From: Cloeon dipterum
Taxonomy: Eukaryota; Arthropoda; Insecta; Ephemeroptera; Baetidae
Assembly: GCF_949628265.1 (NCBI RefSeq)
Contig: NC_088786.1
Location: forward strand, 30,463,681-30,527,680
Direction: 5' to 3'
Length of the DNA stretch: 64,000 bases
Shown here: piece after piece, positions 1 through 64,000 of the stretch
Numbering within the stretch: position 1 is the stretch's first letter
Layout of the letters: every line of letters starts with the position of its first letter
Translations under genes and position numbers: made by a program
Notes under the pieces: generated by a model
Databases searched by the model: none
Told to the model about the DNA's origin: nothing
The model's input: only the letters and a program-made list of their open reading frames with translations

Positions 1-113
1 TGGAGGAAAACACGTTCGAGTCCCTGCCTCCAAAATACATGCTCAAATCGCTGTTCGCAGGCAAGAATACTAACTCAGTTGAGTTACAGAGCGAGGACAG
101 TGATGAAAATTAA
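1..113 (+). CDS. 3' end of an unidentified gene (partial)
   Basis: An open frame enters from the left edge (first full codon at base 3) and ends at TAA 111-113, giving 36 C-terminal residues that finish in an acidic tail (SEDSDEN). The tail includes the stretch LPPKYMLKSLFAGKN. A poly(A) signal lies 133 bases downstream, which supports this as a real terminal exon. I do not recognise the family. Confidence 0.6.
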   Translation, partial: EENTFESLPPKYMLKSLFAGKNTNSVELQSEDSDEN

Positions 114-245
114 TCTACAGAAAATAATGTCATAAAATTGTGTACAAAGAGGGACTGTGATGATATAACAAAGTAAAATAATCTCATTTTGGTCACCGTC
201 AATTATTTGTAAATAGTAAATAATTATGTGTTATCACAGAAATCG

Positions 246-251
246 AATAAA
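246..251 (+). terminator. Poly(A) signal of the left-edge gene
   Basis: AATAAA in AT-rich sequence 133 bases after the stop codon of the partial gene at the left edge. This is the normal spacing for a short 3' UTR. Confidence 0.55.
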
Positions 252-566
252 GAATATCAAAATTATGTTCCATTCTGAACCTTCCAGTTATTCCACTATA
301 AATTAAAAAAATATATTGATCTGAACAAGGTTAGGTTTGATATCTATTTTTTGGTCTTTTCAAAGGTCAAATCGCTTAAATTTAAATTCGAATCTGGCCC
401 AGGCTGCGTCGCACTACAATGATAATACGGATAATACTGATAATTTAAATAGATGGCCGATAAATTCGTGCTCATGAAGTACCGCAGTTTGGCGCCAGCT
501 AGTGCACAGAGCAGGCGCCTGCCCAAGTCACGCCCCCTTACTTATTTACCATGCGTCACTCGGTGC

Positions 567-607
567 CTATTTATAAGGGGGCGGCCGCTCGAGCGGCGAT
601 TCAGTCA
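567..607 (+). promoter_or_regulatory. TATA + initiator core promoter of the CNNM gene
   Basis: A TATA box (CTATTTATAAG, around 567-577) is followed about 30 bases later by tandem TCAGTCAGT at 601-609, which matches the arthropod initiator TCA(+1)GT. The likely start site is A603 or A607. That leaves a 5' UTR of only about 10-15 bases before the ATG at 618. Spacing and motifs are seen directly; promoter activity is inferred. Confidence 0.65.
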
Positions 608-617
608 GTTTCTCGCT

Positions 618-3600
618 ATGGATGGAAGACTGTACGTCTCAATTGTATGGTGTTTGTCTTGTTTTGTGGTGAGCACGATCAAGTCGTCGCCGGTGCACGA
701 CCTTTACACCACCCGTAGACTTTTTTCAACAAATTATGACGACGATTACCGGACTAATTACCAAGATTACGATCAAAGTGAGCAGTGGCCGCAGCAGCAG
801 GGGACCGCCGCAAAGTGAGTATTTTATCACGTAGAAAAGGGCGCACCTGGCCGATCGCGAGCGACCGGGCCTCCTCGTTGCCAAGGGCCCGTCCGCGGCC
901 CCCGACACTCCCGACAGCCACGGAGGCCCGGTCCATTAAGAAATGCTGGATTCCGGCCAAACTTGTGTGTTACATTTTCGGCTGGAAATGAATAATAATG
1001 CAGCTCGGATGGCGTACACCGATCGACACGCGGGCGGGCTACCCGGCAGAAGTTATGAAGTCAACCTGCAGAGATAGACGACAAATTTTTTAAATCTTGT
1101 TTCTTCTATTAATAATTTTATGTTTTGAATACTTTGTACACTTTGTAGTACTTATTTACAAATATTTTCCGCAATTTTCCATTTAGAATTTCACCACGAT
1201 TTCTCAAACATAGAGTCATCGTTGATGTTGACATTTTAGTTTGAAATTATTTATGTCATAGGTGTTCTTGGGATTTAAATTTAGCTATATAAATTTAATA
1301 GACAAGTTAAGCCGCAGGCTTTGCATTACGTTTTAACCAAAGAAAAAGAAATCCTTTCTCCGACACGGGATGAATTATTACTTATTATTAAAAAAAAACG
1401 AAAACACAAAATTAACAAATGCTTATCGAAAAATTACTCTCAATTTAAAATTGGCAAATTTTACAGTAAAAATCTGCATCACAAAATAATATAGCTGATC
1501 AACTGACTAAAAGTACGCACTACCCCTGTTCCCCACCCCCTTTATCCAGCGGTATAGACACACGAAACTTTGTGGTGGAAAATCGATATTTGTGTATATG
1601 GAGAGAAAATCCAGTGGAAAAAAATGGAAACCTTATACGGAGGGTCTAATGTGCACGCATCCGTCCTCTAACGTGCGTTATGGTCGCGAGACAAAAAGAT
1701 TATTTATTTGTTTTCGTGTCGACGCAAACAAGCGTGAACACCAATTTGGCTATCAGAGGAAACAATTCTCTTAATCTCTTCCTAGGCGTTTATTGACTCG
1801 TGGAAGCAAAGGAGTATCGATTTCGAAAGTGGACTGTCAATATTTGCGATCGATGGTCGATGCAACGCAGATTTCTTTTATTGATTAAATTTGCTATTTC
1901 CTGCTTTTTCAGCAGTTTACAAATATTTGCACCTTTTAGTAAAAGAAGTAGGGACGACAGGCATAATATCGTTTTTCATAATTGAGAAGCTTTTAAATTT
2001 TATGTGTTGGTTTCGCAAGCTTTCTTGTCTGTGCACAAAATTTGAAACTATTTAACAAAAGGATTTTTACAATGCCTACTCTCATGTAAAAACAAATTGG
2101 TGACTCTAACTGAATTAACCGCAAAGAAAATAATGTCACGACACGTTTTTACGCTGTGCAGCGCGCTGTTTACGCTCCTCAAGCCTCAACACCTTCAAAA
2201 TTCATACCATGGAATAAGCTGCAGAGAATCCTGAATCATTTAATAGTTTAAAATCATTGCATCAATGCTTCAGCACTGAGAGACTCTTAGAGTTTCATGC
2301 GCAATATTGATTATCGGGTTGGTAATGCCACGTTTTAACGTGGGAAAATGGTGCGTCAATTTCGTATCAATCATATTATTGCTCTCGGTATTTTAATGAA
2401 TTATGATTTTCGTATTAGCTCATGGTGGTAGTCTTTCTAATACAATTTACTAGTAGGACATCTGACAAAAAACCAGGTGTTATGTGGGTCGGGTCAAATA
2501 ACACCGTGTTACTCACTTTATGGGATGCAAATTGTGCGGTGTGCCTTCTGCCGAAACAAAAAGTGTACACAATGTAAGCGTGCACGACAAATCGCGTTGC
2601 ACGAGTGACGTCAGTCGCGTGGCAGGGCGAAGGGAAATTTGAATTAATAACCATGAACAGCAGCCGCTCCATTCACGCAGATTGGTTGTAATTGCTCATT
2701 TCAGCGCCGACAAAGGGAAAGTCAGACACTTTCCTAGAAAATGGTGGGCAGGCTAGACACCCTATGATTTGTTTTCCATTCCTTCATGTTGAGTAATTTT
2801 TCGTTAGCTCGCGTGGAACGTGAGATCCTTAATTTCAAACCCCCTGTTTTTCTTTTAACAGGTTTTCAGTGTAATTCAAGTAAAATGCATGGGCTGAAAT
2901 TGAGGATTCAGGAAGTAATGAACAGCACGACACGTGTTCATCGCTTTTAAAAAAAGAAATCTTTCAAATTGGTTATAACATCCTGAAAGGATACAACTTT
3001 TTTTCAAGTGTGAACGACAAGTTAGAGCAAATACGTTGAACTTTTTAGTTGCTCCATCGGCCGGGATTTTTCCCACGAAGGTAAAGGACAAGTGATGAAA
3101 ACTCGGCCAAGAGACAATATTGAATTTTGACATTTATTTTATAATATCTTCCCTGTTGAGGCACTTTGGGATCAAATTCCTGAAATCCCTCTCTTGCATA
3201 AGGGGGGAGGGTGTAATAGTTGCTCGTCTTGAGATAGCATTGTAAGTTTTCTCTGTGGGGCCAAATTGTTTCACCAGAATACTCGATTTTAATAATCATC
3301 TTCAGAAAGCGCGAAAGTTTTGCTTCTGCGTTACTTACTTCTTTTAAAATCTAGGTTGAAGAAACTTCCAGCACAAAGCACAACTTCATGAGAGTTATTT
3401 TAGCCATCTCTCCCCCTTAAAAAATAACAAATATAGCGCTGACATTTACGGTTTGTTCGTTACAAAGCTGCGACGCATATTTTCCTGGTAAGAACGTAAC
3501 AATTCCCCTAGGGGATGTTTTATTCAAATATATAAGGAACCAAAAATTTTAAATCATTAGAATTTATGAACTGACATTCCTGTTGTAAGTTATTTTTCCT

Positions 3601-6600
3601 CATGTATTGGGCTGCAGCTGCAGGAGTAGCCGAAATCTCGGTTGCGATGAAGATAATAGAAGGTAACAAGTACATGTCCGTGACTTAGTCATATCGCAAT
3701 ACTTTCCTCGTATGGGAATTTCTTATTTCATCAACAAAAATGTTTTCCTTAAATAAACTTCTCACGATTACTGTGAACAATTCTGATACCTAATTCTTTT
3801 ATTGGATAGATATTAATGTATAATTTTGATAGGAATTCCGATACAACCTAGTTTCAACCTTGACTTTTGAGCTGTATGCGTAAACCTGAGCCACAAACCT
3901 AAACCGCATTTCCGCAAGTTGATATAAACGAGAGGTTTTCTAGGCAATTGCGTTCTATAAGATCATTCTACTTTTGCGACAAAAGAGACAGAACTGATAC
4001 ATATTGAATGAATTGACAGGCTTAATTAGAAATCCTTGAGTTAAACACAATTATTACACAATAATGCTATCGTTTATCGTTACATAATTAAATTAAATTT
4101 AAACCAATTTGATTGAAAAGTTGAAATTCCAACTACTCTAATTATTGTATGTCCAGGAAAAGGAAACCATCGCCCAATTGAAAAATCAGTGAAAATCGAG
4201 TGATATCAGATATCGAAATCCGTCACAGCTGGCGTCACGCACGCACAAAATTGGGGAGCGTCAATCACCGCGCCGATGGACGCACGGCGGAGTTGGTTTG
4301 ATGGTTCGACGTTTCCACAGGCCAGGCGATCAAATCGCGCTGCTCTCTGAGGAAGTGGCCCGACGGGGACGAACTGTGTCGCGATCGCAATTTCCGTCGC
4401 AACAAGCAACTGTGTCCTCTCAGATCGATACATTATGCCGACGACGCGCGGATGAAAAATGATTCATTCCGCGACGTGTTTTGGCACCTTTTTACGAGCG
4501 ACCGGCGCCGAATATTAGCAAGCAGCGGCGCCCGCCGTGAAAGGGATCGATCAGGGGTGAATTAGGTCACCGGTGACGGTGCCTCTCTCGCGCGCGGACA
4601 AGTTCATAAAAAGAGAGACTGTTGACCCCGACTGAAGCAGCTCTTGTTTTCTTTTTTTCTTCTTGTCACTGACTACATGAATCGTATTTGCTCACCGAAT
4701 AATTCTGTCCGGTTAGAAATAAATGCTTCGCGTGAGAGGCTGGAAAAGTACGGCGCAATTCGGTTCAATGTTAATCCGCGCCCTCGTGATAAGAAACGAT
4801 TTTAGGTTTTCCATAAAGTCGGTGTCAATCTTGACGCCAAATTGTTACCATCCAGACAGACGGATAAGGAATTTCTTAGAGTGTTTTTCCTGAACAAGAA
4901 ACGTGTATTAGTCTGTATTTTATCCTCTTAATGTAATTGCAGGAAAAATGAAATATTTCTACGGTTGAGACAAACAAAAATAAAACCTAAATTTGAAAGC
5001 TTAGTATTCCTATATTGCGGAATTTCTCCTGAACATAATTTTACTGCAGAATCTCTAGCAAATCACAACATTTATTAATTGGATTGAAAGCAGCGCTGGA
5101 ATGTTAGTCTCTTAAAACGCTCGTAGAAGGAAGTTGCTGCATTCACTTCCTCAACTGAGCAAGTGGGAAACCTCATAAATTTTCTTGCAAAATAAAAAAG
5201 AAAGAGGCTTATTTTTATCTCGCTTTACCTATAGTGAACGATACTTATTTCCTCATCATTTGTGGCAGCTCTCAAATAACGTTCCAAAGGGTAAATTTTA
5301 TTTCATCAGTAAGGTATAATAATGCAGTGTCAACAAGAAAAAATTGGAGATTGACAATTATCGTGTCGATACTTTAGTGGACTTTTGATCGTGCTGTGTT
5401 TGCAGTGTCTGCTATAATGACCTTGATTATCTGGAAACATAATTTCATTTTCAATTTGCGCTGGTCGAGTGTGAATTATCACATTGAATCCTTTCAAATA
5501 TTTTTTTCACATAACATAGCGTACTTGGAAAAGCTAACCTTTCTGAATATTATATGAAATATTTGAATTACATCGAAAAATATGAAAAATCCATATCGCA
5601 TAAATAATGAAAATATTGTAAATATAGATTTTAAGAATAATTGGTAAAACGAGTTTTTTACATAGACCAAATTTAAATCAATCAAGTAGGGTGTTCTTAA
5701 AAAGAACATTATAATCATTCTGAAAATCTCGTGATTTGTTTGCAAGTGAAAATATTTAATATATCCACCCTTTCATTCCATAAAGAGAATCAGCGCGCCT
5801 AGACTGATTGAAAAATAAATCAATTAAGTTTGTCAAACAACTTAATTTTATGCGTTAAAAAATAATGAATCAATATTTACATCCATCCAACATGAGGAGA
5901 CAAGATGTTAGATTGCAGTGCAGCATTTGTTGAATGATAATCGAAAACGATCCTCCGCGTAATCTCTGCGCAGGCAGACAGGCGCGAATTTCGCCCGCAC
6001 TGAATTTTGATCCGTATATGTCTATATATTCGTGTCTGAGTCGACCAACCGAGATAGCGTTGCGTCGATTCGGATGCTGCGCCGTTTAATATAGTGGATG
6101 CGCGCTCGAATTGACCTCTGGCCCTCCGTAATGTCCACAATTAATTAGACTCGCTTTCCTCGTCCGAATCGAATCGACGCTCATACGTTTCAACCCAGGG
6201 AGGAGGGTCTCTCTCGCAATCATTGTGATGGACGGGAGGAATTCAGGGCAATACCAGTGAAACGCATCAATGCAAACCGATGATGGATGCCTCTCGTTTA
6301 CGAAATAGGAAAATGCTGTAACTCTAATAAATTAATTGCCAGTCGAGATTTTAATAATTATCTCTTATGCTAAAAAAGCTATTAAATATAATTATATTTT
6401 TATTTTTTTAATTACCGAAGAAAATTATATTTACAGCCACACAAAGTGAATTTGTAGAGTGAAAATTGAATTAATCATATACTTTTTCCCTGACGAGCTA
6501 ATGGAAAATGAAATTTAATTTGAAAAGTGAATAATATTAAAAAACTATCTGACACTTGGTAAAAGAATGGATTTCTTGCATGTGGCAGTGGCACCAAAAA

Positions 6601-9600
6601 ATTAGAATATTTATTATAGAAAATTTAGACGTTGATATTTACAGAACCTACACTTTTCATGTCAATAAACAGTCTTATTTCTTTGTAAATTGAAAGGGTC
6701 GCGTTCAAAAAAATTTCTCGGTTAACATCAAATGAGAGTAGAAAAATGTTTACCTCTCTTATATTAAATCTAATCTGCTATTACCTAAATTTATTGCATT
6801 TTTAAATATGACTCAACAAAATGGTCATATTTGTATGAAATGAGACGGCTGGCTGAGCAACCATTGCTTATTCACAAGGCTGTGTGATTCTAAGAGATAT
6901 CTAACGTTTATCGCGTATTTGCACTTGTTGGTTTTTTTTAAAGATGCGCGAAGAGTAATATGTACTATTGTGACACGATTCCTTGAGTGAAGTGTTTTTA
7001 AACTTTATAGGGACTGGTTATTTCAAAAACAAGTTGGAGCGGAAGAAACTAAAAGAGGAAGGAGAGTGCCTTGATAGTGCGTCCAAGTGAGATAGCACGC
7101 ATGCAATAAAATTGATAAATTATTGTTAGTTTCAAACTTGAAATTATTACACTGTCAAGAAACGAGTCTGGCTTTTTCATAACGTTCTATTATTCAAATG
7201 GTATTTCCTTGAATCCTCAGCCGGTTTGAGCAATATAACACACTATTCTGAATTTAGAAATGACAATTGAAGCACACGCTTGTTTCAACAGAAATCTAAA
7301 TCCTCAACCAGTTAGAAGCGAGTTAATTTTCCAACTATTTCACTTGGCACCGGTGCCTGAGGCGCCAATTTGGTGCATCATAAATTTGCCTGAAAGAACA
7401 CTTGAATTGTTTGAAGTGGAAAGAGCGCCTCGCTCTGCAGATGAATTGCGGCAACAGAGTGTGCCCGAAAATTATAAGCGAAGTTGTCCGTCAGCCCTAA
7501 CGAACAATATTTTCTACTTGCAGCGAAAATGCTACTTTTTTGCGCAGGTAGCAACATTCGCAAGCTAAGCAAATATATGATAATGTCGCAGCAAAATATT
7601 CCTGTATGTCAGACCAGTGAGCCGACCTTCATGAAGAGCACGAGCGATCAAAATGACTTCTTGTTCCACGACACAGTTTGCAGCACGGCCTTTCCTTTTG
7701 CTCTTCTTGGCACTGTAAGTTAGGAATTTAACCTCTGTTTTTTTTTTTAAATTGCTGGTATTTTTGTTCATGAAAAATAAAAGTCAGAAACACATGAATG
7801 AAATGTGAGATGGAGTTGAACTCCGAGTACTCGGACATTGTACCACTTTTTTAATTATTTCCCCTGTGGCGTTGGATTGAATTGTTGTATATTTCGATTT
7901 TCAAAGCTTAAATTATTTATCTTTTCGTTTACTACAACATAATATCCTGTTGCCGATAGTTCTGTACAAGTTGAGAAAAATTCCGGCCTTGCTGGAATCC
8001 TGTTTCCGGTGTCAAATTTATTTATGTAAAACGCTCCGTCACAACTCATGAAACTTGATCAAGTATTTCTTCATTAAATGAGACCGTGATAACAACAAAA
8101 CTATAGTTGTAACATCACTTAGACCTTATTGTATACCCAAAAACATTCAATTAATTAATAAGCGTGGTTTTAAATTAAATTTGCAAAGGGAAAATTTTCA
8201 CACATGAGGCTCTTATTAATTAGTTTAGCTTTACAAAAAATATAAACCTTGCGGTTTCAAACAAATTAATTATTGTCAATGAAAGGAAGATTAATCGAGT
8301 GTAATCAAAATTCAACGAGACCCCGTGGCATGAACGTGCATGTGTACGTTTTGTCGTTGCATCTCTGTACGCGCCCGTTTTTATCTTATCGTGTTGAAGC
8401 GCTTTTTATTCGTTATCGCCCAACTGGATGAACCAGCCGAGCGACAGAGTAAAAAGGTGCCGTCATTATGATTTAACTGTGAGGCGGCGCGTGTTTAATT
8501 AACAGACGAAAAGAAAAGCAGAGTGTTTACGTTTACAATCCAACTTTCGACTTCGCACCTGCTCCTTTGTAAATTTCAAAATATTCTCAAATTTAGTGAC
8601 TGGTTCGCATTGCTCCTGAACGTTCTGCGCTCGAGAAAACTGGTTGTTAATGTTGCTGCTTGTTGTATTTGCGGCATCGATTGATCGCACTTTTAGAGGC
8701 CGTTTTTTAAATAGCCGGTGCCCTTGCTTAGATCGGAAATGAGCTGTAATAGTTAAAAATAGTATTATGATTTTTTCGATCTGCTGCAAAATCGATCTCA
8801 ACGTGAATTGAGTCACGGGTTGAATACAATTTGTTCCCTTTTATTTTTACTAAAATGCAACGTTCGTTTGAGAATCTAGGAAAGCAAGCAACTCTCGAAA
8901 CTTAATATCTGAACCTGCTTCTCCGTTTTTAATCATACTAATCATTCTTTCAAAGCGAGAAAGGTCCTCTCTGTACTCGCAAATTGTTTTTTCCGCCGTC
9001 GGAGACATCTTTGAACATCTGCAGAGGAGTCGTGAAAGCGCTATTGTCGGCAGCAGGCTGATTACGACTAATTAGCAAAGTGCTCTCGCTGAAATTGCGA
9101 ATGAGGAGCAAACGACTTTCCCCGGCAGGAACGAAACGTTTGGATATAGAGTCCCAAGTTCAGCGTGTGCTTTAATTATGCGATTATCATCAGGAGAAAG
9201 ATCCGCAAAACTTAACTTCTGTGCAAATATTGCTAGTTTATTTTTAAAGCAGAGAATTGCTCTAACCCTGGCACATATAGCTCGCACTTCGTGCATGTAG
9301 GCTACAAAATATTAATTTTATTTTTTCCACAGCCGCAAATCTTCAAATTTTTGAAAAACTTGAGCTCCTTCCGATCTCTTAGATACCTAATTGAAGTAAA
9401 GTGAAGAGAACGCACACAATGCGCTCTTCACGTCAAATAATCGTAAACAATCTGAGCCTGATGAGCATCGCGAAATTTTAATTGGCCCCTGAAGCGTCTT
9501 TCGAGGGGCTCAATAAGGGCTGGAACCCCCAGTACTGTTGGAGCAACGAGTTGCGCGATTGCAATCGATGGGATGGTTCTCCGCAATGTGAGAACAAGGT

Positions 9601-12600
9601 TACTCGGCTCTGTTGTGGGCACAGAGAGCGAGAACGGGCAGGGCCAACTTATCGATCGGGCCGCGCGTTTTCGAGAGGGAACAAGCGAGCGCGAGCTGGA
9701 CCTAGCTGGCTTCAGCTGCCTCCCCCGCTTTCCCCGGCCCAAATCGCGTTAAACTCCAGCGTGCTTTTCGCCGAAATTAAAAGCAGACGTGCGAAATGAA
9801 CTGAATATGCCGCTCTCCAAGTGCATAATTTTCGCAGCCCCAGCCATTGCCATTTTTGCGTCTGCAAAAAACGTACAAAATCTGCCCGAAATTAAAGAAA
9901 TTAGATTGGTGTTGTAACGATATTTTAATTTAACGATTATGTTTGATTCTTTCATTATATTTTGTTGTAATTTGCCTTATTTGCTTGATTTGCAGTTGGA
10001 AAGAAGATGAAATCAGGACAGAAAATTAATTTAAGATAAAAATGAAGGGAACTTTACAAGAGAGCAACCGTTCTTTTCAAAGTCAAACTCTGAATTTGTC
10101 TGAATTTTGCCTTAATTAATAGATATAGAAGAACATGACCGTTTTTAAATCAATGTATGTAAAACCTAAGGTGGTAAAAATTACAATCTTAACCGCCTCT
10201 GTACTTTTTTAGTGTGTGTGCTCAATTTGAATCATTTCATTCATTCATTCCTTGATTGCACAGAAAACAATAAAAGAGATTGCTCTTTTTTACTTAAAAA
10301 ATATTTAAATTTTATCTCATAAATACGCAAAATTCTGTGCAGGCTGGTAAAAAGAGTTGCTGGATTCACCGCTCTGGAAAGGCGGTGTCCACAGTGCATG
10401 AATTGATCTACCGTTCCACAACAACAATATCCGTGCCCCAAACCTATCCTGTTGCCACCCTTTAATTTTGTCAGCGCTTCAAATAACGAAATTCCCCCCA
10501 TTTTATTGCAGGCTGACCCGCGGTGCTCGCAACACCGACAACCACAATGATCTGCAGGTGACAGGACTCAGGGTGGAGGCAGCTGAGCGTGATCCCACTT
10601 ACGATGAGAATGGAGTGCCTGTCCTCCTGGTGGGTATGACGGCCAGAATCAGACTGTTTGGCACAGGATTCACTGACACTACCTGGGCTGCCGTCACCGC
10701 TGTTCCTGGTGATCGCGGCGATAATTGCCAACACCCCTCTGAAGATGTTTATCTGGTAAGATTTGGTTTGTAGCTTTTTAGTTTAGTTTCTGGTTTTTTT
10801 AAAATTAAATAAACGTGGTGGTTAATATTTTCATATTTTACTCCTCACTGTTTCAAAATAAATTTATTACTTTGTATGGCGCAGACCTCTGTTGGAGGAA
10901 TGCCAATGAATATTCAGTTATTTCAATTCAATTTTTTCCATAGACAAAACAAAACCAGTCTGTCGGCTCGCATTGTTAAGGCAGAGTTTCAAAGCAGTTC
11001 GGGAACTAATACTGACTGCCCATTGTCAGAGATGGCAAAAGGTGGTTAATTTAGTGACTCGAAATGCTTTAATAGCTCAACGGGCTGGTTTACGCACCTT
11101 TCCAGCGGCTTTAGGGACAAATGTCTGGCTTTTCAATTTTCAATAAAAGACCTCGGTGCGAGGAGGCGAAAACATTGGGCCCAAACTCTTTTGCAGCGAC
11201 TCGGGCCCCATGTTATCCGCTCGGTAGTGTTATTGGGAATCTGTGTGTGAGATAATACACAACGCACGGGATGTGATGAACAGAAGTTAAAAGCTGTTTC
11301 TATGATTCTGTAAACTAAGAGAGATTTTATTTAGCTCTGATATTATGAGAAAGGTTTTTTTCTTATCAAAATATGGATTTGAAACCATATTAATATTATT
11401 TTCAAATATTGCAAGGAGTCATGCTAAGCCAGTAAAGATTGAAAAACTGACTGTGATCGTGACTGTAAAGCACTATCCTTACTTATTATTTCTCTACACA
11501 AAGTATCAGAGAAATGCAATTAAATCACGATCTTACTCAGCCTCCTGCCTTTCCAGGAATTATTCTACTGTTTGTCAATATAAGGAGTCGAAAGTTATAA
11601 GCTTGAGGCACATTTTCCATAAATAATGCCTGAGTTGTAACCGGAATGTGTGCCTTTTGCAATAATGGAAAACACGTGGGTGTGCTTGTTTTGTTTGTCG
11701 CTCTCTGCGCCTAATGGATTTTTATTACCATTTGCTTCCCTCGGCAGCTCATCATTCGGGCACAACTAAATACTCGCTCTGCTTGTGATTCTATTTTGAT
11801 CCAATGACAAATCGAAATAATGCCGCGCCAGTGTATGTTAGCTAAAGATAACAAAACACTGCTTTTGCTCTGTGCAGCAAATTGCACTGCACACACTCGC
11901 TCGCACTGCAAACAATTTTGCGATGGAAATCTTGTGCTTTATGATACTCATAAAATGGACTGAACTATTTCTAGCGTTTAATTTGTAATCAAACGGGAAC
12001 ATCCACCCATTAACTGAAAGTAAACGCTGCTAGCAGCTGTTTTTTTATCGTCAATTTATCGATTTTGTTTCATTGATTAATTTTCGCTTCATATTATGTT
12101 TCGCCATCACTTTTTCATGCAGTGTAATGCTAAATATTTTCTTTGGGTCGTTTGCTCCTAGACATTCGGTTGAATTTTCCCTTCAGGCAAGCTGAAATTA
12201 ATAATTTATAATCTCAAAATTCTCAGATATCATATTAGTTCTGTATGAAGTAACTCCGTAAATGGGGCGAAGCTTGCCCCACACATAGTATTCCTTCAAA
12301 TTGATTCCTTAAAATTTGTTAAGAAAATAGCAACACGATTATTGATATTTTTTTCAGGTCGAACCAAAAAGCAAAACGAACACGTCAGTGCAGGTCAAAG
12401 TGCGTCTACCCAGTACGGCGCGTGACGGCACCACCTTCTACATCTGCACCAAAGCTAGCAACGGCAGCCGATGGTTGTATGCGGGAGACAGCGACGAGCC
12501 CTGGCTCCAAGTCAAGGTGCGTTATATTCTTTTCAGTGCGTTTTAGAATCACTGAATTTAATAAATAAAATTCGTAGGCGTTCCAAAAGTTGCTGCCACT

Positions 12601-15600
12601 GTGGCTCAGCATCGTCATCATCGTTTTCCTGCTGGTTCTCTCTGGCCTCTTTTCGGGACTCAATCTGGGACTGATGGCTCTGGACAAAACTGAGCTCAAG
12701 ATCGTGGGCAACACCGGCACCGAGACTGAGAGAAAACACGCCAAGGCGATTGAGCCAGTGCGTTCGCACGGCAACTACCTGCTGTGTTCACTACTTTTAG
12801 GTGGGTACACGCTGGGCCCAACCTCGTGCTTTTTAGTGTTTTTATGCGGTTTTGTGAAAACAGCTACTCTAGGTTTCGAATTTTCCTTTAAAATGAGATT
12901 TATTCTGATGATGACTCTCCAGTAGAAAATGCTTTTAAAGAACAGAGAATAGAGCTCGGTTCATCTTGGTGTATCGTTTATATTTAAACGGCTGGAGGAA
13001 CGTAACGTGTGCAATCTTTAAATGAGATGCATTGAAACTGCGTTTGCACAAAACCGCATTGAGACGAGCACCTCGTTTGCTCTGAATACCGGAGGGAGCC
13101 TTGCTTGCGGCTGCCGAAGGGCGTGCAGAAAAAAATGGTGTATCTAGAGCGAGTGTGACAGTGCAGGTAACGTGCTGGTGAACTCATCGCTGACCATTCT
13201 GATGGACGACCTGACTTCGGGAGCGGTGGCCGTCATCGGATCAACCATCGCCATCGTCATTTTCGGTGAGATAGTGCCGCAGGCGATCTGCTCCAGACAC
13301 GGCCTGGCCGTCGGCGCCCGGACGGTGTACATTACTAAAACGTTCATGTTCATCACCGCGCCCCTTTCTTATCCAATCTCGCTGCTGTTGGATAAAATTT
13401 TGGGCAAGGAGATCGGAAACGTGTACAATAGAGAGCGTCTAAAAGAACTCATCAAGGTATTTATTGTTTTCTGACTTCTTCTCACCACAGTTGTAAAATT
13501 GTTCAAACCTAAACACGTCAGCTAACTAGCTACACTGATTGGACCTAAATACACACCTATCGCGTGTAAAAATTTTCATCTAGATGGATTAAAACTGCTT
13601 GCTAGACTCAAATCCACGCACTGATAATTTATTGATGGTAATCAGCTAAATTTGGGCTCTGGTCTGGGGAAACGTATTTGTGTCCACTCTCACTGAAGTA
13701 CGCAGTAGGCATTCCTTCCCCTATCTTCGACGGTCAACAAAGTCCTTCCGAGCGGCATACTTTAAATTATGCTCTTTGGCCAATAGTTGCTTGAGCACTT
13801 TAAGCGAAAGCATCCACTCAAACATTCCCGTCGTCCGACTTACTTGCATTCTGCGAAGAGACCAGTCGTCTGATAACCGTGACCGTTTGCTTTTGGCTGT
13901 GAGCATCGTGTCGGCCAAAAATAAATTCGGCACTGCTCCTCGGAGATGCAGTCTGGGTGTCTCGTTATGTTTGACTAAAATTATGTATGTGCACGCGCAA
14001 GCACTACAAATAATCCAACGGTAAAAATAGTTTGCGGCTGGTGTGTCGCCGCGGCTGGAATTTCGCTCCTTCGCGTAACGCAAATATTAAGCAATTTATC
14101 GTCCAACACGCGGTAAACTTATGTAAACGGAGAGACACGTTATTTTCACACTGCTGTTGATAGCACCATGCTTAAAGTTAAAAGTCATCACTTTGTTATT
14201 AGTTCTTTCGCGCGTGCAAATCTTTAGCAAAACACGTTTGATGTTGATGCAGTTTTATATTTGGCAAGCAAAAATACTCGCGTTCGCGTTTGGTTACGAA
14301 TTTCTGCGTCGGATTCGCGCATCCGCTAGTCTTGTTTCATGAATTGCGTTTTGAGTTTCAAAATAAGTGTAATTTGCATTGCGCGTCTATCTGGCATTAC
14401 CGGGAAAAATGCCGACTGTGTTTTCGTTAACGAAAGTGACAGGAAGTGTCGCGTTGCCCTAGCAGATTTGTCTTTCAGCCCGCTCCCCTTACGGAATACA
14501 AGTGCAAAAAATATGATGATGTTTAGGAGATGCGCGCACGTGTGCCTGTTGTCAGTTGCGGCAAAGATGCGAAAACAGACCAAATACAATTTGTGTTTCA
14601 AATTAGCGCTGTCGGAAGGCGAGTCTCTGTTTGAAATAAGTTGAATGCAGCATCGTTAATATCGACCACTCTCTTGACTGTTCAAGCTGTTTGGTTAACA
14701 TATTTAAATTTTAGGTCTCAGCCGCGCGTTTTTTGGGCCGAATTTCGGGCCAGCGGTGGCAGTGGATTGTAAAATTTGTACAATGATATATTTTGCATTT
14801 TTTGCCATTATTTTTCTCTGGCACTCAACAATTTTTTCTACATTTTGATCTGGAGTGGCTGATATAGCTTAGCCATAGTCGGTGGCTGGCGCGGCGGAGC
14901 GCGACTGGCTGGGGGCTGAGACCTCTATCCAACTTGATTAATTTAATATTTGCCGGCAAACGTCGTCTTGAAGCTATTAAAAACAAAGCAAAAATCGTTT
15001 AAGTATTAAAATTGTTTCATTCAAGGTCAAACTCATTAAATTCGAATGCATCATTATTTTGCTGGCAAAAACCATTCACTTAACACTGTTATGTAACTGA
15101 CCCTATCTTTCCCTTGGTATTTGTTAATTCTGCTTTGGTGTTGATTTTCTCACCAAATTAACTCAGTCCTCCATTTAAGCGTCGCTAATGTCCTGAATAT
15201 AATGAATAGGCCTAATGTGCCCGCCGCTACATTTGTATCTTTCTTGGGCACCCAGCCATTACTTTTATTATCAGCCGCTTGTTGGCGGCTATTCCCCTGC
15301 AAATTTGCCGCATTTCAACGACTTCTTTTTCTTTAATTCTACGATAGCTATTTAGCTCTCGCGCTAAGCCAGAACTGTAAAAGTAAGCTGACGGAAGATA
15401 TTTAACGGCAATTCTTCATTTTATGTTAAACATATATAGCTGTTAGTAATTTCGCTATCAGCAGGGCTCCATTGTATCGTTTTTTGCCAGTTATTTGAAA
15501 AAACCTTTGCTTGATTAGTTATAAAAAAATATGAAATTTTACTAACGTATTTATCAAATTTCTTCTGAAATTTAAAACCAAACCTGTAAGCACATGATTA

Positions 15601-18600
15601 TTAGCATTATTATGAACAAGGGAGTAATTTATAATAGTGGGAATTGAAAAGATTATTTGAATTCATCGTGAAATGAAATTTTTACGATCGAAGTAAGCTT
15701 ACACCCCTGATCTTCAGGCAGTGATTTGTTTATGGAAGGCCTCGCCGCTGAAAAACCTAACTGTGCCAAAAGTTTGCATCTGGTTTAAGTGCTTTGCTGC
15801 GGCAGCTGGTCTCAAAAGAATACAAAAAGGCCATTTGCGTCGCTAGCCTATTTCTGGCTGATGGACACTCGGTCGCACATTCGCTGCTTTGCTCGCGTCA
15901 CCAGCACTGCCAATATTATTCAAGAAGTGGAGAGCATTAATTTGAAACTAGATTTAATTGGACCATTGGGATTGGGAAAGGTCGGCTGGTTTTCAAGGAC
16001 AAAATTAAAATGATAAACTTTTTTGTTTTGCTTCCACGAATATCCTCTGTCCTGCGTTGTTGATATTTTGAGCTCTGATGGAGTCTCTCTCGTGTGTTTC
16101 AGGTCACAAATGAATACAATGACTTGGAAAAGGAAGAGGTGAATATCATTTCTGGTGCGCTTGAGCTGAAGGAAAAAGTGGTGCGAGACGTGATGACCAG
16201 CATTGATGACGCCTTCATGCTCCCCGAAGACGCGGTTTTAGATTTTGAAACTTTAAATGAGATAAGAGAAAAAGGTGACTAATAGTCGACTTCCTGCTGC
16301 ATCTCGCAATTTCACGTTCATCTGCAGGTTACTCTCGAATTCCGGTCCACGAGATTGGCAACAGGTACCACATTGTCAACATCTTGTACGCCAAGGACCT
16401 GGCATTCGTCGACTCGCGGCTAAACATGCCCGTCAGTGTGTTTTGCAAATTCCACCCTCGTAACTTTGAGTTTGTGTTTGAGGACGTCACCCTCGACCAC
16501 ATGCTCAAGTTGCTCCGTGAAGGTAAGCAGGCGTTTACGCTGTGCTCGTGTGTTGCAAAATCTAATTCCATATGCACTGTGCAGGCTCAAAGGGACACAT
16601 GGCTTTCGTTCTCAAAGTTGTTACTCAAGATGAAAGGGATCCGTACTACGATCTCGTAGGTTTGGTTACACTGGAGGACATCATCGAGGAAATGATCAAA
16701 GCGGAAATCGTGGATGAGACAGATATGTGGTGTAAGGAGACGTGTGTTTACAAGCCTCATTTGTTTTGACCATTTGCTCGCTACAATTGCAGCCGACAAC
16801 CGGACGAAGCGTCAGTTGGATAGAAATACGTACAACGTGTCACTGTTCATCGGCAAACGAGAGAAGCAAAAGCTCGTCCTTTCACCCCAGCTAACCTTGG
16901 CCGCTTTCCAATTTCTCTGCACATGTAAAATCGACATCAGTTGATTGGTTTATGTTTGATTTTGGTCTACTTTCAGCGGTGTCTCCATTCAAGCCTGAGG
17001 TTATTTCACTCACTGCTTTGCGGAAACTTCTCGAGGAAGATGTTAACCGACAGATTAAACTGAAAAGGAGGGGCATTGTGCAGGATCCACAAAATCTTGT
17101 TATTTACGAAAAGGTATTATAGCTTATAGGCTGTAGTGTGGCGAGTGTTAAAAGCAGAATTTAATTTTTATCACTAGTTCTAATTTACCCAAAATTTTAT
17201 TTTTTATAATTTTAAATATTTGCTGTATGATTCTGTCTGGTTGAGCTATGACCGTAATCACAACATTTTTCTCTTCCAGTGTAAGCCATCCAACTATTTT
17301 GTACTCATTCTTGAGGGCCAGGCTGAGGTTTCAATAGGAAATGAAAATCTGGTTTTCGTCGCACGTCCGTTCACAACCTTTGGAACAGAATTTTTCCTGA
17401 CAGTCAGTAAGTAGAGTTTTCATATCAGTGAGTGACTGTTGTTACATTACAATTGATCGTGTGAATCAGGCGAGTCTCCCCTTGTTATTACGCCGCCAAG
17501 TTTGCCCGAATACCAGCCAGCAGAGTTTTTGCCTGATTATACTGTCAGGGCTCATACAGACGTCACTTTCATCAAAATACCAGTGTCCTTGTACATTGCT
17601 GCGGTCCGGGCGACGAAACTGGACAAGTTGCGAGAAGACGGAGGCGCCTTAGAGGACCTGGATCTTTCAATGGTGACTCATTTCACAGTTTATTGCTTTT
17701 CTATCCATTAACAGAGATGCACTGATTTTATAATGAGAGGAGATTAAACACGAGCTCACAGCATGCCTTTGCCTTTGTAAAAAGTTTCTCTTTGTCATAT
17801 TTGTTGTTGATTGTGCTGATTGATTGTGAACTTACTCTCGTGTCTTTTGTTTGCTGCTTTCGCTGCAGTATATGCTCCAGCAAGATAAGACATGTGACGA
17901 ACTCATAGCATCGCCAGCTTCTGAAGTCCAGGTGAAGTATACAAAATTGTACAACTTGAAAAAGTCAGTTCCAGGTTTTGTTGCTAAGTGTAAAAAAAAG
18001 TCAAAAATGGCTTAATGTATTTGACTCCGTGTAAAAGCATGCATTCACTAATTCCTAAAAAATCTTAAGAGTGAATTGTTGGTTTGTAAAATTTTCCTGA
18101 AAACTCAGTTAACAAAGAATTTTTTGCAGTGTAAATATGCTTTTCTAGAATTTTTTTATTTTAATTTTTGTCTGAAAAGGTTAAACTAATACCCTGAAGG
18201 AGGTGATCCATTAGAAATATGTACTGCTGGGTAAAATAGGGTCAAAATGAACACTAAAACTTTGATCCTTCACTTTTTTGTATACAACTCTAAACATTTG
18301 ATTAACAGCATTAATTTTTCAATTTATGTCTAAAAATGCGATAAACGGTATCAGTGATGGCATATCCTAATTTACCTTGTGAACTAGTAAATAAAATTTT
18401 CATTCTGATATTTTTTATACTAAAAATAGAAATAGTTGCATCCTTTGGCCATTTGTAAATTGTATTGCTAATAGCCAATTGTGTTAGCAGGATGCTCCGC
18501 TAATGGGAAACTCCAGCAGTCCGGGCACAGGCAACGGACCAGTCACGGTCAAGGAGAGGGAGCGTTTCTTGAGCTCCGGTCAGATTTCACCACTTCCGCC

Positions 18601-18652
18601 GAGCCCTAGCGAGAGTCAAGGTCTGCTGCCGCAAGAAAATACGCAGTTTTAG
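618..18652 (+). CDS. uex: CNNM-family Mg2+ transporter (unextended/ACDP-like)
   Basis: Fourteen coding exons: 618-814, 10512-10755, 12358-12516, 12578-12800, 13167-13456, 16103-16274, 16328-16522, 16585-16731, 16793-16924, 16977-17113, 17280-17406, 17470-17672, 17869-17931, 18491-18652. They sum to 816 codons plus stop, with matching phases throughout. Order of parts: N-terminal signal-like hydrophobic stretch (residues about 5-22), extracellular domain (about 66-200), DUF21 membrane domain with [11 protein letters not shown] at its first helix and [13 protein letters not shown] later (about 200-370), a CBS pair ([20 protein letters not shown]; about 380-540), then a cyclic-nucleotide-binding-like domain ([12 protein letters not shown], about 640-740). 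CNNM proteins act in Mg2+ efflux and bind PRL phosphatases; Drosophila has one member, unextended. The first exon is separated by 9.7 kb but its phase-2 donor fits exon 2 exactly. Confidence 0.93.
815..10511 (+). other. 9.7-kb first intron of the CNNM gene
   Basis: GTGAGT donor at 815 and a TTTTATTGCAG acceptor ending at 10511. It is mostly AT-rich with no believable coding exon; the open frames inside are short, overlap on both strands and lack family signatures. Three GC-richer patches (about 4190-4640, 5930-6250 and 9430-9850) stand out and may be regulatory. I recognised no RNA gene or transposon in it. Confidence 0.6.
4190..4640. promoter_or_regulatory. GC-rich block in CNNM intron 1, candidate enhancer or alternative promoter
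   Basis: A block rich in CpG inside AT-rich intron sequence. It holds a perfect 12-bp palindrome GTCACCGGTGAC at 4566-4577, beginning within an AGGTCA half-site at 4565-4570, and a TATA-like CATAAAAAG near 4605. No clear initiator follows. A regulatory role is inference from composition only. Confidence 0.25.
13457..16102 (+). other. 2.6-kb intron 5 of the CNNM gene
   Basis: Lies between the DUF21 exon (ending 13456) and the exon starting at 16103. Open frames on both strands in 13680-14640 overlap each other and show no protein signature. I see no RNA gene or recognisable repeat. The same holds for intron 2 (10756-12357). Confidence 0.5.
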
Positions 18653-19709
18653 CGACAGCCCTCGCGGGGCAACTTTGCGCTGCCCCGCCGCTCACGGTGA
18701 TGCTTGCTGAGCCACAGCTGCGGCTTCGCCACTCAAGCTGCATGCCGTGTCCTTTTAAGCTGTTGATACGTGTTGCGAAGAAGTGCATTCCTTCAAATAG
18801 ACTTTGATTCTTTCCCTGTTAAATATGAATATATTGTTACTATTATTAATTTTATTCAAGCCAGTTACCGCTGTTTTGTGATTAGAAGAAAGGGTAGCAC
18901 ACACTGCTGCGTTAACTAAGAAAATGTATAATGTAATATTTCCGTGCTAGAAATGTTTCGGACCACAATACGCACGCCTTTTGCCGTGCTGACTGTTGAG
19001 TGTAGATTTTTCCTTTTGCTAATTTTTGGTTCCAAAAAGATGGTGCCATATTGATATTGTGTAAGCGCAAACATGCAATGCGATGTTGCTTTCAGTCCTC
19101 TTAACCTATGTATACTTTTAGTCATGAAAGTTCCATGCCAGTTGATTTTGTCGAAACGCGTGTGCGAATGATTATGTGTGTGCTTCACTTCCCTTAATGC
19201 ATTAGAGAAAACTAATTTTTGATGCAATATAATAATTATCTGCCTCTTAAAAGTTATAATATTGTAAATCATTGCTCACACGAGAAAGTCAAAAATTTTG
19301 CGCAATAGTGTCCAAAACTGTAGAACCACAGAACTAAGCATCGTATTCAAAGAAATTTAACAGTTTGCAGGTACAGACTGTCAGAAGTGCTAGTTCAGCC
19401 AAATCATAACATGAAATATATTATGAATTATAAACATTACATTGATACCTGTACCTGAGAAATTCTTGTAAGGAGGATTTAATTAGAGTTGTCATGAAAT
19501 TCCTGAAAATTTACTGTTGGTATTCAATTCAATTTGACCCATATCTTTTACAGAACTTGATTGTTTCATCCGCGAGTCTGTAAAATTATACCATTACACA
19601 TAATGTTGTCATCTTGGTTGATGCTTACTTCCTCTAGTTTGTTCAGCAAAAATTACTCAACTATGTATAGCCAAAACTTCTAGTAACATAAATACATATG
19701 TAATCGTGC

Positions 19710-19724
19710 AATAAATTAAATAAA
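19710..19724 (+). terminator. Poly(A) signals of the CNNM gene
   Basis: Two AATAAA hexamers (19710-19715 and 19719-19724) about 1.06 kb after the CNNM stop codon. The stretch 18653-19710 is then the 3' UTR. From there to SLBP the DNA is very AT-rich, and I see no other gene. Confidence 0.5.
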
Positions 19725-20800
19725 GTGACTCTTTAGCAGGTATAAGAGCTTAGCTGAATGCGAATGATATATAGTAATTTGCTTAATATTTTGTGTCACG
19801 GAAACCTTTGCCAGAATTGAAGATTGAAACATCCAAGAACCGCATTTTAAATAAAAGTTTAGATTGATTACCATCAATTGAATTCGACATAACTCGTTTC
19901 ATTAAGACGCTATACATCCCGAAAATCCCAAAAACCATGCAATAATTATTAGGAACAACTATATATATAGACTTAATTATTTAAAACAAAAAAGTGAAGG
20001 AGCTCTAATAGCATCAAAGATTGTGAAGCGCGTGAGATAAGTAAATTAACTTGCGTCTCTACTAAAACTAAAATTAGGAACCTCAGAAAATCTGGAAATC
20101 CATTTGAAATGAAATCATATATATATTCATTATATATAATTTAAAATATTTAAGTCTCACGCATTGCAACTTATAATATAATATTATGTAGCTAATTAGC
20201 TTAAACCATTAAAAATAAATTAGATACGAATAATTTTGCAATATATTTTGTGAGTTTCAAATGTTCTTATTTCGCTTATTTCATTCCTATTTATTTATGT
20301 AAATATAAAGGTCCCAAATAATGGAATAAAATTCTCCATCCAGACATCCAGACCGCGTCAATTTGAATTGCGGAGCTCTTCCCTCTTTTTGTTTCATCAT
20401 GAACACCATAACCTCGCTACAAAGCAAACTTGAGTGACTATTGGCTATTCCCTGGTTCTCTTTCCCGCGCTTTAACAAGTTTGCAACAAGAGCTGCAGCT
20501 GCTGCTAGCGAAAAGAGAACGAGTACACATACAGACAACGCCAACTTTCAGCGCTGTTTTTATGTTTTAATCGACATGTAGGTCTCGCCATACTTACGCA
20601 AGCCTTCATATCAATTTCATCCAAATTTTTAACTTCGTATTCGAGCAAATTCAATCGAAAAGAAGCAACAAAAGACTCGCCGACGATCTTTTATGCTGCA
20701 GGTTCGCCATTGTGCAGGCTAAAACTTTGCCCTTCACACACATCATGCCTGTAAAACTCTGTTTGAGTGATTTCACGACACGTTTGAATTTTAGGTTCTG

Positions 20801-22277
20801 ATGCCATCTGACGCAGTAGAAAGCCCAGCTGCCGAGAAGATGACCGAGTACCAAAGTTGGGCTGATATGGCTGACAGCAACTCGTCGATGAACAGAACGC
20901 CGATCAAGGAAGAAAGGCTCAGTAGTGAAGACGAGTGTCTCGACTCTAAACCAAATCGCGCATTCAAGAAGATAGACTTTGGCACTGACGAGAGCCCCAT
21001 GAAGACTGAATCCCCGGCAAAGGGATGTCAATCTCCTGACCTGATGAATTGCAGTCCCGTCAAAACCCCTATCAAAACAGAGCCGCAAAGCACCAGCGGC
21101 AGGAGAAATGTGGATGTGACCAAGAGACTGTGGTCCAGCCCCAGGCGAAGGGAAAGGGAGGCCAGGCTACCTAAACTGGGTTTGGCCATATCCCCCAGAC
21201 GCCCCCTCTGTCCTCCAGACAGTCCTGTGATGAGTCCTCGCGACCTGAAAAGAAAGCGACCCAAAGACCTTTTCAATGGTGGCAGTCCAGCCGGTTCCCT
21301 CTGCTCGTCCCCAGGGTAGGGAATAATCAGCAAGAAAAATGGGTTTGGGATTTTAAATTTCCTTACATTTTCAGGGACCGTGGAGTATTCAGCCCTAGGC
21401 CTAAGAAGATAAACATGGATGAATTAGAAACTGACCCATTGATCCTGAGCAGGAGGGACAAGCAAATCGATTATGGCAAGAATACTGAAGGTTATCGCAG
21501 ATACATAGAGATGGTTCCTAAGTACGATCTTATCCTCAGCGATCCTCATTATGTTTAAATCACCTTTGTCTATTGCAGGCCCAAGAGAACCCCCAACCAT
21601 CCTCATACACCCCCCAGAGACCTGAAGAACAGTCGAAGAGGGTGGGATGGTTGTATCCGAAAGTGGCGGCAACAACTGCATGAATATGACCCTCCCAATG
21701 ATGATGATGATCTTGACAAGTGAGTGGCCTCTATCTAGATCTCAATTGTTTTTATTAAATATCATCGATAATCAAATTAATTTACTGCCACGGTGATAAA
21801 TATTTAATTCAATGGACTGAAGCTAGCTTTTATGGCCATTTTCGTTAAGTTGACTGGATATTATTTATTTTATTAAAATGGTCCCAAGTGTAAGTTATAG
21901 GATTCCATAAAGTTGGTTATCATTTATAAAAAAAGGTAGTGTCTTGAGGGCACAGACCATTAAGACATCGTCTTGGTCTGATCAAAAAAGGCATTATCAA
22001 CCAAAATCCTTTGACAGTTTTATTTTTCAAAGACTAAATATAAAAAAAAACAATAAATAAATTCAACTGGGTTAGTTAGTTTGGTAAAATTTTAAACAGC
22101 CACTTTGACAAATAAAATAATAACCATTTCCATCTCTACAGCCTGGACACAATGTCTGAAGCTTCGCTTGATATGGGCAGTGACAATCAATCCGAGATCT
22201 CATACCCAGGCAGTGGCTCTAGGCAAAGAGTCCCGCGCCCCTCTAGCACCATATCTTTGGATGAGGCCGCCAATTGA
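20801..22277 (+). CDS. SLBP: Histone RNA stem-loop binding protein
   Basis: Four coding exons: 20801-21315, 21375-21521, 21579-21719, 22142-22277 (312 residues). The RNA-binding domain (about residues 187-267) begins [20 protein letters not shown] and ends in SRRGWD ... LHEYDPP, the family hallmark. SLBP binds the 3' hairpin of replication-dependent histone mRNAs for processing, export and translation. The N-terminal half is rich in SP and TP sites (RTPIK, ESPMK, SPVKTP, SPRR) and has a basic KRKRPKD patch, fitting the known cell-cycle phosphorylation and nuclear import. Oddity: where the family has TPNK followed by KKYSRRSWD, this protein reads [15 protein letters not shown]. An acceptor-like TTAG sits 6 bases before the ATG, so an upstream noncoding exon is possible. 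Confidence 0.93.
21953..21980. repeat. Small hairpin in SLBP intron 3
   Basis: CAGACC at 21953-21958 is the reverse complement of GGTCTG at 21975-21980. Inner arms AAGAC and GTCTT extend the stem across a 3-nt bulge with a 3-base loop. It does not match the histone hairpin consensus. Function unknown. Confidence 0.35.
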
Positions 22278-22796
22278 GAACTACTTGACAGCTATCACAA
22301 TCTATGATTGGCCTGTGTAAATCCCACTCAAATTCATGGGTGTCTTTTGAGTTTTCTACATATTATAATATGTTCATCATATTTCTATAGTAAGCTGTAA
22401 TTATGACTATGTTTACGGTAAATTATTTGTTTTAAGTTGAGATTGCCGTTTGACGCGCAATCTGCTCGCTACAGATGCTTTCATTAGTTTCTAAGAAAAT
22501 TGTTTCAGGATGTGTTTTCAATTCTTTCTTGAGAGAGAATGTTGGACCACTGAAACTGATTTGAATGTAGAATTGCCTCTTTGTTTCTTGGCATCTAGCT
22601 AAGTTTTGTAAGTTTGTGCCTTTTGTGTGAAACAATGACTGGAGACACGTGTGAATAACCTAGCTTAATTGCATGTTGATGATGTGAAATTTGAATTTCT
22701 AAAGATGATTCTAATCTGAAAATATTTCTTGTGGAATTTTTGTAATCAAAATTGAAGTGAGTGTGAAACAAGACAATGAGTATTTTGTATAGCTAC

Positions 22797-22802
22797 AATA
22801 AA
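22797..22802 (+). terminator. Poly(A) signal of SLBP
   Basis: AATAAA 520 bases after the SLBP stop. The remaining gap to the exportin-7 start region (22803 to about 23300) is AT-rich and shows no gene. Confidence 0.5.
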
Positions 22803-23308
22803 TCAGAGAATTTCTAAAACAGAAAATTTTGTGTAATTGATCATATTCCTAACAAAGGAAATTTTATCTAATTAACTTGGCGTCTTTATACAAAGAAAAA
22901 TAAAATGTGTAGTCACATTAAAATATATAAAGTGGGAATATGGATCAACGTGACCCTGACGTCGCAAGTCGCGTGTCTGCCTGCAAAAAAATCATCAGTT
23001 TGATCCAGACAATTTAGATGATTGTTTATCACACAAAAATTTTAAATTGTCGGTTTCAGTAATAATTAAGCAACAAAACAAAGGAATTTTGTAAACACAA
23101 AATAAGTTGCGTTGAAAATTTTCATAACACCTATCTATTTGTAAATTCAAGTGGATTAAAAAGAAATCAATTCAAAATTTTATTATTACTATTCCAAGAA
23201 TCTAAATACAATCATTCCTTTTTTTAATCAAGATCAGGCCTCACTAAATTTAATCGTAGTCCTGCTTTATCCCCCTTTCCCGGGCGTGGTTTTTCAACTC
23301 GCGCCACT

Positions 23309-23615
23309 CACGTGTTTGTCAACAACCGAAAACAAGTGAAGCGAGTGCAACGCTGCCTGGCCTGCGAATCGCATTTTCTGCCCCTTCGGCTGGCTGGTTC
23401 GCTGCTGCAAGAAATTGAGCTGCTGCCTAGCAAGGAAATTCGCCAACTGCTCGACCAATTTTCAATGAATCATCGCGCAAATGACTGAGTTGCAGGTAAA
23501 CGAGCATGTCCTCGAGGAACAGACGCCGTCACGTGTAGGGAAGGTCGGGAATCGCGGCGAACGGACAGGCAGCCCGAGTCGCGGAGTTCATTTGACCGCC
23601 ATTTCATTTCACGTG
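23309..23615. promoter_or_regulatory. Three CACGTG E-boxes around the exportin-7 start
   Basis: CACGTG occurs at 23309-23314, 23530-23535 and 23610-23615, each preceded by T; the last is the full palindrome TCACGTGA. They flank the first coding exon (23481-23495) in a GC-rich stretch that is probably the promoter and early intron. bHLH-ZIP factors (Max/Mitf/USF type) bind such sites; actual binding is inferred. Confidence 0.4.
23465..23488 (+). CDS. Overlapping upstream ORF of exportin-7
   Basis: An ATG at 23465 opens a 7-codon frame that ends in TGA at 23486-23488. It lies in the +1 frame and runs across the exportin-7 ATG at 23481. If the transcript starts upstream of 23465, a ribosome using this ATG would pass the main start. 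Seen directly; effect on translation is inferred. Confidence 0.35.
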   Translation: MNHRAND

Positions 23616-26600
23616 ATGAAAATTTCAGAGGGTCGGGTCCCGAAATCACGGCCACCAATCTCTGGGGCAGGATGCCGGTCTGCAAATTTCGGCACGGCCA
23701 CTCTCCGGGCGTGGTGCGTCGCTGCGGCGGGCCGCCCTTTCTGTCATCAAATCGGACGCAAACTTTGACCCTTGCTAGTCGTGTCTGTCCGCAGCGATTC
23801 TGTCAAGATTGTTTTTGTTTATGCACCGCACGAGACGGACACACCTATTTCGCGAGCTATTTACGTCCGGGCCGAATTCTCGGGGCACGGATGCCCGGAA
23901 GCAGCGACGGACGGAGAAAATAACTGGCGTTAATTAGTGGGACGCGAAAACAAAGAGGGTGTTTGTTGTTGTCGTCGACAAGGCATCGTCACTCCTTCTT
24001 TTTCTCCCCGCTGTGAGCAGAGTCTAGTGCTCTGCGCAAAAAAGCAGCGCTCATTCTATTTTTGCCAGTCGGTACACGTACCAAACAAAAAAGCCTTGAC
24101 GACCTGAAAAACCTCATTTCGCTCTACCGAGACTCGGCCCGCAAATGAAAAAGGCCCGCTTGGAGAACAGCTATGTGAACCGGAGCATTGGACACTGTCG
24201 CAGATCGCGCTAACCGAGGTTTGCTCTTTTGCTCCGCAGGAAGTGCAGCAGTTGGAGTTGCTGTGTAAACACCTATACGAGTCTGGAAATTCTGCCGTGA
24301 GAGCAGATGCAGAGAAGGCTCTGGTCAACTTCCAAAATGCGCCTGACACTCTGGCCAAGTGCCAGCTGCTGCTGGACAGAGGTGACTCGAGCTATGCTCA
24401 GCTCCTCGCAGCGACCACCCTGACAAAGCTAGTGTCCAGGTCGGCCCAGGGACTCTCCCTTCAGCAGCGAATTGACATACGTATGGACTCTTTTCAAACC
24501 CTGAAATCCGTCTAACTTACTTCTCTTTCTGACATTTTTCTCCAGGAAATTATGTGCTGAATTATTTGGCCACCAGGCCGAAATTGGCCAATTTTGTGGT
24601 GCAGGCCTTGGTGACCTTGTTTGCGAGGATCACTAAACTAGGCTGGTTTGACGTGGACAAGGATGAAAACGTGTTTCGAAATGTCATTGCTGACATTACG
24701 AAATTTTTGCAAGTGAGTGACTTAGTTTTTTATCCATGAAAATAAACCTTGTATTTATGGAAACTATTAATTCTTTTAATTCCAGTTAAATGAATCTATG
24801 ATTAATATCTGATTGTACAAAAGCCTAGCCAAGCTATAATAGAAACAATCTTAGATATGAAACGTCATTAAAATGAATTTTTAATGCATCCAGGGATCCG
24901 TGGAACATTGCATGGTCGGCGTGCAGCTTCTTTCTCAGCTGACATGTGAGATGAACCAGATTTCGGAAGCAGACGCCAGCCGCTCGCTCACAAAGCACCG
25001 GAAAATTGCTTCCTCCTTCCGAGATACTCAGTTATTTGAGATTTTCAGACTTTCTTGCACTCTGTTGGGCCAAGCGAGAGAGAACTGCAAAAGCCTAAAT
25101 TTCAACGATGAGAGCCAAGTACTAAATTCGCCTTTGTCTGTTTTTAAAAATCTAATTTTATGATAAATTTGTTCAGCACGGACTGATGACTCAGCTTCTG
25201 AAGCTGGCTCAGAACTGTTTGACCTTTGACTTCATCGGCACTTCAACAGATGAAAGCTCGGATGACTTGTGCACTGTGCAGATACCCACCAGTTGGAGGC
25301 CCGCATTCCTCGACTTTGCCACTTTGAAGCTCTTCTTTGACCTGTACCACTCTTTGCCGACGTCTCTCTCTTCTTTAGTAAGAACCGCGCTTGCACCTAC
25401 CAGTGGACAAAACTGACTAATTGATATCTCGTCTGCAGGCGTTATCGTGCTTAGTGCAGATTGCATCTGTGCGTCGTTCTCTCTTCAGCAACACTGAGCG
25501 CGCCAAGTTCCTCACCCATCTGGTCAATGGAGTTAAAAACATTCTCCAAAATCCGCAGGGATTGAGCGATCCAGCCAACTACCATGAGTTTTGCCGCCTG
25601 CTAGCCAGGCTCAAATCAAACTATCAGCTGGGCGAATTGGTGATGGTGGAAAACTATCCAGAGTCCATACAGCTCATCGCAAAGTTCACCGTTGAAAGCT
25701 TACAGGTATCACGCATTTTTCAGTTTCTCTCTGCGAGCTCCAAAAATTGTGCATTGAAAATTAAATTTGGTGAGCGACTGCTCACATCTCACTTGCGGAA
25801 AATTCGTTTGGTTGAAATTGAGGAATGCCAAATATTTTAGAAACACTAACTTTGCTTTATTTTCACTCTTGATGGAACATAAAATGACATTTTCAAGAAT
25901 GAAACAATGGAGCTGGGTCTAGCTGTTTTTCGGCTTTTCAAAGTAACTTTACAGATCTTTTAAATTCATAATTAAATCCAGTCTTTTATTCAACAATGTG
26001 AAGTTAGCTGTAAATCTTTGACAGCCCATGATTTAATTATATACGCTGTTGTCACTTCATTTGTTAAAAATGTCAAATGCTAGAAATTAAGACATAGTAT
26101 TAATTTATTTTTTCACTATCATTGCATAATAATTTATCAGGCTTGTCTTCATTGTTTGGAATATTAAATTTAGTTAATCTTGATAAGTTTAGTCTCGTAA
26201 CTGGTGCCCAGAAGAATATTAAAATTGCTTTATATTTTTATATTTATATTATATTCTAATAATAAATGGTAATTATTGCAGAATTTTGTTTAAAGGTTGC
26301 AACTATTATTGGCCCTGTTCCTTGTTACTAACAAACTCTATTCTCTATTCTCAGATGTGGCAGTTTGCCCCAAACAGTGTGCACTACTTGCTAAGTTTAT
26401 GGCAGCGAATGGTGGCTTCCGTGCCATACGTCAAAGCGACTGAGCCGCACCTGCTAGAGACATACACGCCGGAAGTGACCACCGCTTACATAACTTCAAG
26501 GCTTGAGTCTGTAGCTGTGGTTGTGAGGGAGGGTCTTGAGGATCCTTTGGACGACTTGGGCATGGTGCGGCAACAACTTGAGCAGCTCTCTGTAATTGGT

Positions 26601-29600
26601 CGATGTGAATACCAGAAGACTTGCTCCCTGTTAGTACAACTGTTTGACCAGGCTGCCCGCTCGTACCAGGAGCTGGCGGGAAATATGGCTCAGACTATGA
26701 ACATCACCATTCAAGAAGGTGTGTTGAGATTTTTATTCAGCTCGTTTAATCAGTTAATTAATCTCTCTTGATTCAGGCCGGTTGACTTGGCTAGTCTATA
26801 TAATTGGTGCTGCAATCGGCGGACGCGTCTCTTTTAATAACAATGAAGACCACGACGCCATGGATGGCGAACTGGTCTGCAGGGTTTTGCAGCTGATGAA
26901 TCTGACCGACTCTCGGCTCGGTCAGTCAGGCTGTGAAAAGCTCGAGCTGGCTATGTTGAGCTTCTTCGAACAATTCCGCAAAATCTACGTTGGTGATCAG
27001 GTGCAGAAGAATTCCAAGGTGTACCGAAGGCTCTCAGAGGTGCTCGGCTTGAGTGAAGAGTCTATGGTTTTGAGTGTTTTTATCAGGAAAATGTAATGAA
27101 CCTTTTTGTATTTGCAGTCCTTTTTCTAATATGTCCATTGTAGAATTACCAACCTGAAGTATTGGGGAAGGAGTGAACAGATTATATCCAAGACGCTTCA
27201 GTTGTTAAACGATCTCTCTGTTGGCTATAGCTGTGTTCGAAAGCTTGTTAAACTTGAAGAAGTCCAATTTATTCTCAATCATCACACGGTAAGTTAAACT
27301 TGAAAACAAATAGGAAGAAAACAAATGATGGTTTTCAGAGTGAACACTTTCCGTTCTTGGGAAATTCCGCTGCCATAAGTGAAATGAGGTGTAGATCAAT
27401 GTTCTACACTTCACTTGGAAGACTACTAATGGTTGATTTAGGAGAGGATGAAGATAGATTCGATAATTTCATGATGCCATTGACAGGTAGAGTTGGTTCC
27501 CTTCAAAATAGATTGTTTTTCCTTACCTGGTTGATTTTAGCGTCTTTCGAGTCTATTGGGCAGATGCTATCTAGCTCCAAAAGCAACCTGTTTCCGGCAG
27601 AGGAGGCAAAGAAGTCACTAATTGGTCTTGCTAGGGATCTCAGAGGCCTGGCCTATGCATTCAACACAAAGACATCCTACATGATGCTATTCGACTGGAT
27701 GTATCCTTTTAGTCACTTTTTTGGGGATGTAAACAATGTCGTACCATGTTTATATTTGAAATTTCTTGCATTGAACATTTTTTATGTATTTTTCTTGACT
27801 ATTCATCCAGCTATCCTGCATACACTCCTATAATGCTCCACGCAATTGAATTGTGGTTCCATGACCCACAAGTGACGACACCTGTGCTCAAGCTTTTTGC
27901 TGAGCTTGTTCAAAATCGGTCACAGCGACTTCAGTTTGATGTCTCGTCGCCTAATGGCATTCTTCTATTTAGAGAAGCTAGCAAAATCATCTGCACCTAT
28001 GGTAGATATTGTGATATTTGTAACGCTCCAAACTTGCTGTGTGTGTCATTAGGTGAGCGAATTTTGAGTGTGGACATTTCGAAGGATCAGATATACCCGA
28101 TGAAGCTGAAGGGTATTGCCATTTGTTTTGGCATGCTGAAGGCAGCTCTCTGCGGCAGCTATGTCAATTTCGGCGTGTTTCGCCTCTACAATGATGAAGC
28201 GCTAGATAACGCTTTGAAAACTTTTGTTAGCATGCTTCTCGCCATACCACAATCTGACTTATTGGTAAACTAAACCAACGCTCTTTTGTCAAACGCATTG
28301 AATCGTGATCGTTTCAGGACTACCCGAAAGTTTCCCAGACGTATTATGTACTGCTGGAGTGTTTGGCGCAGGACCACATGAGTTTCCTTGCCAGCCTGGA
28401 GCCTAATGTGTTCCTCTACATTCTTTCTTCGATATCCGAAGGGTTGACTGCTTTAGGTGGGAATCTCAACATGTTCACAGGTATCGCAAACCTTCGAGCA
28501 GGCAAAACCTCAACTCCTCCTTGAAACTTTGAGGAGAAAGAGAAATTAAACGCAAAAGTACATACGTTCAATAACATGCGCCTGCAATCCTAGCATGGCT
28601 TGTCCATAATTTCTTTACCATCCCACCATTAATTCTCATTTATTTTTTACTGTCTTGTGTCAATGTTTGAATATTACCACTTGATCGTGTTTTTGTTTTG
28701 ATCCCCCTGGCTCAAAATCAGTTAATACTGGTTTTATTGGCCTCCTCTCATACATCTTAGATACATGTTAATTGTTTTTCTGTGTTAAGCACCGCTGCTA
28801 GTGGACATCGTCGTGTGTCCCCAACTCCGTCAAAGCGATACTTCTGCACACTAGACGCTCGTCCTGCCGCATTGTCCTGATATTTTTTCATTGTTTTCAT
28901 TTTGTAGTCCTGTTGTTGTGCTTTTATGCCTGCTCAGAGGTTTGTGACTTTACCTTGGCCTGTCTATGACGTGACAGGTTAACCGTTCTCATGATGCACT
29001 TTAAATTCTGCTTGCAATTCAGAGTTGAAAAACCATTTATTCAATTTGTTCCACACATCGTTTAAAAATTGCTTCTGTGCATGCTTCAATATTTTTGAGC
29101 ATTCATTCCTTTCGCAAATATAAGTATTTTTTTTTAATTGTTGAGAATACATGCTCTTATACTTTTCATGTCATCTGGTCTGTTATTGATCGAATTTGAT
29201 TGACCGTTACAGACACCATGGTGTGCACTGGTTGTTGCACCACCTTGGACCACATTGTCTCTTTCCTCTTCAAGCAACTCACCCACAAAGGTAAGGATCT
29301 TTTTTTACTTTTTCTCCGCGAGTTCTAATTACTGTTTTAATTTGGCAGGCAAGAAGAGCAGACGGGCAAGCGTGAACCACAGGGAGGGTGAGGTGTTTTT
29401 GCAAGTGCTTGAACAGCATCCTGAGATACTCCAGCAAATCCTGTCCACTGTACTGAACATAATTATGTTTGAAGACTGCAGGAACCAATGGTCAATGTCC
29501 CGCCCTTTGCTTGGACTGATCCTCTTAAATGAGGAGGTAACCTTGAAAAAGTGAATAATTTTTATGATTCTAACCCTTCTTTCCTTCTTCAGTACTTCAA

Positions 29601-30381
29601 TCAGTTACGGGAGAGCATCATTCGAGCCCAATTGCCTGACAAACAACCGGCCATGGCCCAGTGGTTTGAGAACTTAATGGACGGCATCGAGAGGAATTTG
29701 TTAACGAAAAACAGAGACAGGTAAATTTAAGTAACACCTCACATTGTCACTGTTCATCCTTGAACGTGTGAAAATGGTAATGAACCGCCTTCCCGAATTA
29801 TTTGTTGTAGAAATAGAAATAAAGTTTACTGGACGCTACTTTATGATTAAAGATGAATGCTAATCATATTTAAAATGAAATATAAGTATTAGAAGTCATG
29901 TAAGCTGCCAAGTTTGCAGCGTGTTTGAGGCACTTATGCTAAAATTTTGAATTCCAATAAAAGTGCTGTTTGTTTGACAATGAGATATCATATGGACTTC
30001 TTGTCGAAAAACAGCTTTGTCCTTCAGATATAAAATTGTGGCGCCTTCTCGCCACTACTGTCCTACTACTTTGCATTATCCAGGTATTTACATTTAGTCA
30101 AATTCACATTATAAATCATGCCATGAATTTTTTAAGATTCCTCTGAAGTCAATATGCCCACACACTGAAGTATCTAGTGGTAATTTGGTTTGTGTGCCTC
30201 AATCATTGAACATATTCAGATATATTATGTCTGTTGTTAAGTGAAAATCAAAAGGAAAAACAATTTTTTTTTTTTCAGATTTACCCAGAATTTGTCAACG
30301 TTCCGGCGGGACATTAACGATTCGCTCAAAGGTCCAAACATGGCAGCAGTTGCCTCTGGAAGTGACATGATGACATCCTAG
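23481..30381 (+). CDS. XPO7: Exportin-7 / RanBP16 nuclear transport receptor
   Basis: Eighteen coding exons: 23481-23495, 24240-24480, 24546-24712, 24894-25118, 25177-25377, 25439-25705, 26355-26718, 26777-27092, 27144-27288, 27339-27486, 27541-27700, 27811-28001, 28053-28264, 28318-28456, 29213-29290, 29349-29536, 29593-29720, 30279-30381. They sum to 1095 residues (human about 1087). Near-invariant family stretches are readable throughout: [78 protein letters not shown] and [16 protein letters not shown]. The protein is an importin-beta-like HEAT-repeat receptor that carries cargo with RanGTP between nucleus and cytoplasm. The first coding exon holds only five codons. Introns are mostly 50-65 bp, with longer ones at 25706-26354 and 28457-29212 that show no further exon. 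Confidence 0.97.
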
Positions 30382-30879
30382 TCTGGAATGTGAGGACTTG
30401 TGCTGACTTTTGTCACTGTGTGAGGGTAAATGTGCCGAGATTTGTGATCCGTGGTTGGATTATCTGAAGAGTAATTAATTCACATCAATCGTTGTTGTCG
30501 ACCCCATCTAAAAGTTTCAGAGCAGCAATCGTATCCAAAATTTTAATCCGCGTGCGATTTTATGACATTATTCATCATTATTTGCCATTGAGTTTTCTCT
30601 ATTTTATTCTAATTTATTGTACAGCACAAACTTCCGACTTTAATTAGTATGAATTGTTTTATAGAGCACCTCTGTGATGCTATATATTACCTCAGAAGCA
30701 ATATTTGGGAGTTGAATCGAAGTACGGTTGTGCTGCCTGTTTTAAGCAATTAGTTCTTGGTTACAAAGACATTCCTATTATTAATATATTATCGGTCATT
30801 AGCCACCACTGGATATAACATTACTCAAAATCATTGGTTACAATTTAATGTATGAAAGTTGTCATGACGTGAGTTGGAG

Positions 30880-30885
30880 AATAAA
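30880..30885 (+). terminator. Poly(A) signal of exportin-7
   Basis: AATAAA 499 bases after the exportin-7 stop codon. The next gene begins about 250 bases further on. Confidence 0.5.
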
Positions 30886-31041
30886 TTGGAAATTTTCATA
30901 AGCTTCACTCGCAAATTGTTTTTGCATGCTATTTTACCGATCAAAATGAACTTCTTTGCGCAAAAATAAAATACAGTTGGCTATGTTTATCGCATAGCTG
31001 TTTTCACGCGTTTTGTGAAGCGAGAGAAGATTCTGCCGCAA

Positions 31042-31049
31042 TTACGTCA
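31042..31049. promoter_or_regulatory. CRE-like site upstream of the ModSP-like gene
   Basis: TTACGTCA lies 87 bases before the ATG at 31136 and matches the CREB/ATF half-palindrome. I saw no clear TATA box and no convincing Rel/NF-kB site nearby. Regulatory use is inferred. Confidence 0.3.
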
Positions 31050-31135
31050 CACAAGGCCGTGCGGTCTTCAAAACTGACTGCTTGCTTGCTAACCAGTGTA
31101 GCTCCGGCCCTGGACTCTCTTACACCGAAAACGAG

Positions 31136-34100
31136 ATGGGCCGCAAAATGTTGGTTTCTTTGGTTTTTGGTTTGTTTTTGTTTCAGCTGATACTGGCCAC
31201 GCCGACTGGTGAGTTACCATTTTTTTAATCTTTCCTCTCTCTTTAAATTAACACGCCAGAGCACTTAATTCGGTTTTTTATCTCTGAGTTTATTTTTAAT
31301 GTTTTTTTGCGCCAAATTTATTTCATATTTTCCTCAACTCTCATGACCTTGCACTTTGCAATAAGCTCAACAAAAAGCCTGTCTTGGACTGGCTAACTAA
31401 GAATATGATTATCATCACCAGCATTATTTTCGCCACAATTAACCTTGTGAGAATGTACCTTGTAGAGAAAAAAACTCATTCCTCATTCGAAAGTGATTTA
31501 AAAGATCTGAGCATTTTTAACTGTTTTGGTGGTTGAATACAATAGATCAAAACATTTTGCTTCTTTCAGAATCACAAAATGTTGATAACTTTTTACTCAA
31601 ATCTAGGGTTATCAACCTTAAAGGTTAAACACTCAAGGTCATTTTTCTTGCGTGCCTGTTGCTAAACCATTACATCCTTTAACCGCATCTTTTTTCTCTC
31701 GCTAGTTTCTAGCAATCCAACCCAGCTTCCAGCAAATTTTATTCCAGCTCCCTCGGAAGGCAGCAGTCTCACCAAACACACGCACATGTTTCCCTTGCTC
31801 AGAGAAAAAAGACAAGTTAGACAAGGTGGCTGCCAAAAGTAAATTCAAACAAATTCCTATCGGATCGCAAGAAAAGTAATCTTTTCCGTGTCGTAATAGT
31901 GCCAGCGAATTTGCCTGCTACTCTGGAGAGTGTGTGGCGCTTAGCTCTATTTGTGACGGCACCCAGGATTGCGGAGACTGGAGTGACGAGACTTACGCGC
32001 TTTGCAGAACTGCTCAGTTCGTACATTATAAATTTTTTAATGAAAATATGTGGTTTTTCATTATTACACGCATTACACGTATTATTAAATAATTAAGAAA
32101 TGGGCAGAAAACCCACATTATTTTACAAATGGAATTAAAGATTGGGAACTGGACTTTACACTAATGAGTTTATATTGTAGGTGTCCCAATTACGCGTTTC
32201 GATGCAGCTATGGCGGCTGCATAGAAAAAGAGCGCGCATGTGATGGAAACATGGATTGCTGGGACAATTCTGATGAACTTTTGCCCCGGCGCCAGTGTGT
32301 GTCAACACCAAAGCCACAAAACCCACTACTCAAACAGCAATGCGAGAGGTAGTTGGAAGTCAAATGATTTTTAATATAATTTTTATGATTGTGCTACAAT
32401 TGCAGCAATAATTCAGGATTTGGTTGCTTGGACGGCACTTGCATTGAAGGGGAAAAAGTGTGCGATGGAAATATTGACTGCCCGGACGGCTCTGACGAAA
32501 CTGTGACCCAGTGCAGAGCGGTCAGGTAAAGTCCCATTCCCTTTATCAGAGCTCTAATTCTTAACGTGGTTAATGCGCGCTGCAGATGCCCTTCTAACAC
32601 ATTCCGGTGTCAGTATGGTGGCTGCATCAATAGAGATCTTCGCTGCAACGGTCAGCAGGACTGTGCCGACAATTCTGATGAGGACGATTTCCTGTGCGGC
32701 TGCAGGGTGCCCAATTTTCCAGAGAAGTCATTTTACAATGTGCTTGGCTGCCCTGGAGACAGACTGGGACAGGCAAACCCGAATGATCCCAATCTCTCTG
32801 ATATTTGCAAGGTATTTTGAGGTTTTTTAATACAAAATTTTCGAAACACTTATGCAAATCAATTGATGGATTTCTAGGGCTACCCTGGTGTTTCTTTAGC
32901 ACCTCCCTACACAGGTATCGGACTTCGCTGTGAACCTCCATATGAACTGCCCAACTCAAGGACGAGAGAAAAAGGATCTGCCGCCGTTTCCTACTGCATC
33001 AACGGTAAATGGAGACCCATTCTGCCGCTGTGTCGGGCGCCTCCACCTCGCCCGCAAGTCAACACCCCAAAACCTGTCACCAGACCAGGTCCTGTGTCAT
33101 CCAGACCAGTACAGGGCAACCGACCTGTGACTCCTGTGCCTGTGGTTGCACCTGTTACTGCACCAGCACCTGGTGATTATTTTTCGCACAAATAGAAACT
33201 AATTCAAAATGAGATGAAATTAACAAACAAATTTTTTTCAGCATAATTTTTTTTTATTATTAAATTAAAATGATGTTAAGAAGCTTCCAATTTGAGAAGA
33301 GAGCCTTGCATCAAATTTGTTTTGTGTTGCAGTTGTTGCAGCTGGCCCCAAGAAATGTCCTGCTTTAATTTTGGAAACTGTGGAGCCAGAGTGCTTCCTG
33401 CAAGGTCGCAGAGTCACCTGCCTTGACCCTGTTGCCATTGGCACTGAAGCAAGGCTCAGTTGCAAGGCATTCCATTCTGCTGAGCCTGATTTCACCAAAA
33501 TCACCTGCAAAGACACTGGATCCTGGAATAGGGAGCCATTTAAATGCAAACCAGGTTAGTACCTTTTTGCCTTTCGTCAATTATTGCTTGCTCGACAGTC
33601 ATCATATTATATGGAGAATTTTAAAAATCTTTTAAAGTGTTAAAATGTGCTAAAATTTTTAAAAAGATTTATATTTTAATCAATTATAAGTACAAGGTTA
33701 TTTGAGTTTAAAATTGAGCAAACATTGCGATGCAAATAGCTTACAAGACCAATAAAAAAGTGAAAGTGCGATGTGGTCTCTGCCTCGTTCATCACAACAC
33801 TGATCATGGGGCCTTTCTCTAGTGATCCGCAGGTCTATAGTTGCAATTATGCCCCACCCTGGGCAGGGATATCGACCTAGATTTGTTGATTTAACGGAAT
33901 ATCAGTTAGAGTACGAAATTAACTGGGGGCGTAGCTCAGATGGTAGAGCGCTCGCTTAGCATGCGAGAGGTACCGGGATCGATACCCGGCGCCTCCAAAT
34001 CTCTTTTTAATATATTTTATTCAAAATTAAAAATTTGTAGTATTCTGCAGCATTCATTTTTCGTATCAATGTTTAATAATTAAAAGTGGGAAACTATTAG

Positions 34101-35792
34101 TCAGCTTGTTACATAAATCCAAAGGTACTATTATTTTAACACTTTATTATTAATATTTTCAATATTTTCTAATTAATTTAGCACTGATGAATACCAAGTC
34201 TACATAATTTGACACAAAATCCATAATCGAGTAATTTGTGTATCAACATTGGGTATATTAGGATTGAAATTTTGACGCCCCTTTAAAACTCGTAGATTTG
34301 ACGCTTTCCCTTAAATAAAAATGGCTTTTAACTTGATCTTAACTTTTGGAATCACACCATCGCTTTATGAATCATAACGGATAGGCCTAAAGTTAGCAAT
34401 TTTTTGCAAAAATGAAATTTGGAGGCGCCGGGTATCGATCCCGGTACCTCTCGCATGCTAAGCGAGCGCTCTACCATCTGAGCTACGCCCCCAGTTAATT
34501 CTGCACTAAATTCATTTCTGCTTTCTGGTCAAAGATTCAGGTCATTTGCCCTGAGCGTCTCGCAACTTGTTGTGCCAATCGGGTGTGGCGATGACCGCTC
34601 TCTTTCGCATTCGCACATCTAGAGCCTCCCCCCCCCCCCCCCCGCGTACTTGTGTCAAGTTCCTTAGCGAGCTATGCTAATCGCATGTTCATAAATTCAT
34701 CTGCATTTTTACACTTTGCCCTGCAGAATGTGGAGAGCGCGTGCCAAAGGGACAGCTCTTTGTTGTGCAAGGTCGGGAGGCTGAAGTCGGGCAGTTCCCC
34801 TGGCACGCTGGAGTTTATTACATCAAGGATTTGAAGTCCCCGGATCCTCCGAAATTCTGGTGCGGAGGTTCACTCGTTAATCGAAACCTTATCATATCAG
34901 GTATATTTCCTTTGCCAATTTATGAGAACATTTTTGGAAAAAATACTGCTCATAGCGGCTCACTGTTTCTGGGACGAGGCGCTTGGAAAACCTCGCGCCG
35001 CCGATAACTTCAAAATTGGTCTTGGGAAATTCTTCCGAGACTGGACTGCCAAAACTGATTACACTCAGCTAAGAGACGTAAGATACTAGCTTTATATTCC
35101 GCTGGAAAAATTTAAATGGAATAATTATGTTCTGCACAAAGATTCGGCGCATTGACGTGCACCCTGACTACCGAGGCTTCTCCAGGTCGTATGTGGCTGA
35201 CATTGCAGTTGTTTGGATCAAGGAACAAGCAATTTTCACGCCATTCGTGCGGCCGGTGTGTGTCGACTGGCAAAATACGTTTGAAAGGGAGCAACTGGTT
35301 CAAGGAAATGTTGGGCAGGTACTCTCCACTCCACACGCCATCCCTACGAGCATGCACTGACCATAATTTATAAAATAAGGTTGCTGGTTGGGGCAAGGAC
35401 GGCAATGGCAGCCTCACCAATACCCTGCAGTTCTTAGAAGTTCCCTATGTCGAGTACTCTCAGTGCGAGAAAATTGTGCCGCCTGAGTTCAAACCTCTCA
35501 TCACAACTGACAAAATATGCGCTGGGTACACCAATGGTAATTTCTGCCTCAGAATCCTTGCATAAGTTATTAATATTTAATCTAATATACAGGATCAAGC
35601 GTGTGCAATGGAGACAGTGGCGGCGGTCTCACGTTTGAAAAGAACGGACGTTGGTTTGTGCGCGCCATCGTGAGCGTGGGTCCTGTGAAGCAAGGCGCTG
35701 GCACTTGCAACCCCAATCAGGTCACCGCGTACACTAGGCTCTCAGTGTACCGAGACTGGATTGAGGACATGCGTGATAGCGATTCGACATAA
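31136..35792 (+). CDS. modSP: Modular serine protease (ModSP/HP14-like), Toll-cascade initiator
   Basis: Thirteen exons: 31136-31208, 31706-31838, 31900-32016, 32181-32348, 32406-32525, 32586-32811, 32878-33172, 33333-33554, 34727-34900, 34956-35077, 35142-35318, 35380-35536, 35593-35792 (727 residues). Order: signal peptide ([12 protein letters not shown]), four LDL-receptor class A modules each ending in a D-x-SDE type motif (one per exon in exons 3-6), a sushi-like module, a Pro/Val linker, a second Cys-rich CCP-like (Wonton-position) module, then a trypsin-fold domain. The catalytic triad is present: AHC, ADIAV and GDSGGG. Residue 189 (chymotrypsin numbering) is Ser, not Asp, so it is not trypsin-like. 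The mature N-terminus VVQG follows Leu-Phe, fitting self-activation after a non-basic residue as in ModSP/HP14. Known relatives sense the signal from peptidoglycan and glucan receptors in haemolymph and start the Toll protease cascade. Confidence 0.93.
33765..33890. other. Unassigned GC-richer block in ModSP-like intron 8
   Basis: A GC-richer island directly upstream of the first tRNA-Ala. It contains inverted GATCA/TGATC arms (around 33803-33828) and a CCCTGGGCAGGG stretch. Read on the minus strand it is followed by a T6 run. I could not match it to a known RNA family with confidence. Confidence 0.2.
33925..33997 (+). tRNA. tRNA-Ala (anticodon AGC), copy 1, intronic
   Basis: A 73-nt cloverleaf: acceptor arm GGGGGCG/CGCCTCC (one G-T pair), D arm starting TAGCTCAGATGG, anticodon loop CTTAGCA with AGC, T arm ACCGGGATCGATACCCGG, discriminator A. 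A T5 pol III stop follows. It lies in sense inside intron 8 of the ModSP-like gene. It is identical in sequence to copies 2 and 3. Confidence 0.96.
34420..34492 (-). tRNA. tRNA-Ala (anticodon AGC), copy 2, intronic and antisense
   Basis: The exact reverse complement of copy 1 over all 73 nt, in the same intron 422 bp away and opposite to the host gene. A T-run follows on the minus strand at about 34405-34412. The 5' flank AATTAACT is also shared with copy 1, so the inverted match is at least 81 bp. Confidence 0.96.
34628..34643. repeat. Poly-C tract
   Basis: A run of 16 C bases in ModSP-like intron 8, about 80 bases before the acceptor of the first protease exon. Its true length may vary or be misassembled. 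Confidence 0.7.
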
Positions 35793-35814
35793 TATGTTGA
35801 GTGCTACTTTTCTT

Positions 35815-35820
35815 AATAAA
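35815..35820 (+). terminator. Poly(A) signal of the ModSP-like gene
   Basis: AATAAA only 22 bases after the stop codon, with a second close by at about 35840. The 3' UTR is very short. Confidence 0.55.
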
Positions 35821-36106
35821 ATACTCACTTGTTTTACTCAATAAATTTTTTAATAAAATTAATTAACGCAAGATTTGTTTCATTCGAAAATTCTTTGGGC
35901 AAAACTTGTAGCCATCTTCTCTAATAAGTTGGACGCATAGGCCAGGCGAGTCACAGTAAGCGTAAGACTTTTCTCAAGGAAGGGGAGGGGGTAATCGAGA
36001 GGAGAGGGGTTATGCAGCCTGCAGAGCAGCATCTCCCTGTAGAGCTGTTGTAAGCCGCCCCAGTTTGTTATATGAAATAGCTAGGTGCTGCCTATGTGTA
36101 TTAACA

Positions 36107-36179
36107 GGGGGCGTAGCTCAGATGGTAGAGCGCTCGCTTAGCATGCGAGAGGTACCGGGATCGATACCCGGCGCCTCCA
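36107..36179 (+). tRNA. tRNA-Ala (anticodon AGC), copy 3
   Basis: A third identical 73-nt tRNA-Ala, 315 bp past the ModSP-like stop codon, followed by a T6 pol III stop. Its 5' flank (ATTAACA) resembles that of copies 1 and 2, which points to local duplication including upstream sequence. Confidence 0.96.
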
Positions 36180-37683
36180 ATCTTTTTTAATTGTTTTAAA
36201 AAACTTCACAATTAATTAGCAAAATAATGTTTAAACCAAACAATGTGCTTTACAGCATTTTTTATTTTAACTATGCTTGACGAAACTCTTAACAAAAAAT
36301 AATATTGTCGAGCGAGTATTATAATAAAATGCTATTAAGCAAACTAGCATAATTATATTAAGAAGCCAAATAATATATTAGAAAAAGTCCCTTTCAGTTA
36401 AAAAAGTGTTTCCTTGTTTTTCTCTTCAAATTACTGTGGTAGAAAGATCAGATTAGTTTGCTCCTGCCCAGCATCTGTGCGGAAAGATCGATTGAGTGAA
36501 CTGTCTGGAATGTGCCATTCATTTGACCTTTGGCTGCGTGCACGGCGTGCTTTAGCGGCAGAGACGTGCTGCGTTGGTGGAGCGACTTTAAAATACCTCC
36601 AGCGGATTCATGCGAACCTGGTAGCAAAGCAGCTGTCGTTGGGAAAACCGCCGCGACAGGTGCACGTGTACAAACTCACTTGCCACAGTGGAAACTTCCA
36701 CTGTCAATTTAAAAGGACGATGTGTAACGCGCTGAACGGCTTGCACTTGCAATTTTTATCATACATTATAAAAGATGCAATTTTTAGTTTAACTGATGAA
36801 TTATTTGCAACTGCACGGATTTTTTTAAAGTTTAAATTAAAATTTGACTTCTTCATTTTTATACATTTCAAGCGGTTAAATTGATTTCCCGGTCGAAAAA
36901 CAACCGAATTCATCATGAGTTCAAACTTGCTTTAAATTCTTAGGCGTATTTTTTAATTTAAATTTTGAAAGGAAATTAAGAGCCAAGTTAAGCCCTAGAA
37001 CAGAAACTTTTGATCGATTTGGCCTCCATGGTGGAATTATTGAACGCGACGGCAACGCGGTTATGACGGGAAAGAATGCAGTTACCTCCTACCAGACGAT
37101 GCGCTCCTTGTGCGTCCGCGATGTTTGCTGAATAGCTCGCGAGCCTCGGATTCCCGCCGCGAGTTGCCAAGTCGCGCCTGCCGCGGATCTCCAAAATGAT
37201 CCAGCTTCGAACAACTCTTTGATGCCATACATTCTCGCTATATTTCAAAAATGTAATCAACCAACGATCGGAAATCTGTTTGAATCAGACCTATTTCTTT
37301 TAGGCCACTTGTCAAACAATCCAACAAAATCCGTGGAATTTAAATAATGACATAATTAATCATTTTGACGCTTTTTAATTTAAATTTTAAAATTTCTATA
37401 TGCCACAATATGGTGCTGTTTTTGGTTAATAAACAATTGATTGATATTAATTTAACCTAAAAATTAATTCATCATTTTATATGTAATAGATTTAATAAAA
37501 ATTGCTGTTTAAAATTACCAAATTAAAATTGAGATATTTTTTTAATTAAAAATAAACGAATTTGCTGATTTGCCTCTCTATTTGATATCGTCGACTTTTA
37601 CAATAATTAGTCAGTCAGTGTGATCCGCACAAATAGAACCAAATTGATAATGAAAATTTGAGTGGAGGTTTGAATTTAAGGAA

Positions 37684-37990
37684 TTGAACATAGCGAGCGG
37701 GCGTCTGGCTGCTGCCGGTTGCCTAAGCTCGCAGGCGGCGTTGGGAGCGCTCTCGTCGCACCGACCAGGGTGGGTGAACGAACGAACCAGGCGCTCTTGG
37801 TGCTTGGTGCTCTGCAGCGTGCCTGCCTGGTGCGCTCGCTCACTGAGCGTGCGACTGACTGACTGTGCGTGCCCTCGAGAAGTCGTCGAAAGTAGACTTT
37901 CCTGGTGCTCGACTACCAGGAGCGAATAAACAATGCAGAGGTCCGCGCGAGTGCGGCGGCGCGCCGTAATAATTACGTATGCACATGTGA
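37684..37990 (+). promoter_or_regulatory. GC-rich, CpG-bearing block upstream of the HSPA12-like gene
   Basis: About 300 bases of GC-rich, CpG-containing DNA in AT-rich surroundings, with short direct repeats (GACTGACTGACTG, GAACGAACGAAC) and a GGCGCGCC site. It lies 1.6-1.9 kb before the first coding exon and could be a distal promoter or 5' UTR exon. The open frame in it has no recognisable protein content. Confidence 0.3.
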
Positions 37991-38639
37991 TTTGAGAGTG
38001 ACGGACTATGTGGTGCCTGAATCCAATGCTACTGTCACAGGCTTGCAGAATACACCGCGATCAATGCCAACCGCGCGATTTTGAGGCGCTTGCTTCACAC
38101 GTAGCCGCGATTGCATGTTTGTCCGAAAATTAAATTTCCAGTAAATCGTTCCTAATTTCAAGGACAGAATATTATTTTATTTTTTGTCGGGAAACTTGAT
38201 GAGCTAAACCGTTTGATTTATCAAAGTTGGACACGACCTCGAATCATTGCGTTCCCATTAAAAATTGAGTGTGCACGGAGCACAATCTCCCAGCAAGTCA
38301 GTTTTTGTGTGTTTGAAGTTAGATAGCGATTTTTCTAGTCTTATTAAACTCAATCCAAATGAACGAAAGTCGTATTTTATATAAACAAAAAATTGTGGAG
38401 ATATTTGCATTAATAACTCGCGCTAGAACAGTGCGGCATAATTAACTTATTATTGTACTCAATTCTCTCGTCACGCGATATTCAATAAACCGCAGTAGTT
38501 TGGAAACTCTGGAACAACGTAAGTGCGGAAGCACAGTTTGAAATAAAAATTGATTCAACTTCTTTTAAGAACAGAAAAATAAATACAAAAGCTCATATTA
38601 TTTATGAAAATAAGAATGCTCTGCGGGGGTGAAACGCTG

Positions 38640-38880
38640 ATGGTGAATTTTTAAAAGGAAAAAATTAAACTAACACGTTCTCACACTGAACAGCGACTGT
38701 TTCGGCCCTGATGGAGTCATCAGCAGAACTTTACCTCCAAAACAAAAATCATTGCACAGTATTAGCTGAAAAGAATTCTGAATCAGCGATCGTTGAAAAC
38801 GTCCGGCTGTATACCCACTGTCGAGTAAAATCAAAAAGAGAAAAACGAGTGACAAAATGTTGCCAACCCTACCACTCCCT
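38640..38880 (-). mobile_element. Possible Penelope-like (hammerhead-type) retroelement fragment
   Basis: On the minus strand, CTGATGA (38723-38717) is followed by a short GC stem region and then GAAAC (38703-38699) and AGTC. This is the spacing of a hammerhead ribozyme core, of the kind found at the ends of Penelope-like elements. The presumed stem II pairs poorly and no reverse transcriptase frame is nearby, so at most this is a short relic. Confidence 0.3.
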
Positions 38881-39537
38881 GTGATTTAAGTTTTCTTCAC
38901 CAAAATTCACAAAGCTATGAAGATGCCATGCTTTGTGTAATGAAAAGCTAATTTCAATGAATGTAATTCTGCATATTTTATCACAAGAATTCAAGAAGGA
39001 AAAAATATTCTCTTGCACCTTTCTGACGACTGCAACTGTTGCCCTATTAAAAATATATAAATTTTTATTTAATTTCTTTTCATAGGTGCTCTTTGTTATT
39101 TTTCAGCTTTTTCCATCAATGTGTGAATAAAAAATTATATTTCTAACAAGACCGCTGGTGTGCTCTTGGTAGCACCCTACGCTTACCAAGGAAAAACACA
39201 TTTTTGAGAAAAAAAAACGATATTTATTTTGCGTTGCAATGAATGCTTAGTCGATTAAAACCTTCTTATTGTAATGCAGAGATTTGAGGCGTTCCTCATT
39301 TCGATTTAAAGCGGAAATATCAATCTTTACTTTTTATAACAATAAAAGATACTCTCACTTTTCCCATGAGTCGACTTTTATTTCATTTTTCCACTGCTCT
39401 CTCGAAAACGAAAGGGTTCATGAGCCGCGCGGATTCGTAAGCAGAGACGTGCAAGCGAGACGGCAGCAGCGGCGGCGGCGGCCTTTCCTCGGCAGGTACG
39501 GTGCCTTTCGCGCGCAGAGGATCGAGCGGCGGAAAGG

Positions 39538-39575
39538 GTGTATATCCTTTCGTCGGCAGTGTAGTGTGTCAGTCA
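39538..39575 (+). promoter_or_regulatory. TATA + initiator core promoter of the HSPA12-like gene
   Basis: TGTATATCC at 39538-39546 lies about 30 bases before GTCAGTCAG (39569-39577), with the likely start at A571 (39571). The ATG follows at 39600, giving a 5' UTR of about 29 bases. Same layout as the CNNM promoter. Confidence 0.55.
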
Positions 39576-39599
39576 GGCAGCGAAAGGCAATCGGTGTGG

Positions 39600-42500
39600 A
39601 TGGCAATGGCGAGCGCTGTGCAGGGGTTCGCCCTGCCCGAGTACAGCGTGCCCATGCGACGCCGCCAGCGACGGCCCTCGTTGGACGCCGCCAGGCGACA
39701 CTTGCACTTCGCAGAGCCCGTCGTCACCACCATCGATGACGAGCAGATCATTCCTAAGGAAATCATCTGCCAGGCTGCCCTCAGTGAAGGTACATGTTTG
39801 TGCAAATACGTTTTTCTTCAATTTTACGTTATAATCATTTATTTCTTTAACTCCATATATACAAAATACTGTTGAGTGAAAAAGCGATCAGGACGCTGAA
39901 AAAATAGCCAAGTTAGACAAGGCCTATGCTAAAACACAATCACACACTTTGAAATTTTTGCCAAAGATGAACTTTGAGGCCAGATGAAAAATATTCAAAT
40001 TATCTGTCTTGAAACTCTTGAAGTAGCTGAGGCAATTTGTTACATTGCTCGGCGATCCAAAAAGAAAAAGCTCGTTGGCCGAAAAGTGTTCTAATCGGGC
40101 AAGGCAATGAAGTGTCTTCATTTTTATTCCTTCGTTGTTTCATCATTAGAAAAATATAATCAGGGATATTCCGTTAAAAGGCGAGGATTTATCTGGGTTT
40201 TTTTCAATAAATATTTAATAAAATACATTTTCAATTTTAATTTAGTATTTAAAAAATGAAGAAAGTATCAAATACAAAAAACAAATGAAACAATTGCCAC
40301 TCTTGAATTACGAAACATGCAGGTTGAATGCCCCGCTTTAAAAATTATCACTTTTGCCTTCTCAAATCAATAAAAGAGTATATTTTATAATCAGAAAATG
40401 AGCGTGTGCTATTAATTTTATTTTAAAATTATTCAATTTGTTTGTCTTCCATGCCTACTTTTTCGGTTGTTGGAGAACCCATTAAAAAATTATTATTAAA
40501 TAATGATGCACTTTTGTTGCTCAGTTTGTTCCTAACAGACAGCTGAAATTTTTAATCATGTTAAGCCAAATTTTCGGTGGACATATAGTTATGGAAGTGG
40601 CACACACAAGTGATGAAATTTATTGCGTTTTTTTTATCTTCTTAACGCCACGATTTCTGCAGAGCTGCATAGCGTTTCAGATTTGTGGAGCGAAACTGAA
40701 ATCCATGCATGCTGAAGATCAGGAGCTTTGACGGAATTGCTCATACTTTTATTGCGCGGAGAGCTTTGAAGCAATTTGGTTATCAGGATATTATTGTAAT
40801 CTTTGGAAATTCGTTCCTCTTTATTTCTATCCCGTTAATGACACAAGAATAAATTACAACCTTTTGTCTGTAATAGGCAATCACCAGACGCTCCTTAAAT
40901 TATATATAATTTCTATTTATTCTTCCTACAATTCAGTTATGCACGGTTTAAAAAATGAGACTACTTGTATTGTTATAATTAGCTTTTCTAAATTTTATAT
41001 TTTGGCATATTAAAAAATCACATATTTGTAATTATTTCAGATCAAAGGAAAAACATTTTGAATTGAATTTTAAGCCACAAAAATTACGACTGCAAATGCA
41101 AATGAAATGACAGGCCACATATCCATCGGCTTTTTAAAAATGCATTTATATTTAGTCAGAGATGAAGCTCAGCTTGACATTTTATTTATTTTAGGAACGT
41201 GTAGAGTAAAAGACTATATCATATTCTGGAAGTCAGTCCATCTATTTGAACTTTTCTGTTTAATATTAAGTATTTTTTTTAGCAAATTTCTTACATAATT
41301 CTTACCATGCTTCCCTGATAAATATTTTTAATTGCATATAATTAATTGAAACTTATATGAAACTTTTGGCAAGGTGCAGGGGAAGCAGAAAGAAAATAAG
41401 CGCGTGAAAACAGGTTTAGAGAGTGCGCAAAAAGAAGAGTGCAAACAAGGTTAAAGTATAAATGCGAAGTTTAATTTATTTTTTATTAGGCTGCCATCTT
41501 CTTATAAATCGCTATTGTTGTGAAAAAGGACAAAATCGTTTTATTTACGCACTTTGAACAAAAATTTAGTCCTTGAAAAGAGGCAGAGGAAGTAAACAAT
41601 CAAAGAAGAATATGCAAAACTTTGGGGTTGGCGGAGCACGGCCAATATCTGCGGCAATTTGACGTCCTTTGTTTTGGGCCCAAAATGAATATTCAGTTAC
41701 GAGAGCGCGGCCGGAAGCGGGCGAAAAAGCAAGTTTTTAATTGGTCCCTTGCGCAACAACTTGTTCGAATTACCCGCAATTGCGCCAGCCTTGAGTGCTC
41801 GCGGTGCATCTTTCGCCCGCCGCACTAATTAGGATGCGGATCGGCCTTCTGCTTTGGCCTGAATCCCGAATATGCAAATCGGCGAAAAGGATGAAAGTTT
41901 CGCTCTCCTCTTGGAAACTTTGCCGTGAATGGGTAATTAGAGTGGCGGCGATATTGAAATCGAGGTGCACTCGGCTACTTCGCTCTACTTGCTCCGCAAA
42001 CATAGCGATTGTGATGGTCAGCAGCGAAAAGAACATTTTAGTTCGTTAATTGCGTTTATTTATGTATGAGGCGACGGTGCGTGGAATCGCATACACTTAC
42101 AATCTTACATTATATTTATATTTGATATGGACGCGTGCTGCACAATGAGCAGAAGCTGCATGCAACGCAGATTCAACCGCCTGTCACGCTTATTATTAGA
42201 TATCAGTAGAGAGTGTTTCACTTTCGCATTCAAGATGGATTTAATTTAACACACTGCAATTAAAGCTTTAATTGCGAAATGGACAGTATTGCAAACATAT
42301 ATAAGCTCGCATTGCAACAGCTCACAGATTAAATTTTTATAAATTGTTTCTTGATAAATTCACTCTCACAGTCAGTCAGGAATTGTGTATATTTTTAGAG
42401 TGAGAAATTGTGCAATTAAGAATTTTGATCACGGATGAATTGATATGCCGGACATTTTGACAAACGTGTCTACCATTACACATGAATGAAAATAGGATTT

Positions 42501-45500
42501 TTATGAATTAATTTTCTTTGTAGAGTTAAAATTAACTGGTTGATTTGAAGCAAAGTCATGCCGCTCTGATATTAACGTTATGCAGTAAAACCAACTTCAT
42601 TCCACATTCTTTTTTGTGGTTATATTTATAAATACAGATATCTCCTAAACTTAATGTATAGATCTTTTACGTTTTATGAACGCTTGCAACGGCCAATATA
42701 TTTTCCTCCCGAGAACAAGACCTTTTTCAGACGTGTTCATAAACTGACGGCTCGATGAGATGACACGTTTCAAAATTAATCCCAAGAACAAGCAAATTTG
42801 TGCTCTTATCTATTCCCACATTTATTTGTCACCTTGTCATTGATGTCATGGGTGCAAATTAAATTTTCTCGCATTCCCAACGTGAGAATGCGCTGCGAAA
42901 GCAGCCATAAACCCATGCCTTTTGGGTCACTGAGCATTTTGCATGGCTAGTTTCCCCAATGCAAAGGTACGTATCGCATCGCCAGCCTGCCAAAAGCCAA
43001 CGACCGTGCACGAAATCTTCGATTTGGTATACTTGATTGAATCGATGGAAATTGTCCGATTCAATCTTGGCGGCGAAACACAATAGAAATGCTGCATTCC
43101 CTGTGGCAGCGAAGTGCGGACACGGACGTTTCTCTTCGGTGCGGGCGTTACGCCTTTTGAGACACGGTGGCCACTCGACTTTGACCAGCGGTTCATCTTT
43201 TGACTCCGCTCGCCGGTCTGATAAAGCCACACTAACCCAAATAATGAGCCGCCGCTGATAATTAACCACAATGGCGAGGCGAACGAAAAAAGCTAAAAAG
43301 AGCGCTGCGGTAGGGAAAATTGAATTAGGACTGTATCGTGTTCATCGGCTTGTTTTAGGCAGAGATTGCGCTGCAGCAAGCGTGGTTCTAATTAATTGCA
43401 CCTGTTGCTTCAATTATTGCTTTTTAGAAACTCTTAATGAGCGAAATATTTTATTTCAGCTGCTCTTATTCCTCACTCGCCAAATGGAAACTGGAAATAA
43501 AAACACAGCTTATTTGAATAGTCTAAAAACAGTAAATTTGAATAACTATTAAAGTCTATTAGCATGTTTTAGTTAACTGCTGAATTTGTGCACTTTTCAA
43601 CGATCATCCGGGCGAAAACTTTAAATTTGATTGTACTAGCGAGTTATGGAGCTGGACATGGCATTTTGTTTTAAAATAAAATTTGCAGTTCTTTCAATCT
43701 CGATTATATTCTATAATCTATAAGAATGGATGCTCTCTGACAAGACAAAACCCCCATGGAAAATAAAAATTGGACTTCAACTCACGCAGTCATAATATCA
43801 CATACCGGCAGATTTGAAGAAGAGCGCCAGTAACAGTCACCAAAACTAGTTGAGGAAGCTAAAATCAACTCGAATTTGATGAAAACGAGGACAAATAATC
43901 CACAAGGAAAAAACCTTGTGGCAATCCACCGTCAAATATATCAAGAGTTTCCTTTTTTTAAATTACAAACATTTACTAAAGATAGCAATAATTTTCAAAA
44001 GACGGTTTTTAACAGTTTGGAATGACATATTTAAGGACACAGTCGGCATAACATTTATAATTAATTTTAGCGAGTAGAACACCTTATTTCCCGTCACCGC
44101 CTCTACTTTCCATTTCTCTTTTTCAAACGTTCAATTAAAAGGCTGGATTACAGACTGAATAATATGCAAAGAATAGACAACGATTGCACTCAACAAGTTG
44201 CGACTCATTGCGATATATTCGGTGCACCGAATCGACGCTGAACCGGTAGTCGTTTGTGAGGAAAGAAAGCGTGCTTCCGTAAGGAGCGTGCAGCGTCGGC
44301 ACTTGCGTCGAAATTAGAACACGCGCCACTGCAACAAGCACTTTACCTGTTCTTTTTTTCTAACTGCTGAGTGAGTTAATAAGTTATGCTCCTACACAAT
44401 GAGAAGATGATATATACGTGCCGCTGATGACGAGGTGAGGCAATCGCCGGTGCACCCAAAAGTTTAGAAGCAATTAAAACACTGCAGCACTACAAAATGA
44501 AAGTAAAATGTGTTGATGCAACTATTGCCGGATTTTGATTACGTTAAATGAACGACTCCTTCGTTGTTTGCGATTCAGTTGACTGGGCAAATTTAATATA
44601 ATTTAACTAAATCACTTGATGAACGCAGGCAGTGCGAGACGCTTTTAACGCTTTTGATTATGAGGAAATTGCGAAATACACTAAAAAACTAGGTCTTTTC
44701 TCTAATTGCACAACATTATCATAATTAGAACAGATTGATCTCCCCAATTTTCGTCTACATACAGAAGGGACTTCACCATATTTCGATAATATTTGTAAAA
44801 GCTAAATTAACTACAGCTTTTGTCCGTATTAATTGTTTGATCCAGTAAAAGTATCGTCATATTTGCTTCTAGAAGTTCTAGAACATTAAATAAACGGCCC
44901 GATGGTTTAATTTAAAAATTTTGCACACATCGAAAACTGTTGGGTTGTTTACTATGTTCAAGATCATTCATTGTTTTAGCGGTTTACACGTAATGTTAAA
45001 AAGTGCATTTAACAAGCAGTGCAGTTAAATCAAAGCAATAAAAAACAGCCAGCTTCCTCTGTACAAAACACGTCAAACCGTAACAAGCTCGGTTTCGTGG
45101 GAGATGACGACGACACATCCTTTGATAGTTTTATTCTGCTTGATGCCATGATAAAACGGTAACGGACCCACTCAATAGAACGCACCTTAATCGCTTGCTC
45201 CAAGGATGGGTGAAATGAGAAGAGCGCGCACCGGTCGTGACATTTTTAATTGAGGCAAATATTAAAACATGGACCATAGAAAAAAATGCAACTGTGATTT
45301 TTACACAGCTAGATTTGACACCTGGAAATACCGAGTTACACTGATTTGATAATTAAAGGTGTTAGATAACCAGGTCACTTCCTTGATGTTAATAAAAACA
45401 AACAGCGGGATGATAACGATGTTATTTTGTAACGTTTCAGGCGAAATTTGTGACTCCTGCTACGCTGGGCCAGGTCTGCTGAAGGTGGACGGGGTCACCC

Positions 45501-48500
45501 TGGACTGCAGCAGCTCCGACGAACTGCGCGCCATACGCAGTTCAGACACGAACGACGAACTCGACGCACTTTGCTACCCTAAGGAAATCACAAACGAGCA
45601 CGCGGTGCAAAGCAGCTTGGAGGTCGGCGAGGAGAGCGACGATGAAGTAACGGGCGATCTCATTTCGGACGAGGACATCGAGGAATTGCTTTCGGACACT
45701 GACAATCACATGAATAATCTAACACCGGTATAAAAAGACTTGAAACTTTCAATGAAAAAAAATGAAAACAAATCCTATCGTAATCAAGCTTAAATTAAAA
45801 TACCAAAAAAAATCCAGATGGGTGGTGTAAAAGCACCATCGACGACGTCATCCGGATCGTCTTGCGACGGTGACTCGGTTATCTACCTTGGGCAGAGGGA
45901 CACATACAAAGGGGTGGAAGAGTTGGTGGTGACGGCTGAAGAGTCTCTTTGCCTCCAGGCGGCCGAGAGTGCCCGCTCGCTAGAGCTGCCTGTGCCGCAG
46001 CATGCCAGTTCCTTTGTTAGCTTTTCACCGCCGTCGATGGAAAGGACGCCAGCAGAACCCTTGGTCATCGACACACAACAACAGCCGGCACCCCGGTGAG
46101 CACAAAAAATTCATTTTTTCTGGGTCAAACGTCTGAAAGTTATTTTTCACTGGAATTGTAGATGTATCTAATTATTGCCAGTTGAAATTAAATAGAGCTT
46201 CCTTTTGGCGTACAGCAACTAGCAGAAACTATTGGAGCAGGAAAAAATCAATAATAGAGCTTGCTTTACCCTGAAGAAGCTGCATTTAATTTAAATTGAC
46301 GTCCTCGTGTGTTTCTGCCTTAATTGGCATTTAATCTAAAAGTAAAATATTTGTTTTATTACTTGGAAAAATACTGTAGCGACCTTAGTCCTTCGACCGA
46401 CTATTTTATAATTAGTCAGGTCTAGGAGAGTTCGACAACGTGTAATTTTTAATTCTCTGACCATTAACTGATTTTAAAAATTAACTTCCAGAAGTTCGAA
46501 ATGAATTTACCATTAAATAAATAAAGCGAAATTCGATTTTTGTCAGCCTGGTGATCTCCAAAATATTTTCATAAAATTGCCCTGTCACAACTCTGAACCA
46601 TCAGGAGATTAATGCTCCTTCTCATTTTGATATTATCATTAATATTTTATTATTAAATGGAAATCAACTGAAAGATTTAACCATCAATTCCAGTTCAAAT
46701 TCTGCCGACTCTGGAGTGTGCTCTCAGCCGGAGGTACTGTGCAGGCGGTCTCCGTGTGGCGCACCTGGCGCGTCCGCAATCGTCGCCATTGACCTGGGCA
46801 CCACGCACAGTGGCTACGCGTACAGCGTGTGCAGAGAGCCTGGCAGACAAGTGCACTTCATGCGCAGATGGGAGGGTAAGGTTTTAAAAATGTTCGCCGA
46901 ATATCGTTTGAGATACAAGTTTAGGAGCGGATTCGGGACTTGTGAACCACAAGACGCCGACTGCGCTCTTGCTGACCCCCACGGGTGCCTTCCACTCCTT
47001 TGGCTCCACGGCGCGCGATTTCTACCACGACCTGCCGCAAACTGAAGCTCGAAAGTGGCAGTACTTCGAGAGATTCAAAATGTGCCTGCACCGAGACACA
47101 GTAAATTTATTTTTTTTTAGAAAATAGTTCATTTAACATGAGTAAAAATTAAGAATTTTAAAACTTTTATCTACGAGAAAAAATATAAATTCTGCCCCCT
47201 ATAGGAATTGCACCGAGACACCCCAATCGCAGCTTCCAACGGCAAAACGCAGCCAGCTCTCGTCGTTTTCGCCCACTCGCTAAAACACTTTAAAGAGCTG
47301 TCCATGCGCGAGTTGAACGAACGGTGCGGACAGAACAACGCGCCGGACGCGTCGGACATCAGGTGGGTCGTCACCGTGCCCGCGATCTGGAGACAACCCG
47401 CCAGACAGCTCGTGAGGGAAGCTGCTTATCAGGTTAGATAGTCGCTTCTCAATGGGCGGAAGAATAGGAAAATATTGACTTTGCAATTTAAAGGCCGGTT
47501 TGTGCAACGCTGAAAGTGCGGAACGACTTCTGATCGTGTTGGAGCCAGAAGCGGCGGCTGTCCAATGCCGGGAACAACTTTTGAACGAACACTCCCAGTT
47601 AATTCGGAAAAGCGGAGCCTCTTCAAAGTCAAGGTGAGATTAAAATTTAATTATTTTTAAAAAAATGGCTGCCAAAGAAATTGAATTTTGAATCAGTTGA
47701 TTTTTGTGTTCTATATGAGCTTCAGCCTTGAAATTATTTCTATGCCGTAACTTTACTTAATCCGAGGAAACGCTCGTTCACACACACAGTACGAAAATCA
47801 TCTCCCATATGGTCTAGCGGTTAGGATTCCTGGCTTTCACCCAGGCGGCCCGGGTTCGACTCCCGGTATGGGAACTTTTTGCCGTCTTTTCGAAGAAAAC
47901 GACTTTGTAACTCGATCTGATCTCACGGCCATCAAAAAATACTTATTTTTACGAATCTTTAATAAAAAACAATTAAAAATTCATGCGTGTTGCAGCTCGA
48001 GCAACTCGTCGGACAGCGGCAGCAACAACAGCAGCCTCTCGCTTACCGACTCGCCCGAGCCATTGACCCCGGTTCGATTTTTGGTGGCCGACTGTGGGGG
48101 TGGCACCGTCGATATTACGCTGCACGAGCTATCAGGCCGCGATGCGACGCTAAGAGAGCTTTTGCCCGCCACTGGAGGGCCTTTCGGAGCCACAGGTGAG
48201 CAAAATCAATTTTGGACTCGACGCGGCGAGCAAGGGAAAAATGCCTTCGCTTCAAGAAAGAAAAACCGACTGGGGTATTTATCTCGGATTTGCATTTTCG
48301 CAGGGGTCGACCGCGAGTTTGAGTCGCTCTTGGCGGCGCTCTTCGGATCCGACCTGATGGTCCAGTTTAAAGAGAAGAGGCCGGCTGCCTACACGGAGCT
48401 GCTGATGGCCTTCGAAGGACGCAAGAGGTGCGTCGGACCCCTGAAGGACCACCCTGCAAATATTTTCCCGCCCTACGCGTTTGTCGACTTTTTCCGCAGG

Positions 48501-49900
48501 CACTCTGGCAAAGAGGTGAGTTCCGTGCCGGGCAAATAGCAAATAATCCCGTTTCTTGCGTTTCGTTTCTTTTGAATTTTCAATTTGGTTCCTCAGGTGG
48601 AATATGCGATTAAGAAAAACGGTCGCAGGGACATTTCTTGGTGCCGAGATGGAGTTTTGCGATTCCAGAGCAGCGCGATGCTGCAGTTGTTTAAAAATAC
48701 AGTTCAAAAAGTGGTCGAGGTAAATTAAACAGTTTAAGGTGGAAATAAACGCAATTTAATATGCCCCAACAATAGTACGTGAAGGACGTTCTCGAGGACC
48801 CGATTCTGAGCGACTGCCCCGCGCAGTTTCTATTCCTTGTCGGCGGATTTTCTGAGTCTGAGGTTTTGCAAAAAGCCATGAAAGACGCATTCGGCTCTCA
48901 GATTCGAATTGTTTCTCCTCAGGTAAAGTGCACGTCTGTTAAATCTAACGAAATAAATAACCGAAATAATTTTAGCCATCATCCCTGGCTACTTTGCGCG
49001 GCGCTGTGCTTTACGGACTTGACACAAACGTGATCAGCGCCAGACGAGCGAAGCATTCCTATGGGGTGGGGGTTCTGAAGAAATTCATGCCAGGACTTCA
49101 TCCAGCAAGTGAGTATATTTCTTGGGCGAATCTTTTTTTTCTTACAATACGCTAGCGAATTTATTTTTAGCCAACGAGCATTCAAACTCTGAATTGATCT
49201 CTGGTCAGAGAGTAAAAAGATGTGTTTGCGTTTAACCATTTTATGGAAATGATTTATATATTATATTTTTTTGCAGATAAATTGGTCATTTCGAAAGATG
49301 GACAGAGATGGTGCGCGGATGTCCTAGACTGCTTTGTGACCGCCGGACAAAGTCTGAGCCCTGGGCATGCTGAAACACGGAGATATGTTGCCGCCAGTTC
49401 GGGCCAAAGGGCAGCCGTTCTTAACATATACTGTGCAAGCACTCAACCAATACCAGGAAAACCACAGGTAGATACACAAAACTAAACTAAAATACAATTA
49501 AGTTCCCCAGATAGGTAAAGACATAAATTAAGTGGGTTAGTTCAACATTCTACAATTTTCCAAGTTCTAAATAATTGTAAGAAAATTAATTTCGTTGCCG
49601 ACTAATTTTAATTATTTTCAGTACGTCACTGATGAGGGTGTAACTAGATGCGGAATCCTGACACTAACATTAGAAGATGAAAATGAGAACATCTACGCCG
49701 ACCCGCACCAGTTGGGCCTGGGCCGCATCGATTCCATGAAGCCCTTGGGCTCAAACTCACTCGAACAAACAGCTTCTACTACCAGGAGGGAGGTGAACGC
49801 GCACATGTACTTTTCCGGCAATGAGCTAGTAGTGTCAGCAGTGGATACGGTCACTGGCAAGTGCGTAAGGGCAGAAGTGGACTTTTTGGCAGGGGACTAG
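39600..49900 (+). CDS. HSPA12A: HSPA12-like Hsp70-family ATPase
   Basis: Fourteen coding exons: 39600-39789, 45441-45727, 45818-46095, 46694-46875, 46925-47100, 47205-47432, 47494-47633, 47996-48195, 48304-48515, 48597-48719, 48776-48922, 48976-49108, 49277-49467, 49622-49900 (921 residues). The split actin/Hsp70 ATPase fold is clear: phosphate-1 [13 protein letters not shown] (about residues 284-296), [38 protein letters not shown], phosphate-2 [12 protein letters not shown] (about 525-536) and the adenosine motif FLVGGFSES (about 690). HSPA12 proteins lack the usual Hsp70 substrate domain and have roles in endothelial and neuronal signalling in vertebrates; I cannot say whether this is the A or B type. 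The N-terminal extension (about 280 residues, acidic, exons 1-3) is longer than in the human proteins as I recall them. Intron 1 is 5.65 kb. Confidence 0.92.
39790..45440 (+). other. 5.65-kb first intron of the HSPA12-like gene
   Basis: GTACAT donor at 39790 and TTTCAG acceptor at 45440. Mostly AT-rich. Overlapping frames at 42859-43271 on the minus strand and 39284-39739 on the plus strand show no protein signature. I saw no RNA gene or transposon. Confidence 0.5.
47803..47874 (+). tRNA. tRNA-Glu (anticodon TTC), intronic
   Basis: A 72-nt cloverleaf with acceptor TCCCATA/TATGGGA, the D arm containing GGTCTAGCGGTTAGG, anticodon loop CTTTCAC with TTC, T arm CCGGGTTCGACTCCCGG and discriminator A. 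A T5 stop follows at once. It lies in sense in intron 7 of the HSPA12-like gene, 121 bp before the next exon. Confidence 0.97.
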
Positions 49901-49958
49901 AAGTTTTACTGTTTACCCTTATGAAGCTAGTTAAATTTTGTACATTTTGGTTGTAAAA

Positions 49959-49964
49959 AATAAA
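49959..49964 (+). terminator. Poly(A) signal of the HSPA12-like gene
   Basis: AATAAA 58 bases after the stop codon. The convergent TAF5 poly(A) signal on the other strand is only about 95 bases away, so the two transcripts end back to back. Confidence 0.55.
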
Positions 49965-50057
49965 GTTTAATGGGCTAGATAATAAAAATGGCTAGTTTTT
50001 ATGGAACAACTACACAGTTAAACGACTGGATTACACTCATTCATAGAAAAATTTCCA

Positions 50058-50063
50058 TTTATT
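50058..50063 (-). terminator. Poly(A) signal of TAF5
   Basis: Plus-strand TTTATT reads AATAAA on the minus strand, 123 bases past the TAF5 stop codon. This is a normal position for a short 3' UTR. Confidence 0.5.
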
Positions 50064-50186
50064 TGTACACACATGATAAATACTCTACAATCCCCTTTAA
50101 TCACTGACAAATGCGTTTTGAATGGGAATTGTTGGAGTATTTTAACAAAACTAAGTTAAATTAAACCAAAAGGAATGTCCTCTACC

Positions 50187-53100
50187 TTAACTGTTCGACT
50201 CAAACACTCCCACAGCAAGCAGGACGTTTCTCCTTGTGTAGTGCAAGTTTAACAAGGGTGTACTTTTGGTCGCGTAGCTACGAAGCATGTAGCCACCCTG
50301 ATTGTCGCCCCGCTTGATGTCTGGGTTGTGGGTGACGTTCACGTCTTCAAGCGCTATCTCTTTGGCCAGTCTCTGGAAGTCCCACAGCTTCGCTGTGCAG
50401 TCAAGTGAACCTGTAAATCGGAAGGAACTTGGCGTGAGAAACGAACAAAAATCAAGTTGCTCGAGGAATCGTCAATCGTCAGGCTCATAAGTGTGATAAA
50501 TCGAAATCACAAAAATCATACGAACGAGACATTAAATAATCATAGCACTAATTTTCAAGGTCCAAGTATCTGAACCAAACAATTTATCAGTCATCCCTTA
50601 TTTTTATTAATTGAATTCAACATTGTTTACCTGACGTTAAAATGTTGCCGCATCGGGAGAATGCCAAGGTGTGAATGGGTCCAGTGTGACCAGAAAGCTC
50701 AGCCAGAAGATGACCGTGCGCCAAGTCCCAGAGAAGCACATTTTTGTCTGCGCCGGCAGAAGCGAGAAATCTTCCTTCCACTGAGAAACAAAGGGTGTAG
50801 ATCGGTGCCTTATGACCAGTCATCAGGCGAACGTGGTTTCCCGTGACGCAATCCCACAAGCGAACGGTCCTGTCACTTGAGCCAGTGGCAATGTAATTCG
50901 AGTTTGGATGAAACTGAACGACCTACAAAAATTTCACATGTCAGACTCCGTACCATTTTTAAAGTGATAAGAAATTGTTGTGAAATCAATGCTCATCTGT
51001 CTGGCTTTAATCTTGCCCTTTTTCCAAGGAAACCCAAGGAAAAATTTCATACGAACGAGACAATTCTAATCATTGCCTTCAATCTGAATCTAGCGTCTCT
51101 TAAAGACTTACATCGACATCTGAAAAGTGCCCTGAGAAAATTCTCAGTGGTTGAGGATTGTCCGTGCACCAGAGACGAGCGGTTTTGTCGTGTGAGGAAG
51201 TGGCAAAGTAGAATCCATGAGGTGAAAACTTGACGCTCCACACAGGAAAACAATGGCCTTTATACACAACTAGGCAATCCCAAATTTGTAAACTCCAGAG
51301 GCGAACTGTGGGGGCAAAAGTAAGTTAGTAAAATCAAATTAATTTCAAGCTGAATGATTGAGTCTTACTTGAACAGTCTTCACTGCAGGAGAGAAGCATT
51401 GTGCGGTCAGGACTGAAAGACATGGTGTAAACTGGTCCGTGGTGTCCGATTAAAGTTTTTGTCGTTTCAGCAGACTTTTCATCCATCATTCGGACTAGAA
51501 CATCTTCAGCCTCTTTGTCGATATCCGCCAAGAGTTCAGCGCTTTTCATCGCTCGCAGTTTTTGCGGTACAATGCTCCAAACTTTAATGGAAGAGTTACT
51601 GAAGCCTACCGCCAACATACTGCTGTCCTCGGCAAACTCCGCGCTTGTCACTCTGATTAGTAGAAGTTAATTGAAGTTAGCGCACAGAATTAAAAATCTT
51701 ACGAATGAGGGGAGTTCAGCAAGGTGTAACAGCAAATGGAGGGAAGGGTTTCTGGACCAAGGTTTACTCTCTTGGAAGCCTCACGGAGTGCCCGGACTTT
51801 CTCTTGCTTATCAAAGTCTTTCAGCTCTGGCAGAGGCATCCTGTCAACCATGGGAGCGTTGGGGTCCGTTTTGGACTTTTTGCTAAAGATGGGGTCTCTC
51901 TTTGCCTTCTTCTTTTTGGGTCGGTCATCTCCATTGTCAGGTTCCTCCTCCTCTTCTAGCTGCATTAATTGCAGATCTGGCTCTTTCAGCAAGCCATAAT
52001 AGACACGAGCCTTATTGTCTGCAAGAACATAACATTATCAAATGGTATTCTCAAATCAGAGATTTATGAAGGAAACAGTTGAATGGAGCACTCATAATGG
52101 ATAGCTTTAATCAGAGGTCATACGAACGAGACATAAATAAAATCATTGAAAGCTGAATGAGATAAGAGCAAAAAGATCCAGCGCTTACCTTGCCTTGTGG
52201 CTTCCCCAACCATTGCTCCAGCAGTGGCGTCAATTTGTTGTTTGTTTCTGGCAACGCCTTCGTACATATCAAAGTATAAGTGCTCCTGCACAATGTTGGG
52301 CACAACTGACTTCTTTTTCTCTTTCAAGTGTCTCTTCAGAATCGACAATGTGTCTCTTGACATGCGAATAATAAACTCGTTGGAGCTAAAACATTGGTTT
52401 TAGAACTGCAAATTTAGGCAAAGAGACTAGGATATTACTTGAACGTTTCAGTGAGCTCATTGTCCTTTAAGTGGTTTATTTTAGTGACCTGAGCTAATTT
52501 TTTCAAGTCATCCTGGTAGTAATCTTCCTGCTCAGGAGCGAATTTCTGCATGAACTTGATGGCCATTCGCTCATGGCCATTGAAGACCAGCTCCAGGTAC
52601 ATGTGCACAAATACTGGATACAATATTGTACCTAATTCATGCTGAAAAATCAAAATAAGAAAAATTGCTTTCACCAAGAAAAAATTAATCTACCTTGTAA
52701 ATATCCAGTGAACTTTCAACAAAATTTTTGAGATCATTGTAAGCGCCTTCATAGGCCACAGGGTCCCCTTCACTTTTGTAAGCAGACAATACGCTGCTCA
52801 CTTCAGATTCGGAATGCATAGCACCGACGTCCAGAGATGTTAAGTCGGAAAAGTTAACTTCCTTTTTCAGAATCTCCTCAGTTCCCTAAGGAATTGAATA
52901 GAAATTGTTAAAATTTTGTGATGTACAAACTCCACTTTTAAATCCTCACCTTCAAATTATATTTCCTCAACAGCTGCAGAACCGCAAGCAGGGCATTTTT
53001 GTCTGCTGGTGTTTTAGCATCGATTTTCTCTAGTTTTGGATCAACTGTCGACTGCTGCGGTTGATGATGATGCTGCTGCTGCTGCACCACATTGGATAAA

Positions 53101-53663
53101 ACTACGGTCTTCTGTTGGACAACGGTGGGAACGATTGTTTGTTGTTGAGGCATGACAGAAGGGGCAATTTTCTGCTGAGACACGACGGTCTGAACTAGAG
53201 TTGGCTGCTGCGAGAGAATCGTGGTTGGAATTGTCGATACAACAGTCTGCTGCTGAGGGACAATGGTGGACATAACTGACTGCTGCTGGTGGGGAACAAC
53301 ATTGGTCACAACTGTCGTGGGCTGCTGTTGGACAATGTTGGTCATGATGGTCTGAGGGACAGCGGTCGTCGTTTGCATCACAGATACGGGCGTTGGAACG
53401 GTAGCCGCAGGTTGAGGAATAGAGACCACCGAAGGGACCGGCGCTGCGGCCACTGGAGCCGGGGTTGCGATAGTCGGCATTTGTGGTGGGGCGATTGCGT
53501 TTACCGCAGGTAAGTCCACAGTGGTCGTCGTGGGCATCGGAGGGGTTGCAATAGCAGGAGATGAAGTGTTAGGGGTCACTTGTTCGGCGGAAGGCGGTGT
53601 CGCCGACGATGCGTCTTGCTCCGCGTCCTGCTGCATCGCTGTAGCACTCGGATTTTCAGCCAT
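50187..53663 (-). CDS. TAF5: TFIID subunit TAF5 (WD40)
   Basis: Nine exons, 5' to 3' on the minus strand: 53663-52950, 52885-52695, 52641-52439, 52385-52189, 52018-51703, 51652-51369, 51305-51112, 50922-50631, 50410-50187 (about 871 residues; the exon 2 edge is uncertain by one base). A long Gln/Val/Thr/Pro-rich N-terminus (about residues 1-215) precedes a LisH-like helix (LLAVLQLLRKYNLKGTEE), the conserved TAF5 N-terminal domain (HELGTILYPVFVHMYLELV), a basic KKKKAKR patch and six readable WD40 repeats with GH...W(D/S) spacing (SEDCSIRLWSL, SSHDKTARLW, SSDRTVRLWD, GADKNVLLWD, SLDCTAKLWD). The C-terminus STPLLNLHYTRRNVLLAVG matches the family. TAF5 scaffolds TFIID in the nucleus. Three introns carry guide-like snoRNA sequences. 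Confidence 0.95.
50478..50548 (-). ncRNA. Candidate U30-like C/D snoRNA, copy A (TAF5 intron 8)
   Basis: On the minus strand: C-box-like ATGATTA (50543-50537), then TGTCTCGTTCGTATGA (50531-50516), then a GTGATTT box and a TGTGAT/ATCACA hairpin, then CTGA (50482-50479). The 11 bases GTCTCGTTCGT are complementary to the conserved 18S rRNA ACGAACGAGAC. With ATGA as D' box, the box+5 rule points to the same A that vertebrate U30 methylates. No good terminal stem seen. Boundaries are approximate. Confidence 0.5.
51003..51077 (-). ncRNA. Candidate U30-like C/D snoRNA, copy B (TAF5 intron 7)
   Basis: On the minus strand: ATGATTA (51073-51067), the shared guide TGTCTCGTTCGTATGA (51062-51047), a TTTTTCC/GGAAAAA hairpin, then GATTAAAGCC. 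GGC at the 5' side can pair with GCC at the 3' side, but a clear CTGA box is lacking. It may be a decayed copy. Confidence 0.4.
52103..52154 (-). ncRNA. Candidate U30-like C/D snoRNA, copy C (TAF5 intron 4)
   Basis: The best-formed copy. On the minus strand: stem AGCTTT (52154-52149), C-box-like ATGATTT (52146-52140), guide TGTCTCGTTCGTATGA (52133-52118), D box CTGA (52114-52111) and closing stem AAAGCT (52108-52103). The two stem arms are perfect complements and sit where a C/D snoRNA terminal stem should be. At about 52 nt it is short for a eukaryotic C/D snoRNA. Confidence 0.55.
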
Positions 53664-53875
53664 AATGTTGTCGGAAAAGCCGTTTTGGCCTCACAAGGTT
53701 TATAGTGTGCATTAAAAAGAAGATTTGGTGAGTAGAATTCAAGAAACTATTATTGTTCCAAAGATGGTTTAAACACCTCCTTCACAAATAAATTAAAATG
53801 TGGCTAGTTGCTCGACACACTCGCTGAAGCAGAAGCACGCTACTGGGGGCTCGAGAGATGTAATGTGGCTGTGTT

Positions 53876-53916
53876 GGGCGTGGCGGCCTGGCGGCTGCGA
53901 CTCGCGAGCCACGCCC
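53876..53916. promoter_or_regulatory. GC-box inverted repeat upstream of TAF5
   Basis: GGGCGTGGC at 53876-53884 and its exact reverse complement GCCACGCCC at 53908-53916, with a 23-base GC-rich spacer. This is about 210-250 bp upstream of the TAF5 ATG. The core fits Sp1/KLF-type GC boxes; use as a promoter element is inferred. Confidence 0.4.
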
Positions 53917-54482
53917 TTCTTTTGCAGCGAATTGCGCCAATGCTGCATGGTGCAATTTCGAATCAGCGATTGTAAAACATTTGTCCTTTTCTCATTCTGA
54001 ATAAAATCGATAAAGGGATAAGAATGACGGAATTGGTAAATATTGAAAACCATGCAATGGTGCATTTTTACGCATTTCCAAACTAGTGAACCTTGATCAA
54101 CGCAGCAAGTGAAAATTTAAAAAATGGAATTAATGAATTTTTTAAGATTATTTAACAGTCAAGAATTGTACCCCTGATATAAGTTATTAGGTTCAAATTG
54201 AAATGAATTACCATTATGTAGGAGGAGAAATAATAATTCGTTTATTAAGTTTCTTAAGGCAGATACAAAATGATTTATACATAATGAAGTGTTGGCATAT
54301 GTCATATTTATATTTTCTTTCATGTGGCAAAACCTACAACATGTTTAAAAACGCAATCAAAACATTTCATATAGGCTTCTGCTGCATTTAGATAATATTT
54401 CTCTTAACAATCATTTTGCTGAATTACATTTTGGTGTGCTTTGAAGAGAAATTTTTCAACACATCTAGAGAGATTTTGAAAT
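53917..54482. other. RAB3GAP2-TAF5 intergenic region
   Basis: AT-rich. It holds the likely RAB3GAP2 3' UTR with a minus-strand AATAAA at 54246-54241. No further gene seen. Confidence 0.45.
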
Positions 54483-57400
54483 TCATAAATCGTGTGTTAT
54501 TTGAGTAATAGTATTGCAGGCATCGTGGACCATGAGAGCCAGCCTCCTCTCACTATGGTCCTCGGGTAGCAACTGGGCAACCAATCCCACTAATTCCGTT
54601 GTGTCAGCTAGGGAACTGGCACAATAAGCACCGCCAGCCTTCTGAAATAACACAAAAGACTATATTTAAAAAAAACCTTGAGATAAACATCAATCTGCTC
54701 ACCACATTTTCAAGCCAATTTGTCAAAGCTGGACTTAAAATCGAAATTCTTTCAGCCAAATCATCAGAATGAGTCACTGCGATTTGCAAGCGCTGTCCAA
54801 CAATCATTAGAAGCTGAGACGCAAGCAGAGTTTTATCTTTGATAGACATTATAACCTAAAGGAAGAGTATTAAAGATATTTGCAGAATTTTATACTGTTA
54901 ATGAAATTTACTTCTTCAGCAAGTCGATCAAAACCGTTTGTGTAAAATTCGCATACTTGGTGTCGGCGAAGGATGTCGGTGCTGATGCCCCAGCTACTTG
55001 CTAGTTCCAAACATTTGCCCATCCAAATCGCAGCATTAGTCGCATCAACTCTCGGTCCTGACACCTCCGCCTGGGCACAATAAAATATTCGACTATAACG
55101 ATAAATTCAATTGCCAAATACTCACTTCACTGAAGTTGTCAGTCTCAATAAGAACGACGTTTTGCATGGACAGTGAAATGACCTTCAACAAAAAGTGAGT
55201 CCTTGTGTTGCTCAACTTGGTGCTGGGGTTGTGGCTTGGCAGTCGTGGGTTGGCGTGAAGTTCAAGGAAGAATGCAGCTTGTCCCTAATGTGAAAGCTCA
55301 TTTTACTCAAAAATTAAATATTCATCTGGTTGTAAACTTACAGCGCTATCAAACAAACTAGAAACCAGGCTTGGCATTTTCATGTCAAATGAAACCACCA
55401 TGTAGAGGACAGTGACCAGCTGCAAATGCAGCTCCAGCAGACCAAAATTAACTTTAGGCTTGCTAAGAGCGATTTCGCTCAGAGATGGACTCGCATTTGC
55501 ATTTGTCCAGATTGATTCTGACAGATTAGTTGCTTTCTTTGCAGTCCCGCTCTCATCTTCCGCAGCCTAGACCAAAATAGATTTGTGAAATATTTTGAAA
55601 AGATAGTTACACAATACCTCAAAATAAGTATCCAAAAATTGAACACAGAAGTAGAGGTAAGACGTCAGTTTGGCATCTGAATGGCCGATATCTTCAAAAA
55701 CGTGGCGGGGATAGTATCCAATATTTTCCAGACTTGGCAGTGTCTTTTTGTTGAAGAACTTGGAAATTTTCTCCAAGTCTTGTTTTAAATACAGAGACCA
55801 TAGAAGGCTGCACATTCCTTTAGTTTTAATTTGGGTTGAGATTAAAAAGCTAAAGAGACAGATTAAAGTATTACCTTGGCGCAAAGCTAAAGAGGGGATG
55901 GCGTGGAGGACAACAATAGCGGCTGAGGCAACTTCTGGAGTTGTGATCAGTTGAGCTCGGTCTTGAATGAATTCCCAGAACAAACAGGCAAGCAAAGGAT
56001 TGCACTGCAGACTCACGGGGAAGTGTTTCCTCAGTCTTTGAATATTCTCTGCGCAGAGGATAGGGTGTTATATTTAATATGTTAAGAGTAAAAAAGTAAA
56101 AAGACAAACCTAAAACTTGCAAGGCCTTAGGATCAACAGCAGCTGCCTCTTCAGCAGCTTCAGGCTCTCTTTTGTCCGGGCTCACCACTTCTTCTTGCAG
56201 CTTTTTATCATATTCAACCAGCATTTTTGGGTGGAGCCCAGTGGTGCCGATCCAGTACGCTACATACTCAGAGATTGACCCTAAAAAAGGTTTTTGTTCG
56301 CAAAAAAGCGCAGAAGGCAATTTTTCAAATAAACCTTTTCCTTTGTCCATGACGAGCTGCAGAGACACCGACGTGTGCTTCCACTTAAGGGTGCGCGGCA
56401 GTGGATTGACCATGACTTTGATCTTCTGCTGCAGCACAAAGTCCAGGACGGCAAGATCCTCGAGCTGCCGCAAAAGCACATTCCACTGCACAGTGTCCAT
56501 GGAGAGCTCCTCCCAATCAGCTGTGCTAGCTTCCTCTCCACTGATGTCCATGGGTGCCTCACTTGAAGTGCTCTTAGTTTCCGCCTAAATGCATCACGGT
56601 ATTGAAGAGCATGGAAAATTAATCAGTTATACAACCTTTGTTCCTAGTTTCATTTCCATTTTTAGATTAACTCCTCTACAGACATAGGACGCAGTGAGCG
56701 CTTTCAATGGCTGAGTTGCCGAGAAAAGAATTCGCCTAGGTTCTTCCCACCAAGGTGACAGCTCATTTGTATCGATCGTGATCTCTCCCTCGCCTATTTA
56801 GTCCAATTTTAACAAAATTGTATATTACATTTGTATTAATAGCATCCATTAAAATAATTGTGCATGTGTATTGTTAATCATTGAATTGGTTTAATAGGTT
56901 TTACTACCTGAATCGTTACAAAACTGGATGGAGGATTATTTATAAATATCTTTCATTCAAATTGCGGATAAAATTTAACATGGTTATATTTCAAGTTTAT
57001 TTGGTTGAACTTCAAAATTAAATCATTTTAAGGATCAGAATTACCTATACCCTTTCAGTATAATTATAATCTTGAGGGTACATATTTATTCAATTTATTC
57101 TTTAAAATTCAAGTTTTTTTAACAATTAATGCTTTGAGTTGTTAAGTCCAACTAGCATTGCGTTAAAATGGATACAAAATAAACAATTAATGTACATTTT
57201 AATGGTTAAAAATTACTTTTGAAGTGTACTCACCAGCCAGGGTACTAATGTTGTTTAGTAGTGCATTCAGCTGGAGCATGTCTGAAGCCAGAACGGTTGA
57301 AAGCGAGATGTTTGGGGACGATTTGTGCTGCACTTGCAGCCAAAAGTGTAGTGCCAACAGAAGCAAGCTCTGGGCGTGAATTCCACTAGCGTCCGCCTGG

Positions 57401-60362
57401 TTCATCCACTCGGACGTGGAGTTGTCACCGTGCAACCAGTCTTGGAACACGGTCATGGCTATCCGCTTCACGGTTTCGTCTGGTACATCTTTCCGCAGGA
57501 CGATGCATCTTTGATCAGCCGAGCTAAAATTGCCAAGGTCGAAGCACGACAGGAACTCCATCAAAATGGAGCTTTCGTCATTCTGGAAGGTGACTCTTCC
57601 TCCTGAGCCGAGACCAGAGCTTTGTTCACAGACCTCATTTACTAAGGTGAAGAGAGTATCCATCTCTCGCTCGCTTGTCAGAAGGTCAGCAGAGAGTGCC
57701 TAGGTAAGAAATTAACAACCAAATCTATAATATCTCACAAAGCTCACATTCACAGTTACACCATCAGAAGACACAACTGAATCGTAAGGTGGAGGGTTTT
57801 TGTTCTGTTCTTGGAGAAAATTGAAGAACTGGATCAATTTTTGCAGCTGTCTACAAGTGTGCTTCAACGTTTTGTAGTTGTGTTCGTTTTCCTCCGTGGC
57901 TAGATAAGGGAATTAAAACCAACGAAAAACAAATAGTAGGACACTTACAACCAGTTTCAGGCTCTCCCAAAATAACGTCAACAGCAGCCAGAATAAAATA
58001 CGATTTGGTGTGCTTGCTTGCCAGAAGCACATCCATCGCCTGTAAAGCTGCCTCGCAACAAGACAGATCTTTGATCAAGTTTGCTATGTCGAGCACTGCA
58101 GCTTCGACATACTCTTCCTCTTCTTCATGTTTGCATGCCTTCAAAATTGACCTCAATTTCTTCAGCAAGTGGATGTCTTTGGCTTGTTTGTTGTTCTGAG
58201 CGCTACACATTGAAAGCTTGTTAGTTTTTTAAAGTGACGCAATTTTTCTTTTACCTGAGAGCAAAGTGGAAGGGAACAGTGATATTGCTGATAGCTCCAT
58301 CAGGGTGCAAGTACACACAGGGGAAAAGGCTATGGCTACTGCCTTTGACTGGAACATTATTCACCCCAACGTGACCGTAGTTGGTGTAAATTAGACGACC
58401 TTCCTTGGAAACAACGATGGAAGCAACTTTAGGACCATTCTGCATCGCCCAGATCTCAATTATGCCTTTTTTAGGCAAGTATATCACAAGGAAAAGAGCA
58501 GTTCGTGGCCTGCTTTTAGACTTTGATCCTGAGCTGGAGGACAGTTTTATAGCAGGATCTCGAACTTCAATCCAGCCACATTGCGCCTCTCTGTATCCTA
58601 AATGCGTGACAAGAGGTTGATCAAAATTTTTCCAAACAGATTCAATCGGGCACTAACCTTTCCACATTCTAACAACCACTCCTGAGGAATTATCTAGTAA
58701 AATGACTCTTCCGAGGCTATCACAGACTACGCTTAACATTTTGTTTGGGGAAATGATGATAGCTTCCCCTTGACGCCAGAGATCACACAGTCCAAATCTT
58801 CAATGTAAAATAGGACAAATCAGTTAATTTGAAAATAACTCACATATTTTGCATACCTGCAACTCATGGGCTCTGCTGGTTCAATTGTTTTGGGGGGTTT
58901 CTTTTCTGGGGCTGGTTTAGAGCCTGTAAAGTAGCTCTTTCTGAAAATAATAAGCTTTTATTTTTAAAATAGCTCAATATAGCATTTAAACTTACAAAGA
59001 CAGAAATCCTTGAGTAGAATTGAAAGCGTTGCTAACTGCTTTGGCCACTCCAACTATCAAAGGCTGAGTTGCTCCTTTAATTGTGTAGTGATAACCAATG
59101 TAAGGCTTCCTTCCGATCGCAATAACCAGATCGTGAGCTGGAGCACTGGATTTTGCTGTCGCTTCAAAGCCACCATACAGCGAGGCCGTGAGCAAGTGGT
59201 CATAGGTGTTGACTGGAGGAAGTCCAATCACCTGGCAATCGTTGACCTGATCCTGCTCAGCAAAGCCCCATTTTGTGTGGACCAACGGTGGGGCTTCAAC
59301 AGAGCCACTTCCATTTCCCTCGACTATGACAAAAATGTATTATTTTGAACTGTAAGACTCTATAAAGACTAGCTCACCTCTAGCTAATTGATTTCTGCAA
59401 CCCCTCAGAGTTTGAAACAAACTAAAACCAGGTAAAGTGACTACTGATCCACTATAAACAACATAGAGCTCCTCAGGTTGTTCTTGGGCTGATGAATGCG
59501 CGGCTCTTTTAAATGACTGGCATTTCAAGTACAAAACCGGCTCTTTTTCAAATTCTTGCTCTGCAAGTAGTTTCCTGTCCTGCAGGTGTAAATAGTATAG
59601 ATGATGTTATCATCCAATCTATCTCTTTACCTCAGTGTAAAAGCGAACAAATCCACTGGAAAAACCGACAGCAATGCATGTCCACTCTGTTCCAATACTC
59701 GACCGGTTTAGCTGTGAAATCAAAGGCAAGCAAAGCACTGCTGTAATTTCCTCTCTGCAAGAGCCAAATTCAATTATTAACTATCCTTACAAAGAGAATA
59801 ATATTTTTCAGTACCCAGGCTGGCAAATATTGCCATGTGAAGTCACGTTGTATTCTGTCACTGGCTCTCTGGTCTGTTCCCTGGAGCTTAAAAATGCTAC
59901 AAAGCAAAAATGTTTAAATTAATACCTATATATAAAATATATCCATATTTGATCCTCACCATTTAAAACAACAAGTTGTTTGCCGTGGGCAAGCACTAAA
60001 ATTTTTCCAGATGGTGAAAGTGAAACTATGCTTTTCTGGAGCCACTGCGAGGACTCTCTGGAGGCAGATACCGCCGAAGCAGCAGAGCTACTACCTGGGG
60101 ACGTTTCTTCCCAGCTCCAGTTGTCAGGATCAAAGTCATCTATTGGCTCCTCTACGGGAAAATTAAATATAATCAAATCATGACCTTGGCTTATAGTGTT
60201 GAATGCAAGAAATTTCCATAATAACAAGGAGCGATATTTATGCCTTATTAAAAATACGTAAAATCAGGTCTCACCTCGAGCTTCAAACTCGTTGAGCGTC
60301 AACTTCGCTTTAACACTGGAAATGGCAGTTACCTGCGCTATTTCTGTTATTTGACAAGCCAT
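54483..60362 (-). CDS. RAB3GAP2: Rab3 GTPase-activating protein, non-catalytic subunit
   Basis: Twenty-two exons on the minus strand: 60362-60275, 60151-59960, 59896-59815, 59754-59631, 59579-59378, 59323-58996, 58940-58857, 58797-58658, 58597-58255, 58202-57949, 57899-57748, 57699-57234, 56793-56636, 56584-56335, 56280-56110, 56048-55875, 55817-55618, 55566-55342, 55284-55126, 55070-54912, 54855-54703, 54641-54483. Total 1420 residues (human 1393), phases consistent. Family stretches: EWTCIAVGFSSGFVRFYTE, LPGFSLFQTLRGCRNQ, YTIKGATQPL, GRVILLD, YREAQCGWIEV, KGIIEIWAMQNGP, ITVPFHFAL, LSPWW, SWGISTDILRRHQVCEFY and LLASQLLMIVGQRL. The protein pairs with RAB3GAP1; the complex is a GAP for Rab3 and a GEF for Rab18. 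The N-terminal half is beta-propeller-like and the C-terminal half helical. Exons 14 and 15 are separated by a 54-bp intron without a stop in frame. Confidence 0.95.
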
Positions 60363-60607
60363 TGAAGAGTAACTAAAATCGTTTAATTCTAAAAACGCAA
60401 AACGACATCATCCTGTCCAGCTGCTGCTGATTCAAAACATTGCAAGAAGTGGGCGCGGCATTCGCTTGGAAGTGTGGAAAGGGGGTCCCCACCTTCTGGC
60501 GCGAAAAACTTTTTTCCGCATTCCAGTGCGTAGTTTATGTTGATCTTATATACTTGTACAGCAAATTCAAATTAACTTAAAGCAAATCTCATCTCAGTTT
60601 AGCGTGA
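60363..60607. promoter_or_regulatory. Shared RAB3GAP2/BBS8 divergent promoter
   Basis: The two start codons are 245 bp apart in head-to-head orientation. CTGGCGCGAAAAA at 60496-60508 is a strong match to the E2F/DP consensus. I did not find a clear RFX X-box, which many ciliary genes have. No clear TATA box serves either gene. Confidence 0.55.
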
Positions 60608-62503
60608 ATGGACAAACTTTACCTAGCGCACAGCTACTTTAAAAGACACAAGTATGAAGAATGCGTTGAACAGTGCACACAATTGCTGGATAAGAACCCT
60701 TTAGACCAGGTATAAAAATTCTATATAATTACGATAATTACTCATCAACTAATTCTACTTGAATTTTTTGGTATGGTATTTTATATTTTTTTGACTGTTT
60801 TGAATATAGGCAGCATGGATTTTAAAAATGCGAGCCCTCACCGAACAAGTCTACGTGGACGACCTGGAGAACCTAGACGAGGGGATCGCCGACGCAACTC
60901 TCGATGACGAATCAATCGCCCAAATCCCGCGGCCAGGCACGTCCCTCAGGGCGACAGCGAACACGACGAGGAGCGGTCCAACCCAAGGCATGCGTCCTCC
61001 TTCGCACGATGGCCGCATCCTGACAGGCGTGGTGCGCCCTTACACGAGGGCTCCTAAGACAGGGTCGATCGAGCAAGCACTAAAAACGCCACGGACGGCG
61101 CACTCGTCTCGTCCTCTGACCACCGCAGCTGGGATGCGGTCGAGGATCGGCACGTCGTCCATCATGACCGAGGCTGGTGGACCGTTCATCCAGTTGTCCA
61201 AACTCAATTTCGCCAAATACGCGGCTCAACCGAGCGTGGGAAAGCCGCTCTTCGAGTACATTTATTATTGCGAGAATGACATTCAAAGAGTAAGCACGCA
61301 GCGTTGTCGGGATGATTATAATTCAAATTATTATTGAACTGTGCAGGCGCTCGAATTTGCTGTGCAAGGGACGCAAAAATCGAATTTCAAAGACTGGTGG
61401 TGGAAGCTACAGCTGGGTCGGTGCTACCTGAGAATTGGACTTTTGAGAGACGCCGAACAGCAGCTTCGCTCGTCATTGCGAGATACTCCTAGCATCATTG
61501 CACTACTGATGTTGGCTAGGGTTTACACAAGAATGGACCAACCTTTGACTGCAATTCAAGTTTGCCAGTCAGGGACGGAATATTTCCCAAAGGAAACTGC
61601 ATTGAGAGTAGAAATTGCCAGGTTTAATAGAATAAATTATGCGTGCAGATTTTCTTTAAATTAACTTTTCAATAGACTTTACGAAGGCTTGGGTGATTTG
61701 TGCAAGTCGGTCAATTTCTACCGGGGCGTCTTGAAAGAAGATGCGACAAACATAGAGTCGATAGCGTGCATCGGCATGCACCACTTTTATTCAGACCAAC
61801 CTGAAGTTGCGTTGCAGTTTTACAGGTAGTTTTCATTAAATTTACGATAGAAAATTATAGTGGCATATCAATATCTATTCTGTGTAACTTCAGACGCCTG
61901 CTGCAAACCGGCATTAACACCGCAGAGCTGTTCAATAACCTCGGACTGTGTTGCTATTATTCTCAACAGTATGACATGACAATAACTTGTTTTGAAAGAG
62001 CACTAAACCTGGTGGACAATAAAGAGGCTGAGGCTGATATTTGGTACAACGTTTCTCATGTTGCGATTGTAAGCAGTTCAATTTCATAGATCAATTGCGT
62101 AAAACAGAGCGTTTTTCTTCATCAGGGCGTAGGAGATTCGAATTTGGCTTGCCAAAGTCTACGTCTTGCACTCATGGCGGACCCAACGCATGCACCCGCG
62201 TACAACAATTTGGGGGTGATGGAAGCACGACTAGGCCGCACAAACGTGGCTCAGTCTCTTTTTCAAGCCTCTGCTGGACTCGCGCACGTTTTGTTTGAGC
62301 CGCACTATAACTACGCTAAATTGGCCTTGGAGGTAAAATATTGACCAATAATAATTAATGCTGTGTGTCACTTTTTCTATGTATTGCAGGCGGGACAACT
62401 GCACTCAGCATATGTCATGGTGAAAAAAGCTTTAGTGGCATACCCAGATCATGTTCCATCGAAGAGTTTATTGGAGGCCTTGAAATATCATTTCCAACAC
62501 TAA
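60608..62503 (+). CDS. BBS8: BBSome subunit BBS8 / TTC8
   Basis: Seven exons: 60608-60709, 60810-61289, 61347-61621, 61676-61825, 61894-62068, 62126-62332, 62390-62503 (500 residues). The N-terminus has a TPR-like pair (AHSYFKRHKYEECVEQC, AAWILKMRALTEQVYVDD). The signature Pro/Arg-rich linker follows (IAQIPRPGTSLRA, TGVVRPYTRAPKTGSIEQA, KTPRTAHSSRPLT). Then come FEYIYYCEND and a run of TPRs from about residue 195 on, including DWWWKLQLGRCYLRIG, IACIGMHHFYSDQPEVAL, FNNLGLCCYYSQQYDMT and APAYNNLGVMEARLG. BBS8 is part of the BBSome, which moves membrane cargo in cilia, so in insects it would act in ciliated sensory neurons. It begins 245 bp from RAB3GAP2 on the other strand. Confidence 0.95.
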
Positions 62504-62610
62504 AACGCAACGCAATTTGTGATGAAACTGTGTGCAACTTGGTTTTTACATGGGAATTATTAAAATTTTGGTGAAAATTTACTTGGTTTCAAATTTATTG
62601 ACGGTAAAAA

Positions 62611-62616
62611 AATAAA
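62611..62616 (+). terminator. Poly(A) signal of BBS8
   Basis: AATAAA 107 bases after the BBS8 stop codon, in A-rich sequence. Confidence 0.55.
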
Positions 62617-63682
62617 CGGAAAAATCATTGTAACTAAAAGAGAGATGTCTTGAGCACTTTACCTAATTGGAAAAAATGTATAAATCTAATGATGTGCCAG
62701 AAAGCTTTAGGGAAAGGCTAAGATTATTACAACATAAAAGCACTCTTCAGAAAATTATTTCTTAAGCAGCTGGATGAGGGATTTGCTCAGGTATTACACT
62801 CTACTCCTGATTCCCTTGCCAATGGGCGTAGTACAAAAGCCTTGCCCCCAGTTTTAACACAAAACGTGATTCAGGGAAAGGGAGGCTAATAAATTAAGGA
62901 TTAAAAGTGCTTTAAGATTACCACGAGAAAGCATATTTAATTATTTATTCAACCCCAAAAATTACATAATAGAAGTTTCAAATTTGCCAAAATAGAATTC
63001 ATTAAACAATCCAGTTAATTGATAAATTAACAAATTTTCTCGTTAACTAACAATAATTATGGAACTAATAAGCCACACCTCACCGTTTACATGATGATAC
63101 GGAAATCTAGTCATTTACACCAGAACAACGCCAATTTACGCGCGAATCTTACATAAACACGACCGTTACTTACAAAAATATCAGACGATATGAGAGGTTT
63201 CTAAATTATTATTCAACACCCCTTTGGCGCGAAGCAGATTTCTCATTACACGCTTGTCAACCCCAGCTGCTGGGGTAATCGCATAAGCCATTTAGATGGC
63301 CACCTCCCTCAATGGTAAGGGTAACCGACTGACTTATCATGATTGGATGCTTACACAATGACCGCACGTATTCCGCAAATAATATCTTTCCCTTACTTAT
63401 ACACACGCTTTAGCGACTCACAAACAGGCCGGCACACATGGATATAATTGAAAAAGGCTTCACAACATAAAAGCTGTTTGGTTTCACAGAATTCTTTGAA
63501 AAGCTTGCCTCTAAATAAACACTATAACATAAAGCATTTTTCACATCCTTAATACTACATAGGTCTCAAAAGAACTCAAATGACAGTAGAGATGAGAGAT
63601 ATTTTCAGGATTTTCACGCGGCTAGAGATTTCAAGAGTCAACAATATCAAGGGGACAGAGATAGCGAAAATGGCGTCTTTTG
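62617..63682. other. BBS8 to right-edge gene: 3' UTR and intergenic
   Basis: AT-rich. A minus-strand AATAAA at 62949-62944 could end the right-edge gene, giving it a 3' UTR of about 740 nt. I see no other gene, RNA or repeat here. Confidence 0.4.
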
Positions 63683-64000
63683 TCATTCGTTCTGATACAC
63701 TCTCAGCACCTTAATATGGACGGCGTGTTCTAAATCGATGCTATGGATTGAAAGTATAGAGAAATGAGGATGGAAAAATGAAACATTATCCTACCTTTCA
63801 CATACAGCGTCGATCGTTTTTCCTTCTGTAATCTGGAATCCCAAATCCCTCACGAAGAACTGGACAGCCTGAAATAAAAAAAAAAATGTCAATCTCGAGT
63901 TGAGTTTCACGTTTGCGAGAGTTAAACTACCTGGAAAGGCGAGTGCAGAAGTTCAGGCAACATCTTCCAAATCTGATCAAAATTTACTTCCCTCTCAAAA
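63683..64000 (-). CDS. 3' end of an unidentified gene (partial, minus strand)
   Basis: Three exons on the minus strand: 64000-63931 (cut by the window edge), 63868-63795 and 63740-63683, ending in TGA at 63685-63683. Phases fit (0, then 2). The protein runs through FDQIWKMLPELLHSPFQ, AVQFFVRDLGFQITEGK and SIDLEHAVHIKVLRVYQNE. It looks like a folded C-terminal domain, but I do not recognise the family. Confidence 0.7.

Follow-up and report, generated by a model that had tools for sequence, protein, structure and literature searches.

Box C/D snoRNAs encoded in introns follow a general pathway in which splicing and debranching are followed by exonucleolytic trimming of the intron down to the C/D core bound by protein, and the spacing from box D to the downstream 3′ splice site is of a typical length. 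In the kink-turn, G3, A4, and U5 of box C stand opposite A4, G3, and U2 of box D, and G6 of box C pairs with C1 of box D. The described snoRNA closest to the elements reported here is SNORD30 (U30), whose site we take, as did the preliminary description of this locus, to be Am1383 of human 18S rRNA, and whose sequence presumably carries the core UCUCGUUCG upstream of box D′. One table lists human SNORD30, hosted by SNHG1, for 18S position 1383, printed there as C1383, and for 28S A3804 (PMC6466398), and another lists it for 28S A3804 only (PMC8881200). The consensus of boxes C and D is given as RUGAUGA and CUGA (PMC5389607), and 50-100 nt has been used as the C-to-D range for box C/D snoRNAs (PMC8817022). 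Departures from CUGA have been described, as AUGA serves as the D′ box of yeast U18, in which UAUGA has been linked to the methylation of two adjacent nucleotides (PMC5389607), and as the D box in a small fraction of Dictyostelium box C/D snoRNAs (PMC8817022) and in two genes of Entamoeba, whose C-box consensus keeps G6 (PMC3542256). Paralogous box C/D snoRNAs usually occupy separate introns of a single host gene (PMC8178906).

The window analyzed here is a stretch of 64,000 nucleotides from Cloeon dipterum, and its positions are used throughout. The coding part of the host gene occupies 50187-53663 on the minus strand, with nine exons, 871 aa, and GT..AG borders at 8/8 introns, and the host is identified as TAF5 because the product of the spliced model carries TFIID_NTD2 and WD40 domains. 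Introns 1-8 measure 64, 52, 53, 170, 50, 63, 189, and 220 nt, such that only introns 4, 7, and 8 exceed 64 nt. These are the introns in which the preliminary description, with correct intron numbering, had noticed a common 16-mer, TGTCTCGTTCGTATGA, on the TAF5 coding strand. The 16-mer has three exact matches on the minus strand, at 50516-50531 in intron 8 (copy A), 51047-51062 in intron 7 (copy B), and 52118-52133 in intron 4 (copy C). With up to three mismatches allowed, the same three places alone are found in the window, all of them exact, and shuffles (n = 100) give a mean of 0.32 such matches, with 1/100 reaching three. Across the whole assembly (190,111,064 bases), TGTCTCGTTCGTATGA has three exact matches, all in TAF5, and the reversed control has none. 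When the three copies are aligned, most invariant columns belong to box C, to the guide with D′, or to ATGAG, and a few isolated ones are scattered elsewhere. We propose that the three long TAF5 introns each encode one member of a set of paralogous box C/D snoRNAs, ~65-91 nt in size, and we assign a probability of about 0.8 to the reading that all three are working guides for 18S Am1383 with matched AUGAUU/AUGA boxes. Elsewhere in the window, Rfam places three tRNA genes of equal score (59.8 bits) within 2.3 kb, at 33925-33997 (+), 34420-34492 (-), and 36107-36179 (+), and a fourth at 47803-47874 (63.6 bits).

The 18S rRNA of this genome lies on contig C5, where the target segment is present at four places and where Rfam confirms 18S, 5.8S, and partial 28S on one unit. 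With 18S numbered from the start equivalent to vertebrate UACCUGG, the 11 guide bases adjacent to D′ pair without mismatch to 18S 1379-1389 in all three copies (guides at 50520-50530 in copy A, 51051-51061 in copy B, and 52122-52132 in copy C, all on the minus strand). The 11-base complementarity reported earlier is thereby recovered against ACGAACGAGAC in the genome's own 18S. It had also been suggested that, with ATGA as D′, the box+5 rule selects the A of the SNORD30/U30 site, and the sequence agrees, as the fifth base from D′ faces A1383 of this 18S, the position listed for human SNORD30. Within the same rDNA (L014 and L019), 28S copies appear by eye to be interrupted by R1/R2-type retroelements, and the 18S of L013 differs from that of L014 in at least one base.

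Taken alone, the complementarity is modest. An 11-nt Watson-Crick run anchored at D′ is equaled by 17/5000 shuffled guides when compared with 6,894 bases of rDNA pieces, and under looser scoring, in which G-U pairs and mismatches are allowed, the D′ guide is reached by 4/60 shuffles. These figures, together with the location of every copy in one gene, could be reconciled with a regulatory or splicing element common to the three introns whose complementarity to 18S is coincidental. Such an element would not, however, explain why boxes C, C′, and D are positioned as box C/D anatomy and intron processing demand, nor why the distance from box D to the 3′ splice site resembles that of U14 in the same genome, as described below, and we consider it very unlikely.

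The boxes of the three candidate snoRNAs, all on the minus strand, occupy directly observed positions. Copy A would span 50480-50548 and yield a mature RNA of ~69 nt, its ends estimated as the C-to-D span plus about 5 nt on each side. It carries box C ATGATTA at 50537-50543, box D′ ATGA at 50516-50519, box C′ GTGATTT at 50504-50510, and box D ATGA at 50485-50488, the last ending 74 nt before the 3′ splice site. Copy B, with estimated ends at 50988-51078 (~91 nt), carries box C ATGATTA at 51067-51073, box D′ ATGA at 51047-51050, box C′ AAGATTA at 51008-51014, and box D ATGA at 50993-50996, ending 70 nt before the 3′ splice site. Its D′-C′ spacer (51015-51046) contains a predicted hairpin, TTTTTCC..GGAAAAA, which could draw D′ and C′ together and which folds no better than shuffles (55/200 fold equally well). 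Copy C, with estimated ends at 52087-52151 (~65 nt), carries box C ATGATTT at 52140-52146, box D′ ATGA at 52118-52121, box C′ CTGATTA at 52108-52114, and box D ATGA at 52092-52095, ending 73 nt before the 3′ splice site. The C-to-D spans of 59 (A), 81 (B), and 55 nt (C) are within the usual box C/D range, and ATGATT precedes the 16-mer by 6, 5, and 7 bases, respectively, matching the 5-7 bases given in the preliminary description. That description's guide anatomy, with ATGA as D′, is likewise supported by the sequence; it named no box D, which is supplied here as the second ATGA. Downstream of D′, each of the three introns contains exactly one further ATGA, followed by G, and its assignment as box D, 70-74 nt before the 3′ splice site, is a consistent choice across the three copies.

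For copy C, a different anatomy follows from the AGCTTT/AAAGCT pair that had been put forward as a perfect terminal stem, in which box D would be the CTGA at 52111-52114, beside that stem and coinciding with the first four bases of the C′ box assigned above. The six-base arms are indeed present and perfect, and CTGA matches the D-box consensus. However, arms of this kind are expected by chance, since 974/2000 shuffles of the intron hold at least one such pair, and the intron itself contains two arm pairs of this length and spacing. As a terminal stem, moreover, the pair would enclose a C-to-D distance of only ~36 nt, would leave the guide not adjoining box D, would set U6 of box C opposite C1, and would have no counterpart in copies A and B. 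This anatomy was rejected, and its probability is judged to be extremely low.

The positions of the boxes were compared with shuffled sequence. When the flanks were dinucleotide-shuffled 20,000 times, no shuffle gave the three copies a common 6-mer of any sequence at the offset of box C, and no shuffle gave all of them ATGATT 3-10 nt upstream. By the same shuffling, all three copies had ATGAG 60-80 nt ahead of the 3′ splice site in 1/20,000, ATGA 65-80 nt ahead of it in 63/20,000, and a common 5-mer of any sequence, its positions spread over no more than 6 nt, in 375/20,000. For box C′, GATT occurs in the C′ region of all three copies in 28/20,000 mononucleotide shuffles (46/20,000 if GATG is also accepted), a count to be read with the C′ boxes having been picked after the sequence had been seen.

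U14 (SNORD14) served as an internal control from the same genome. The Rfam U14 model (RF00016) gives two genome matches, of 36.6 and 36.3 bits, both below the cut-off of 64, and a third, weaker match in the same locus (28.3 bits, E 0.014). The three matches lie within 1.85 kb on contig C2 (L034 241-317, 1501-1583, and 2001-2089) and carry boxes GTGATGA and CTGA, assigned by eye, with the CTGA of the middle copy just beyond the end of the Rfam match. They appear to be located in introns of one gene, whose exon frames look eIF4G-like by eye only. In U14, the end of box D is separated from the 3′ splice site by 73, 78, and 66 nt, also by eye, compared with 74, 70, and 73 nt in the TAF5 copies. 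Since these distances are alike, the TAF5 copies are placed like an accepted intronic box C/D snoRNA of this genome, and since U14 is also found three times in one locus, triplication is not peculiar to TAF5. The two sets differ in their guides and in their boxes; because U14 carries GTGATGA/CTGA, the unusual boxes of the TAF5 copies are not common to it. The U14 scores also indicate that Rfam is insensitive in this genome, as the model reaches 36.6 bits against a cut-off of 64.

The strict RUGAUGA/CUGA consensus is missed in all three C/D pairs of the TAF5 copies, in which box C is AUGAUU(A/U), box D is AUGA, and the key pair is swapped to U-A. The G-A, A-G, and U-U positions are preserved in 6/6 proposed box pairs, each of which has U6-A1 as its last pair. 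As the copies are paralogues, the six U6-A1 observations are not independent events; within each copy, C versus C′ and D versus D′ are separate elements. The boxes would form a matched non-consensus set of AUGAUU (C), AUGA (D and D′), and C′ with GAUU, in which the Watson-Crick pair beside the U-U and two G-A pairs is predicted to be U-A and not G-C. A limited, non-exhaustive literature search yielded no description of a joint change to U6 and A1.

These same boxes could be regarded as signs of decay, in which the boxes have drifted as the family dies and the copies no longer yield stable RNA. Besides the C and D boxes being off consensus, the terminal stems are weak and the second guides are at chance level. 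Stems adjoining the boxes are matched by 230 (A), 416 (B), and 288 (C) of 2000 shuffles, the longer external flanks pair no better than shuffles (1711, 1300, and 874 of 2000, respectively), and the whole-molecule folds are unexceptional (z of -1.34, -1.41, and +0.23). A stable terminal stem is reported to be missing in about half of Dictyostelium box C/D snoRNAs (PMC8817022). Under decay, the 16-mer, ATGATT, and ATGAG would not have stayed the same in three introns that otherwise align poorly, nor would the two sides of the kink-turn pair have changed in concert, and we find this reading quite improbable.

The second guides, located upstream of box D, were compared with the rRNA of the genome, in which the 28S pieces are incomplete and partly interrupted. 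Their runs of 6, 7, and 7 nt are at chance level, with 4608 (A), 2612 (B), and 2440 (C) of 5000 shuffles as good, and on these rRNA pieces they were rejected as rRNA guides. The second guide of copy B (50997-51007, minus strand) was also considered as an accessory guide, as it can form 10 bp, two of them G-U, with a segment of 18S lying a little upstream of the main target duplex (1359-1368); 120/1000 shuffles reach this pairing, and the candidate was dropped. The variation of the second guides between copies is compatible with genuine box C/D snoRNAs whose main role is other than methylation of 18S A1383, for example in pre-rRNA folding or on another RNA, which would be reached through either the shared guide or the second guides. 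A preprint that studied Drosophila S2 cells also lends itself to this reading, in that, comparing human with fly, it describes the Nm region 1383-1668 of human 18S as unique to human, in a statement that does not name A1383 (PMC13228274). The invariant element of the TAF5 copies nevertheless adjoins D′, and its 11-bp duplex aligns box+5 with a position that is listed as methylated in human, which makes a different main role unlikely.

Searches for further members of the family gave the following results. Rfam SNORD30 (RF00088) has no match in 50300-52300 at E ≤5 and none in the genome at E ≤0.001, the controls likewise giving none. The missing match carries little weight because the U14 model also stays below its cut-off in this genome. 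A search with RF00533 produced no match, as did its controls. The best Rfam match at E ≤5 in 50300-52300 is snoR64, at 50905-50999 on the opposite strand (26.7 bits, cut-off 45), and was set aside. A canonical SNORD30 elsewhere in the assembly was sought as TCTCGTTCG with CTGA within 2 nt, and this combination occurs at 13 places, compared with 21 for the reversed control; only 1/13 has RTGATG within 90 nt upstream, and it is located in a 135-aa open frame. For a fourth copy, the pattern of box C, guide, and TGA has five matches, of which three are the TAF5 copies and two (L007 and L008) lie in open frames, and a looser pattern has 12 matches, the three TAF5 copies and nine others that were only counted, compared with 13 in the control. 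No other candidate guide for the A1383 site was found in the assembly by the patterns used.

On the reading preferred here, of three working paralogous snoRNAs, TAF5 introns 4, 7, and 8 would be trimmed by exonucleases to the C/D core after splicing, and the shared D′ guide would pair over 11 bp with 18S 1379-1389, placing fibrillarin on the ribose of A1383. From the nucleotide sequence, we infer that the copies are transcribed as snoRNAs, assembled into RNPs, processed, and used in methylation. As in SNORD30, the core UCUCGUUCG lies upstream of D′ and box+5 falls at 18S 1383. The TAF5 copies differ in being three paralogues in TAF5 with AUGAUU/AUGA boxes, whereas human SNORD30 is hosted by SNHG1 (PMC6466398), and in having D guides that match rRNA at chance level only, whereas human SNORD30 is also assigned 28S A3804 (PMC6466398; PMC8881200). 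With the C′/D′ of yeast U18 they share a D′ of AUGA preceded by U (UAUGA); the C′ of U18 has an extra base (AUGAGUGA; PMC5389607), whereas the C′ boxes of the TAF5 copies lack the insertion and carry U6, and the targets differ. Because D′ is preceded by U, as in yeast U18, C1384 is a possible second site of the TAF5-intron guides, and the UAUGA D′ may lead to additional methylation at this adjacent nucleotide. AUGA replaces CUGA in a minority of Dictyostelium and Entamoeba D boxes (PMC8817022; PMC3542256), and the C-box consensus of Entamoeba keeps G6 (PMC3542256), whereas box C of the TAF5 copies carries U6, which restores a Watson-Crick pair.

The preliminary description had called three copies in one host gene, with TAF5 as the host, a new arrangement. 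This was overstated, as several paralogues per host are ordinary for box C/D snoRNAs (PMC8178906) and a U14 triplet exists in the same genome. No snoRNA hosted by TAF5 was found in print in a limited literature search. The kind of gene proposed is well known, and the TAF5 triplet with its box variant appears worth testing. A broader proposal, in which the copies represent a lineage-specific box C/D class with G-C replaced by U-A in both C/D and C′/D′, present in triplicate in TAF5, acting as the sole A1383 guides, and methylating both A1383 and C1384, is tentative and on balance doubtful.

If expressed, the TAF5 copies would provide this animal with guides for the SNORD30 site, though the Drosophila preprint calls the region human-only relative to fly (PMC13228274), and the distribution of the A1383 mark across arthropods would become testable. 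Genes of this sort may escape searches built on the consensus because of their coordinated U-A boxes, and no Rfam match to the TAF5 copies was obtained; the boxes may also offer a natural test of the tolerance of Snu13/15.5K for a changed kink-turn pair.
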